Shown: positions 1-49,370 of the stretch, piece after piece
Layout: each line of letters begins with the position of its first letter
How positions within the stretch are numbered: the first letter of the stretch is position 1
Source of the DNA: Clostridia bacterium
GTDB lineage: Bacteria; Bacillota; Clostridia; Oscillospirales; QAKW01
Direction of reading: 5' to 3'
DNA length: 49,370 bases
Assembly: GCA_017482195.1 (NCBI GenBank)
Contig: JAFUNM010000051.1
Location: forward strand, 1-49,370
The notes under the pieces: model-generated
Databases searched by the model: none
Told to the model about the DNA's origin: nothing
Seen by the model: the letters and a program-made list of their open reading frames with translations, nothing else
Program-made: the position numbers and the translations under genes

Positions 1-127
1 CCTCAAGATAAGACTTCCCATAGTGTAAACTAGTAAGATCCCTTGAAGACTACGAGGTTGATAGGTCAGGGGTGTAAGCATGGTAACATGTTTAGCTGAC
101 TGATACTAATAGATCGAGGGCTTGACC
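1..127 (+). rRNA. 23S rRNA, 3' end (partial)
   Basis: The sequence matches the conserved last part of bacterial 23S rRNA: the stretch around GGTTGATAGG, the AGCTGACTGATACTAATAG segment and the terminal GAGGGCTTGACC. The 5' part lies outside the window. The end is placed at the final GACC by analogy with other 23S genes. It is followed by a 5S gene, as in a normal rrn operon. Confidence 0.93.
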
Positions 128-202
128 TTAATGGAATCTTCTTACTTGAATTCAATGTGTAAATCTTCTGTTCAGTTTTGAAGGTACAAACCTTCTGAAA
201 TA

Positions 203-317
203 GTCGGTGTTGATTATGAGTTGGATCCACCCGTTCCCATTCCGAACACGGTAGTTAAGCAACTTCATGCGGACAATACTTGGCTGGCGACGGCCCGGAA
301 AGATACGTAATGCCGAC
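203..317 (+). rRNA. rrf: 5S rRNA
   Basis: The core CCACCCGTTCCCATTCCGAA and the following ACGGTAGTTAAGC are diagnostic of 5S rRNA. The two ends (GTCGGTG and TGCCGAC) pair to close helix I, which sets the boundaries at about 115 nt. It lies about 75 nt after the 23S gene, in the usual 23S-5S order. Confidence 0.92.
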
Positions 318-323
318 ATAAAA

Positions 324-366
324 AGAAAAGAGTCAGGATCCAGTTAATGGCTCTTGACTCTTTTCT
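324..366 (+). terminator. rRNA operon terminator
   Basis: A perfect 12-bp stem (324-335 with 355-366) ends in a T-rich arm directly after the 5S gene. It would end rrn transcription before the tRNA-Lys region. Confidence 0.75.
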
Positions 367-367
367 A

Positions 368-395
368 TAATATGCACCTTTAGCTCAGTTGGTAG
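368..395 (+). repeat. Partial tRNA-Lys copy (5' part)
   Basis: These 28 bases are identical to 575-602, the leader plus acceptor and D-arm start of the intact tRNA-Lys gene. Identity stops in the D-loop region, and the rest of the tRNA is absent. The following 396-574 is not recognisable as a gene. It contains a short open frame on the minus strand (385-570) that I do not believe is coding. The fragment is either the remnant of a tandem tRNA copy or one end of a rearrangement. Confidence 0.8.
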
Positions 396-580
396 TCGCG
401 ACTGTGACCGCTGCCTGTGGCAGAAGAAGGGAGCAGGTTAGCGGCTGCCGCAACACGAAAAATACGAGTAAACAACGGTTTACGAAGGATTTTTCGCCTG
501 TTGCAAAGGTCTCGATGATCTGAGCTTTGATAGAGAAGTGATGATCAAGCGAGGCACCGCTAAATAACAAAACTTAATAT

Positions 581-656
581 GCACCTTTAGCTCAGTTGGT
601 AGAGCAACTGACTCTTAATCAGTGGGTCCCGGGTTCGAGTCCCTGAAGGTGCACCA
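581..656 (+). tRNA. tRNA-Lys (CTT)
   Basis: A 76-nt cloverleaf with encoded CCA. The acceptor stem is GCACCTT/AAGGTGC, the D-stem GCTC/GAGC, and the anticodon loop CTCTTAA gives anticodon CTT. The T-loop is TTCGAGT. As read, the T-stem has one non-pairing position: CCGGG opposite CCCTG leaves a C across from U. That is unusual for an active tRNA and may be a real variant or a sequencing error. Confidence 0.93.
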
Positions 657-660
657 AAGG

Positions 661-691
661 AAAACCACCTCATTGAGGTGGTTTTCTTTTT
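661..691 (+). terminator. Terminator after tRNA-Lys
   Basis: An 11-bp stem (661-671 with 675-685) with loop ATT is followed by a T tract just after the tRNA CCA end. Confidence 0.8.
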
Positions 692-829
692 GCTACACCT
701 TTCCCAATAAAGTAAAACTTTCTTGGGACGGCAAAAATCTTCGTGCAAAGCGCTCGATTTTTGCTCGCAGGGACCTGCGGGCTACGAAATGATCCACCGG
801 ATCATTCCGCTTTACGCCCGCAACTGAAT
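692..829 (+). other. Non-coding spacer rich in short palindromes
   Basis: No gene is visible. The stretch holds three separate hairpins: 731-739 with 756-764 (9 bp), 766-771 with 774-779 (6 bp), and an 8-bp stem (AATGATCC/GGATCATT) around the ACC loop near 787-806. It is bounded on both sides by the same tRNA 3' end plus terminator. The structure resembles a small REP-like or MITE-like intergenic element, but I cannot confirm copies elsewhere in the genome. Confidence 0.4.
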
Positions 830-872
830 GTGCACCAAAGGAAAACCACCTCATTGAGGTGGTTTTCTTTTT
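830..872 (+). repeat. Partial tRNA-Lys copy (3' end plus terminator)
   Basis: These 43 bases are identical to 649-691: the last acceptor bases and CCA of tRNA-Lys and its terminator hairpin. The remaining tRNA sequence upstream is missing. The hairpin now also lies at the 3' end of the minus-strand Spo0A-like gene, which it could terminate. Confidence 0.8.
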
Positions 873-1633
873 TATAAGGTATCCTGAAATTCGATCAAAA
901 GGTCATCACAGACCATCTTGGTCAATTGCTTAATGAATTGGCCGGGTTTGGGTCTTCCGGTATCACGATCGATAATATGACCGTAAACTTTATAGAGGTA
1001 TTCGGCATCGCCTTCGGCGAATGCATTGTCCAGCGCGGTGCGGATACATCGCTCGACTGACGGCTCATTGGAATTGTGAAGATCGGCAATGGACTGATAA
1101 AGACCATGGGTCAAGTCGTGAAGTAGGCTTGGCTTTCTAATAACCAGTTCTGCTGCATCCTGTAGATAAACAAATCCATTTGCAGTCAGGGACATGTTAA
1201 TTTTGATCAAGTATTTCCATACACATTGGCGAATAGGGTTTTGTTTGATTTCTTCTTTGCGCTTGTGAAAGGCGATGGCTTTTTTAATACGGTTGACGGT
1301 GAAGGAATAGTCTACCGGTGTGGAGAGCGAAAAATCTCCGCCGCATTCAATAAAACGGGAGGACATACGGTCACTTTTATAGCTGCAGATGGCGATTTTG
1401 ACCAGTAGCTCCGAGTAGGATTCTTGCAGAAGTTCTGCGATCTCATCGGCATTTCTGCTCGGCAGAAAAAGATCCATAATCAGCGCATCAGGCCGGTGCT
1501 GCTTAACCAGCGAAATGGCGCTTCGTCCGTCGGTATCAATGGCGGCGATGCTGCAACCGACAGATAAAAAGCCGGCGGCCGTCGCTTTTGCATCAGCCAA
1601 ATCAGATTGTATAATTACCAAAGTATATGCCAA
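872..1633 (-). CDS. Divergent Spo0A-like response regulator
   Basis: 253 aa. Residues 1-120 form a receiver-like domain with the usual phospho-acceptor aspartate (D54 in the IMDLFLP strand). Residues 133-245 resemble the Spo0A DNA-binding domain: GFVYLQDA (153-160), SVERCIRTAL (192-201) and KPGQFI (229-234) line up with the Spo0A patterns. The receiver is degenerate. The acidic pair that binds Mg2+ is replaced by Gln-Ser near residue 9, and the conserved lysine before Pro106 is Thr. It may therefore act independently of phosphorylation, or be a paralogue of the true Spo0A. The start is read as TTG at 1633-1631 with a G-rich Shine-Dalgarno site about 9 nt upstream. The gene stands alone and ends in the duplicated terminator. 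Confidence 0.75.
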   Translation of the reverse strand: MAYTLVIIQSDLADAKATAAGFLSVGCSIAAIDTDGRSAISLVKQHRPDALIMDLFLPSRNADEIAELLQESYSELLVKIAICSYKSDRMSSRFIECGGDFSLSTPVDYSFTVNRIKKAIAFHKRKEEIKQNPIRQCVWKYLIKINMSLTANGFVYLQDAAELVIRKPSLLHDLTHGLYQSIADLHNSNEPSVERCIRTALDNAFAEGDAEYLYKVYGHIIDRDTGRPKPGQFIKQLTKMVCDDLLIEFQDTL

Positions 1634-1662
1634 TGTTCAAAATCCCCCTATATACAACATAT

Positions 1663-1691
1663 AGTATAACAAAGTATCAGTTTGAAAACAA
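1663..1691 (-). promoter_or_regulatory. Promoter of the Spo0A-like gene
   Basis: On the minus strand TTGTTT (1691-1686) and TATACT (1668-1663) are 17 bp apart, just upstream of the coding start. The rest of 1692-1814 is AT-rich with a small TTGGCA/TGCCAA hairpin and no gene. Confidence 0.55.
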
Positions 1692-1814
1692 TCGGATTAT
1701 GTCGGAAATTTGGAAAAATTAAAAAAAATTGGCAATCGTTTCTGCCAATACACTTTTTAACTTCAATAATTGCTTATAATTAGCATCAATTCCAATATTT
1801 TTTTTAGAAATGTA

Positions 1815-1843
1815 TTGACATTTGAAAGAATAGAGGGTATAAT
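1815..1843 (+). promoter_or_regulatory. Consensus sigma-A promoter for the tRNA pair
   Basis: TTGACA (1815-1820) and TATAAT (1838-1843) match consensus exactly with a 17-bp spacer, ending 18 bp before tRNA-Glu. Confidence 0.85.
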
Positions 1844-1861
1844 AATCAAGCATCAAAAGAA

Positions 1862-1936
1862 GGCCCCTTGGTCAAGCGGCTAAGACGTCAGCCTCTCACG
1901 CTGAAATCGGGAGTTCGATTCTCCCAGGGGTCACCA
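1862..1936 (+). tRNA. tRNA-Glu (CTC)
   Basis: A 75-nt cloverleaf with encoded CCA. The anticodon loop CTCTCAC gives anticodon CTC. The T-arm carries TTCGATT, and the acceptor stem GGCCCCT pairs with AGGGGTC. Confidence 0.92.
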
Positions 1937-1942
1937 GAATAT

Positions 1943-2018
1943 TCCTCCTTAGCTCAGTCGGTAGAGCATGCGGCTGTTAACCGCAGGGTCGTTGGTTCGA
2001 GTCCAACAGGGGGAGCCA
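1943..2018 (+). tRNA. tRNA-Asn (GTT)
   Basis: A 76-nt cloverleaf with encoded CCA. The anticodon loop CTGTTAA gives GTT. It lies 6 nt after tRNA-Glu and is clearly co-transcribed with it. Confidence 0.93.
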
Positions 2019-2021
2019 AAC

Positions 2022-2053
2022 AAAAACACCACCCAGATGGGTGGTGTTTTTTT
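2022..2053 (+). terminator. Terminator of the tRNA-Glu/Asn unit
   Basis: A 13-bp stem (2022-2034 with 2039-2051) with an AGAT loop and a run of T. Beyond it, 2054-2186 holds no gene that I recognise. Confidence 0.85.
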
Positions 2054-2186
2054 GTTTTCTTTGCGCTATCGCTCTTCCGAACCTACGACTCGCGAAGGAG
2101 ATGCCGATGTTGCAAATGTCGTTCGCAAAGACCTTTTTTCAGTTATATACCCTTTTTGAGTTTTGGAGGCGAGTATTATTAAACTC

Positions 2187-2215
2187 TTGCACACCTTCCA
2201 TCGATATGCTATAAT
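2187..2215 (+). promoter_or_regulatory. Promoter of the DUF3048 lipoprotein gene
   Basis: TTGCAC (2187-2192) and TATAAT (2210-2215) with a 17-bp spacer. A GGAGGTG ribosome-binding site at 2231 follows, with ATG at 2245. Confidence 0.75.
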
Positions 2216-2244
2216 GTTTCAAAAGGTATCGGAGGTGTTTTTAA

Positions 2245-3279
2245 ATGTTTAAGAAGTGGACCGCGATCGTTCTTATTCTGGTTTTACTTTTGAGTTCGGG
2301 GTGTAGCCAAAAGCCAGCGGAGCAACCCGAGAATGAGGTTCCTGAGGGAACCCAGACCCAGGAGCTCCAAAAGCCTGCCACCAGTCTCAATCCGCTGACG
2401 GGCGTTTACGAAACAGAAGGCATTGCCAACATTCGCCCGGTTGCAGTAATGATCAACAACGATGTGCGGGCGCAAAATGCCCAGGCGGGACTGCCCGAGG
2501 CCGATATTATTTATGAAACTGAGATCGAGGGCGGAGAGACCCGTTTGATGGCGGTCTTTCAGGATGTGGAAAAGGTGCAGAATATCGGGACCATCCGTTC
2601 CGCCCGCATCCCCTATATTGATCTTGCGCAGGGGCATCAGGCGGTTTATATTCATCGAGGCGGGGATGCTGCTTCAGTTCTTCCTTATCTAAGTCAATTT
2701 GACCGCATTGATGTGCACGAGGGAAATTACGGCGAGCGGTTGGACAACGGTCTTGCCCTTGAGCATACGCTTTATACTCATGGCCCGGCTCTTTGGCAGG
2801 GAATCACATCGAAGTTTACGACCACTCTGGAAAATGTTCAACCCTGGCAGAACTTTGCCAAAGAGGACGAAACAGTGACCTTATCCGGGGGTGCCGCCAA
2901 TAAGGTGGCGGTTGCCTTTTCAGGCAATTTTAAATCGGTGTTTGTCTATGACAGCGCCACCGGATTGTATGAGCGCAACTTTAAGAATACGGTGCCCACA
3001 GAGTATTTTACGAAGGAATCCACCAAGGTCAAAAATGTGGTGGTTTGTCTGGCGAATATTTATACCCACGCCAATGGGGCGCATCGGATGATTCCCTGGG
3101 GAAGCGGAGAGGGTTATTATATCACCAACGGCGGATACCAAGCGATCAAGTGGAGCAAGGCGGATGCCAATGCGCCGCTGAAATTCACCAATGCCGACGG
3201 CACACCGCTGACGATGAGCGCCGGAAACACTTGGGTCTGTTTTTCTTCTTCCCAGTATTCAGTGCCGACCTTTGAATGA
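2245..3279 (+). CDS. DUF3048 (YerB-like) lipoprotein
   Basis: 344 aa. A lipoprotein signal peptide ends in the lipobox LLSSGC, with Cys20 as the lipidated residue. After a Pro/Glu/Gln-rich linker comes the DUF3048 domain, with typical segments RPVAVMINND and GTIRSARIPYIDLAQ in the first half and a second globular half ending near residue 340. The family is common in Firmicutes and includes B. subtilis YerB; its role is not established beyond a cell-surface location. It has its own promoter and terminator, so it appears to be a single-gene unit. The start is supported by a strong Shine-Dalgarno site 7 nt upstream. Confidence 0.88.
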   Translation: MFKKWTAIVLILVLLLSSGCSQKPAEQPENEVPEGTQTQELQKPATSLNPLTGVYETEGIANIRPVAVMINNDVRAQNAQAGLPEADIIYETEIEGGETRLMAVFQDVEKVQNIGTIRSARIPYIDLAQGHQAVYIHRGGDAASVLPYLSQFDRIDVHEGNYGERLDNGLALEHTLYTHGPALWQGITSKFTTTLENVQPWQNFAKEDETVTLSGGAANKVAVAFSGNFKSVFVYDSATGLYERNFKNTVPTEYFTKESTKVKNVVVCLANIYTHANGAHRMIPWGSGEGYYITNGGYQAIKWSKADANAPLKFTNADGTPLTMSAGNTWVCFSSSQYSVPTFE

Positions 3280-3282
3280 GCA

Positions 3283-3305
3283 ATCCCCCCGCTATGCGGG
3301 GGGAT
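3283..3305 (+). terminator. Terminator with GC-rich stem
   Basis: A 10-bp stem (3283-3292 with 3296-3305), loop TAT, followed by a T-rich tail. Almost the same stem occurs at 47397-47432. Confidence 0.8.
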
Positions 3306-3316
3306 ATTTATTCACC

Positions 3317-3345
3317 TTGCAAAATAAGGTGAGATGGTTTATTAT
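3317..3345 (+). promoter_or_regulatory. Promoter of the HAD-glycosidase gene
   Basis: TTGCAA (3317-3322) and TATTAT (3340-3345) are separated by 17 bp. The ATG is at 3378, after an AAGGATGG ribosome-binding site. Confidence 0.6.
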
Positions 3346-3377
3346 TTTTTTATATCATAAGAAATAAGGATGGTAAA

Positions 3378-5177
3378 ATGAGCAAATTCTATGTGATTTT
3401 TGATATGGACGGTACATTGCTGGATACCCAGAGGGTACACATCCCCGCATGGGATCATGCGGGGGAGCAGCAGGGACTTTCTCATGTGGGGATGCATATT
3501 CCATATGTTTGCGGTATGAACGAGATCGGTTGGGGCGGCTATTTGCTGGAGCACTTTCCGGAACTGGACCTGACCAAGTTCAAGAAGGATGCGGCAAAGT
3601 ACGTATCGGCTCATCGTAAGGTGACCTTTATGCCGGGCGCTTTGAATTTATTGGAGTATTTAAAGAAGCTGGGCATTCCCATGGCGGTAGCCTCGGGCAG
3701 CGATACGGCGGAGATCTGTTCTCATATGAAGGAACTGAATGTCCTTCATTATTTTGATGCAGTGGTCGGCGGGGAGCAGGTGCAAAATGGAAAACCTGCT
3801 CCGGATATTTTTTTAAAAGCAGCCGAGTTACTGGGTGCTGAACCGGCAGATTGCTTTGTTTTCGAGGATTCCGCCAACGGTGTGCGTGCCGGCCATGCTG
3901 CAGGGATGAAGTGCTTGGGCATTCCGGACATTGCTTATTTTGATGCAGAAGTCAAGGCAATGCTGTCTGCAGAATTGAAAAATATGAACGAAGCGATTCC
4001 TTTTTTAAAAAAAGAGACGGTGGAACGCCGCTGTAAGGAACTGTTGCGGGAGATCCGCACAAAACATATCGTATCCATGGTCGAATATCAGAAAGAACCG
4101 ATCTTTTTTATCAGCGAGCGGTACCCGGGGGTATGGCTGGAGCATGTGTATGACGGTATTGTCTGGGCAGAGCTTTCCGGAGAATGGGAGATCGCCCGAA
4201 ATTATGCGCAGCTTTTTCTAACCTATCAAAAGAAGGACGGTCAGCTGCCCTGTTATTTTCGGCGGGATAAGGGCATCGGCTACAGTCAGCTTCAGGAGTG
4301 CGTTTCCTTCGGCGCTCTTTGTTATGAAATTTATGAAAAGACTCAAGACCGCGTTTTTTTGGAGGCGGCCTATGCCGGCTGTGCTCAATGGGACGCCTGG
4401 CTTTGCCGAAACCGAATGGGAGAGCGGGGCCTTCTTGAGATCTATTGCGGCTTTGATACCGGTCACGACAACAGCAGCCGTCTGGACGGCATGAAATATC
4501 AGCGGAATATCTGCGCCGATGCGGCGGTGAAGCCCGACGATTGTCCGGTGGCTCCTCTGATCGGCTCGGATCTCAATGCGGTTTTTTACGGTGACCGCCG
4601 CGCCTTGGCCTTGATGGCAGAGGCGTTGGATTTGCCCGACGCAGAAATATGGCGGCAAAAAGCCGAAAGTATTCGCACAAAACTCTTTGAGTATTGTTTT
4701 GATGAAGAGGATCTTTTCTTTTATGATGTGGATCGCAACGGTATAAAACGTAAGAGCCGTTCGATTGCTATTACCGCTTTCTTTTGCGAACGGGTTTTGG
4801 AGCAAGAACTGGCAGACAAGATCTTTCAACGGTATTTTCGTAATGAATGGGAGTTTAATACCCCGTATCCTTATCCCTCCATTGCACGATCCGATCCTAA
4901 ATTCGGCAAATGGCATGCGCGCAACAATTGGGGTTATTTCAGTCAGTCCCTGACCATGCTGCGCACCCTGCGGTGGATGGAGCATTACGGCTATGCCGAG
5001 GAGTTGCGTCGGAATATGGAGATGTGGCTTGCTGTCTGGACATCCAAAGACTGCCCCATCGGGCAGGAACTGGATCCCTTGGATGGCAGCACGCCTTCAG
5101 AGGGTTTCGCCTATTCCTCCGGGATGCTGTTTTACCTGATGGCGGCGAAAAAACTCGGATATTGTACAGATTTTTAA
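3378..5177 (+). CDS. HAD phosphatase fused to a trehalase-like glycoside hydrolase
   Basis: 599 aa in one uninterrupted frame. Residues 1-215 are a HAD hydrolase of the beta-phosphoglucomutase/phosphatase class. D9 and D11 lie in FDMDGTLLDT, S106 in VASGSD, K139 in NGKPAPD, and E163-D164 in VFEDS. Residues about 220-599 resemble the helical (alpha/alpha)6 barrel of GH37/GH63 and MGH1-like glycosidases. The GHDNSSRLDG segment (362-371) matches the trehalase-type DNS motif. A plausible role is intracellular release of a sugar phosphate or glucose followed by dephosphorylation, but neither substrate can be told from sequence. No signal peptide is visible. It is followed 62 bp later by a DMT transporter that may be co-transcribed. 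Confidence 0.8.
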   Translation: MSKFYVIFDMDGTLLDTQRVHIPAWDHAGEQQGLSHVGMHIPYVCGMNEIGWGGYLLEHFPELDLTKFKKDAAKYVSAHRKVTFMPGALNLLEYLKKLGIPMAVASGSDTAEICSHMKELNVLHYFDAVVGGEQVQNGKPAPDIFLKAAELLGAEPADCFVFEDSANGVRAGHAAGMKCLGIPDIAYFDAEVKAMLSAELKNMNEAIPFLKKETVERRCKELLREIRTKHIVSMVEYQKEPIFFISERYPGVWLEHVYDGIVWAELSGEWEIARNYAQLFLTYQKKDGQLPCYFRRDKGIGYSQLQECVSFGALCYEIYEKTQDRVFLEAAYAGCAQWDAWLCRNRMGERGLLEIYCGFDTGHDNSSRLDGMKYQRNICADAAVKPDDCPVAPLIGSDLNAVFYGDRRALALMAEALDLPDAEIWRQKAESIRTKLFEYCFDEEDLFFYDVDRNGIKRKSRSIAITAFFCERVLEQELADKIFQRYFRNEWEFNTPYPYPSIARSDPKFGKWHARNNWGYFSQSLTMLRTLRWMEHYGYAEELRRNMEMWLAVWTSKDCPIGQELDPLDGSTPSEGFAYSSGMLFYLMAAKKLGYCTDF

Positions 5178-5239
5178 CAAGTCCGTCCATGGACATTTCT
5201 TTGGGATTTCGTTAAAATGAAGGGCAAAGGAGAAGAACG

Positions 5240-6106
5240 ATGACCGATTATCTGATTTTAATAGGCACCTGTTTTTTGGTGGCCTCCGCCGGACTTTTAG
5301 GCGGAATGTTTACCCTTAAAAACCAAGAAAAGAAGGGAAGTACACCCTTTTATACCCTGCTCTTTATGATCGCTGCCCTGGTCGGCTGGGGCATTCTTTA
5401 TGCAAGCAATTTCAGCTTTGAGCCCGGAGCGCTGCTTTATTCGGCGATCTTTGGCCTTTGCTTTGCAGGAGTCAATATCACGATGCTTTTGGCGATCCGC
5501 TGCGGCCCGGTATCACTGACCAATCTAATGGTGCAGCTTTCTTTGATCACCACTGCCCTCTGGGGCATTCTTTTCTGGAATGCCGAATTCAGTATCACGG
5601 TGGCGGTAGGTCTGATCTTCGTGGCGGTAGCCCTTTCCATGATCCTTTATCAGAAGGGAAAAGGGGAGAAGATCACTGCCAAGTGGATGTTCTATGCCTT
5701 TTTAGCGCTGGTATTTAATGCCGGCTGTGCCATTGCGCAAAAGACCCAGCAGCTGGTTTACCAAGGACAGCACGGCAATATGACTATGTTTTTTGCTCTG
5801 GTGATCTCCACCGCTGTCTGCTTTGTTTGGTGCCTGGTGGATCGGCCTCAAACACCCAAGGAGGTGTTCAAAAAAACCGGTTGGTTACCGCTTTTGGCAG
5901 GGGGGCTGAATGCGTTACATAATTTCTGCGTTATCCTGATGGCGAGCAGCAGCTTATCGCCCAGTTTGATCTATCCTTGCCTGGCGGTAGGTGGCATCGG
6001 TATCAATGCCATTGCTTCCTGCATTCTTTTAAAAGAGCGCCTTTCTCTGCGTCAATGGCTCGGAATCGTTTTGGGCGCGGTGGCGGCGGTATTGTTATCT
6101 CGATAA
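5240..6106 (+). CDS. DMT/EamA-family transporter
   Basis: 288 aa, almost entirely hydrophobic, with about ten predicted membrane helices and the internal duplication typical of EamA transporters. A short charged loop (QKGKGEKITAKW) separates the two halves. The start has an AAGGAG site 8 nt upstream. The gene lies 62 bp after the HAD-glycosidase gene with no terminator between them, so the two may form an operon and the substrate may be a sugar or related metabolite; that link is inference. The perfect hairpin at 6107 closes the unit. Confidence 0.82.
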   Translation: MTDYLILIGTCFLVASAGLLGGMFTLKNQEKKGSTPFYTLLFMIAALVGWGILYASNFSFEPGALLYSAIFGLCFAGVNITMLLAIRCGPVSLTNLMVQLSLITTALWGILFWNAEFSITVAVGLIFVAVALSMILYQKGKGEKITAKWMFYAFLALVFNAGCAIAQKTQQLVYQGQHGNMTMFFALVISTAVCFVWCLVDRPQTPKEVFKKTGWLPLLAGGLNALHNFCVILMASSSLSPSLIYPCLAVGGIGINAIASCILLKERLSLRQWLGIVLGAVAAVLLSR

Positions 6107-6136
6107 AAAAGACGACCTCTTATGAGGTCGTCTTTT
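6107..6136 (+). terminator. Terminator
   Basis: A 13-bp perfect stem (6107-6119 with 6124-6136) whose right arm ends in TTTT. It begins immediately after the stop codon. Confidence 0.85.
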
Positions 6137-6157
6137 CTTAAGAATCCTTAACAAATA

Positions 6158-6186
6158 TTGAATATCACGACAAATTATGATAAAAT
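6158..6186 (+). promoter_or_regulatory. Promoter of the papain-like hydrolase gene
   Basis: TTGAAT (6158-6163) and TAAAAT (6181-6186) are 17 bp apart. These elements overlap the upstream in-frame TTG, which argues for the GTG start at 6212. Confidence 0.6.
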
Positions 6187-6211
6187 AAATGCAGCAAAGG
6201 AGGTGCTCGGA

Positions 6212-6742
6212 GTGGCAGAAAAAGAAATCTATATTGTGATCAGCCAGACCGGCACGATCCTTTCCCGGATCTTAAAGATCATTACCCGGGATGAGTATAA
6301 TCATGCTTCCATCAGTCCGTACGGGGATCTTAGCAGGATGTATTCCTTCGGAAGAAAGCATCCCTATAATCCCTTTTGGGGTGGGTTTGTGGTGGAGTCC
6401 AAGGACTTCGGCACCTTCAAGCGTTTTCATAAGACAAAGGCACAGGTACTGGCGATTCCGGTAGAGGAAGAGCAATATCGAAATCTTTGCAGAAAACTGG
6501 AATTAATGGCAACAAACCGTAAAAAGTACCACTATAATTATATGGGACTGTGCCTTGCGGTCTTCCGTATCCACCGTACCTGGAAAAATCGATTCTATTG
6601 TTCCGAGTTTGTGCGTGAGATGCTCCGGCAGCAGCAGATCGAAGGGGTCGAGGCATTACCGTCTATTATCCATCCGGTTCATTTTCTGGCTTTGCCTAAG
6701 GCAAAAACCGTGTATTGCGGACAACTGAAGGATTATTGTTAA
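6212..6742 (+). CDS. Permuted papain-like (YiiX/YebB-type) cysteine hydrolase
   Basis: 176 aa from GTG at 6212, which has a full AAAGGAGG site 8 nt upstream; the longer frame from TTG 6158 would include the promoter. The order of catalytic residues is that of permuted NlpC/P60 enzymes: His31 in YNHASIS comes first and Cys130 in FYCSEFV later. Family members are thought to cut amide or ester bonds in lipids or peptidoglycan fragments. No signal peptide is seen, so it probably works inside the cell or at the membrane face. Its stop overlaps by 4 bp the stop region of the convergent dehydrogenase gene. Confidence 0.75.
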   Translation: MAEKEIYIVISQTGTILSRILKIITRDEYNHASISPYGDLSRMYSFGRKHPYNPFWGGFVVESKDFGTFKRFHKTKAQVLAIPVEEEQYRNLCRKLELMATNRKKYHYNYMGLCLAVFRIHRTWKNRFYCSEFVREMLRQQQIEGVEALPSIIHPVHFLALPKAKTVYCGQLKDYC

Positions 6743-7722
6743 AAAAGAGTCACTTCATTTTCCCGGGTTCCCTTTTGCAGGTGATCCGCAATGTTGGAAA
6801 CGGTGGTGTCGGCAATGTTGTCCAGCGCCTCCTCGGTGAGGAAGGCTTGGTGGGAGGTTACAATGACATTGGGCATGGAGATCAGCCGAGCCAGGGTATC
6901 ATCGGCTACGATATGGCCTGAGAAATCTTCAAAGAAAAATTCCGATTCTTCTTCGTAGACATCCAGACATGCACCGCCGATCCGCCGCTCCTTGATGGCT
7001 TTTAGCAGAGCCTCTGCATCAATGAGTGCGCCCCGGGAGGTGTTGATAATCATGGCTTTGGCCTTCATTTTACGGATGGCATTGTCGTCGATCAAATGGT
7101 CGGTCTCCCGGGTCAAGGGGCAATGGAGAGAGATGATGTCGCTTTGGGAGAGCAGGGCATCAAGGTCGGTATAGGTGACTTCAGGCAGCTCTTTGGGGTA
7201 TTTATCGTATGCCAGCACCTTCATTCCAAAGCCCTTGCAGATATCGATAAAGCAGCAGCCGATCTTACCGGTGCCGATTACCCCCACCGTCTTGCCGTGG
7301 AGATCAAAGCCGGTGAAGTTATTGAGACTGAAATTAAAGTCCCGGGTACGGATATAGGCTTTATGGATCCGACGGATGGAGGTCAGCAGCATGGCAATGG
7401 CGTGTTCGGCTACTGCATAAGGGGAATAGGCGGGGACACGGAAAACCGGCAGTTTATCCTTGGTATAGCGGAGATCAACGTTATTATAGCCGGCACAGCG
7501 TAAGGCAATGAGCCGAACTCCCTCCTCCAGCAGCCGATCGATGACCGGGGCGTTAACGGTGTCGTTGACAAAGACACAAACCCCATCGCAACCTTTTGCC
7601 AAGGCGGCAGTGTCCTCGGTCAGCTTGGTTTCATAGAACTTAAAGGTGATGCCCCGTTCCCGGCCGTACCGCTCAAAGGACGGCTTATCGTAGGGCTTCG
7701 TATCAAAAAAAGCAATTTTCAT
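6739..7722 (-). CDS. D-lactate dehydrogenase (D-2-hydroxyacid dehydrogenase family)
   Basis: 327 aa. The NAD-binding motif VIGTGKIG (148-155) marks the Rossmann fold. Substrate and catalytic residues are present: Arg75 and the RCAGYNNVD segment, the NTSRGALID arginine region, and His291 in SHQAFLTEEAL. The TGFDLHGKTVGVIG arrangement and the RCAGYNNVDL segment are typical of fermentative D-LDH (LdhA) rather than phosphoglycerate dehydrogenase. It reduces pyruvate to D-lactate with NADH. An AGGAGG site precedes the ATG. It may be read from its own promoter or by read-through from the PpiC-like gene, since a terminator separates them. Confidence 0.87.
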   Translation of the reverse strand: MKIAFFDTKPYDKPSFERYGRERGITFKFYETKLTEDTAALAKGCDGVCVFVNDTVNAPVIDRLLEEGVRLIALRCAGYNNVDLRYTKDKLPVFRVPAYSPYAVAEHAIAMLLTSIRRIHKAYIRTRDFNFSLNNFTGFDLHGKTVGVIGTGKIGCCFIDICKGFGMKVLAYDKYPKELPEVTYTDLDALLSQSDIISLHCPLTRETDHLIDDNAIRKMKAKAMIINTSRGALIDAEALLKAIKERRIGGACLDVYEEESEFFFEDFSGHIVADDTLARLISMPNVIVTSHQAFLTEEALDNIADTTVSNIADHLQKGTRENEVTLF

Positions 7723-7772
7723 GGTCGATTCCTCCTGAGATTATTTTGAGGGAAAAGATTTCTTTTATACAA

Positions 7773-7800
7773 AAAGCCGCCGTCATCTGACGGCGGCTTT
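7773..7800 (-). terminator. Terminator of the PpiC-like lipoprotein gene
   Basis: A 13-bp perfect stem (7773-7785 with 7788-7800) just past the minus-strand stop, followed on that strand by five T. Confidence 0.8.
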
Positions 7801-7803
7801 AAA

Positions 7804-8832
7804 TTATTCTTCAACAAAATTTTCGGGGCGGAAGGATTGAATGACCTTATTATTGATCTTTACGGGATGGGTCTCCTTCCAGCTTTCCAGCAGTTCGTCG
7901 ATTTCATCGGAGCGTAAAGTCTCTAAGGTCTGCTGCTGTACCTCTTCTGTCCAGAACTGGTCAGAGGTGCCTTCATAGCGCTTGACCACCGCATAGGCGG
8001 ATTCCATTTCTACCAACCGTACCTCACCGATCTTCATATCCAGCGCCGCGGCAGTAAGGGCTTCATCATAACCGCTTTCTTCGCCGATGACAATGCCGTC
8101 GCCGTCAGTACCGGCTTCACCGTAAAGCTCGATCACCTCGTCAAAGAGATCCGTGTCGCTGGGACGGGTGGCGGTCTCCAGCGCCTCCTCGGCCTTTCGT
8201 TTAACAGAGGCGATCTCATCCTCAGTGAGGGCCTCTTCGGTTTCGGGATCGATGGTATAGATCAAAAGAGCCTTGACCTGAGCATAGTGGATATTATACC
8301 AATCCTTGAGATCCTGGGCAGTGGTTGGCTTGCGCGCACCGTTTTCTCCCAGGTAATAGTTGAGCACTGCGTCCTTTTTGGCATGGGCATAAAGCTCTGC
8401 CTCATATTCTTCGTAGGTATAGTTGCGCTCCTCCAGGATGGTATGGAAGGCCGACATCCCCCCGGCCGCCTCCACCGTCTCTTCCAGATCGGCCGCGATG
8501 GCTTTGGTGTCCTCCTCCGAGAGGGTCAGACCCAGCTCATCAAACCGGATCTCAAAAAGCTTTAGATTCGTCAGCTGGTCGCAGGTGGTATCCACCAGCA
8601 TCTGGGAGAGGGTGGTGTCCTCCTCTACCTCGGTTTCCCAAAGCTCTGCCGAATCCTCTTTGCCTAAAGCAGAGAGATAATTGCTGCGGGTCAGCAGGAT
8701 AGTGCGGGAATACTCCTGCTCGGTGATGATCTGATCACCCACCTTAATAGCATAGCTTTCTTTTTTGCCGCAGCCGGCCAACAGCAGCATTACGGCCAGC
8801 AGGACAGCGATCAAACGAATGGATTTTTTCAC
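7804..8832 (-). CDS. PrsA/SurA-like lipoprotein with parvulin (PpiC) domain
   Basis: 342 aa from GTG at 8832-8830, preceded by AAAGGAG at a good distance; an upstream in-frame start gives an unlikely charged extension before the signal. The lipobox is LLLAGC. The middle part has a SurA-type N-terminal helical region. The region beginning VKALLIYTIDPETEEAL and ending GEVRLVEMESAYAVVKRYE follows the parvulin pattern. It probably helps fold exported proteins at the outer face of the membrane. This fits a genome with many secreted multidomain proteins, but parvulin activity is inferred from homology only. Confidence 0.78.
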   Translation of the reverse strand: MKKSIRLIAVLLAVMLLLAGCGKKESYAIKVGDQIITEQEYSRTILLTRSNYLSALGKEDSAELWETEVEEDTTLSQMLVDTTCDQLTNLKLFEIRFDELGLTLSEEDTKAIAADLEETVEAAGGMSAFHTILEERNYTYEEYEAELYAHAKKDAVLNYYLGENGARKPTTAQDLKDWYNIHYAQVKALLIYTIDPETEEALTEDEIASVKRKAEEALETATRPSDTDLFDEVIELYGEAGTDGDGIVIGEESGYDEALTAAALDMKIGEVRLVEMESAYAVVKRYEGTSDQFWTEEVQQQTLETLRSDEIDELLESWKETHPVKINNKVIQSFRPENFVEE

Positions 8833-8911
8833 AGGATTACGCTCCTTTATTGTATTCTTTCTAAAGTATATCATCAAAAGGAACGCTTGTAAATTAAGAA
8901 TTTGTAAATAG

Positions 8912-8940
8912 TTGCTTTCGATTCAAGAGTATGCTAAAAT
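8912..8940 (+). promoter_or_regulatory. Promoter of rlmD with extended -10
   Basis: TTGCTT (8912-8917), 17-bp spacer, TAAAAT (8935-8940) preceded by TGC. The coding ATG begins only 8 nt after the -10 box, so the mRNA should have almost no leader. Confidence 0.6.
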
Positions 8941-8947
8941 ATTTTTT

Positions 8948-10303
8948 ATGAAAAAGAATGAAAAAGTAATCGTGACAATTGAAGATTATACCGACGAAGG
9001 CTTCGGCGTTGCCCGCCATGAGGGATATGTGCTGTTTATTCCCGGCACCGTTGCCGGGGAGGAAGCGGAGGTGCTGGTGGTCAAGGCGGGGAAAAGCTTT
9101 GGCTACGGGAAGGTCTTACATTTTTTTAAAACCGCTCCCTGTCGCTTGGAGCCGGAGTGTGCTCTGGCGGCCCGTTGCGGCGGCTGTGCCTTCTGGCATC
9201 TCACCTATGAGGAAGAGGCACGCTTAAAGGCCAAACGGGTGGGAGATCATCTCAAGCGCATCGGCGGTATTGAAACGGAGATCTCTCCTATTTTGGCTGC
9301 CGAAATGCAGACCGCCTATCGTAATAAGGCACAATTCCCTATCCGGCAGATAAAAGGGGAGCCCCGAGGGGGATTTTATGCGGCCGGCAGCCACGGGGTG
9401 GTGACCGGTGCGCCCTGTGCTATTCAGCCGACGCTTTTTAATGATCTTTTGGAATGGACGCTTTCCTTTATGAAGAAGAAAGGGATTCCCGCCTATGAGG
9501 AGCAGGAGTATACCGGCGTTGTCCGGCATCTTTATTTGAGGCAGGGGGAGGGCACTGATCAGGTTCTGGTATGTCTGGTGATCAATGGCAGGGATTTTGC
9601 CGAAAAGCAGGCCTATGCACGAGAGATCGCCGCTGCGTTTCCCCAGGTCAAGACCGTTTGTATCAATTATAACGACCGCAATACCAATGTGGTGCTGGGC
9701 AAAGTGACCGAAACGGTGCTGGGCGACGGATATATTGAGGATATTCTTTTGGGCAAGCGATACCGGATCGCCCCGAAAGCCTTTTATCAGGTCAACCACC
9801 GCCAGACAGAGGTGCTCTACCGTAAGGTAGCAGAGCTGGCGGAGCTGAAGGGAACCGAGCGCCTTTTGGATCTCTATTGCGGGATCGGCACCATCGGTCT
9901 CTCCATGGCAGAACAGATCAAAGAATTGGTTGGGGTAGAGATCGTGCCCGAAGCCATTGAAAACGCAAAGGAAAACGCCCGTTTAAACGGGATCGCCAAC
10001 GCGCAGTTTTTCTGTGCCGATGCCAAGGAGGCTGCCGCCCGTTTTGCCGAAGAGGGCAAGCAGTTTGATTGTATTATTGTGGATCCGCCACGCAAGGGCT
10101 GTGACGGCATTACTTTGAAGGCTATCCGTAAAATGGCCCCGGAGAAATTGGTCTATGTTTCCTGCAATTCGGCCACCCTGGCAAGGGATCTGAAGATCTT
10201 GACGGAGGATTTTGAAATTAAAAGTGTTACGCCGGTGGATTTATTTCCAAGGACGCATCATGTGGAGACCGTCGTGTGTCTTTCACTGAAAAAGGGAATG
10301 TGA
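8948..10303 (+). CDS. rlmD: 23S rRNA (uracil-C5)-methyltransferase, RlmD/RumA family
   Basis: 451 aa from ATG 8948. An N-terminal TRAM domain (EKVIVTIEDYTDEGFG onward) is followed by the Cys cluster that holds a [4Fe-4S] centre (PCRLEPEC and CGGCAFWHL). The SAM-binding motif is LDLYCGIGTIGL and the catalytic Cys lies in VYVSCNSATLARD. It methylates a uracil in 23S rRNA; in Gram-positives one enzyme may modify more than one position, so the exact site is not certain. An in-frame TTG at 8912 coincides with the -35 box and is rejected as the start. It is coupled to the transporter gene that starts 1 nt after its stop. Confidence 0.92.
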   Translation: MKKNEKVIVTIEDYTDEGFGVARHEGYVLFIPGTVAGEEAEVLVVKAGKSFGYGKVLHFFKTAPCRLEPECALAARCGGCAFWHLTYEEEARLKAKRVGDHLKRIGGIETEISPILAAEMQTAYRNKAQFPIRQIKGEPRGGFYAAGSHGVVTGAPCAIQPTLFNDLLEWTLSFMKKKGIPAYEEQEYTGVVRHLYLRQGEGTDQVLVCLVINGRDFAEKQAYAREIAAAFPQVKTVCINYNDRNTNVVLGKVTETVLGDGYIEDILLGKRYRIAPKAFYQVNHRQTEVLYRKVAELAELKGTERLLDLYCGIGTIGLSMAEQIKELVGVEIVPEAIENAKENARLNGIANAQFFCADAKEAAARFAEEGKQFDCIIVDPPRKGCDGITLKAIRKMAPEKLVYVSCNSATLARDLKILTEDFEIKSVTPVDLFPRTHHVETVVCLSLKKGM

Positions 10304-10304
10304 A

Positions 10305-11213
10305 ATGAAGAATAAAACCTTAGCAACCATATATGTACTGTTCGCCGCATCCTTTTGGGGAACGATGGGTCTGTTTGTCCGCTATTTTGATCGCCTTGGA
10401 CTCGGCTCCATGGATGTGGTGGCGCTCCGGGTACTGGTGGCGGCGATGGTGCTGCCGGCGGTGATCGGTTTCCTCAGGCCCGATGCTTTCCGGGTGAAAT
10501 GGAAGGATCTTTGGTGTTTTTTCGGCACCGGGGTCATTTCCATTGCCATGTTTAATTATTGCTATTTTCGCACCATCTCTGCTACCTCTATGGGGGTGGC
10601 GGCAGTACTGCTTTATTCGGCACCGGTAATCGTGGTGCTGCTTTCGGCGGTTCTGTTTAAGGAACGGATCACCTGGATGAAGGCGGCGGCCTGTGCGGTT
10701 GCTTTTTTAGGGTGTGTATTGGTCAGCGATCTGCAGGGCGGCTCCATTCCGCCGGTTGCTTTACTGACCGGCATTCTTTCTGCCGTCGGCTATGCGCTAT
10801 ATAGTATTTTCAGCCGCTGTGCCATGGATCGAGGCTATCATTCCTTTACCATTTTGGTGTATACCTTTTGGTTTTCTCTCTTGGGTGTGCTGCCCTTTTC
10901 CGATCTGCCGGGCACCGTTTCCAAGGTACAGGCGGCAGGCCCTTTGGGCTGGGGACTGGTACTGCTGATGGGTACGGTGACTGCCATTTTGCCCTATGCC
11001 TTTTACACGTTGGGTCTTTCGGGACTGGAGGCAGGAAAGGCCTCAGTGATGGCGTCTCTGGAGCCGGTAGTAGCCACTCTGCTGGGCGCGGTCGTATTTC
11101 AGGAGATCCCTTCATTCACGAGCTTTATCGGGATTCTTCTGGTATTGGCAGGAGTATTGCTTTTAAATTTGAAGGTAAAATATGGAAAAAAACACACTTC
11201 GATTACTGAGTAA
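10305..11213 (+). CDS. DMT/EamA-family transporter
   Basis: 302 aa with ten hydrophobic segments and the two-fold EamA repeat (SFWGTMGLFVRYF early, YTLGLSGLEAGKASVMASLEPVVA in the second half). The latter is the characteristic EamA segment with Glu and Pro in a helix. Substrate unknown; relatives export amino acids or metabolites. The start codon follows the rlmD stop by 1 nt, and its own 3' end overlaps the next gene by 32 bp, so translation of the three genes is probably coupled. Confidence 0.86.
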   Translation: MKNKTLATIYVLFAASFWGTMGLFVRYFDRLGLGSMDVVALRVLVAAMVLPAVIGFLRPDAFRVKWKDLWCFFGTGVISIAMFNYCYFRTISATSMGVAAVLLYSAPVIVVLLSAVLFKERITWMKAAACAVAFLGCVLVSDLQGGSIPPVALLTGILSAVGYALYSIFSRCAMDRGYHSFTILVYTFWFSLLGVLPFSDLPGTVSKVQAAGPLGWGLVLLMGTVTAILPYAFYTLGLSGLEAGKASVMASLEPVVATLLGAVVFQEIPSFTSFIGILLVLAGVLLLNLKVKYGKKHTSITE

Positions 11214-12213
11214 ATATAAAGGAGCCGTTATGGGCCTTGCCGCGCTGTGCATTGTGATCTTTCATGAATGGCAGCCGGTCGCCGGTGCGGTACCGGTGGT
11301 GGGCATTTTCGAGTCCTTCGGCAAGAAGATCGGCTTTTTCGGCGTGGATATCTTTTTTATGCTTTCGGGACTGGGACTGACCTATGCCATACGCAAGGGA
11401 GGTTTGCTGTCCTTTTATTGGAGGCGGATCAAGCGTTTGCTGATCCCGGTGCTGGCTGTGGGGCTGTTGCGTTTTTTCATGGAGGATTGGACGCTGACCC
11501 GCCTTTGGCAGGATCTTTCCGGCTACTCTTTTTATACGAAGGATATCTATGCGTTTCTCTGGTTTGTGCCGGCCATCTGCATCCTTTATCTGCTGTTTCC
11601 CTTCTACTATAAACTCTTTGAGCGGGCGGGAGATAAGATCGCCTTTACGACAGGGGCATTGGCGCTTTGGTTCTGGATCTCCCTTTTAGGTGTCATTCGG
11701 TACGATGCTTATGGTTTTACCAATCGCATTCCCATTTTTCTGATCGGGATTCTGATTGGCTGGATGACGCAGCATAAAACCGTCGTTTTCAAAAAGAGCA
11801 CCTGGGGTTGCTTGGGTTTCCTTTTGGTATTTGGCTTATATCTTTCCTATTTGGTGGGTGTCAAGGGCGCTTACCTGATCGTACCCGCCTCCAACTGCTT
11901 TCTCCCGCCCCTGCTGTTGGCTGTTTCGGTCTCTTTTCTTTTTGCAAAGCTTCTGGATCGGATCAGCGCAACGCGGATCGGAAAAGGGATCATCCGTTTC
12001 TTCTCCTTTTTCGGTCTGTTTTCATTGGAGTTTTATTGTCTGCAGGAATGGTTGGGCAGTCTGCTGATCCCGACCCTGCAGGGCAGAATGTCTGTGATCT
12101 GGGTGAACCTTTTGACCCTTTCGGCCATTACCGTTGCCAGCTTTGCTTTGTACCTGATCCAGAAATACTTCTGGCAAGCGGCAGAGTGGGGATTGAAAAA
12201 ATGCAGACGCTGA
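11182..12213 (+). CDS. Acyltransferase family 3 (OafA/YrhL-like) membrane protein
   Basis: 343 aa, polytopic. The first helix carries the conserved His28 in IVIFHEW, and GFFGVDIFFMLSGL follows, matching the acyltransferase-3 pattern. The remaining sequence is about ten membrane helices. Family members O-acylate polysaccharides, peptidoglycan or other surface sugars. The gene overlaps both neighbours (32 bp upstream, 13 bp downstream), so it sits within a tightly packed operon with rlmD, the DMT transporter and the radical SAM gene. Confidence 0.85.
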   Translation: MEKNTLRLLSKYKGAVMGLAALCIVIFHEWQPVAGAVPVVGIFESFGKKIGFFGVDIFFMLSGLGLTYAIRKGGLLSFYWRRIKRLLIPVLAVGLLRFFMEDWTLTRLWQDLSGYSFYTKDIYAFLWFVPAICILYLLFPFYYKLFERAGDKIAFTTGALALWFWISLLGVIRYDAYGFTNRIPIFLIGILIGWMTQHKTVVFKKSTWGCLGFLLVFGLYLSYLVGVKGAYLIVPASNCFLPPLLLAVSVSFLFAKLLDRISATRIGKGIIRFFSFFGLFSLEFYCLQEWLGSLLIPTLQGRMSVIWVNLLTLSAITVASFALYLIQKYFWQAAEWGLKKCRR

Positions 12214-13091
12214 CTTTAAGAAACTGTAATCTTTGCCCAAGACTTTGCGGAGCAGACCGCACTGAGAACACAGGGCTCTGCCGCTCCACCCATCAGATGA
12301 AGCTCGCCCGGGCGGCGCTGCATTTCTGGGAGGAACCGCCCATTTCCGGCGAGCGGGGCAGCGGAACCGTCTTTTTTTCCGGCTGCAATTTGGGTTGTGT
12401 CTACTGCCAAAATCGTCAGATCAGCCGTGACGGAGTGGGAAAGACCGTAACCCCCGAGGTGCTGAAAGAGATCTTTCTCCGTCTGGAACGGGAGGGGGCT
12501 CATAATATCAATTTAGTAACACCCACCCATTTTTCTCTGCCTATTGCCGAAACCGTAAGCCTTTATCGGAGCGCGGGCGGAAAGCTGCCGATCGTTTATA
12601 ATACCGGCGGCTATGAGCGGGAAGAGGTCATCGAATTTCTGAAAGAAACGGTGGATATTTATCTCACCGATCTCAAATATGCAGATGGGAATTCGGCGGC
12701 TCGCTACAGCAAGGCATCGGACTATCCGGAGGTGGCAAAAGCCGCTCTCAAAAAAATGGCGGAAACGGCCGGCGCGCTCTGCTTTGATGGGAGCGGGATG
12801 CTCAAAAAAGGCGTAGTGGTACGCCTTTTAGTGCTGCCCGGCATGGAGCATGAGGCGATGATGAACTTAAAATATCTCAAAGAGACCTTTGGAGATGGGA
12901 TCATCGTCAGCCTGATGAATCAATACACCCCGGTGGGGGAGGATCTGCCGCCGGAATTGCAGTATCCGCTAGAGCGGGCGACATATCAAACAGTAGTCAA
13001 CTATGCCCGCAGCTTAAACTTCAAGTATGCCTATATCCAAGAGGGGGAGACGGCGAAAGAGTGCTTTATTCCGCCTTTTGAACTTAAATAA
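12201..13091 (+). CDS. PflX-like radical SAM protein (COG1313)
   Basis: 296 aa from ATG 12201, inside the end of the acyltransferase gene; longer in-frame starts would run through that gene. The radical SAM cluster is CNLGCVYC (CX3CX2C). An N-terminal set of cysteines (CNLCPRLCGADR, GLC) is typical of PflX, a homologue of pyruvate formate-lyase activase. Its target is not known for the family. Coupled to its upstream neighbours; ended by the hairpin at 13090. Confidence 0.84.
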   Translation: MQTLTLRNCNLCPRLCGADRTENTGLCRSTHQMKLARAALHFWEEPPISGERGSGTVFFSGCNLGCVYCQNRQISRDGVGKTVTPEVLKEIFLRLEREGAHNINLVTPTHFSLPIAETVSLYRSAGGKLPIVYNTGGYEREEVIEFLKETVDIYLTDLKYADGNSAARYSKASDYPEVAKAALKKMAETAGALCFDGSGMLKKGVVVRLLVLPGMEHEAMMNLKYLKETFGDGIIVSLMNQYTPVGEDLPPELQYPLERATYQTVVNYARSLNFKYAYIQEGETAKECFIPPFELK

Positions 13092-13118
13092 AAAAGCACC
13101 CGCAAGGGGTGCTTTTTT
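13090..13118 (+). terminator. Terminator
   Basis: A 12-bp stem (13090-13101 with 13107-13118) ending in six T, directly at the stop codon. The minus strand ends tRNA-Leu here, so it can serve both directions. Confidence 0.85.
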
Positions 13119-13121
13119 ATT

Positions 13122-13210
13122 TGGTGCCGGTGACCGGGATCGAACCGGTACGGGTATCACTACCCACGGGATTTTAAGTCCCGGGCGTCTGCCAGTTCCG
13201 CCACACCGGC
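13122..13210 (-). tRNA. tRNA-Leu (TAA)
   Basis: An 89-nt class II tRNA on the minus strand with encoded CCA and a long variable arm. The anticodon loop CTTAAAA gives TAA. The T-arm GGTTCGATCCC and the acceptor GCCGGTG/CACCGGC are intact. Confidence 0.93.
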
Positions 13211-13246
13211 GGCACTTTGAAAGTTTAGCACAATCCGATGGATTTG

Positions 13247-14029
13247 TCAATTGATTTCCTTGATATTTATCAGTTCAAGAGAAATACAGCGTTTGTTTTT
13301 TTCGTCGATTTCTGCCAAAAGACCGTTGATCATGTAGGGCGCCTCCCCGTCGGTGATCTTCATACGGTTTTCGGGATCCAAAAAATTGTGAATACAAGGC
13401 TCAAGACCTTTGCCTAAAATGCTGTGTTGGGAGCCGCACATTCCAAGGTCGGTGAGATACCCGGTGCCTTTTGGTAAAATAACGGCATCGTTGGTCTGCA
13501 CATGGGTGTGGGTGCCGAAAACCAAGGCGGCCCGGCCGTCGGCATATCTTGCCAGCGCCTGTTTTTCGGAGGTGGCTTCGGCGTGAAAATCAATAATCGT
13601 AAGGTCTCTGGGCGTACTGTCAGCCAGCAGCCGATCCAATACCGTAAAGGGGTTTTCACAGTTGCTCATATAAAGAGTGCCCTGCAGGGAGATGACCCGC
13701 AGATCATAGGCCCCCATATCCAGGCGGCATTCTCCCCGCCCGAAGGGATCCCCCAGCCAGTTGGCGGGGCGCAGGAGACATTCGGTCTCTTCGTGAAGCC
13801 CTTTGGCCTCTTTGCGCTGGAAGGAATGGTTTCCGCCGGTGATAACGTCGGCACCCAAGGAGAAGAGCTCTTCCGCCGTTTGACGGTCGATCCCGTTGCC
13901 GATGGCACCGTTTTCACCGTTTATGATGATCGCATCGGGGTGATATTTTTGTTTGAGGCCCGCAAGACGCTTTTGCAGTGCGATCCGGCCGGCTTCGGAG
14001 ACGATATCTCCAATACAGAATAAACGCAT
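13247..14029 (-). CDS. ymdB: YmdB-family metallophosphoesterase
   Basis: 260 aa, the usual family length. The metal-binding motifs of the calcineurin-like YmdB group are in order: GDIV at the start, INGENG, GGNHSF, DFHAE and GTHTHVQTND. B. subtilis YmdB hydrolyses 2',3'-cyclic nucleotides and affects biofilm versus motility choice. The gene starts 3 bp after the fumC stop, so it is co-transcribed with it. Confidence in the family is high; any role in development here is inference. Confidence 0.92.
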   Translation of the reverse strand: MRLFCIGDIVSEAGRIALQKRLAGLKQKYHPDAIIINGENGAIGNGIDRQTAEELFSLGADVITGGNHSFQRKEAKGLHEETECLLRPANWLGDPFGRGECRLDMGAYDLRVISLQGTLYMSNCENPFTVLDRLLADSTPRDLTIIDFHAEATSEKQALARYADGRAALVFGTHTHVQTNDAVILPKGTGYLTDLGMCGSQHSILGKGLEPCIHNFLDPENRMKITDGEAPYMINGLLAEIDEKNKRCISLELINIKEIN

Positions 14030-14032
14030 TTT

Positions 14033-15391
14033 TTATACCATCTTTTCAGGATCTACCAAGGTGTCAAATTCTTCCTCGGTGAGTTTTCCGCTTTGAACCG
14101 CAGCTTCTTTAAGGGTGAGACCCTTTTTATGGGCGGTCTTAGCGATTTCGGCGGCTGCCTCATAGCCGATTTTTGGAGAAAGGCAGGTGACCAGCATCAG
14201 GGAGTGGGTGAGATGCTGCTGCATTCTTTGGGGGTTGGCCTTAAGGCCCTTTAGGCAATGATCGGTGAAGGAGGCGATGCAATCGGTCAAGAGCCGCGCC
14301 GATTGCAGGAAATTATAGGCGCAGACCGGCATGAAAACATTCAGTTGAAAGTTTCCCTGAGAGGCGGCGATGCCTACCGTCGTATCATTGCCCATTACCT
14401 GTACTGCCACCATGGTGACGGCCTCACATTGGGTGGGGTTGACCTTGCCCGGCATAATGGAACTGCCCGGCTCGTTTTCGGGAATAGTGATCTCTCCGAG
14501 TCCGCAGCGGGGGCCGCTTGCCAGCCAGCGGATGTCGTTGACGATCTTCATCAGGTTTGCCGCCAGCGCCTTCATGGCTCCATGGGCAAAGACGAAGGCA
14601 TCCTTGGAGGTCAGGGCATGGAATTTATTGGGATCGGGGGTGAAGTCCACACCGGTCTCGGCGCTGAGTTTTTGCGCTACTCGTTGGTCAAAGTCCTTGG
14701 GAGCATTCAATCCGGTACCTACCGCAGTGCCGCCGATGGCCAGTTGAGAGAGGGCGGGCAATGCCGCCTTCAGCATTTTTTTATTTTCAGTGAGCATGGC
14801 CCGCCAGCCGCTGATCTCCTGGGAGAAACGCAGGGGCGTAGCATCCTGCAGATGGGTCCGTCCGATCTTGATAATACCCTCGTTTTCCTTTTCCAAACGG
14901 ACAAGCTCGGTTTCCATCCGGGTAATCGCCGGCAGGAGCCGTGTCTTGATAGCAAGCGCAGCGGCGATGCTCATGGCAGAGGGGAAGGTATCGTTGGAGC
15001 TTTGGGACATATTCACATGGTCGTTGGGGTGTACCTTGCAGCCGGCTTCTTCAGCCAGGTGCGCCAGCACCTCATTCATATTCATATTGCTCTGGGTGCC
15101 GCTGCCGGTCTGCCAGACTACCAGGGGAAATTCCTCACGGTATACGCCGGCGATCACCATATCGCAGGCCGTTTCAATGGCAGTTGTTTGTTCCGGAGTT
15201 AGCTTGCCCAGCGCGCCGTTGACGGCGGCGCAGGCTTTTTTTAAGATCGCAAAGGCAGAAACGATCTCCTCGGGCATCCGCTCGGTGCCGATTTTAAAGT
15301 TTTCCAGACTGCGCTGGGTCTGAGCGCCCCATTTCCGGGATGCGTCCACCTTGATCTCGCCCATGGAGTCGTGTTCTATTCGATAATCCAT
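14033..15391 (-). CDS. fumC: Fumarate hydratase, class II
   Basis: 452 aa. Signature [11 protein letters not shown] of the fumarase/aspartase superfamily is present, along with [14 protein letters not shown] and the [10 protein letters not shown] segment that distinguish FumC from aspartase and argininosuccinate lyase. It interconverts fumarate and malate in the cytoplasm without an Fe-S cluster. It is the first gene of a two-gene unit with ymdB and has a divergent promoter shared with the DUF362 gene. Confidence 0.94.
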
Positions 15392-15416
15392 TTGAAAGCC
15401 TCCAATCTTTTTACTT

Positions 15417-15462
15417 ATTATATATCACGAATCTTGTTTTGCAAAGATTTTTATGATAAAAT
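15417..15462. promoter_or_regulatory. Divergent overlapping promoters (fumC / DUF362 gene)
   Basis: Plus strand: TTGTTT (15434-15439), 17-bp spacer, TAAAAT (15457-15462). Minus strand: TTGCAA (15444-15439), 16-bp spacer, TATAAT (15422-15417). The two -35 elements abut, so binding at one should affect the other. Confidence 0.6.
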
Positions 15463-15492
15463 ATTTTTATCCGAAGAAAAAGGAGAATGAGT

Positions 15493-16671
15493 ATGGCCCC
15501 TTCTAAAGTATATTTCACTGACTTTCGGGCAGATCATCGGGAAAATCTGTTGCAGAAATTACATCGGCTATGTATTACTGCCGGTATAGAAAATATTGAT
15601 TTTAACAATAAATTTACAGCTATTAAGCTGCATTTCGGCGAATACGGCAATCTGGCCTTTTTGCGTCCCAATTATGCCAGAGTAGTGGCAGATCTTGTAA
15701 AGGAGCTGGGCGGCAAACCGTTCCTTACTGATTGCAATACCCTCTACGTGGGCAGTCGCAAAAATGCGCTGGATCATCTGGAGACCGCCTATGCTAACGG
15801 CTTTTCTCCCATGACCACCGGTTGTCAGGTGATCATCGGCGACGGATTGAAGGGTACCGACGAGGTGGAGGTACCGGTGGAGGGCGAGTATCTTAAGTCT
15901 GCCAAGATCGGTCGGGCGGTGATGGATGCAGATGTCTTTATCTCTCTCAATCACTTTAAAGGCCATGAGATGGCCGGCTTCGGCGGTGCCTTGAAGAATA
16001 TCGGGATGGGCTGCGGCTCTCGGGCCGGCAAAATGGAAATGCACAGCGACGGAAAGCCCAAGGTTATCCGGGATAAGTGTATCGGCTGTAAGGCCTGCTC
16101 CCGCATCTGTGCCCATGATGCTCCGCAGTTTGCCGACGGTAAGGCGGCCATCGACTATCATAAATGTGTCGGCTGCGGCCGTTGTATTGCGATCTGTCCC
16201 ACCGATGCCATCTTTTCGCCTAACGACAGCTCCTGCGAGATGCTGAATATCAAGATGGCAGAGTACTCCAAGGCGGTGCTGGCAGGCAGACCTCACTTTC
16301 ACATTTCTCTGATCTGTGATGTTTCTCCCAACTGTGACTGCCATTCGGAGAACGATGCGCCGATCATCCCCAATGTGGGGATGCTGGCCTCCTTTGATCC
16401 GGTGGCGCTGGATATGGCCTGCGCCGATCTTTGCAATACCCAGCCGGTTCTGGCCAATAGCTGCATCGGCCATCATCACCAGGACTGTGAGACCGACCGC
16501 TTTCAGTTGAATCACCCCGATACCGATTGGCGCACCTGCGTGGCTCATGCTGAGAAGATCGGCATCGGCTCTTCGGAGTATGAGCTGATCACCCTGGGAA
16601 AGGGCGGAAAAGTGACGGCCATGACCCCCGGAGACGGTGCAGCTATGCCGACGAAAGAGAGAAACAAATAA
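15493..16671 (+). CDS. DUF362 protein with two 4Fe-4S clusters
   Basis: 392 aa from the second of two close ATGs; AAAGGAG is 7 nt before 15493 but only 1 nt before the first ATG. An N-terminal DUF362 domain (KLHFGEYGN, GHEMAGFGGALKNIGMGCGS) is followed by a ferredoxin pair, CIGCKACSRIC and CVGCGRCIAICP. A C-terminal part returns to the DUF362 fold (FDPVALDMACADLC). The role is likely electron transfer or an Fe-S dependent reaction in anaerobes; no substrate is known. Its stop codon overlaps the start of the next small gene. Confidence 0.86.
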   Translation: MAPSKVYFTDFRADHRENLLQKLHRLCITAGIENIDFNNKFTAIKLHFGEYGNLAFLRPNYARVVADLVKELGGKPFLTDCNTLYVGSRKNALDHLETAYANGFSPMTTGCQVIIGDGLKGTDEVEVPVEGEYLKSAKIGRAVMDADVFISLNHFKGHEMAGFGGALKNIGMGCGSRAGKMEMHSDGKPKVIRDKCIGCKACSRICAHDAPQFADGKAAIDYHKCVGCGRCIAICPTDAIFSPNDSSCEMLNIKMAEYSKAVLAGRPHFHISLICDVSPNCDCHSENDAPIIPNVGMLASFDPVALDMACADLCNTQPVLANSCIGHHHQDCETDRFQLNHPDTDWRTCVAHAEKIGIGSSEYELITLGKGGKVTAMTPGDGAAMPTKERNK

Positions 16672-16898
16672 TGCTGTTTTTTAAATCCAAAGAGCAAAAA
16701 GAGCTGGACTTTATCTTGGCGGAGTTGAAAAATTTTCTTTCCAATAATTATAAAGATCAGGCGCATTCCTGTCGCAAAATGCTGGGAGAGAAGAGCGAGG
16801 CCTATTACCGAGAGGGGAGACTGACCAAGTCGCAGTATCGGCATTATCAGGACCTCTATAAGGAATACAGTAACGTGATGAGGAATTACCATCATTAA
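16671..16898 (+). CDS. Small hypothetical protein, 75 aa
   Basis: The ATG overlaps the upstream TAA by one base, a classic translational coupling arrangement. The protein is charged and helix-prone, rich in Lys, Glu, Tyr and Gln, with no membrane segment. No family recognised. It ends right at a strong terminator and is the last gene of the DUF362 unit. A real small gene is more likely than chance because of this fit at both ends. Confidence 0.6.
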   Translation: MLFFKSKEQKELDFILAELKNFLSNNYKDQAHSCRKMLGEKSEAYYREGRLTKSQYRHYQDLYKEYSNVMRNYHH

Positions 16899-16930
16899 AA
16901 AATGCGTGCAACATTGTTGCACGCATTTTT
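16898..16930 (+). terminator. Bidirectional terminator
   Basis: A 15-bp perfect stem (16898-16912 with 16916-16930) between convergent genes, with T tracts on both strands. Confidence 0.88.
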
Positions 16931-16931
16931 C

Positions 16932-18152
16932 TTATAGAGTGTTTTTATAACGCATTAGGATCGCGGCAGACTGTGCTCGGGTCGCATTGCCCTCCGGATC
17001 AAGCCGGGTACTGCTGCCTTCGCGGATCCCTTCAATGATGCCCTTGGCAATGGCCCATCGCATTGCCGTCTTACCCCAGTCCGCTACCTGATCGGCATCG
17101 GAAAAAGTATGAAGATTTTGTAAGGTGGAGGTATCGGCCTCTGTTTTCTGTGCGTAGCGGTAAAGGATGGTCACAAATTCCTGACGGGTGATGGAACGGT
17201 CCGGAGAAAACAGATCGTTTCCGATTCCGTTGACAATGCCGTTTTCCGCGGCCCAGTTTACCGCGGCGGTGTACCAGGTGCCGGCAGGCACATCGTCAAA
17301 GCCGGCAGAGCCGGCGGCAGGGGTACCCTCCATGCGGTGCAGTACAGTGACCACCATGGCCCGGGACATGGCGCCGTCAGGATCAAAGCGGCCGTTCCCT
17401 ACACCGTTCATCAACCCCTGCTGTGTTACATAGTGGATCTCATCGGCATACCAGGCATCGGACGAAACATCCGAAAAGCCCGAGTCAGAGGGAAGGGTGG
17501 CGGAAAAACCGTTGTAATTTACCGTAAAGGTATTTCCGTTATGGGTATAATCGGCATTTTCCAGAGGAAGATAGGCGGTGCCGTGCAGGTCGCAGTCTAC
17601 GGCCAACACGCTGCCTTTGGATAAAAGGGTCCCGGCAGCATCAAATTGCGGCTGCTTTCCCTCTATCCGAATGGCGGTGGTGGTACAACCGCCCACAAAC
17701 AGCTGTACCCAATTGTTGGTGCGATTGTGGGAATGGCCGGTGCCCAAATGGCTGAACCCGGCGGTCAGAATATTGCGGCGATGTCCTTCACTGTTCATCC
17801 AGCCGTTGACTGCCTGAGCAGGGGTCGTTTGCCCTGCGGCAATGTTTTCAGCGGCGCTGCGGTATTGGATCCCCGCCTCTTTGATGGCGGTAAAACAGTC
17901 GGTGCCGTTGGGACGGGTGTGGGAAAACTGTGTTTCGGTCTCCACCGCCCGGATGCCGGCTGCATCCTGCAAAGCAGGAAAGATGGTCAGGGACTCCAGG
18001 CCGTTGGCGGCACGCTCCCGGTTGGTTCGTTTCAGTACCTCCCACTCTTCGGCGGTGGCACTTTCCGGTCTTGCGGCATGCGCCCCTTGGGGCAGCAGCC
18101 AAAAAACACAAAGAACGGCGCAAAGAATTGCAGACATTCTCTTTAATCTCAT
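16932..18152 (-). CDS. Secreted CAP-domain protein with three SLH domains
   Basis: 406 aa. A Sec signal peptide ends near AHA-ARPES. The CAP (SCP/PR1) domain spans about 33-155 with FSHTRPNG, SAAENIAAG and WMNSEGHRRNIL. A beta-rich linker follows, then three SLH repeats at about 226-280, 287-340 and 345-405 (FSDVSSDAWYADEI, FDDVPAGTWYTAAV, FSDADQVADWGKTAM). The SLH repeats should hold the protein non-covalently to the pyruvylated cell-wall polymer. The function of bacterial CAP proteins is uncertain. It has its own promoter. Confidence 0.92.
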   Translation of the reverse strand: MRLKRMSAILCAVLCVFWLLPQGAHAARPESATAEEWEVLKRTNRERAANGLESLTIFPALQDAAGIRAVETETQFSHTRPNGTDCFTAIKEAGIQYRSAAENIAAGQTTPAQAVNGWMNSEGHRRNILTAGFSHLGTGHSHNRTNNWVQLFVGGCTTTAIRIEGKQPQFDAAGTLLSKGSVLAVDCDLHGTAYLPLENADYTHNGNTFTVNYNGFSATLPSDSGFSDVSSDAWYADEIHYVTQQGLMNGVGNGRFDPDGAMSRAMVVTVLHRMEGTPAAGSAGFDDVPAGTWYTAAVNWAAENGIVNGIGNDLFSPDRSITRQEFVTILYRYAQKTEADTSTLQNLHTFSDADQVADWGKTAMRWAIAKGIIEGIREGSSTRLDPEGNATRAQSAAILMRYKNTL

Positions 18153-18191
18153 GTTGTATCAACTCCTTTTCAGGGTGGCCTCCCTATTCCA

Positions 18192-18220
18192 GGTATACCA
18201 AAAGGACCTGCTTCTGTCAA
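18192..18220 (-). promoter_or_regulatory. Promoter of the CAP-SLH gene
   Basis: Minus strand: TTGACA (18220-18215), 17-bp spacer, TATACC (18197-18192). Confidence 0.7.
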
Positions 18221-18249
18221 TTCATAAATCCTGCCAACAGGAGCAAAAA

Positions 18250-18278
18250 TTGACTTTCGGGCGCAGAAAGCGTATACT
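18250..18278 (+). promoter_or_regulatory. Promoter of the isochorismatase-type gene
   Basis: TTGACT (18250-18255), 17-bp spacer, TATACT (18273-18278); the ATG follows at 18317. Confidence 0.7.
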
Positions 18279-18316
18279 GTTCTTAATTATATGAAAGAAA
18301 GGGGAGAAAAGATCAA

Positions 18317-18841
18317 ATGAAACGGTTTTTAGTTGTGGTGGATATGCAAAAGGATTTTGTAGACGGCGCTCTGGGTACCCCCGAGGCGGTGGCCGTTCTG
18401 GAAAATGTTGCTGAAAAGATCGAGCATTTTAACGGCGATCTTTTTGTGACCTTTGATACCCATTCTGAAAACTATCTGGAGAGTGCCGAGGGCAAAAAAC
18501 TACCGGTGCCTCATTGCATTAAAGGAACCGACGGTTGGTTGCTCCATGAGCGAATTGCCGCCGCCCTCAAGGGCAGACCCTGCCGCATGGTGGAAAAATC
18601 CACCTTCGGCTCCACCGAACTGCCGGAACGGATCCTGTCCGCCGCAGGCGGAGAGGATTTCAGCATCCAGTTGATCGGTCTTTGCACCGATATCTGTGTG
18701 GTCTCCAATGCTTTGCTGCTGAAGGCTCATTTTCCCGAAAAAGAGATCTTTGTAGACAGCACCTGCTGTGCAGGGGTAACCCCCGAAAGCCATGCGGCAG
18801 CGCTGACAACCATGAAGATGTGTCAAATTAATATTTTATAA
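18317..18841 (+). CDS. Isochorismatase-family cysteine hydrolase (nicotinamidase-like)
   Basis: 174 aa. The catalytic triad of the family is visible: D9 in VVDMQKDF, K94 in EKSTFGS and C127 in GLCTDICVVS. D47 and H49 (FDTH) match two ligands of the nicotinamidase metal site. The enzyme probably deamidates nicotinamide or a similar amide in NAD salvage, but other amidases of this fold are possible. Single gene with its own promoter and terminator. Confidence 0.86.
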   Translation: MKRFLVVVDMQKDFVDGALGTPEAVAVLENVAEKIEHFNGDLFVTFDTHSENYLESAEGKKLPVPHCIKGTDGWLLHERIAAALKGRPCRMVEKSTFGSTELPERILSAAGGEDFSIQLIGLCTDICVVSNALLLKAHFPEKEIFVDSTCCAGVTPESHAAALTTMKMCQINIL

Positions 18842-18866
18842 GACAAAAAGGACCTTTCGATAAAGT

Positions 18867-18897
18867 AAAAAAGCAAGACCGTGCGTCTTGCTTTTTT
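18867..18897 (+). terminator. Bidirectional terminator
   Basis: A 13-bp perfect stem (18867-18879 with 18885-18897) with A/T tracts at both ends, between convergent genes. Confidence 0.85.
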
Positions 18898-19501
18898 ATT
18901 GTTGCAGCCACCATTCAAAGAGACGATTGCCTTTTTCCATCCGTTCGGGATGGAACTGCAGACCATAGACCGGCAGGCGTTCGTGGGCGATGGCCTCCAC
19001 GACCCCGTCGGGGGTATGGGCGATGGGGGATAGACCGCGTCCCATGCGGGCAAGCCCTTGATGGTGGCAGCTGTTGACGGTCATTTTGCGGCCGTAGAGA
19101 GGGCGGAGAAAGCCGTGGATATGAATGTCGTGCCAGAGATCGCCGCCAAGCCCCATATGTTCATTGACGGTGGGCAGATGCTGGATCAGGCTGCCGCCAA
19201 AGGCCACGTTTAAGAGCTGATGTCCCCGGCAGATCCCAAGGATCGGTTTTTGGATCCGTAAAAACTGATGGATCAGCCAGAGATCCTGTGCATCCCGCTC
19301 CTCGCTGATGCCGTAGCTGCCGTTATTTTCCTCCCCAAAAAGGGCGGGCTCCGGATCGCCGCCGCCGCAGAGGATCAATCCGTCAAAGCCGGAAGGGCTC
19401 ATGCCTTCCCGCCATTTGAATCCCTGGGCACCCGCTGCCTGCAGAGCCGCCAGATACCGTACCGGCTCGTTCTCACCTGCAGAAAGTAATATCTTTTTCA
19501 T
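18896..19501 (-). CDS. Class I glutamine amidotransferase-like hydrolase (peptidase C26)
   Basis: 201 aa from ATG 19501-19499, which has GAGGTG 8 nt upstream; an upstream in-frame start adds only five residues and lacks a site. The nucleophile is Cys91 in GICRGHQ, and His184 and Glu186 are in FHPE. The overall pattern fits gamma-glutamyl-GABA hydrolase (PuuD) relatives that cleave gamma-glutamyl amides. The exact substrate is unknown. Divergent from pepD. Confidence 0.85.
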   Translation of the reverse strand: MKKILLSAGENEPVRYLAALQAAGAQGFKWREGMSPSGFDGLILCGGGDPEPALFGEENNGSYGISEERDAQDLWLIHQFLRIQKPILGICRGHQLLNVAFGGSLIQHLPTVNEHMGLGGDLWHDIHIHGFLRPLYGRKMTVNSCHHQGLARMGRGLSPIAHTPDGVVEAIAHERLPVYGLQFHPERMEKGNRLFEWWLQQ

Positions 19502-19540
19502 TTTTGAACACCTCACTTACTAACATCCTATGAACAAGCC

Positions 19541-19570
19541 TTGCAAAAAAGCACCGATTTATGGTATACT
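19541..19570 (+). promoter_or_regulatory. pepD promoter
   Basis: TTGCAA (19541-19546), 18-bp spacer, TATACT (19565-19570) preceded by TGG (extended -10). Confidence 0.7.
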
Positions 19571-19598
19571 ATCGGTAATCTGTTTGGGGAGGAAGAAC

Positions 19599-21020
19599 AT
19601 GTTGAAACTGAACGGCTTAAAACCTGAAAGAGTATTTTGTTATTTTGAAGAGATCTGCGCCATTCCCCACGGCTCGGAGCATATGGAGCCGATCGCCGCT
19701 TACTGTATGGCCTTTGCCGAAAAGAACGGCTTGAAAGCAGTGCGGGACAAGGCGAATAATGTCATTATATATAAGGATGCCGCGCCCGGTTATGAGAGCG
19801 CAGAGCCTATCCTTTTGCAGGGGCATTTGGATATGGTCTGCCAGAAAACCGAGGATTGCAGGATCGATTTTCTCAAAGAGGGTTTAGACCTTTATGTGGA
19901 GGGGGATTTTGTCAAAGCCCGCGGCACGACTCTGGGCGCCGACAACGGCATTGCCGTTGCTATGGTGCTGGCTATTCTGGAGGATAAGACGCTGGAGCAT
20001 CCTGCCATCGAGGCAGTCTTTACCACCGATGAGGAGATCGGCATGATCGGTGCCGGCCGGCTGGATTTCAGCCTTTTGAAAGCGAAGAAAATGATCAATC
20101 TGGACGCGGAGGAGATCGATGTTCTCACCGTTTCCTGTGCCGGCGGCAGCGATTTCCAGGTACAGCTCCCCATTGCCCGAGAGAAGAAGGTGGGGGCGAA
20201 GGTGATCCTTACGGTCAAGGGTCTTTTGGGCGGTCATTCCGGTGTGGAGATCCATAAAGGACGGATCAATGCCGCACGGTTGGGCGGCGCGATCCTTCGG
20301 TGCACCGAGGCGGATGTGATCTCCGTCAACAGCGGTGATAAAGCCAACGCTATTCCGAATCATTGCTGTATGGAGCTGTGTGTAACGGCACCGAATGTTT
20401 TTGAGCGGGAGTTGGAAACCGTTCGCGAATTATTGGAGGAGTATCGGCAGCAGGAGCCGGAACTAACCCTTTCCGTCGTGTACGGTTCGGTGGAGCCCTA
20501 TGAGGTGCTTACTGCCGAAACAAGAGCTCTTTTGGTTGGAGCATTGACGACTCCGCCTGACGGAGTGGTGGCCATGAGCCGAGCCATTGAGGGCTTGGTA
20601 GAGACCTCTTTGAATCTGGGCATCCTGGCCACGAAGGAGGATGCACTGTTCCTGCATTTTGCATTGCGCAGCAATAAGGAGGCGGCGCTTGCTGCTCTGG
20701 AGGAGGAAATGAAAACCTATTTTCAGCCGGAGTGGATCCGCACCTTCGGACATTATCCGCCCTGGGAGTTTAAGGAAAATTCCTCTTTGCAGCGTCTTTA
20801 TAAAGAGCTCTATAGAGAGCAGTTTGGCTCCGAGGTAAAGGTGGAGGCTATCCATGCAGGCCTGGAGTGCGGCGTTTTTTCTGCCGGCATTGAAGGTCTG
20901 GATTGCATTGCCATCGGTCCTCAGCTTTATGATGTCCACACCGTCCATGAGCGGCTGAGCATCTCCTCTACCGAGCAGCTCTACGGATTGTTGGTAAAAT
21001 TATTAAAAGCAAGCCGATGA
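19599..21020 (+). CDS. pepD: Aminoacyl-histidine dipeptidase (Xaa-His dipeptidase, M20)
   Basis: 473 aa from ATG 19599 (GGGGAGG site upstream). Metal ligands and catalytic residues of M20 dipeptidases are present: H76 and D78 in GHLDMV, D115 in LGADNG, and E145/E146 in TTDEEIGM. The family cleaves dipeptides in the cytoplasm. An oligopeptide transporter follows, which fits a peptide-use cluster in an amino-acid fermenter. The terminator hairpin overlaps its stop codon. Confidence 0.92.
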   Translation: MLKLNGLKPERVFCYFEEICAIPHGSEHMEPIAAYCMAFAEKNGLKAVRDKANNVIIYKDAAPGYESAEPILLQGHLDMVCQKTEDCRIDFLKEGLDLYVEGDFVKARGTTLGADNGIAVAMVLAILEDKTLEHPAIEAVFTTDEEIGMIGAGRLDFSLLKAKKMINLDAEEIDVLTVSCAGGSDFQVQLPIAREKKVGAKVILTVKGLLGGHSGVEIHKGRINAARLGGAILRCTEADVISVNSGDKANAIPNHCCMELCVTAPNVFERELETVRELLEEYRQQEPELTLSVVYGSVEPYEVLTAETRALLVGALTTPPDGVVAMSRAIEGLVETSLNLGILATKEDALFLHFALRSNKEAALAALEEEMKTYFQPEWIRTFGHYPPWEFKENSSLQRLYKELYREQFGSEVKVEAIHAGLECGVFSAGIEGLDCIAIGPQLYDVHTVHERLSISSTEQLYGLLVKLLKASR

Positions 21021-21057
21021 AAACCGACTTGCTTTTATTCTGTACTCATGGTATAAT
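21005..21057 (+). promoter_or_regulatory. pepD terminator overlapping the OPT promoter
   Basis: A 9-bp stem (21005-21013 with 21028-21036) starts inside the last pepD codons. Its right arm contains the -35 box TTGCTT (21029-21034) of a promoter with a 17-bp spacer and TATAAT (21052-21057), preceded by TGG. Confidence 0.65.
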
Positions 21058-21109
21058 GCTTTAGATTGCTAAAAAGACGCCGCGGCAACGCGGCAGATAG
21101 GAGAATCTT

Positions 21110-23017
21110 ATGGAAAATAAGAACAGCTTTAAGCCTTATATTCCTGCCGAGAAGGTGACCCCGGAGCTGACCGTAACCTCTATTGTAATGGGCATCATTC
21201 TGGCAGTTGTATTCGGCGCAGCCAATGCGTATCTGGGACTTCGGGTGGGCATGACCGTTTCGGCCTCGATCCCCGCGGCTGTTATTGCAATGGGTGTGAT
21301 CCGCATTGCTATGCGGAAAAACTCCATTCTGGAAAGCAATATCGTGCAGACTGCCGGCTCTGCCGGTGAGTCTTTGGCGGCCGGTGCCATCTTCACCCTG
21401 CCTGCGCTCTTCCTTTGGGCGGCAGAAGGCAAGATGGACAAGCCGGATATTCTGGAGATCACTCTGATCGCTCTGCTGGGCGGTCTGCTGGGTGTATTCT
21501 TTATGGTGCCTTTACGCAATGCGCTCATTGTGAAAGAGCACGGCACTCTGCCCTATCCCGAAGGCAAGGCCTGTGCAGAAGTACTGTTGGCCGGCGAGAA
21601 GGGCGGCGCCAATGCCTCCACCGTCTTTGCCGGCATGGGCTTTGCCGCACTCTTCAAGTTTATTATTGACGGTCTCAAGCTGGTTTCCGGCGAGGTCTCC
21701 GGCAGAGTCAAGGGCTATGCCGGTGAGATCGGCACCCAGATCTATCCCGCTGTTATGAGTGTTGGTTATATCTGCGGCGCCCGTATTTCCTCTTATATGT
21801 TTGCGGGCGGTGTTCTCAGCTGGCTGGTTCTTATTCCGCTGATCGTAATGTTCGGCGCGGATATCGTTCTGTATCCCGGTACCGACTCTATCAGCACCAT
21901 CTTTGCCGAGGGCGGCGCTTCCGCCATTTGGAGCACCTATATCCGTTATATCGGTGCCGGTGCCCTGGCGGCGGGCGGGATCATCAGCCTGATCAAGTCC
22001 ATGCCCCTGATCGTCAAAACCTTCGGCGGTGCCATGAAGAGCATGAAGGGAGCAGGTGCTTCCTCTGCTTTGCGCACGGAAAAGGATATCAGCATCAAGA
22101 TCGTTTTGATTGCCATTCTGATCCTGACCCTGCTGGTCTGGCTGGTTCCCGCGATCCCCGTATCTCTGCTGGGTGCTGTTATTGTTGTTATTTTCGGCTT
22201 TTTCTTTGCCACCGTTTCCTCCCGTATGGTGGGTCTGGTAGGCAGCAGCAATAACCCTGTTTCCGGCATGGCCATTGCAACGTTGCTGATCGCCACCCTC
22301 ATTTTAAAGGTGACCGGCAGCAACGGTATGACCGGCATGAGCAGCGCGATTGCCATCGGTTCCATCATCTGCATCGTTTCCGCCATCGCCGGCGATACCT
22401 CTCAGGATCTCAAGACGGGCTATCTACTGGGCGCGACACCTAAAAAGCAGCAGATCGCCGAGATCATCGGCGTGGTGGTCTCTGCCTTTGCCATCGGCGG
22501 CACCCTTTATCTGCTGGACAGCGCCTGGGGCTTTGGCTCCGACGAGCTGGGCGCTCCTCAGGCGACCCTGATGAAGCTGATCGTGGAAGGCGTTATGGGC
22601 GGCGACCTGCCCTGGGCTTTGGTGTTTACCGGCGTGTTTATCGCGGTCGTGGTCGAGCTGATCGGCATTCCGGTTCTGCCCTTCGCTATCGGTATCTATC
22701 TTCCGGTGCAGCTCAATGCCTGCATTATGGTAGGCGGCCTCATTCGGTTGGTATTTGATAAGATGAAGAAGAAGGAAGAAGAGAAGGAAGCCATTGTCAA
22801 CGACGGTATCCTCTTTTGCTCCGGGATGATCGCAGGTGAAGGCCTGGTGGGCATCCTGCTGGCGTTGTTGGCAGTCTTTGGTGTGAATTCCGCTCTGGAT
22901 CTTTCCGCCAGGCTGGGGATCCCCGCGATCGTTTCCGATATCGGCGGTCTGGTGCTGTTTGCGATCATCATTCTGACCCTTCTGAAATTTACCGTTTGGA
23001 AGAAACGCAGCAAGTAA
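21110..23017 (+). CDS. OPT-family oligopeptide transporter
   Basis: 635 aa with many hydrophobic helices. Early segments GAANAYLGLRVGMTVSAS and ESNIVQTAGSAGESLAAG are typical of bacterial OPT transporters, and PYPEGKACAEVL lies in the usual place. Expected to import short peptides (some relatives carry metal-siderophore complexes) driven by protons. A good ribosome-binding site precedes the ATG. It is translationally coupled to the PqqD-like gene that starts 1 nt after its stop. Confidence 0.92.
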   Translation: MENKNSFKPYIPAEKVTPELTVTSIVMGIILAVVFGAANAYLGLRVGMTVSASIPAAVIAMGVIRIAMRKNSILESNIVQTAGSAGESLAAGAIFTLPALFLWAAEGKMDKPDILEITLIALLGGLLGVFFMVPLRNALIVKEHGTLPYPEGKACAEVLLAGEKGGANASTVFAGMGFAALFKFIIDGLKLVSGEVSGRVKGYAGEIGTQIYPAVMSVGYICGARISSYMFAGGVLSWLVLIPLIVMFGADIVLYPGTDSISTIFAEGGASAIWSTYIRYIGAGALAAGGIISLIKSMPLIVKTFGGAMKSMKGAGASSALRTEKDISIKIVLIAILILTLLVWLVPAIPVSLLGAVIVVIFGFFFATVSSRMVGLVGSSNNPVSGMAIATLLIATLILKVTGSNGMTGMSSAIAIGSIICIVSAIAGDTSQDLKTGYLLGATPKKQQIAEIIGVVVSAFAIGGTLYLLDSAWGFGSDELGAPQATLMKLIVEGVMGGDLPWALVFTGVFIAVVVELIGIPVLPFAIGIYLPVQLNACIMVGGLIRLVFDKMKKKEEEKEAIVNDGILFCSGMIAGEGLVGILLALLAVFGVNSALDLSARLGIPAIVSDIGGLVLFAIIILTLLKFTVWKKRSK

Positions 23018-23018
23018 G

Positions 23019-23351
23019 ATGAAAAAAGAAAACTATTTGGAGCGTAAGCCCTGCCGCCGTCCGGACATCCGCTGGACAACGGACGAAGAGGGCGTTGTAA
23101 CGCTGGAAATCGAAAACAAAGGTGTTTTCAACCGAGTGGCGCAGAAATTGCTGAAAAAGCCCAAGATCACCTATATCCATCTGGACAAGATGGGCAGCTT
23201 TATCTGGCCGCTGATCGACGGTAAGACCGATATCATCGCTCTGGGTGAAAAGGTGGAGGCATACTTCGGCGAGGAGGCGCACCCCCTTTATGAGCGCCTC
23301 TCCGAATATATCCGGATCCTGGAAAGCTATACTTTTGTTCAATTCAATTAA
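23019..23351 (+). CDS. PqqD-family protein
   Basis: 110 aa. The segment around YIHLDKMGSFIWPLIDGKTD is the PqqD core, and helical parts follow to the end. PqqD domains are usually peptide-binding (RiPP recognition) partners of radical SAM enzymes, but no precursor peptide or radical SAM maturase adjoins it here. Its close coupling to the OPT transporter suggests that it binds a peptide or the transporter. That is inference. Confidence 0.8.
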   Translation: MKKENYLERKPCRRPDIRWTTDEEGVVTLEIENKGVFNRVAQKLLKKPKITYIHLDKMGSFIWPLIDGKTDIIALGEKVEAYFGEEAHPLYERLSEYIRILESYTFVQFN

Positions 23352-24300
23352 AAAACGGCGTCCTGCGGGACGCCGTTTTTACATATTTAAATAGGGGAGT
23401 AGAGAGGTAGCGGTCGCCGGTGTCCGGCAGCAGAGCAACAATGGTCTTTCCTGCGTTTTCCGGCCGCTCGGCCAGCATGATGGCGGCATGGAGCGCCGCA
23501 CCCGAGGAAATCCCTGCTAAAAGTCCTTCCTTTTGCCCCAGCAATCGTCCGGCTGCATAGGCTTCTTCCTCGGTGACCTTGATGATCTCATCATAGATCT
23601 GGGTATTCAGGATCGCGGGAACAAACCCTGCGCCGATGCCCTGCAATCCGTGGACGCCGGCCTCTTCGCCGGAGAGCACCGCTGAGCCGGCAGGCTCTAC
23701 GGCGGCTACTTTCAAAGCGGGGTTTTGACTTTTCAGGTATTCTCCCACACCGGTGATGGTACCGCCGGTGCCGACTCCTGCTACAAACCAGTCGATCGCG
23801 CCGTCGGTGTCCCGCCAGATTTCAGGGCCGGTGGTGTCCCGATGAGCAGCGGAGTTCGCGGGGTTGCTGAACTGATCGGGGATAAAGCTGCCGGGGATCT
23901 TTCCGGACAGCTCTTCCGCTTTGGCGATGGCGCCCTTCATACCCAAAGCGCCGTCGGTCAATACCAATTCCGCACCGTAGGCGGCGATCAGCATCCGCCG
24001 CTCGGCAGACATGGTATCGGGCATCACGATAATGACCCGATATCCTTTGGCGGCCGCCACCGCCGCAAGGCCGATGCCGGTGTTGCCGGAGGTGGGCTCG
24101 ATGATGACGGAGCCGGGTTTTAATTGCCCCTCTTTTTCGGCGGCCTCGATCATGGCTTTTGCTACCCGATCCTTGGCAGAGCCGCCGGGATTGAAGGATT
24201 CTAATTTTACTAAAACTCTTGCGGGCAGACAAAGGCGGGTCAGCTCCAGAAGAGGGGTATTGCCGATCAGCTCATCGGCAGATCGATAAATGTTTGCCAT
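23344..24300 (-). CDS. cysK: Cysteine synthase A (O-acetylserine sulfhydrylase)
   Basis: 318 aa from ATG 24300-24298 (AGGAG site upstream). PLP-binding Lys43 is in SAKDR, the substrate loop TSGNTG is at 70-75, and the phosphate-binding GTGGT glycine loop follows later. It makes cysteine from O-acetylserine and sulfide. The last ten residues before the final Asn are encoded by the two arms of the terminator hairpin, so the frame runs through its own termination signal. The CysK core ends before that tail. No serine acetyltransferase adjoins it. Confidence 0.92.
   Translation of the reverse strand: MANIYRSADELIGNTPLLELTRLCLPARVLVKLESFNPGGSAKDRVAKAMIEAAEKEGQLKPGSVIIEPTSGNTGIGLAAVAAAKGYRVIIVMPDTMSAERRMLIAAYGAELVLTDGALGMKGAIAKAEELSGKIPGSFIPDQFSNPANSAAHRDTTGPEIWRDTDGAIDWFVAGVGTGGTITGVGEYLKSQNPALKVAAVEPAGSAVLSGEEAGVHGLQGIGAGFVPAILNTQIYDEIIKVTEEEAYAAGRLLGQKEGLLAGISSGAALHAAIMLAERPENAGKTIVALLPDTGDRYLSTPLFKYVKTASRRTPFFN
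23351..23380. terminator. Hairpin shared by pqqD-like and cysK 3' ends
   Basis: A 13-bp stem (23351-23363 with 23368-23380) with T runs on both strands. It lies immediately after the PqqD stop and inside the last ten codons of cysK on the other strand. Confidence 0.75.
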
Positions 24301-24321
24301 AATCATCACTCCTATGACTGT

Positions 24322-24390
24322 ATTATAATCTTTTTGGCCGTGCGCCGTCAATAGAAACTGATTGCAATTTATACGAAAAAATGGTAGACT
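24322..24390. promoter_or_regulatory. Divergent promoters of cysK and the AMP-binding gene
   Basis: Minus strand: TTGACG (24351-24346), 18-bp spacer, TATAAT (24327-24322). Plus strand: TTGCAA (24362-24367), 17-bp spacer, TAGACT (24385-24390). Confidence 0.6.
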
Positions 24391-24422
24391 ATGAATGATT
24401 ATATACACAAAGGAAGAATCGC

Positions 24423-26120
24423 ATGAAAAGACCCTGGCTGGAGCACTACGGCTCTGTACCCCATCATCTTGAATATCCCGCCGGCTCCATGAGCGATGCG
24501 GTGCTTGGAACGGCGGCAAAACACCCCCGTTGGGCTGCTCTTTCCTTTATGGGAAAAACGGTTTCTTATGCCGATCTTGCCCGACGGATCAAGGAAACCG
24601 CCCGCGCCTTTCGGGGCCTTGGCATCCGCAAGGGGGATCGGGTAACGTTGTGTCTGCCCAATGTGCCGCAGACGGTCTATTGCCTGTATGCCCTCAATGA
24701 ATTGGGGGCGGTGGTCTCTCTGATCCATCCTCTTTCGGCGGAAAAGGAGATCGTTTTCTTTCTTTCGGAGGTGGAAAGCAGGACCTTGGTGACCCTGCAT
24801 CAATTTTATGAAAAGCTGATGAAGGTGCAGACAGAATACCCTCTTGAGCATCTTATTATTACAGATATTGACGATGCCTTAACAGGCATCAAAAAAATCG
24901 GCTATCGGCTGACGATCAAGGGGAATTTTCCGTCCCTGCAGCCGGGTGAAAATCTCCTTCTCTGGAAGGATTTTCTGGCCCTGGGCGGGGAAGAGGATCA
25001 TAAAGAAGCCATGACCGCCGAAGAGGGGGCGGTGCTCCTCTTTTCCGGCGGCACCACCGGTGTCAATAAGGGGATTTTGCTCTCCAACGGAAATTTTAAT
25101 GCCCCGGCGCTCCAGACGGAGGCCATGTGTAACCGTCCGGTGGCCGGCAAGCGGATGCTGGCGGCCATGCCCATGTTCCACGGCTTCGGCTTAGGCGTTT
25201 GCGTTCATACTGTTCTTGCGGCGGGGGCCTGTTCGATCTTAGTACCCCGCTTTAATGTGAAGGAATATGCAGCCCTGATCAAAAAGGAAAAGCCTAATTA
25301 TATTGCAGGGGTCCCCGCTCTTTATGAGGCGTTAACGCGCACAAATTACATGGACAAGGCTGATCTTTCCGGTCTTTTGGGGGTCTTTTCCGGGGGGGAT
25401 AGTCTCTCGGTAGAGCTTAAGCGCAAAATGGATCGCTTTTTGGCGGAGCGGGGCTCTTCGGTGCCCATTCGGGAGGGCTACGGTACCACGGTGTGTGTCA
25501 CTGCCAGCTGCCTGACACCGGACGGAGAAGAACGAGAGGGCAGCATCGGCCTGCCCTATCCCGATATGGACTATAAGATTTGCAAGGTCGGCACCACCGA
25601 GGAAGTGCCCTATGGAGAAGAAGGAGAGATCTGCCTGACCGGCCCCACCGTGATGCTGGAATACTACGGCCGTCCCGAGGAAACAGCAGAGGCGCTCCAA
25701 ATCCATGCAGACGGCCGGAAATGGCTCCACACCGGGGATTTGGGCCTTATGGATGCCGACGGATTTATCTACTTCCGTCAGCGGCTCAAGCGGGTGATCG
25801 TCACCAATGGATATAATGTCTATCCTTCTCAGATCGAGAATGTATTGGACGGGCACCCCAAGGTGCAGATCAGCTGCGTGATCGGGATCCCCGATCCGTA
25901 TCGGGGACAGTTGGTAAAGGCCTTTATTGTTCCCAAAGGCGGCGTTTCCCCCGATGAGACCCTGAAAGAAGAATTGCTGGCCTACTGCAAAACCTATATC
26001 GCCCGTTATGCCTGCCCTCGGAAATTGGAATTCCGAGGGGAACTGCCCAAGACTTTGGTGGGGAAAGTGGCCTATAAGGTTTTAGAGGACGAGGAGTCAA
26101 GAAAGTCACAAAGTGTTTGA
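24423..26120 (+). CDS. AMP-binding acyl-CoA synthetase-like enzyme
   Basis: 565 aa. Motifs of the ANL superfamily are in order: LFSGGTTGVNKG (ATP phosphate loop, near residue 205), GYGTTV, and HTGDLGLMDADGFIYF (AMP site). YNVYPSQIE then marks the hinge to the C-terminal domain, with a catalytic Lys in the LPKTLVGKVAYK tail. It activates a carboxylic acid as the adenylate and probably transfers it to CoA. Acyl chain specificity cannot be read. Confidence 0.87.
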   Translation: MKRPWLEHYGSVPHHLEYPAGSMSDAVLGTAAKHPRWAALSFMGKTVSYADLARRIKETARAFRGLGIRKGDRVTLCLPNVPQTVYCLYALNELGAVVSLIHPLSAEKEIVFFLSEVESRTLVTLHQFYEKLMKVQTEYPLEHLIITDIDDALTGIKKIGYRLTIKGNFPSLQPGENLLLWKDFLALGGEEDHKEAMTAEEGAVLLFSGGTTGVNKGILLSNGNFNAPALQTEAMCNRPVAGKRMLAAMPMFHGFGLGVCVHTVLAAGACSILVPRFNVKEYAALIKKEKPNYIAGVPALYEALTRTNYMDKADLSGLLGVFSGGDSLSVELKRKMDRFLAERGSSVPIREGYGTTVCVTASCLTPDGEEREGSIGLPYPDMDYKICKVGTTEEVPYGEEGEICLTGPTVMLEYYGRPEETAEALQIHADGRKWLHTGDLGLMDADGFIYFRQRLKRVIVTNGYNVYPSQIENVLDGHPKVQISCVIGIPDPYRGQLVKAFIVPKGGVSPDETLKEELLAYCKTYIARYACPRKLEFRGELPKTLVGKVAYKVLEDEESRKSQSV

Positions 26121-26162
26121 TAAAAACAACATTAGGCTATGCAAATTGCAAACAAATGATGC

Positions 26163-26302
26163 TACAATATAGATACTGATTATATTTAAATTGGAAAATT
26201 CTCGGGAAAAGGGATCCTTTTCTCCTTTTTCCAATGGATCAGACATGTTGTTGCAGGTGCAGAACATGCACTTTCAATAAACGGAAACCATTATTAGGAG
26301 GT
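26163..26302 (+). promoter_or_regulatory. Promoter and structured leader of the beta-helix/cohesin operon
   Basis: TACAAT (26163-26168) preceded by TGC is an extended -10; the -35 is weak. The leader of about 135 nt holds an outer stem 26191-26198 with 26227-26234, an inner 7-bp stem 26206-26212 with 26216-26222, and a second hairpin 26244-26249 with 26263-26268. The ribosome-binding site AGGAGGT is at 26296-26302. Confidence 0.45.
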
Positions 26303-26310
26303 AATGAACC

Positions 26311-28635
26311 TTGAAGAGAAAGAATGTACTTTCCGCTTTACTGGCTGTGATGATGGTCATCTCTATGATGGCTGTTATTGCGATGCCCGCGGTGGCTGCA
26401 GGGGAGAAGACCGATCTGCCCTCGATTCAGACCGCAACCTCGTCGGATGCAGTGACCGGATACGCCCTGTCCTCGGTTGCCGATCTTATTTGGTGGGGAA
26501 ACAATCCGACTGCAGTGACGGCTGAGGATACGGTTTATTTGACAAAGGATATTGATATCGCCGCATACGGCGGTACCTTTGCCGATGATTTCACGTCCAT
26601 CCGCAGAACCTATGCCAGCCTGGACGGCCAGGGTCATACCATCTATGGATATAATGACGATCATGCGATCTTTGCCGACCGTTACTACGGCAAGACCATC
26701 AAAAACCTGATCATCGACGGTGCTTATGTACAGCCGGCGCAGGCAACGGACGGTATTTTAGTGCGGGCAATTGAGGCAGACTGTATTTTTGACAATGTTC
26801 ATTTCCGTAATACCACCTTCATTGCCTCCAATGGGGCAGTGACCGGCCTTACTTACGGTTATCACGGTCTCTTCGCCGGCTATATCAATAACCGAAGAAC
26901 CGACTTTGACATTACCTTCCGCAATTGCAGTGTGATTAATAGCTTGATGGACTGCAACGGCTGGAGCGATTGCGGTCTGTGGACCGGTGTTTACCGTTCC
27001 GGCGGTAAGATCGCTTTTGAAAACTGTGTGTCCCTCGACAGTAAGGTTATTAATTATACCGACGGTACTTATATGTCGCTTTACGGCCGTATGCGCGATA
27101 CATATGAAGTGGTGTTCGATAACGTGGGTGCCATCAATTGTGAGCTGATCGGTGCCACCGCCGCTCAGAGCATCACTTATATGACCGGCTATGAATTTTA
27201 TTACCTCAACAATCTTTTCTCGGTTGGCAATAAGACCTCCTCTCCCGGCAACAGTGCAACGGCAGATATGGATATCGTTTCTCTTACAACGGTAACGGCG
27301 GCCAACACTGTAGTTGAAAACTACCTGGTGGACGGCGGTGTTACCAATATTACCTATCATTCAAAAGGTTCTTATACTGCTGCTTCGGATCCTGCGAAGG
27401 TTGTTTCCGATCTTTCTCCAGCCGATGTTCTGGTTGCTATGAACACTGTTAAAGACCAGTGGGGTTACGATTACGACGATTGGGGCTTTGACGCAGAGGG
27501 GAACCCTGTTATTACAACCAATGTGGAAAACGCACAGCCCCTTCACAAGATCACCTTTAATCTCAACGATGCAGAGGGTACCGTGATTGCCCTGCCCACC
27601 GATATCAACGGCCATCTGGTGGCAGATGAAGGAACCTTTGCGATTTTGAAAGCCCACCACTGGGGTGTGGATGGTACGGTAGACTACGGCAATAACTATG
27701 CCTGGGAGACCGAGCCCTTCAGCGGAGATCTGGTGTTGAATGCGCATACCACCTCGGTGGAAGCCATCGACGGACGCCACCACAAGGTCACCTGCACCAT
27801 GGCAGGCTGCGAGGAGACCGCAGAGACGATCTCCTGTACCGGTGTGATCGATCCCGACGGCTATATCCCTGCCGATTACTTTAATTTGGCGCAGAACCAT
27901 TATAACTGTGCCGTTTGTACCAACAGCTGGTATACCGATGATGCCGATTCCGAAAAGCCGGCCATGCTGAGCATCGCATTCTCCAAGGATGCTTACGATG
28001 CCGGCGAAATGGTTGCTTTGGAGATCGGGGTCCATGAAAATACGAAGCTGTCCGGTTTCCAATTGGATCTTACCTACAACAGCGATCAGCTGACCTGGGT
28101 CGGCAAAGTCGATGCAGCTGATCATATTACCGCTGCAGCCAATGCCGACGATATTACCCGCACAGCCAGCGTTACCGCCTATACCACCGATACCAAGCCG
28201 GTCACGGCAGCAGGCACCTGGCTGACGGTATACTTCAAAACCTCCGAAAAACTGAACAGCGATGTGCTGACCGCCATTAAGGCCACCCTCACGGAAGCCA
28301 CTGTGGGCGGTAACGAGACCGATGTGACCACTCTGTTGGTCCTCGGCGCAGAAGATACAGCGATGATCTATGCAGGCTGCACTCCCGGCGATGTAAACCG
28401 CAGCGGTGTTGTGGATCTGTTGGATGTGGTGCTCACCATTGAAGCTCTGGACGGCACTCTGGATGCCGACGATGTGGCGATCTTCAGCGTAAGAGCTGCT
28501 AACGTAGACGGCGATGAGGAAAATGTCGTGAATACCAAAGATGTGACCTATCTGATCCGCCACCAACTGGGTTGGGCCGAGTATGCAACGCTCAATCAGG
28601 CGAAGCCCGGCACCGCCATTGCAGCGGCTGTTTGA
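26311..28635 (+). CDS. Secreted beta-helix-like protein with cohesin-like domain and dockerin (paralogue 1)
   Basis: 774 aa from TTG at 26311, set by AGGAGGT 8 nt upstream; an out-of-frame ATG at 26304 is too close to the site. A signal peptide ends near AVAAGEK. Residues about 45-400 have short beta-strand repeats rich in Asn and Gly (LDGQGHTIYGY, KNLIIDGAYV, FDNVHFRNTTF), as in right-handed beta-helix surface proteins. A Cys module near 500-540 has a CX4C pair and a CX2C pair. Residues about 549-689 resemble a cohesin (LEIGVHENTKLSGFQLDLTY). Residues about 691-755 form a dockerin with two Ca-binding repeats, GDVNRSGVVDLLD and NVDGDEENVVNTKD. No glycosidase catalytic motif is seen. Probable operon with the next gene, 47 bp away. 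Confidence 0.75.
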   Translation: MKRKNVLSALLAVMMVISMMAVIAMPAVAAGEKTDLPSIQTATSSDAVTGYALSSVADLIWWGNNPTAVTAEDTVYLTKDIDIAAYGGTFADDFTSIRRTYASLDGQGHTIYGYNDDHAIFADRYYGKTIKNLIIDGAYVQPAQATDGILVRAIEADCIFDNVHFRNTTFIASNGAVTGLTYGYHGLFAGYINNRRTDFDITFRNCSVINSLMDCNGWSDCGLWTGVYRSGGKIAFENCVSLDSKVINYTDGTYMSLYGRMRDTYEVVFDNVGAINCELIGATAAQSITYMTGYEFYYLNNLFSVGNKTSSPGNSATADMDIVSLTTVTAANTVVENYLVDGGVTNITYHSKGSYTAASDPAKVVSDLSPADVLVAMNTVKDQWGYDYDDWGFDAEGNPVITTNVENAQPLHKITFNLNDAEGTVIALPTDINGHLVADEGTFAILKAHHWGVDGTVDYGNNYAWETEPFSGDLVLNAHTTSVEAIDGRHHKVTCTMAGCEETAETISCTGVIDPDGYIPADYFNLAQNHYNCAVCTNSWYTDDADSEKPAMLSIAFSKDAYDAGEMVALEIGVHENTKLSGFQLDLTYNSDQLTWVGKVDAADHITAAANADDITRTASVTAYTTDTKPVTAAGTWLTVYFKTSEKLNSDVLTAIKATLTEATVGGNETDVTTLLVLGAEDTAMIYAGCTPGDVNRSGVVDLLDVVLTIEALDGTLDADDVAIFSVRAANVDGDEENVVNTKDVTYLIRHQLGWAEYATLNQAKPGTAIAAAV

Positions 28636-28682
28636 TGCTTCATAAAGAAGTATACTGTGATTTCGATTAGGAGGAAAAACCT

Positions 28683-31013
28683 ATGAACAGAAAAAATGTG
28701 CTTTCTGCTCTGATGGCAGTAATGATGGTCCTCTCCATGCTGACCGCCGTTGCTTTGCCGGCTGTGGCAGAGTCTGAAGCGCCTGCAGATGCTGTTCCGG
28801 TAACAGACGTTACCAGCAATGCCAATGCAGTGAACTTCACCGTTTCAACGCTTTCGGATTTGCTTTACTTAGCAAATAACTATACTCGGTTTGTGGCCGG
28901 GGATACGGTTTATATGCTGAACGATTTAGATATTGCCACCTATGAAGGTGATTTTGCAGCGGACTTCCCCAGTATTGGTGTCGGCCAAGATGCAGGAAAG
29001 TTTTTTGCTGCCGATTTCGACGGCTTGAATCATACTATTTCGAATTATCGTGATAGCGTTGGTTTCTTTAAAGGTGTCGGCGGTGCGATCCGTAATGTCA
29101 ACTTTGAGAATTGCTCTACTACCGGAGGAGCAAACGAAGCAGTAATCGTTGCCTGTAACTCGGTTGCAAAGAATGGTGCTTTGACAATGGAAAATGTCAA
29201 GGCTATCAATTGCAGCGTGGTTTCCGAAACCAATGTGGCCAATGTTGGCATTGTGATTGGATATCAGAATGGCGGTACCAGAAATCTGACGGTTCGCAAT
29301 TGTGCGGTATTGAATTGTACGATAGATGTACTTGGGCCGGCAGAGGCAACGAATTACGGCTCCGGTCTATTTTGTGCCCGTTGGGCTGCCGGCGGCACCA
29401 TGATTTATGAAAATGTTTTGATTGCAAACTCTAAGTTGCATGCCTATGCGGATAGTGCCCAGGGCGGTGGCCTGTTGATTGGCGATATTGACCCGAAGGA
29501 AAATAATTCCGACTGTCTGTTTACGGCGAATAACATTGGTTTTATCAATGTTGAGATGAAAAATAAAGCCAGTGACTGTGCAGCGCTTATTACTACTTAC
29601 AGAGAGCGTGGCAACGCAAATGTCATTGGTAATTTCAGCAACATCTATGCCGCCAACGTGACTCGCGTTACTGCAGACGGTACTACAGATCTTACTACCT
29701 TGGAAATAATCAAGGATGCTGCCAGTGTTACTGAAACGAAAACTAATGTGCAGGTTGGGCTCAAGGACCTTAAGTTGAATGATATGCTCCTGAAGTTGAA
29801 TGAGAGCATTGATCATGACGATTGGGGCCATGGACTTGACGGGTTCCCCGTAATTGTTGATATTTTGAAGGGTCAGATGGCTCCTCATTCTATTACCATC
29901 CAATATGGTAACCACAAAACCGGTGATATTACCTCCGGTGTGAAATATGATTTTCTGACAGATATCTACGGCCATCTGATCGCCACGGAAGAAGAGCTTG
30001 CTAAACTGGCCACCATTCCTTCCGATGCGTTGCCCGGTTATGAGGGCGTAAGAGATTGGTCGACCGTTGTTTTTGAGTACGACCAAACCATCGGCACGAC
30101 GATCCATAATATTACTTACCTTAATTGGGATCCCGTTAACCATACGCATGATGTGTTCTGTATTGAGGGCTGTCCCGAGAATGCCACCGCAGTTCCCTGC
30201 AAGGTGGTTCTGACCGATTATAAGGCGGCTGATTATTTCAACCATGAGTATGCTGCCTTTGCTTGCGAAGAGTGTGCACACGCTTGGGATGAAGAGTACA
30301 CCGAAGGTGCCGTTCCTTCTCCCTTCTATGCGGCTTTCGATGCCGCCGATTATACGACCGGCGGTACTGTGAAGGTGAATGTGGGTGTGAAGGAGGATGC
30401 CACCATCAACGGCATCGTCGCAGAGGTCACCTATGACCCCACTGTTTTGACCTATGTTAACCCTGTTTTCGGAACCGATACTGCTACCGGCAACCAATAC
30501 CTCGGCATGGTTTCTGAGACCGGCAATACCACCGAAGACGGGAAAGCCATTCTGAAAGTGGTGGTCGCCATTCCTGATCGGAACGGCTCCAATGAAAGAG
30601 ATGCCTGGGTCACCCTGAACTTTACTGCAAACGGGACCACATCTGTAAAGCTTGCAGAGGTAGGCCTGAAGGTTACGGATTACACCCGTTGGGAAGAGGG
30701 CACACAGCTGGATAACGATGTGTTGTCGGTCGTTTCCGACGATCTGGCCTATATCCTGCCCAATGATTTGAACCTGCCCACCTTTACTCCCGGTGATGTA
30801 AACGGCAACGGAAAGGTCAATGTACATGATGTAATCCTGCTGAAGCAGGCTCTTGATCTGACTGAGACGCTTGAGACTGCACAGCTGTATGCTGCCAACG
30901 TAAACGGTGATGCTGCCGTCAGCGTGAATGATGCGACTGCCATTCTGCGTTGGACTGTCGATAAGACTGTGGAACTTTGCAAATCTTACATAAGTCCCAC
31001 TATTGCACAGTAA
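28683..31013 (+). CDS. Secreted beta-helix-like protein with cohesin-like domain and dockerin (paralogue 2)
   Basis: 776 aa with an AGGAGG site before the ATG. The signal peptide and mature start closely resemble paralogue 1 (NRKNVLSALMAVMMV). Domain order is the same: beta-helix-like part (LNHTISNYRD, IRNVNFENCS), Cys module (FCIEGCPENA with CEEC later), cohesin-like domain at about 546-699 (VNVGVKEDATINGIVAEVTY) and dockerin at about 702-765. The first dockerin repeat GDVNGNGKVNVHD has a near-complete Ca-binding set; the second, NVNGDAAVSVND, is weaker. The two genes probably arose by tandem duplication. Function unknown; a surface adhesin or assembly part is likely. Confidence 0.75.
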   Translation: MNRKNVLSALMAVMMVLSMLTAVALPAVAESEAPADAVPVTDVTSNANAVNFTVSTLSDLLYLANNYTRFVAGDTVYMLNDLDIATYEGDFAADFPSIGVGQDAGKFFAADFDGLNHTISNYRDSVGFFKGVGGAIRNVNFENCSTTGGANEAVIVACNSVAKNGALTMENVKAINCSVVSETNVANVGIVIGYQNGGTRNLTVRNCAVLNCTIDVLGPAEATNYGSGLFCARWAAGGTMIYENVLIANSKLHAYADSAQGGGLLIGDIDPKENNSDCLFTANNIGFINVEMKNKASDCAALITTYRERGNANVIGNFSNIYAANVTRVTADGTTDLTTLEIIKDAASVTETKTNVQVGLKDLKLNDMLLKLNESIDHDDWGHGLDGFPVIVDILKGQMAPHSITIQYGNHKTGDITSGVKYDFLTDIYGHLIATEEELAKLATIPSDALPGYEGVRDWSTVVFEYDQTIGTTIHNITYLNWDPVNHTHDVFCIEGCPENATAVPCKVVLTDYKAADYFNHEYAAFACEECAHAWDEEYTEGAVPSPFYAAFDAADYTTGGTVKVNVGVKEDATINGIVAEVTYDPTVLTYVNPVFGTDTATGNQYLGMVSETGNTTEDGKAILKVVVAIPDRNGSNERDAWVTLNFTANGTTSVKLAEVGLKVTDYTRWEEGTQLDNDVLSVVSDDLAYILPNDLNLPTFTPGDVNGNGKVNVHDVILLKQALDLTETLETAQLYAANVNGDAAVSVNDATAILRWTVDKTVELCKSYISPTIAQ

Positions 31014-31020
31014 ATTTATT

Positions 31021-31050
31021 AAAGAGCGCGAGTTTTCACTCGCGCTCTTT
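31021..31050 (+). terminator. Terminator of the paralogue pair
   Basis: A 13-bp perfect stem (31021-31033 with 31038-31050) ending in a T run. Confidence 0.88.
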
Positions 31051-31061
31051 TTTATAAAAAG

Positions 31062-31092
31062 GAAGCGGTAAGCAAAATCTGCTTACCGCTTC
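31062..31092 (-). terminator. Terminator of the cohesin-isomerase operon
   Basis: A 13-bp perfect stem (31062-31074 with 31080-31092), followed by a T run on the minus strand just beyond the last isomerase gene. Confidence 0.85.
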
Positions 31093-31096
31093 TGTT

Positions 31097-31942
31097 CTAT
31101 TTTTCGTCAAATAAGCTTGCGTAATACCGGGCAACCGTTGCAGAGTATTTCATATGGGCGGGAACCAGCTCCTTGGGCATGGGGCAGCTGAGTTCTAAGG
31201 TGAAATCGCCCTGATAACCAACATCATGCAGGGCCTCGGCGATCTTCACATGGTCGATCTTAAACAGCCCGGGGATGGTGTGCATATCCGAGGTGAGATC
31301 ATTGTCGTGCACATGGAGGCAGGTCAACCGCTTGCCCAGTGTGCGGATCACATCCTCCGGCTTCTGATCCACCAGTGCCACATGTCCGGTATCCAGGCAG
31401 GCGGAGAATACGCCAGGATACATTTCATTGAGCGTATCCACATAGCGGATAAATTCATCGGGTTGAGAGCAGGAGGCGTCCCGCACGTATTCCCAATCCC
31501 AATCGTATTTAAACATATTTTCCACTGCGATGCCGATGCCGTATTCCTTGGCAAGCTCCGCGTAGGAGGCAATCGTCTCAATGGCAAGGGGAAAATTCTC
31601 CTCCTGCAGCCGGCGGTAGTCCACCTGGTAGGGCTTGGGGATGCGGGGATGGATGACCCAATATTTCGCGCCGCAAAGGGCGGCGATCTTCATACTCCGC
31701 TCCATGGCTTCCCGGTTGGAACCGGCGGAGTGGGCAATATTGATGGGAAGATCCAATTCTTCGGAATAGCGACGGATCTCAGCGGCAGATGCCTCGAAAT
31801 TTTCGGGACTCCATTCGGGGCGGTGGGTCATAACTCCCAGCGCCATACAGTCGAAGCCTGCCTCTTTCAGGGCGGCCATCGTCCGTTTTTTATCCTGGTC
31901 AAAAAATCCGTAATAAGTACTTCCGTGGGTCGAAATTCTCAT
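31097..31942 (-). CDS. Sugar phosphate isomerase/epimerase-like TIM barrel (paralogue A)
   Basis: 281 aa, of the xylose isomerase-like TIM-barrel superfamily. The divalent metal ligands expected from this fold are present: E141 (AVENMFKYDW), D184 (CLDTGHVAL), H210 or its neighbour (LHVHDND) and E250 (TLELSCP). It is cytoplasmic. The exact epimerase or isomerase substrate is unknown. Its start overlaps the end of paralogue B by 4 bp. It is the last gene of a four-gene unit on the minus strand. Confidence 0.85.
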   Translation of the reverse strand: MRISTHGSTYYGFFDQDKKRTMAALKEAGFDCMALGVMTHRPEWSPENFEASAAEIRRYSEELDLPINIAHSAGSNREAMERSMKIAALCGAKYWVIHPRIPKPYQVDYRRLQEENFPLAIETIASYAELAKEYGIGIAVENMFKYDWDWEYVRDASCSQPDEFIRYVDTLNEMYPGVFSACLDTGHVALVDQKPEDVIRTLGKRLTCLHVHDNDLTSDMHTIPGLFKIDHVKIAEALHDVGYQGDFTLELSCPMPKELVPAHMKYSATVARYYASLFDEK

Positions 31943-32781
31943 TGCTTATCCACCTCCATCATATTGGCATAATGGCGGCTGACCGTTTGGATAAATTCCA
32001 GGGTCGCCGGAATCAGCGCAGGAGCCTGGTTGGGATGGGAGACCTCTAAGGTGAAATCTCCCTTGAAATCGATCTCTTTAAGCGCCTGCATCATGGCGGG
32101 GAAGTTTATCCCTGCCTTGCATACGCCCGGAATGGCATGATGATCGTTGTAGCCGCAGTTGTCGTGAATGTGCAGGCCTGAAAGGCGCTTGCCCAATTTA
32201 CGGATACAGTCGGCGGGGTCCACCTGTACTACATGCACATGACCCACGTCCAATACCGCCGTAAAGGCGCCGGGGAATTTTTCCTCCAGGGCATCGATGT
32301 AGCGGCAGAATTCCTCAGGGCGGGAGCAAGAGCTATGTTGAATGATCTCGTGCTCCCATTCCCATTTGAACATATTTTCCACACCCACCTTACAGCCAAC
32401 CGCAAGAGCGGTTTCGGCAAACGGACTGTAGAACTCCATGTTCTTTTGGAAATTGATCTCTTCCCGTCCTAAATGAGGCTGGAGGATGCGGGGGTGGATG
32501 ACGCATTGCTCCGCGCCGCAGAGGGCGGAGATCTTTAAGGAACGGTTCCCGTCTCCGCCGGAATGAGTCTGAGTGATGGGCAAGCCGATCTTTTCGGCGT
32601 GCTCCCGCAGGCGTTTGGCAGAATCTTCGTAATGATCTTCGTCCCATTCAGGTCTGCCGGCCACCGTCATAATGGAAAAGTCCATGGCATCAAAACCGGC
32701 GGCCTTGAAGGCGTTCATGGCCTCGATCATATCGTTATTGTAAAACTTTAAAAATGCACCGCTGTTGATGGCAACTTTCAT
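31939..32781 (-). CDS. Sugar phosphate isomerase/epimerase-like TIM barrel (paralogue B)
   Basis: 280 aa, with the same family pattern as paralogue A: GVENMFKWEWE, VLDVGHVHV, LHIHDNCGY and TLEVSHPNQ carry the metal ligands. The shared CSxPEEF-type segment before the second half shows that the tandem copies are related by duplication. The stop overlaps the start of paralogue A, so translation is coupled. Confidence 0.85.
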   Translation of the reverse strand: MKVAINSGAFLKFYNNDMIEAMNAFKAAGFDAMDFSIMTVAGRPEWDEDHYEDSAKRLREHAEKIGLPITQTHSGGDGNRSLKISALCGAEQCVIHPRILQPHLGREEINFQKNMEFYSPFAETALAVGCKVGVENMFKWEWEHEIIQHSSCSRPEEFCRYIDALEEKFPGAFTAVLDVGHVHVVQVDPADCIRKLGKRLSGLHIHDNCGYNDHHAIPGVCKAGINFPAMMQALKEIDFKGDFTLEVSHPNQAPALIPATLEFIQTVSRHYANMMEVDKQ

Positions 32782-32796
32782 TTTGAATGCCCTCCC

Positions 32797-33666
32797 TTAT
32801 TTTTCGGCAAAATAGCGGGCAACCGTTGCCATGTGGCTCAAGGCGGAGGGCATCAGTTCCCGGGGGAGATGGACGGCGCAGTTGAGCGTATAATACCCCT
32901 CATAGCCGATCTCCTTAAGCGCCTCGGAAATGGCATGAAAATCAATTACTCCGTGACCGGGAATGCAATGGTCGTTTTTGCGGTAATGATTGTCGTGTAC
33001 ATGGGTGCAGGCGATACGGCTGCCCAAAGCGCGGATATTCTCTTCCGCATAGCCGCAGACCAGGTTGGGCTCGCCCATATCCATGCAGGCAACAAACCGA
33101 TCGGGATACGCCTCGTTGAGGGCGGTCAGGTAGCGGATATGTTCCTCCGGCTTGGAGCAGATATGGTGTCCGGGACCGTGGCGGCGGAAATCAAAGGCGC
33201 ATACGTTTTCCAATGCGATCTTGATGCCGCAGCGCTCGGCGATGGGGGCAAAACGTCCGTAGTAATCCATGCTGGTCTCAAAAAGCTTTTCTTCATTGCC
33301 GAAATAGGCGGGGCGGTCAATGGGTTTGATAATGATGACCGGCGCCCCCAGCTCCGCTGCGATCTCGATGCTGCGGACCGCCATGGGATACGAATAGGGG
33401 TTGGTATAATAATCCGCACGGAATTTGGCAGAAGGGGCACAGACCTGCGCCACCTCCAGACCCAGTTCGTCGATAAACTTCTTCAGCTTGCGGGCTTCAT
33501 CCAGATAGTTTTCACCCTGAAAGCGGGTGTCCCAATCGTCGGGACCTTTCATGATACGGTCCAGACTGATCTCCACACCGTCGAACCCGGCGGCTTTGAT
33601 CAGCTCCAGAGACTCTTCTAAGGGACACACACGGTTGAGAATTCCGGAATTAACTGCGATTTTCAT
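32797..33666 (-). CDS. Sugar phosphate isomerase/epimerase-like TIM barrel (paralogue C)
   Basis: 289 aa. E153 (ALENVCAFDF) and D196 (CMDMGEP) match metal ligands, but the His that follows Asp-Xaa-Gly in A and B is Glu199 here. The last Glu (TLE) is replaced by Asn262 (TLNCAVHLP). The active site may be changed or weakened. The gene starts 14 nt after the cohesin gene ends, with a GGGAGG ribosome-binding site overlapping that stop region. Family placement is firm; activity is uncertain. Confidence 0.82.
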   Translation of the reverse strand: MKIAVNSGILNRVCPLEESLELIKAAGFDGVEISLDRIMKGPDDWDTRFQGENYLDEARKLKKFIDELGLEVAQVCAPSAKFRADYYTNPYSYPMAVRSIEIAAELGAPVIIIKPIDRPAYFGNEEKLFETSMDYYGRFAPIAERCGIKIALENVCAFDFRRHGPGHHICSKPEEHIRYLTALNEAYPDRFVACMDMGEPNLVCGYAEENIRALGSRIACTHVHDNHYRKNDHCIPGHGVIDFHAISEALKEIGYEGYYTLNCAVHLPRELMPSALSHMATVARYFAEK

Positions 33667-33680
33667 GGTCAGATCCTCCC

Positions 33681-34889
33681 TTATTCAGCAGCGACAGCCT
33701 TTCTTTTCTTGAAGTAGAATACGCCAACCACAGCGGTTGCCGCAACAAGTACAACAGCGCCGCCGATCACAAACCAGATCCATACGGGACTCTTATCTTT
33801 ATCGTTACCCAGGTCCTGCTCTACTACATTGAGAGAACCGTCCTGATCCTTTTCCACCACTACAGAGCCGATCTCTTTGCCTTCCTCGTCCTTGAGAATG
33901 ACTTCGGCCTTATCGCCGGGGTTGACAGGCTCTTCCTCTTTATACTCGCCTTCATAGAGATTGGCGTTGCCCTCTTCGTCTACATGAGCGAATTGGTTGC
34001 CGGCCACGATCCAGTTGCCGGTGGGGGCATTGGAAGGTGTATTTTCCGTTCCGGGATCGGCAGTACTGCCGGGAGCCGTCGCGGCGTCGTTGTCGGCACC
34101 GTTCTCGGGAGTTGCAGCGGTGTCATTGTTATCGGGGGTTGCGGAGGGGGCGTCCTCGGTGACAGAGCCGCCGGGCAGGGGACTTACCGAATCATCGGGA
34201 TTGGTGGAACCGCTGTCGGGGGTCGTTGGCGTATTATTGTCGGTGCTATTGTCCGGAGTGGTGTTATTGCCGCTGTCGGGAGTGGTGTTGTTCCCATTGT
34301 CCGGCGTGGTGTTATTGCCGCTGTCAGGGGTGGTGTTGCTGTCGCCGGAGGGATTGTTGTCCTCTCCGGCAGTGTTGTCGTCAGCAGGAGGGTTTTCAGG
34401 CACCGGCAGGGAAGGATAGGTGATTGAGGCCGCGTTGATGGCGGGGGTGACCTTCTTGAGATCCTCATTAAAGAATTCCTGATGGGCCACGGTGAGGCCG
34501 GTGGTGTTTCCGGAGGTGGGCTCACCGATCACTTCAAATTCCAATACAAATAGTTCTGCATCGCCGATCAGAGCCTGGCTGGCGCTGGCTGCCAGAGCAA
34601 CAATGGCGCTCTTGCCCTGATAGGTGGCGTTTTTGTTGAGGGCAATGCTGCCGGCAATACCGCTGCCCGCGCTGCCGGAGAGCAGCTTCAGGCAGGTGTT
34701 ATCGTAGGTGGCGATCACCCGGAAGGAGGCGCAGCTGGGGGCGCCGGTCACCTTGCCGACATAGGTCACTTTATCGCCGATCTCTGCCTCATTCACAGAG
34801 GGAGTAAGTTCCAGCTTCATGCTCTCGGCCGCAAAAACGGCGGGAGTCAGTAAAAGCAATGCCAAAACGATGCAAAGAATACGTTTCAT
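33681..34889 (-). CDS. Membrane-anchored cohesin-like protein (putative anchoring scaffoldin)
   Basis: 402 aa. Signal peptide at 1-21. Residues about 24-160 resemble a cohesin-like domain (KLELTPSVNEAEIGDKVTY, FRVIATYDNTCLKLL, LFVLEFEVIGE). Then comes a long Asn/Thr/Pro/Asp-rich linker (about 163-290) with a period-8 repeat, and a small beta domain (about 292-360). A transmembrane helix at about 369-391 is followed by KKRK. No LPXTG sorting motif is seen. The layout suggests one cohesin held out from the cell by a linker and fixed in the membrane, which could dock dockerin proteins. Heads the isomerase operon; has its own promoter. Confidence 0.75.
   Translation of the reverse strand: MKRILCIVLALLLLTPAVFAAESMKLELTPSVNEAEIGDKVTYVGKVTGAPSCASFRVIATYDNTCLKLLSGSAGSGIAGSIALNKNATYQGKSAIVALAASASQALIGDAELFVLEFEVIGEPTSGNTTGLTVAHQEFFNEDLKKVTPAINAASITYPSLPVPENPPADDNTAGEDNNPSGDSNTTPDSGNNTTPDNGNNTTPDSGNNTTPDNSTDNNTPTTPDSGSTNPDDSVSPLPGGSVTEDAPSATPDNNDTAATPENGADNDAATAPGSTADPGTENTPSNAPTGNWIVAGNQFAHVDEEGNANLYEGEYKEEEPVNPGDKAEVILKDEEGKEIGSVVVEKDQDGSLNVVEQDLGNDKDKSPVWIWFVIGGAVVLVAATAVVGVFYFKKRKAVAAE
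34242..34337 (-). repeat. 24-bp tandem repeat in the linker of the cohesin gene
   Basis: Four copies of a 24-bp unit encode the octapeptide NTTPDSGN or NTTPDNGN (residues about 185-216). Slippage could change copy number and linker length. Confidence 0.75.
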
Positions 34890-34924
34890 ATGTATCTTTT
34901 CCTTTCAAAGGTAGTTCTGCCACA

Positions 34925-34954
34925 AGTATACCATTTATATAAAAGAAGTGTCAA
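34925..34954 (-). promoter_or_regulatory. Promoter of the cohesin-isomerase operon
   Basis: Minus strand: TTGACA (34954-34949), 18-bp spacer, TATACT (34930-34925). Confidence 0.7.
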
Positions 34955-34986
34955 CCTTAATTACAGAAAAAATAATGGAAAAACAC

Positions 34987-35015
34987 TCGACAAGTTGTTC
35001 CTCAAAGGGTATAAT
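34987..35015 (+). promoter_or_regulatory. Promoter of the 35049 lipoprotein gene
   Basis: TCGACA (34987-34992), 17-bp spacer, TATAAT (35010-35015). It lies back to back with the cohesin promoter. Confidence 0.65.
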
Positions 35016-35048
35016 GAAACTGTAATTTTTTGAGAAGGAGAACCTTTC

Positions 35049-35741
35049 ATGAAACGGATCCTTGCAGGAACTTTACTTCTTGTTCTTTTGATCTGCGGCA
35101 GCGGCTGCCGGAAGGAAGAATCCATCCCCGTGCCGGTCACCGGGGAGTATGAGGTGGTGGCTAACGGCCGTACCTATACGACCGCCGGATGCCCCTTTCG
35201 CTATGAGCCTACGGTGGAAAACCGCGGCTATCTGGATTACCGTACCAATCTGGTGGGAACGGTCGGCGAGGATCTGGAGGGCACCTTCCCTGCAGGGACC
35301 ACCGTTCACGGCCTGAAGGGCGGGAATAATAAGACGCTTTTGATGGCGGTCATTACCGAAGAGGCTGCCGATGCCCAATATTGCTATCTAGTCAGCAGCT
35401 TTGAATCTACCCCGGTCACCAAGGGCCGCACTATTGCCGAGGCCATCGGCTTTAATAACAGCTTTGCCTATGTTTATCGGTATACTGCCGACAAGACCGG
35501 CTGGATAGCACTGCCGATGACCTCTTCGGAATTGATGAATCTGGGTTCCGACTACTCCGACGGCAGTCTGATCACCCCGGAAGGAGCGTCTGCAGAACTG
35601 GTTATGGAGAGCTTCAGCGGAGATTATGCGGTCATGACCCTTTATGAAAACGGCGCTTTGGTCTTTGCGGGCTGCCCTCAGTATGCGGTCGATCTGGGCG
35701 CGGAGACTTCGGCGGTTTTATGGGGCTATCTTAATGGATAA
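35049..35741 (+). CDS. Lipoprotein of unknown function
   Basis: 230 aa. The lipobox CGSGC gives lipidated Cys20 after a short positive start. The mature part is a compact acidic domain without a motif I recognise; segments such as TYTTAGCPFRYEPTVENRGYL and a Cys pair do not identify a family. It has its own promoter and a terminator, so it is likely a single-gene unit. It lies between the cohesin operon (divergent) and xpt; no functional link is evident. Confidence 0.7.
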   Translation: MKRILAGTLLLVLLICGSGCRKEESIPVPVTGEYEVVANGRTYTTAGCPFRYEPTVENRGYLDYRTNLVGTVGEDLEGTFPAGTTVHGLKGGNNKTLLMAVITEEAADAQYCYLVSSFESTPVTKGRTIAEAIGFNNSFAYVYRYTADKTGWIALPMTSSELMNLGSDYSDGSLITPEGASAELVMESFSGDYAVMTLYENGALVFAGCPQYAVDLGAETSAVLWGYLNG

Positions 35742-35747
35742 AATAAC

Positions 35748-35797
35748 GCGGTTTTTGTCAGTTTGGTGTTGACAAGAACCGCTCATTTTGTTAAGAT
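35748..35797 (+). promoter_or_regulatory. Terminator hairpin overlapping the xpt promoter
   Basis: A 13-bp stem (one G-T pair; 35748-35760 with 35770-35782) closes the lipoprotein unit. The -35 box TTGACA (35769-35774) lies in its right arm; the -10 TAAGAT is at 35792-35797 with a 17-bp spacer. Confidence 0.55.
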
Positions 35798-35836
35798 TAA
35801 TAATATGATATTCTTGTTAATAATATGATATTCTTG
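35797..35836 (+). repeat. Perfect 20-bp tandem direct repeat upstream of xpt
   Basis: 35797-35816 and 35817-35836 are identical (TTAATAATATGATATTCTTG). They sit between the -10 box and the ribosome-binding site at 35843. Confidence 0.85.
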
Positions 35837-35853
35837 TGTTTCAAGGAGAAAAA

Positions 35854-36423
35854 ATGAAGGCTTTAGAAGAGCGAATCTTAAAAGACGGAGAAGTCCTTCC
35901 CGGGCATATTTTAAAGGTCAATCGTTTCCTTAATCATCAGGTGGATGTGGCATTCACTATGGAAATGGGGGAGGAGATCGCCCGCCTATTCAAAGAGGAT
36001 CGGGTGGACAAGGTATTGACCATTGAAACCTCGGGTATCCCTGTGGCCTTTGCTGCGGCTGCTGCCTTGAAGGTACCCATGGTTTTTGCCAAGAAAAATA
36101 AGACCAGCAATGTCAATGAGGATGTGTACCGCGCTACGGTTCATTCCTATACGCATAATCGGGATTACGATGTGGTGGTCAGCAAGGATGTGCTGGGTGC
36201 CGAGCGGGTGTTGATCATTGACGATTTTCTGGCCAACGGCTGTGCACTTCGCGGACTGATGGAGATCATCGGTCAGGCCGGCGGTGAAACGGTAGGCTGT
36301 GTTACTGCCATCGAAAAAGGCTTTCAGGGCGGCGGCGACGGGCTGCGTAAAGAGGGTATTAAGGTGGAATCTCTCGCCATTATCGACGAGATGACCGACG
36401 ATGCCTTAAAATTCAGACGGTAA
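35854..36423 (+). CDS. xpt: Xanthine phosphoribosyltransferase
   Basis: 189 aa from ATG 35854 (AAGGAG at 35843). The PRPP-binding motif is VLIIDDFLANG (119-129). SRT-free features such as FLNHQVD near the start and the length match Firmicute Xpt. It converts xanthine and PRPP to XMP in purine salvage. The following BMP-type ABC transporter probably brings in the nucleosides or bases, so the two form a functional set. No purine riboswitch core is visible upstream. Confidence 0.92.
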   Translation: MKALEERILKDGEVLPGHILKVNRFLNHQVDVAFTMEMGEEIARLFKEDRVDKVLTIETSGIPVAFAAAAALKVPMVFAKKNKTSNVNEDVYRATVHSYTHNRDYDVVVSKDVLGAERVLIIDDFLANGCALRGLMEIIGQAGGETVGCVTAIEKGFQGGGDGLRKEGIKVESLAIIDEMTDDALKFRR

Positions 36424-36426
36424 TAC

Positions 36427-36479
36427 CTGCATTTTTGCAATTATCTCGCTATGCGGGGAAATAATCGCAAAAGGTGCAG
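36427..36479 (+). promoter_or_regulatory. Long imperfect hairpin between xpt and the BMP gene
   Basis: Arms with several paired blocks (CTGCA/TGCAG, TTTTTGC/GCAAAAG, ATTAT/ATAAT, CTCGC/GCGGG) enclose a TAT loop, with small bulges. No T run follows, so a plain terminator is unlikely. It may control or stabilise the transporter transcript. Confidence 0.45.
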
Positions 36480-36516
36480 TTATTATAAAGAAAAAATTTT
36501 TCGGAGGGAAAAAGAA

Positions 36517-37701
36517 ATGAAAAGAATCTTAGCTGTATTGCTGGCTGTATTGATGCTGTTTACTATGGCATCCTGCGGCGGCAACAACGAAGCCGACGAA
36601 CTGAAGGTTGGTTTCATCTTCTTGCACGATGAGAACTCTACTTATGACAAGAACTTCATCGATGCTGCAGTTGAAGCTTGCGAGAACATGGGCGTGACCA
36701 TGGTTCAGAAGACCCAGATCCCCGAATCCAACGCTTGCTATGATGCGGCTGTTGAATTGATCGAGTCCGATGGTTGCGATATCATCTTCGCCGACAGCTT
36801 CGGTCATGAGAACTTCCTGCTCAAGGCTGCTGCCGAGTATCCCGATGTGCAGTTCTGCCACGCTACCGGTACTCAGGCTCATACTGCCGGGCTGGACAAC
36901 TTCCACAACGCCTTCGCACACATCTATCAGGGCCGTTACCTGGCAGGTGTTGTTGCCGGCATGAAACTGAATGAGATGATCGAGGCCGGTACCATCACTG
37001 CTGATAAGGCTAAGATGGGTTATGTCGGCGCATTTACCTTTGCTGAGGTTATGTCCGGTTATACCTCTTTCTATCTGGGCGCGAAGTCTGTATGTCCCAG
37101 CGTGACCATGGACGTTAAGTTCACCGGTTCCTGGTATGATGAGCAGCTTGAGAAAGAAGCAGCTCAGGCTCTGATCGCCGGCGGCTGTGTGCTGATCAGC
37201 CAGCATGCCGACTCCATGGGCGCTCCCACCGCTTGCGAGACTGCAGGTGTTCCCAACGTTTCTTATAACGGTTCCACCGCCGCTGCTTGCCCCGAAACCT
37301 TCCTGATCTCCTCTCGCATCAACTGGGTTCCCTACTTCGAGTATATGATCACCCAGGTGAAGAACGGCGCTGCCATTGATGTAGACTGGGCAGGCGATCT
37401 GGAGAACGGCTCTGTTGCCCTCACCGATCTGGGCACCGCTGTTGCAGCTGGTACCGCTGAGAAGCTCGCTGAGGTTGAAGCCGGTCTGAAGGACGGCACC
37501 GTCAAGGTCTTTGATACCGCAACCTTCACTGTAAACGGCGAGAAGATCGACAGCTACACCGCTGATGTTGATACCGACGATAAGTTCACTCCCGACACCG
37601 AGGCTGTTGCCAACGGTATCTTCGAGGAATCCAAGCATCGTTCTGCTCCTTATTTCGATGTTAGAATCGATGGCATTACCCTGCTGGACGAAAAATATTA
37701 A
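36517..37701 (+). CDS. BMP-family ABC transporter substrate-binding lipoprotein
   Basis: 394 aa from ATG 36517 (GGAGGG site). Lipobox FTMASC gives Cys20. The mature protein is a BMP/PnrA-type periplasmic-binding fold, with LKVGFIFLHDENSTYDKNF at its start and IYQGRYLAGVVAGM and GYVGAF in the middle. Members bind nucleosides or purines. It heads the ABC genes that follow and is separated from them by a strong hairpin, so it is likely made in excess over the membrane parts. Confidence 0.9.
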   Translation: MKRILAVLLAVLMLFTMASCGGNNEADELKVGFIFLHDENSTYDKNFIDAAVEACENMGVTMVQKTQIPESNACYDAAVELIESDGCDIIFADSFGHENFLLKAAAEYPDVQFCHATGTQAHTAGLDNFHNAFAHIYQGRYLAGVVAGMKLNEMIEAGTITADKAKMGYVGAFTFAEVMSGYTSFYLGAKSVCPSVTMDVKFTGSWYDEQLEKEAAQALIAGGCVLISQHADSMGAPTACETAGVPNVSYNGSTAAACPETFLISSRINWVPYFEYMITQVKNGAAIDVDWAGDLENGSVALTDLGTAVAAGTAEKLAEVEAGLKDGTVKVFDTATFTVNGEKIDSYTADVDTDDKFTPDTEAVANGIFEESKHRSAPYFDVRIDGITLLDEKY

Positions 37702-37718
37702 TTTAGTTTAATACCCGG

Positions 37719-37755
37719 CTAAGGCGGGGCCCAAACGCGCCCCGCCTTAGTTTTT
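37719..37755 (+). terminator. Terminator/attenuator between the binding-protein and ABC genes
   Basis: A 12-bp GC-rich stem (37719-37730 with 37739-37750) followed by TTTTT. Partial read-through would explain the extra level of binding protein. Confidence 0.85.
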
Positions 37756-37836
37756 CGTTTTTATAAAGATCATTGAAAAATGCGCTGCAGGACGGCAGCG
37801 CGCTTTTGAGTGTTTTTTAAAAGGAGGGCGCAAGCG

Positions 37837-39372
37837 GTGGCGAATCAAGCAGCTATCGAATTGAAAAACATCACCAAGACCTTTGGCAGCGTGGTGGCAA
37901 ACAAGAATGTGAACCTGACCGCCAACCGGGGGGAGATCCTCTCCATCCTGGGCGAAAACGGCAGCGGTAAGACCACGCTGATGAACATGATCTCCGGTAT
38001 TTATTTTCCCGATGAGGGTGAGATCTTCATCGATGGTCAACCGGCGGTCATTGCTTCCCCCAAGGATGCTTTTGATTATAAGATCGGCATGATCCATCAG
38101 CATTTCAAGCTGGTGGATGTGTTCAGCGCGGCAGAGAATATCATTCTCGGCCTGAAGGAAAAAGAGGGCTATAATCTCAAAGCTGCCGAGGCGCGGATCA
38201 GCGCCATCTGCGAGCAATACGGCTTTGAGTTGGACCCCAAAAAGAAGATCTATACGATGGCGGTTTCCGAAAAGCAGACCGTTGAGATCATCAAGGTATT
38301 GTATCGGGGTGCCGATATTCTGATCCTGGATGAGCCTACCGCGGTGCTGACGCCGCAGGAGACCCAAAAGCTTTTCGCTGTTTTGCGCAAGATGCGGGAT
38401 GACGGAAAGTCTATTATCATCATCACCCATAAGCTCCATGAGGTGCTTTCCCTTTCCGACCGGGTGGCTGTATTACGCAAGGGTGAATATGTGGGAACGG
38501 TAGAGACCGCAAAGACCAATGAATCGGAGCTGACCGAAATGATGGTAGGCAAAAAGATCTCCCTCAATATTGAGCGGAGCGAGCCGAAGGATCCTCAGGT
38601 CCGACTGGAGGTCCACCATGTGGATTGCACCAATCGAGAGGGGTCCTTGGTGTTGGATGATGTCTCCTTCCATGTAAACGCCGGAGAGATCCTGGGCGTT
38701 GCCGGCATCGCCGGTTCCGGCCAGCGGGAGCTTTTGGAGGTCATTGCCGGCCTGCAGAAGACCGATAGCGGCGCAGTTCTTTATCATAATCCCAAGACCG
38801 GCAATGTGGACCTTCTGCAGGGCAAGACCCCACTGCAGATCCGCGAGCTGGGCGTTCGCCTTTCCTTTGTCCCCGAAGATCGTCTGGGCATGGGCCTGGT
38901 GGGCAATATGGATATTACCGATAATATGATGCTTCGCAGCTACCGCAAGGGTCATAGCGCTTTTCTGGAGCGCAGAGCGCCCAAGGATCTGGCTGAGCAT
39001 ATCATCGATGAGCTGGAGGTGGTTACCCCCGGCATTACTACCCCGGTCCGCCGTCTTTCCGGCGGTAATGTGCAGAAGGTATTGGTGGGGCGTGAGATCG
39101 CTGCTGCACCCACTGTGCTGATGGCAGCCTACCCGGTGCGGGGCTTGGATATCAACTCTTCTTATACTATTTATAACCTGCTTAATCAGCAGAAGGAAAA
39201 GGGCGTTGCTGTTATCTTTGTCGGTGAAGATCTGGACGTTCTTCTGGAGCTTTGCGACCGTATTCTTGTCATCGGCGGCGGTAAGGTCACCGGTATTGTG
39301 GACGGGCGCACCGCTACCAAAGAGCAGGTTGGTTTGTTAATGACTAAAACCGAAGGAGGTGCGGAGCAATGA
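37837..39372 (+). CDS. ABC transporter ATPase (nucleoside type, two nucleotide-binding domains)
   Basis: 511 aa from GTG 37837, set by AGGAGGG upstream. First domain: Walker A GENGSGKT (39-46), an unusual signature region AVSEKQT, Walker B ILDEPTAVL. Second domain: Walker A-like GIAGSGQREL, signature LSGGNVQ, and Walker B-like LMAAYPVRGLD that lacks the usual Asp-Glu. Such asymmetry is normal for the NupO/RbsA class. It energises the import of nucleosides with the two permeases that follow. The 3' end overlaps the first permease by 4 bp. Confidence 0.92.
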   Translation: MANQAAIELKNITKTFGSVVANKNVNLTANRGEILSILGENGSGKTTLMNMISGIYFPDEGEIFIDGQPAVIASPKDAFDYKIGMIHQHFKLVDVFSAAENIILGLKEKEGYNLKAAEARISAICEQYGFELDPKKKIYTMAVSEKQTVEIIKVLYRGADILILDEPTAVLTPQETQKLFAVLRKMRDDGKSIIIITHKLHEVLSLSDRVAVLRKGEYVGTVETAKTNESELTEMMVGKKISLNIERSEPKDPQVRLEVHHVDCTNREGSLVLDDVSFHVNAGEILGVAGIAGSGQRELLEVIAGLQKTDSGAVLYHNPKTGNVDLLQGKTPLQIRELGVRLSFVPEDRLGMGLVGNMDITDNMMLRSYRKGHSAFLERRAPKDLAEHIIDELEVVTPGITTPVRRLSGGNVQKVLVGREIAAAPTVLMAAYPVRGLDINSSYTIYNLLNQQKEKGVAVIFVGEDLDVLLELCDRILVIGGGKVTGIVDGRTATKEQVGLLMTKTEGGAEQ

Positions 39373-40478
39373 GCCAGAATACAAAAAAGCATCATGAGCC
39401 GCTGATTCATATCGTCAAGCGGGATGATATGGTGTGGTGGCAGGCCTGGGGCATTCGCCTGGCGGCGATCGTGCTCGGTGTTTTGCTGATCGGTATTGTT
39501 TCTGCCGTGCTCACCGGGGAGAGCTTCTTTGAAGTTTATGGCATTATGTTCCGCGGCGTTTTCGGCCGCATCTTTGAGGGCAAGACCAGCATGCTCTGGA
39601 AATTCGGGCAGGATACGGTCATTTTACTCTGTCTTGGCCTGGCGGTTGCGCCGGCTTTCAAGATGAAGTTTTGGAACTGCGGCGCCGAAGGGCAGGCGCT
39701 GATCGGCGGTCTGGCAGCAATGTTTTGCATGATCCAGTTCGGCGGCAAGCTGCCCGAATGGATGTTGGTACCCCTGGTGATCGTATCCAGTATCATCGCC
39801 GGTGCCATCTGGGGCTTGATTCCTGCCATCTTCAAGGCACGCTGGAATACCAATGAGACTCTCTTCACCCTGATGATGAACTATGTTGCTACCCAAATCA
39901 TTGCTTATTATGTTTATATCGTCGGCGGTGGCTCCAACGTGATCAATCCGGTGGAGACCGGCGCGCTTCCGGTGATCGGAAAATCTCAGTATTTATTAAA
40001 CATTCTTATCGTGGCCGCGCTGACCGTTGCCATGCATGTTTATCTTAAATACAGCAAGCAGGGCTATGAGATCACGGTTGTGGGCGAAAGCCAGAATACG
40101 GCTCGGTATATCGGCATCAATGTGAAAAAGGTTGTTTTACGCACCATGATGCTCTCCGGCGCGGTCTGCGGTATTGCCGGGATGCTTTTGGTGGCCGGTA
40201 CCGACCATTCGATCAATAAAGATACCGTTGGCGGTCAGGGCTTTACTGCCATTATGGTTGCCTGGCTGGGTCAGTTTAATCCCTTTGTTATGGTGCTGAT
40301 GTCTGCCCTGATCATCTTTTTGAGAACAGGAGCCGCTAAGGTCGCCGACTCCAATATGCTGAACAGCTCCTTTGCGGATATTTCCGTTGGTTTGGTCATT
40401 TTGATGTTGGTCGGCTGCGAGTTCTTTATTCAGTATTCCGTACGGCTGCGCCGCGCGAAGAAGGGGGTAGAAGCATGA
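39369..40478 (+). CDS. ABC transporter permease (nucleoside type, first)
   Basis: 369 aa with about ten membrane helices; segments FKMKFWNCGAEGQALIGGL and FTAIMVAWLGQFNPF are typical of the branched-chain/ribose-type permease family. It overlaps the ATPase gene and the next permease by 4 bp each (ATGA), so the operon is translationally coupled. Partner of the next permease in a heterodimer. Confidence 0.9.
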   Translation: MSQNTKKHHEPLIHIVKRDDMVWWQAWGIRLAAIVLGVLLIGIVSAVLTGESFFEVYGIMFRGVFGRIFEGKTSMLWKFGQDTVILLCLGLAVAPAFKMKFWNCGAEGQALIGGLAAMFCMIQFGGKLPEWMLVPLVIVSSIIAGAIWGLIPAIFKARWNTNETLFTLMMNYVATQIIAYYVYIVGGGSNVINPVETGALPVIGKSQYLLNILIVAALTVAMHVYLKYSKQGYEITVVGESQNTARYIGINVKKVVLRTMMLSGAVCGIAGMLLVAGTDHSINKDTVGGQGFTAIMVAWLGQFNPFVMVLMSALIIFLRTGAAKVADSNMLNSSFADISVGLVILMLVGCEFFIQYSVRLRRAKKGVEA

Positions 40479-41464
40479 TCGTTGAATTTATCAGCAGAGC
40501 GATCCTTTTGAGCATTCCGCTCCTTTATGGATCGGTCGGTGAGATCCTTACCGAAAAATCCGGCCATCTCAACCTGGGCATCCCGGGCATTATGTATAGC
40601 GGTGCGATCGGCGGTGTGATCGGTGCGTTCCTGTATGAGAACGCCTGCGGCAACGATCTTGCTAATATGAATCCGTTTCTTGCGATCCTGATCCCTTTGA
40701 TCTGCTCGATCCTTTTCTCGGTCTTTATGGGTCTGATTTATAGCTTTATGACCGTCACTCTGCGGGCGAACCAGAATGTAACCGGCCTTGCCATTACCAC
40801 CTTCGGTATCGGTCTGGGCAACTTCTTCGGCGGTTCGCTCATCAAATTGGTGGATAGCGATCTGCCCTCTATTGCCCTCACTAAAACCAGTAAGTTCTTT
40901 AAGGCAGAGCTTCCCTTTGCCGATGATCTGGGCTGGTTTGGCGAGATCTTTTTGTCCCATGACTTTTTGGCCTATCTGGCCATCGCCATCGCGCTGGCTG
41001 CGTCTTTTGTTTTGAGCAAAACGCGTATCGGCCTGAATCTGCGCTCGGTGGGTGAGAACCCCGCTACCGCCGATGCAGCGGGCATCAATGTGACCCGCTA
41101 TAAGTATTTGGCGACTTGTATCGGCAGTGCTGTTGCGGGCCTGGGCGGTCTGCAGTATGTGATGGCCTATGCTGACGGTGTTTGGTCCAACAACGCCTTC
41201 GGCGACCGCGGCTGGATGGCTATTGCTCTGGTTATTTTTGCCCTCTGGAAGCCTTCAATGGCCATTGTCGGCTCCTTCCTGTTTGGTGCCCTTTGCAATG
41301 CAAACAACTATGTGCAGGGTCTGGGGGCTGAAACCCAGGAGCTCTTCAAAATGCTGCCCTATGTGGTCACCATCGTGGTGCTTATTATCACCAGCATGAG
41401 AAAGAAGAGAGAGCATCAGCCGCCCGAAAGTCTGGGCTTACCCTATTTCCGCGAGGAACGATAA
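40475..41464 (+). CDS. ABC transporter permease (nucleoside type, second)
   Basis: 329 aa. The first part LTEKSGHLNLGIPGIMYSGA and SVGENPATADAAGINV match the second permease of nucleoside ABC systems. A cytoplasmic tail follows the last helix. The final gene of the transporter operon; its stop is followed by the promoter and hairpin of the next unit. Confidence 0.9.
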   Translation: MIVEFISRAILLSIPLLYGSVGEILTEKSGHLNLGIPGIMYSGAIGGVIGAFLYENACGNDLANMNPFLAILIPLICSILFSVFMGLIYSFMTVTLRANQNVTGLAITTFGIGLGNFFGGSLIKLVDSDLPSIALTKTSKFFKAELPFADDLGWFGEIFLSHDFLAYLAIAIALAASFVLSKTRIGLNLRSVGENPATADAAGINVTRYKYLATCIGSAVAGLGGLQYVMAYADGVWSNNAFGDRGWMAIALVIFALWKPSMAIVGSFLFGALCNANNYVQGLGAETQELFKMLPYVVTIVVLIITSMRKKREHQPPESLGLPYFREER

Positions 41465-41483
41465 AAAATTTAAAAAATAATAC

Positions 41484-41575
41484 TTGAAAAATATGTTTTT
41501 CGCGTTATAATGTATAACGGCTTGAAAATATATCGAAAAAAATATGCCGTTGTCTTTTGGGACAACGGCATATTT
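41484..41575 (+). promoter_or_regulatory. Promoter followed by a leader hairpin (possible attenuator)
   Basis: TTGAAA (41484-41489), 16-bp spacer, TATAAT (41506-41511). The transcript would then carry a 15-bp stem (41540-41554 with 41561-41575) with four T (41572-41575) at its end, just before the ribosome-binding site at 41580. Confidence 0.55.
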
Positions 41576-41595
41576 TCGGGAAGGAAGGATATAAT

Positions 41596-42993
41596 ATGAA
41601 CTACGATGTATTGATCATCGGTGCCGGCCCTGCCGGTATCTTTACCGCTCTTGAAATGATCCGCAAGGGCAGCAAGCAGAAAATTATGATTGCGGAGAAG
41701 GGTCTGCCGGTGGAAAAACGCCGTTGCCCCAAATCCAAGACCAAGCAATGCGTCAGCTGCAAACCCTATTGCCATATCACCACCGGTTTTTCCGGTGCCG
41801 GCGCGTTTTCGGACGGTAAGCTTTCCTTAAGCTCCGATGTAGGCGGAGATCTGCCGACCCTCATCGGGGAGGATCTGGCCCAGGAGACCATCGATTATAC
41901 CGATAAGATCTATCTGGAGTTCGGAGCCGATACCCATGTAGAGGGCGTCAGCGATCCCGAAGCGGTGAAGGAGATCCGCAAGCGTGCCATTCAGGCAGGC
42001 TTGAAGCTGGTGGATTGCCCCATCCGTCATTTGGGCACAGAAAAGGCGCAGGACATCTACTATGCCATTGAGCAGGAACTGCTGAGAAACGGTGTGGATA
42101 TGCTCTTTAACCATGAGTGCACCAACCTGATCATTGAGGACGGGAAGTGCGTAGGCGGCTATATCAGCGACGGAAAGACTGTTCAGGAGATCCGCGCCAA
42201 GCACACCATCGTGGCCACCGGCCGCCGGGGCGCAGAATGGCTGGAGCATCTTTGCACTGAGCACGGGATCGAGCATATGCCGGGGACGGTGGATATCGGT
42301 GTCCGTGTGGAAGTCCGCAATGAGATCATGGAGAAGGTCAACGAGGTTCTCTATGAATCCAAGCTGGTGGGCTATCCCCAGCCCTTTAAGAATAAGGTAC
42401 GTACCTTCTGCCAGAATCCGGGCGGCTTTGTCAGTCAGGAGAACTACGATAACGATCTGGCGGTGGTCAACGGCCATTCCTATAAGGAACTCAAGAGCAA
42501 CAATACTAACCTTGCAATTTTAGTATCCCATAATTTTAATACCCCCTTCAACCAACCCATTGCCTACGCCCAAAAGGTGGGCGAGCTATCTAATATGTTG
42601 GCAAACGGCCATATCCTGGTGCAGCGGTTCGGTGATATTCTGGACGGCAAGCGCACCTGGCAGAAGGAGCTGGCGCAGTCCAATCTGAAACCGACGCTTC
42701 CCGATGCGGTGGCCGGTGATATTACCGCCGCGATCCCCTATCGGGCGATGATGAATATCATCAACTTCATTCAGGCGCTGGATCATGTGGTGCCCGGCTT
42801 CGCCTCTACCGAGACGCTGCTTTATTCTCCCGAACTGAAGTTTTACAGCAATCGGGTGACCATGGATACCGACTTCAACACCAGCGTAAAGGGTCTCCAT
42901 TGCCTGGGTGATTCCAGCGGCTGGACCCGCGGCCTGATGATGGCTTCCGTGATGGGTGTGCTGATGGGCAGACACTTAGTTGAGGAAGAATGA
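41596..42993 (+). CDS. FAD-dependent oxidoreductase (COG2509 type)
   Basis: 465 aa from ATG 41596. Dinucleotide-binding motif DVLIIGAGPAGIF at the start; a Cys cluster (CPKSKTKQCVSCKPYC) near residue 50 and GFSGAGAFSDGKLSLS match the COG2509 flavoproteins, whose reaction is unknown. The C-terminal GLHCLGDSSGWTRGLM is the second FAD site. It overlaps the following gene by 4 bp, so the two are co-translated. Confidence 0.86.
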   Translation: MNYDVLIIGAGPAGIFTALEMIRKGSKQKIMIAEKGLPVEKRRCPKSKTKQCVSCKPYCHITTGFSGAGAFSDGKLSLSSDVGGDLPTLIGEDLAQETIDYTDKIYLEFGADTHVEGVSDPEAVKEIRKRAIQAGLKLVDCPIRHLGTEKAQDIYYAIEQELLRNGVDMLFNHECTNLIIEDGKCVGGYISDGKTVQEIRAKHTIVATGRRGAEWLEHLCTEHGIEHMPGTVDIGVRVEVRNEIMEKVNEVLYESKLVGYPQPFKNKVRTFCQNPGGFVSQENYDNDLAVVNGHSYKELKSNNTNLAILVSHNFNTPFNQPIAYAQKVGELSNMLANGHILVQRFGDILDGKRTWQKELAQSNLKPTLPDAVAGDITAAIPYRAMMNIINFIQALDHVVPGFASTETLLYSPELKFYSNRVTMDTDFNTSVKGLHCLGDSSGWTRGLMMASVMGVLMGRHLVEEE

Positions 42994-43664
42994 ACGAATT
43001 AAAAGTAACTGCATTATTTGATCTTGAATTTACCGACGCCCGCTCCCTTTTGGAGCGGGCGTCTTACCCCTGGGAGTGCCTTCCTTATTTGAAGGATTAT
43101 ATTCCGGTCTGCGGTGCAGACCTTTCCCGGGAGGAATACGACCATCCGGCAGAAAGCATCTGGATCCACAGGAGTGCCAAGGTGGCACCTACCGCCCATA
43201 TTGGGCCGCGGGTGATCATCGGTCCCGGTGCGGAGGTGCGTCATTGCGCCTTTATAAGAGGGGACGCTTTTATCGGCCGGGAGGCGGTGGTGGGCAATTC
43301 CACCGAGATCAAAAATGCTCTGCTTTTTGATCAAGTACAGGTGCCGCATTATAATTATGTGGGTGATTCGGTACTGGGATACCGGGCCCATTTGGGGGCA
43401 GGGGTGATCCTTTCCAATTTCCGCAGCGATAAAGGAAATGTGCCTGTTCATTTCGAGGAAAGAAGGGTAGATACCCACCTTCGTAAATTCGGTGCGATCT
43501 TAGGGGACGGTGCCGATATCGGATGCAACAGCGTCCTTAATCCCGGCAGCATTATCGGAAAAAATACGGTGGTTTATCCGCTGTCGATGGTACGAGGTGT
43601 TGTTCCTGCCGGGCATATCTATAAAAATAAAAATGAGATCATCCGAAAAGAGTCAATCTGTTGA
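42990..43664 (+). CDS. Left-handed beta-helix acyltransferase-like protein (GlmU C-terminal type)
   Basis: 224 aa. The central part has hexapeptide repeats of the left-handed beta-helix fold (VAPTAHIGPRVIIGPGAEVRH, VVGNSTEIKNALLF, GADIGCNSVLNPGSIIGKNT), most like the acetyltransferase half of GlmU. It lacks the nucleotidyltransferase domain of GlmU. It may act on a nucleotide sugar, but substrate is unknown. Ends in a terminator that overlaps its stop codon. Confidence 0.8.
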   Translation: MNELKVTALFDLEFTDARSLLERASYPWECLPYLKDYIPVCGADLSREEYDHPAESIWIHRSAKVAPTAHIGPRVIIGPGAEVRHCAFIRGDAFIGREAVVGNSTEIKNALLFDQVQVPHYNYVGDSVLGYRAHLGAGVILSNFRSDKGNVPVHFEERRVDTHLRKFGAILGDGADIGCNSVLNPGSIIGKNTVVYPLSMVRGVVPAGHIYKNKNEIIRKESIC

Positions 43665-43680
43665 TTGGCTCTTTCTTTTT
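43647..43680 (+). terminator. Terminator
   Basis: A 12-bp stem with one G-T pair (43647-43658 with 43663-43674), followed by a T run; the stop codon lies in its loop/right arm. Confidence 0.75.
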
Positions 43681-43720
43681 GCTGAAAATTATGATAAAAT
43701 AGAAAAAAGGAGCTGATAAA

Positions 43721-44638
43721 ATGAAAAAAATAGATGCTCATGTCCATATAGATGCACCTATTTCGCTGACACAGACGGTGGAATACTATAAGGACTTAAT
43801 GATTCGAAAGGGCTATGACGGCTTAGGCCTGATGTCCTTAGGCTTCGGCGGCGAGAGCCGCACCGCGGCAGAGAGCAACGCCTTTGCGCTGGCACTTTTA
43901 AAGGAACTGCCCGGCTCCTTTGCTTTTGCCGCACTGGATCACAGCCGCGATTTTACGGAGCAAACCCAAGAATATATGCAGATGGGCTTTTCCGGCATCA
44001 AGCTTCTGGAGGGCAAGCCCTCGGTCTGGCGGCACTACGGATACGGGTTGGACGACCTGCGTTTTGCGCCCTTTTTCGCCTATGCCGAAGAGCAACAGAT
44101 CCCCCTTTTAGTTCATAACAATGACCCCTGGGTACATTGGGATAAAGAAAAACTGGACGAGCGCTCCATTACCAGCGGCTGGTATTATGATGAGACCTTT
44201 CCGAAAAAATCCTATTTTGACGGCATTTTAGAGAGTGTTCTGGCGCAATATCCCCGGCTGAAGATCGCCCTTGCCCATACCGCCTTTTATGCCGACCGCC
44301 CTGAGAAGATGGCAGAGCTTTTGAAAAAGTATCCTAATTTGATGATGGATCTGACCCCTGCCCTGGGCATTTACAAAGACCTCTCCGCCCATAGCGGCGC
44401 GGTGCGGGAATTGATCTTAAAATATCCTGAGCGCTTTTTCTACGGCACCGATGCCCATAACGATCTTTCCGGCTTCAACCGGGAGTACAACGATAAAAAG
44501 ACTGCGGTGGTCTTTGCCTTTTTAGAGGAAACGGAGCTCCGTACCGTCTGCGGAATGGAGCTTTGTCCTGTCGGCCTGCCGGAAAAAGTTTTGGAAGATG
44601 TTTACTACAATAATATCAAACGGTTTATCTCCGATTAA
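43721..44638 (+). CDS. Amidohydrolase (amidohydrolase 2 family)
   Basis: 305 aa. Metal ligands and catalytic residues of the family: H7 and H9 in DAHVHI, His in LLVHNND, His in LAHTAF and Asp in GTDAH. The TIM-barrel enzymes of this group hydrolyse or decarboxylate small ring compounds. The substrate cannot be told. It precedes the dockerin-EEP genes but is separated from them by 141 bp with their own promoters, and it lacks a signal peptide. Confidence 0.85.
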   Translation: MKKIDAHVHIDAPISLTQTVEYYKDLMIRKGYDGLGLMSLGFGGESRTAAESNAFALALLKELPGSFAFAALDHSRDFTEQTQEYMQMGFSGIKLLEGKPSVWRHYGYGLDDLRFAPFFAYAEEQQIPLLVHNNDPWVHWDKEKLDERSITSGWYYDETFPKKSYFDGILESVLAQYPRLKIALAHTAFYADRPEKMAELLKKYPNLMMDLTPALGIYKDLSAHSGAVRELILKYPERFFYGTDAHNDLSGFNREYNDKKTAVVFAFLEETELRTVCGMELCPVGLPEKVLEDVYYNNIKRFISD

Positions 44639-44642
44639 TATA

Positions 44643-44671
44643 TTGAAAAAAGAAAATTTTTATAGTATAAT
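44643..44671 (+). promoter_or_regulatory. Upstream promoter of the dockerin-EEP operon
   Basis: TTGAAA (44643-44648), 17-bp spacer, TATAAT (44666-44671), directly after the amidohydrolase stop. Confidence 0.65.
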
Positions 44672-44733
44672 AAAGTGTAACCCTTTTTCAAAGGGATGCC
44701 GACAACCGTTTTTTCTATTGAGCCTTTGATCAT

Positions 44734-44762
44734 TTGGGAATTTTTGCAGAATTTATTATAAT
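44734..44762 (+). promoter_or_regulatory. Downstream promoter of the dockerin-EEP operon
   Basis: TTGGGA (44734-44739), 17-bp spacer, TATAAT (44757-44762). The AAGGTGG site at 44765 and ATG at 44780 follow closely. Confidence 0.5.
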
Positions 44763-44779
44763 CTAAGGTGGTAAAAACC

Positions 44780-46156
44780 ATGAAAAAAGTACTTGCAGCG
44801 CTCCTTTCGATCCTATTGACCGTGACCCTGATGATGGGCGCGGTACTGCCCGCTTCGGCAGCCACCGTTGCCGGTGATGTCAATGGTGACGGCAGAGCCG
44901 ACACTTTGGACGCCCTGATCGCCCTTCGGGTGATCTCCGGCCAGACCTATACCGGGAAGCTGGAAAGCCGGGGTCTTTTTGTCAACGGCGATGCCTTGGC
45001 CGATACCGCGGATCTGGTATTGCTTTTGCGTAACGCCTCTTCCGATTGGGAGGTGGAACTGACCGCTCCTGATGATGCCGATACCGTTGCCAAGCAGGAG
45101 CTGTCCGGTTTTTATTACATTAAGAATCTGGCTGTGCGGATCATTTCTCAAAACCTTTTGCACAGCACCGGCAACGGTGCTCCGGCCTCCCGCTCCAATG
45201 CAAATCGTATTGTACGGATGACCAATTTGATGGAAGCCTATGATCCCGATATCTGCGGTCTGCAGGAATACCGTTGGACTCATTGGTATACCGCCTTTGA
45301 AGAGAATATCTTCCCCATTACCGGAGAGGATCCCGCTTATGAAGCGTATATTGCCTGCCGGGTGGATCTTTCCCTGAATAAGATCGAGGGCGCCGGTACT
45401 TCTGCCGAGACTCCGCTCTATACCGAGGAAAAATCAGCGATCTTCTGGAAAAACGACCGTTTTGACCTTTGCGTTGATGCTGAGGGCAATGAGATCAAGG
45501 GCCAGTTCTGGTTCTCTGAGACACCTGATATGCCTTCTCCCTATTTCGGCGCTCCGGAACTTGTGCCGGAAAACGGTGTTTACACAGACGGCCGCCAGCG
45601 GCAGTGCATCTGGGTCAAGCTCCATGATAATTATACCGGTGAGGAGTTTTATTATTATAACGTTCACGGCCCCAATGCGGCTGATACGGAGGATGCGGTA
45701 GAGCTTTCCTTGATTCCGGCGATGCAATTGCTGGATGCAAGAGTCAAGACGTATCTTGAAAAATACGGGGATGCTCCTGTTGTTGTGGGCGGAGATTTCA
45801 ATATGAACTATTGCCTTGCTTGCGATCTGCCCGCTTATAGTGTGTTGACAGAGAGCGGTTATGACGATATGGCCGCCGTATTCAATAATTATCAGGGCAC
45901 CTTCCCCCGCTTTGGCAAGAATGTTACGGAAGAGGGCGTTGTGACCGCCCGTGTGGATTTCCACTTCAACTACGATGATTCGGCGACCCCCATTTCCTAT
46001 AAGGTCTTGGAGGAGGTCTTTGACGAGAATAATGAGATTTTGGTGACAGATCTGCCCTTCGGCGGTTATAATACAGCGGCCGAAACAGACTATGATTATT
46101 TCTACGGCTATTGGGCCTCCGACCATCTCGGCATTTGCAGTGAATTTATTTTTTAA
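44780..46156 (+). CDS. Secreted dockerin-EEP (endonuclease/exonuclease/phosphatase) protein 1
   Basis: 458 aa from ATG 44780. Signal peptide ending near ASA-ATVAG. A dockerin follows at once: GDVNGDGRADTLD (32-44) has a complete Ca-binding set, the second repeat VNGDALADTAD is degenerate. Residues about 118-458 are an EEP-fold domain with N125, E163 (GLQEY), H296 (NVHGP), D339 and N341 (GGDFN) and D448-H449 (SDH), i.e. all family catalytic residues. Members cleave phosphodiesters or phosphomonoesters in DNA, lipids or sugars. The target is unknown. Probable cargo of a cohesin. Confidence 0.82.
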   Translation: MKKVLAALLSILLTVTLMMGAVLPASAATVAGDVNGDGRADTLDALIALRVISGQTYTGKLESRGLFVNGDALADTADLVLLLRNASSDWEVELTAPDDADTVAKQELSGFYYIKNLAVRIISQNLLHSTGNGAPASRSNANRIVRMTNLMEAYDPDICGLQEYRWTHWYTAFEENIFPITGEDPAYEAYIACRVDLSLNKIEGAGTSAETPLYTEEKSAIFWKNDRFDLCVDAEGNEIKGQFWFSETPDMPSPYFGAPELVPENGVYTDGRQRQCIWVKLHDNYTGEEFYYYNVHGPNAADTEDAVELSLIPAMQLLDARVKTYLEKYGDAPVVVGGDFNMNYCLACDLPAYSVLTESGYDDMAAVFNNYQGTFPRFGKNVTEEGVVTARVDFHFNYDDSATPISYKVLEEVFDENNEILVTDLPFGGYNTAAETDYDYFYGYWASDHLGICSEFIF

Positions 46157-46166
46157 GGGTGAAAAA

Positions 46167-47387
46167 ATGAAACGCATTGTTCTTACATTTACCTGCATCG
46201 TACTGCTCCTGTCCATGGCGGTGTTCCCCTCTTCCGCAGAGGTGGTCACCGGAGACGTCAACGGGGACGGAGCGGTCGATTCTCTGGACGCTTTAGTAGC
46301 CATTCGTCTGTTGGCAGACCTGACCTATACCGGCAAGGTGCAGAAAGAGGCCCTTTTTGTCAGCGGAGACGGAACGGTGGATATGGCCGATGCAGCCTTA
46401 CTGCTGCGTAAAGCCGCCGATCCTACGGTGGAGCTTTTCGGCATCCCCGCCGACCGAACGGTAGCGGAGACCGAGGACGGCACTCTCTATTATGCTGAAA
46501 ACAAGCTTAAGCTGATGTGCCTGAATGTACGTCACAGCTATGGTGAAGCCCCCAATACCCGTCCGGTACGGATCACCCGTATCCAGAAACTGCTGGCTGA
46601 GCAGTTGCCGGCAGTGATCGGTTTTCAGGAGGTTCGTACCTGGTGGATGAATGAGGACGCGGCACAAAGCAGTCAACCCGGCTTGCCGGATATTATGCCC
46701 ACCGAGAATTATCAGGGATATGTCTATTACCGTAACGAGCAGTATCTGACCGATACGGCCGGTGATCTTGACGGCAGAGAAGGCTGTGCCATTTTCTATG
46801 ATACTTCGGTGGTAACGTTGCTGCAAAAGGGTGTGTATTGGCTGTCTGAGACCCCGAATACAGAGTCCAAACCGGAGCTTTCCGGCACCTATCGAATCGC
46901 AGTCTGGGGCAAATTCCGAATCAATGCTACCGGCGAGGAATTTTATTTCAATACGGCACATATCGATACGGTGGATGAGATCCAGCCCTACCAATATAAT
47001 GTGATGATCGAGCAGTCCAAGCTCATTGCTCAGACCTACGGCGATGCACCGATCGTCTATTGCGGCGACTATAACTTCTGTAAGGAAAATGACCCTTCGG
47101 AGGGCTATGCAGCGCTACAGGCCAGCGGTGTGACCGATGTGGCCCTGGCCTTGGGAGATACCACCGGAACCTTCCCCAACTACGGTCAAAATACCGGAAC
47201 TGCCAATCCCCGCGGTGATTATTTCTGCATTACCGGAGATGTTCTTCCCGCCTCCTATTGGGTCGAAACAAGAGTTTGGGATCCCGAAACCGAAGAGGCC
47301 TTCTATCTGGAAGGAGAAACGTATAAAAATGAGTACGGGTATTATTCCGATCATTCGCCCATATTCATGGAAGCGGTTTTATATTAA
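46167..47387 (+). CDS. Secreted dockerin-EEP protein 2
   Basis: 406 aa from ATG 46167, 10 nt after the stop of protein 1, with AAGGGTG as ribosome-binding site. Same layout: signal peptide (to about 24), dockerin at 28-85 with two good repeats (GDVNGDGAVDSLD, VSGDGTVDMAD), then an EEP domain with N120, E155 (GFQEV), H265 (TAHID), D301 and N303 (CGDYN) and D395-H396 (SDHSP). It is clearly a paralogue of protein 1, but the EEP parts differ considerably, so targets may differ. Confidence 0.83.
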   Translation: MKRIVLTFTCIVLLLSMAVFPSSAEVVTGDVNGDGAVDSLDALVAIRLLADLTYTGKVQKEALFVSGDGTVDMADAALLLRKAADPTVELFGIPADRTVAETEDGTLYYAENKLKLMCLNVRHSYGEAPNTRPVRITRIQKLLAEQLPAVIGFQEVRTWWMNEDAAQSSQPGLPDIMPTENYQGYVYYRNEQYLTDTAGDLDGREGCAIFYDTSVVTLLQKGVYWLSETPNTESKPELSGTYRIAVWGKFRINATGEEFYFNTAHIDTVDEIQPYQYNVMIEQSKLIAQTYGDAPIVYCGDYNFCKENDPSEGYAALQASGVTDVALALGDTTGTFPNYGQNTGTANPRGDYFCITGDVLPASYWVETRVWDPETEEAFYLEGETYKNEYGYYSDHSPIFMEAVLY

Positions 47388-47396
47388 TAAGAAAAT

Positions 47397-47432
47397 AAAT
47401 ATCCCCCCGCATATCATAGCGGGGGGATATTT
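47397..47432 (+). terminator. Bidirectional terminator with GC-rich stem
   Basis: A 14-bp stem (47397-47410 with 47419-47432) closing the EEP operon and the convergent DtxR gene. Nearly the same stem is used at 3283-3305. Confidence 0.88.
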
Positions 47433-47446
47433 ATTATGGTTTTATA

Positions 47447-47830
47447 TTATTTTTCCAGAAAATTTTTAATGGCGTTAAAGGTGGCGTCGCTGATATCATG
47501 CTCCATTTTACAGGCATCCTCTGCGGCGGTCTCTTCGTCTACGCCGATATGAATGAGAAATGCGGTCAGCAGAGTATGACGGTCATAGATCTTCTTTGCC
47601 ACCGCCAAGCCTTCCTCGGTGAGGGTGAGAGCACCGTCTTTGCCCATCTGCACAAATCCGCCTTCTTTTAAAAGTCCGATGGCGCGGCTGACGCTGGGCT
47701 TGGAATAGCCCATATATTCTCCCACATCCACCGAATGAACATCCTTGCTCTTCCTGGAAAGCACATAGATGGTCTCCAGATACATTTCACCGGATTCCTG
47801 TAAACGCATACAACGATCAATACCTTTCAT
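47447..47830 (-). CDS. DtxR/MntR-family metal-dependent regulator
   Basis: 127 aa. The N-terminal winged helix (SGEMYLETIYVLSRKS, VGEYMGYSKPSVSRAI) and the dimerisation part with metal-ligand residues (KMEHDIS; Glu and His near residue 105-112) match DtxR/MntR proteins without the C-terminal SH3 domain, as in MntR. It likely represses metal uptake when Mn2+ or Fe2+ is plentiful. The ATG at 47830 has no Shine-Dalgarno site and lies close to its promoter. Confidence 0.86.
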   Translation of the reverse strand: MKGIDRCMRLQESGEMYLETIYVLSRKSKDVHSVDVGEYMGYSKPSVSRAIGLLKEGGFVQMGKDGALTLTEEGLAVAKKIYDRHTLLTAFLIHIGVDEETAAEDACKMEHDISDATFNAIKNFLEK

Positions 47831-47842
47831 TGAGATATAGAT

Positions 47843-47871
47843 AGTATACCATGTTCCCGATTAAAATTCAA
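47843..47871 (-). promoter_or_regulatory. DtxR-gene promoter with extended -10
   Basis: Minus strand: TTGAAT (47871-47866), 17-bp spacer, TATACT (47848-47843) preceded by TGG. The -35 box overlaps the last codons of the glycosidase gene, and the start codon is only about 12 nt past the -10 box. Confidence 0.65.
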
Positions 47872-49363
47872 GTTTTAAAACAACGCCCGGTTCGGAGGTG
47901 TCGTTCCCGTTCTGTGCAGAGGTACCGATCGTTTCGATCAGCGCACCGGGAATGGTAAGGACACCTTTTTCAAAGGAGACCTGCTCGGTGACGTCGTAGG
48001 CGGTATTACCGGCAAGATCCTGCATCAGGATCCGCGTCACTGTGCTTAAAGAGGTCTTGAGGGTCAGGCTCTCATAGCAGCCGAAGATGCCGATCGTTTC
48101 GGCATTGCCGCTTTCAGCTGTCACCTTGCAGCGGGGCAGAAAATAGGTGCGGTCAGCCGTTCTGCCCAGGGTGGCAATGGAGAACGCACCGTTGGGATTG
48201 CGGGCGCTTACGATGTAGGGAACATTTCCGCTTTCATCGGGGGTCACATCTGCAAGAGCGCAGTTGCGGGCGATGCGGGCGGGGGCGGTTTTGGTAAGGA
48301 GTTCTCCCTCGATGCAGCCGATAATAAAGGGCTTGCGGAACCACCAATCCTCCAGCTCAATGTCTCTGTTTTCAAAGCGCCAGGTGTCGGTAAGGTCTTG
48401 GCTGTCCACCGTCATTCGGCTGCCGTCCATGGCAAAGGCGGGAGCCATGCGGTGCCAGCGGGCGGCACGGAGAACTTCCGCCATTTTGGACTTGAGATCC
48501 CGATGGAATTGGGGGAAGGAAACATCGGGAACGCCGTTGGTAAAGGCCCCGTGATAGGGGTGGCGCATGATCCCCATGGAAAAGCCGCCGGCTGCGGCGG
48601 TGTAGGCCTCGTCCTCGCAGTTGAGCAGACCCATATTCCCTTCTGTGGGGGCGGGGGTGTCGGCAAATTCCTTGATCTTTTGCAGGGTCATGGGGATGGA
48701 CATAATGGCCGGCACATCATAGGTGCGGTAGGCATCGCCGTAGGGTACGGCGGCGGGACATTTGGCATGCTCAATAATGAGATCGGGGGCATATTTGCGC
48801 CCCAGATCCGTCAGCATCCGGCGGAAAGCCAGATCGGTGTCCTTTTTACCCCAATCTACCTTCCAGTAGGCAAAGCCGGCCTCTTGGGCGGCCATCAGCA
48901 TATCCTTCCAGTATTCCTCGGGAGTACGGTCCCTGCAAAAACGTTCCGATTCCTGGGCGCAGACCCAGCCGCCTAAGCCCTTCCAGCCTAAGGCTTTCAT
49001 CCGGTCGGTGAGGTTTTTCAGCGCCTCGGCCGGGGAGGCGGCATTCTTGCAGGCCTCGGGGAATTTCTCTTCGTTCAGGAGCAAGCTGCCGTAGTAGGTG
49101 GGATCGTCCTGCAGGGGAACATCCCAGCTGTCGTCCATAATAAAAAGCAGATCCTTTCGGGCCTCTTCGTAAAAATAGGCCCAGCCGTAGGGCTTTTCCT
49201 TGGCAAACATTCCCTTTTCGCCGATAATGGCACGCTGGCCTTCGGGCTTGCCGTCGCAGGTGGCATAAAGCTGAGTCTGCCAGGTGCAGTAATAGTCGGG
49301 GGAGGGATTGGGAACAGAAGGGATCAGATCCATATTCAGTTTTTTCAAATAATTCATATTCAT
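47861..49363 (-). CDS. Glycoside hydrolase, GH27/GH36-like TIM barrel (start possibly outside the window)
   Basis: 500 aa as read from ATG 49363. Residues about 70-330 form a TIM barrel with FIMDDSWDVP (DDSW at 77-80) and YWKVDWG, where D170 is the likely nucleophile, as in alpha-galactosidases. A beta-rich C-terminal domain follows. No signal peptide is seen, so it may act inside the cell. The upstream frame is open to the window edge, so the true start may lie further out. Substrate probably an alpha-galactoside or similar sugar; not certain. Confidence 0.72.
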   Translation of the reverse strand: MNMNYLKKLNMDLIPSVPNPSPDYYCTWQTQLYATCDGKPEGQRAIIGEKGMFAKEKPYGWAYFYEEARKDLLFIMDDSWDVPLQDDPTYYGSLLLNEEKFPEACKNAASPAEALKNLTDRMKALGWKGLGGWVCAQESERFCRDRTPEEYWKDMLMAAQEAGFAYWKVDWGKKDTDLAFRRMLTDLGRKYAPDLIIEHAKCPAAVPYGDAYRTYDVPAIMSIPMTLQKIKEFADTPAPTEGNMGLLNCEDEAYTAAAGGFSMGIMRHPYHGAFTNGVPDVSFPQFHRDLKSKMAEVLRAARWHRMAPAFAMDGSRMTVDSQDLTDTWRFENRDIELEDWWFRKPFIIGCIEGELLTKTAPARIARNCALADVTPDESGNVPYIVSARNPNGAFSIATLGRTADRTYFLPRCKVTAESGNAETIGIFGCYESLTLKTSLSTVTRILMQDLAGNTAYDVTEQVSFEKGVLTIPGALIETIGTSAQNGNDTSEPGVVLKLEF

Positions 49364-49370
49364 ATCATAA

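Follow-up and report, generated by a model that had tools for sequence, protein, structure and literature searches.

Tandem dockerin-bearing EEP proteins of the BT3783 group, putative surface-docked phosphoesterases, in a Clostridia bacterium

We analyzed a 49,370-nt stretch of DNA from a Clostridia bacterium (hereafter, the window) and identified two adjacent genes, ORF1 and ORF2, each encoding a signal peptide, a dockerin or dockerin-like domain and an EEP hydrolase domain with an intact active site. By sequence comparison and alignment of predicted models, both proteins are assigned to the BT3783 ('GxFWLSETP') EEP group, ahead of nucleases and sphingomyelinases. We give about an even chance to the interpretation that they are exported EEP phosphoesterases, held by their dockerins at the cell surface, that most likely dephosphorylate the sugars of glycans or strip phosphodiester substituents from them. 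Gene structure, domain content, intactness of catalytic residues and subfamily were computed for the pair, as were the cohesins of its genome (G000), a 1.2-Mb assembly of 62% completeness that was searched piecewise.

The ORF1-ORF2 gene pair

The initial annotation of the window had described tandem dockerin-EEP genes, and this arrangement was borne out. ORF1 (458 aa) and ORF2 (406 aa) are located on the same strand with a 10-nt gap between them. The mechanical call for ORF2 at 46092 is 25 codons too early, and its start was taken at 46167; an RBS-like AAGG is present 5' of the inner ATG in both genes. Signal peptides were read from the sequence. The pair and its candidate expression signals are as follows:

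44643..44671 (+), putative sigma-70-like promoter TTGAAA-17-TATAAT upstream of the ORF1-ORF2 unit, from a consensus scan only (11/12 matches)
44780..46156 (+), ORF1: signal peptide, dockerin-like domain (about 44864-45040), EEP domain (about 45128-46153); Pfam, alignments, AlphaFold2 model, VIA-align
46167..47387 (+), ORF2: signal peptide, dockerin (46251-46409), EEP domain (46521-47354); Pfam, whole-genome HMM search, AlphaFold2 model, VIA-align
47394..47435 (+), strong terminator-like hairpin after ORF2 with a 17-pair stem, found on both strands

The two genes likely form one operon. Their products share 33% identity (E 3e-55) over the full length including the dockerin, and because the similarity spans both proteins entirely, the pair probably originated from an old duplication of a gene that already possessed the dockerin. 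A 500-aa protein encoded at 47861-49363 (-) is transcribed toward the pair and has no Pfam, NCBIfam or PDB sequence match.

Active site, fold and subfamily of the EEP domains

The EEP fold proposed for both proteins was confirmed by Pfam and by models that match solved EEP structures with Z about 28-32. The Exo_endo_phos family (PF03372) matches ORF2 at 4.7e-9 and ORF1 at 2.2e-6. The catalytic set (N120, E155, H265, D301-x-N303, D351 and S394-D395-H396 in ORF2 numbering) is invariant in an alignment of ORF1, ORF2 and 53 relatives; no catalytic residue is lost, as the initial annotation had also maintained. Both proteins combine the fold with the Asn, Glu, His, Asp-x-Asn, Asp and Asp-His residues that characterize the EEP superfamily. 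Group features beyond the metal site include conserved Arg189, Glu205 and Arg243 (ORF2) and the FWLSETP motif, whose longer form GxFWLSETP reads GVYWLSETP and GQFWFSETP in the pair.

A single-sequence PDB search with ORF2 identified 4c1r (BT3783; 6e-13), 3mpr, 3g6s and 3l1w; beyond these it retrieved only chains that are, carry or resemble dockerins, and no EEP structure from a different family was matched at E 1 or better. ORF1 gave weaker matches, among EEP structures only to 3mpr and 4c1r. A family profile matched the same four structures at 1e-69 to 1e-95, followed by nocturnin (8e-20), bacterial sphingomyelinases (1e-9 to 1e-4) and DNase I (3e-4 to 8e-4), a gap to other families that is sharpened by Bacteroidetes members of the profile possibly close to BT3783. 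The AlphaFold2 models of the EEP domains are good, with pLDDT mostly above 90 for ORF2 and lower values in some ORF1 loops. Aligned by VIA-align, the ORF2 model gives Z 32 to 4c1r, 3mpr, 3g6s and 3l1w, ahead of nocturnin (28), TDP2 (27), bacterial sphingomyelinase (23) and DNase I (22); the ORF1 model gives Z 28-30 to the four structures and 26 to the next ones. CNOT6L also ranks behind the BT3783 group. The initial annotation held that the sequence chooses no target, which proved too weak, as the BT3783 sugar-phosphatase group is favored over nucleases and sphingomyelinases. In this mostly uncharacterized group, mannosyl-6-phosphatase activity of BT3783 is known here from the PDB title of 4c1r. 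Given the match to the BT3783 group in sequence and modeled fold, together with the group features, a phosphorylated or phosphodiester-substituted sugar is the likeliest predicted substrate.

The EEP fold is, however, common to DNase I, TDP2 and CNOT6L, and ORF2 weakly matches a model of the MnuA membrane nuclease (NF045851; 24 bits). In addition, a PnrA-like nucleoside-type ABC transporter operon (36451-41464) and a phosphoribosyltransferase are located 4-9 kb away. The pair might thus encode surface-docked nucleases that digest DNA or RNA outside the cell to supply nucleosides or phosphate for uptake. We regard this as unlikely: the MnuA score is far below the NCBIfam cut-off of 185 bits, DNase I lies far behind the BT3783 group in both fold and profile score, and the transporter sits in an operon of its own. 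Phospholipases or sphingomyelinases acting on membranes also have the fold in common with the pair (Z about 22-23 to bacterial sphingomyelinases), but they fall well behind the BT3783 group by both measures, which makes such a function very improbable.

The nearest relative of the pair within the genome is the protein L054:9336-10301 (contig C47), which groups with ORF1 and ORF2 in the tree with an SH-aLRT support of 93 that is not decisive. It has a lipobox-like N-terminus, and several EEP proteins of the genus have a lipobox-like start followed by an acidic or Ser-rich linker. Since this relative and several other EEP proteins of the genome and genus read as lipoproteins, the dockerin is probably an alternative to lipoprotein anchoring at the surface for the same enzyme type, as judged from their N-termini.

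Dockerins and potential cohesin partners

The dockerin annotated directly after the signal peptide was recovered in both proteins. Dockerin_1 (PF00404) matches ORF2 at 1.6e-10 (41.4 bits), above the Pfam gathering cut-off of 22.9, and ORF1 at 5e-4 (20.6 bits), just below it; the ORF1 domain is therefore named dockerin-like, yet it aligns end to end with the ORF2 dockerin. Type I dockerins possess two calcium loops with ligands at positions 1, 3, 5, 9 and 12. Loop 1 is canonical and complete in both proteins, and loop 2 is short of one ligand, having Phe instead of Asp at the first ligand position (FVNGDALADTAD and FVSGDGTVDMAD). The dockerin parts of the AlphaFold2 models are of low confidence (pLDDT mostly <60). 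The degenerate loop 2 and the ORF1 score under the cut-off would fit relics or structural modules that have no cohesin partner, an explanation of the docking alone that holds whatever the substrate and overlaps other alternatives. It appears doubtful in view of the canonical loop 1, the recurrence of dockerin-EEP fusions in the genus and seven cohesin matches in G000.

Three candidate partners are encoded in the window:

26311..28635 (+), tandem relative of the following protein: cohesin-like domain, weak dockerin (28384-28563)
28683..31013 (+), exported repeat protein, possible adaptor: cohesin (30342-30653), then C-terminal dockerin (30789-30941), both above the Pfam cut-off
33681..34889 (-), putative surface anchor: signal peptide, one cohesin (34419-34799), long Pro/Asn/Thr-rich linker, C-terminal TM helix

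The cohesin of the putative anchor scores 5.4e-7, above the Pfam cut-off, and its TM helix was read from the sequence. In the 26311-28635 protein, the dockerin scores 17.3 bits, below the Pfam cut-off, and the cohesin was found by a home-made profile only. This protein and its neighbor contain 'DGQGHTIYGY'-type repeats and combine a cohesin with a dockerin in one chain, and they could polymerize or act as adaptors. Elsewhere in the genome, L062:4014-5708 has a cohesin followed by SLH-like repeats (assigned by eye), and L054:6404-8437 (C47) combines a cohesin and a dockerin in a single chain. The genome thus encodes cohesin-bearing proteins, some of them with a putative surface anchor (the TM-anchored and SLH-like carriers), as is characteristic of cellulosomes. 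Two giant repeat proteins, L063:6467-14104 (2545 aa) and L063:14398-19914 (at least 1830 aa), contain up to three cohesin-like domains; they are possible scaffoldins, and no dockerin was found in them. Neither the candidate cohesin partners in the window and genome nor the EEP expansion in the genus had been mentioned in the initial annotation.

For the pair we infer cohesin binding, surface location and substrate as follows. ORF1 and ORF2 would be phosphoesterases of the BT3783 EEP group that depend on metal and are exported, and their N-terminal dockerins would plug them into cohesin proteins at the cell surface, so that phosphate esters would be hydrolyzed there. The reaction would take a phosphate or a phosphodiester-linked substituent off the sugars of gut-lumen glycans (yeast, bacterial, plant or host), which would free phosphate and expose the sugar to other enzymes.

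Distribution of dockerin-EEP proteins

The search for the N-terminal architecture in other genomes, proposed with the initial annotation, was run and identified it in three of the six genus genomes. A dockerin directly precedes the EEP domain in ORF1, ORF2 and L055 (G000), in L072 (G001), and in L193, L194 and L195 (G002). All of these except ORF1 and ORF2 belong to another EEP subfamily (tree split support 100); because two subfamilies carry an N-terminal dockerin, either the domains were fused on two or more occasions or the fusion was shuffled. The version with a full-length dockerin and an FWLSETP-type EEP domain was found only in the genome of the window among 394 genomes of the order and 391 of the class, where scoring covered the best 4-5 candidates of each genome, so that weaker cases may have escaped. 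Named genomes gave no match in a single-sequence scan, and at least 80 distant EEP loci among the matches listed in a profile scan include none with a dockerin beside the EEP domain. One lead, in G490, was rejected as a triple EEP protein without a dockerin. Three EEP domains in one chain were observed in L224:2818-5397, from a genome of the same class.

The view that N-terminal dockerins on EEP enzymes are unusual compared with C-terminal ones was too strong. Ruminococcus flavefaciens has proteins with N-terminal dockerins, whose cohesin binding is no weaker than that of C-terminal dockerins (PMC5301203, PMC12484212); since they are known and functional there, the position alone is not novel. 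C-terminal dockerins on EEP enzymes also occur within the same order (G014 and G038, and also genus members). The R. flavefaciens proteins with N-terminal or internal dockerins (PMC5301203; RfGH16_21, PMC12484212) resemble the pair in that the dockerin is not C-terminal. For them cohesin binding was shown and the cited example is a glycoside hydrolase, whereas ORF1 and ORF2 are phosphoesterases with predicted binding. An open-access search found no literature on enzymes that combine a dockerin with an EEP domain, and a search on BT3783 and cd09083 no usable paper. The solved BT3783-group chains (4c1r, 3mpr, also 3g6s and 3l1w) share with the pair the catalytic residues, the FWLSETP motif, a fold similarity of Z 28-32 and the best sequence match, but no dockerin is seen in them, whereas the EEP domains of ORF1 and ORF2 follow a dockerin and belong to a multi-copy family.

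The pair also resembles the clostridial GlcNAc-PDase group, secreted EEP phosphoesterases that act on sugars (PMC10704324), as a sugar substrate is predicted for ORF1 and ORF2. Clostridial EEP proteins with such activity have been described, and this group clusters near cd09083/cd09084 (PMC10704324); moreover, other dockerin-EEP proteins of the genus match the model of the PGAP2IP-type EEP, the eukaryotic member of the group. It could be speculated that ORF1 and ORF2 are likewise phosphodiesterases that remove phosphocholine or phosphoethanolamine from sugars. We find this distinctly unlikely, because the pair falls into a different EEP subfamily from the PGAP2IP-type dockerin-EEP proteins, at the split with support 100. 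The GlcNAc-PDase group itself is probably another EEP subfamily, and its members are reported to consist of a signal peptide and a single domain (PMC10704324), whereas ORF1 and ORF2 carry a dockerin.

Dockerin cargo and EEP expansion in the genus

The recognized enzyme cargo of the cohesin-dockerin system in G000 is phosphoesterases. The third dockerin-EEP protein of the genome is L055:3339-7742. Two tandem dockerin proteins (L061:1269-4844 and L061:4955-8380), whose dockerins were identified by our own profile, contain lectin-like, calcineurin-like phosphoesterase and BspA-type LRR domains, and a further dockerin protein (L060) has no Pfam match. No dockerin-borne glycosidase or plant-polysaccharide hydrolase was seen among the dockerin proteins found in this 62% complete genome. 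Cargo in relatives includes rhamnosidase, GH95-type and GH97 proteins, as well as GDSL, CotH, GDPD, nucleotide-pyrophosphatase and glucosaminidase proteins; for example, a dockerin is attached to a GDPD phosphodiesterase in L177:4600-7692 (G003) and to a type I phosphodiesterase/nucleotide pyrophosphatase in L205:1564-4479 (G005). The amylosome and the mucinolysome (PMC12997984) likewise display non-cellulolytic enzymes by cohesin-dockerin interactions in gut Clostridia, but their cargo is mainly glycosidases and peptidases (PMC12997984), in contrast to the phosphoesterases recognized in G000.

The six genomes of the genus contain 16, 5, 16, 10, 13 and 29 matches to PF03372, compared with 0-9 (median 1) in 53 other genomes of the order (Mann-Whitney p 2e-5, not corrected for phylogeny). 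The individual parts of the system are all known; what is noteworthy is the combination of this EEP expansion with a cohesin-dockerin system that carries phosphoesterase cargo. A tentative and rather improbable extension is that the genus possesses a cohesin-dockerin complex with phosphoesterases as main enzymatic cargo (EEP and calcineurin-like in G000, and in relatives also of the GDPD and nucleotide-pyrophosphatase types). Supplied by the EEP expansion, such a complex would harvest phosphate or unmask phosphorylated glycans in the ruminant gut. The known cohesin-dockerin complexes deal with cellulose, starch and mucin. Confirmation of the role proposed for the pair would add the removal of phosphoesters by surface-displayed enzymes to this list, and it would raise a substrate question that can be tested for an enzyme family of uncultured gut Clostridia that is large, multi-copy and essentially uncharacterized.

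An array of EEP domains is present in the close relative G005 (C40:80845-99160; loci L064 and L065), where about 19 matches are arranged in tandem over ~18 kb and some proteins are fused double-EEP proteins. Giant cohesin-dockerin repeat proteins are encoded on this contig, 20-50 kb upstream of the array.
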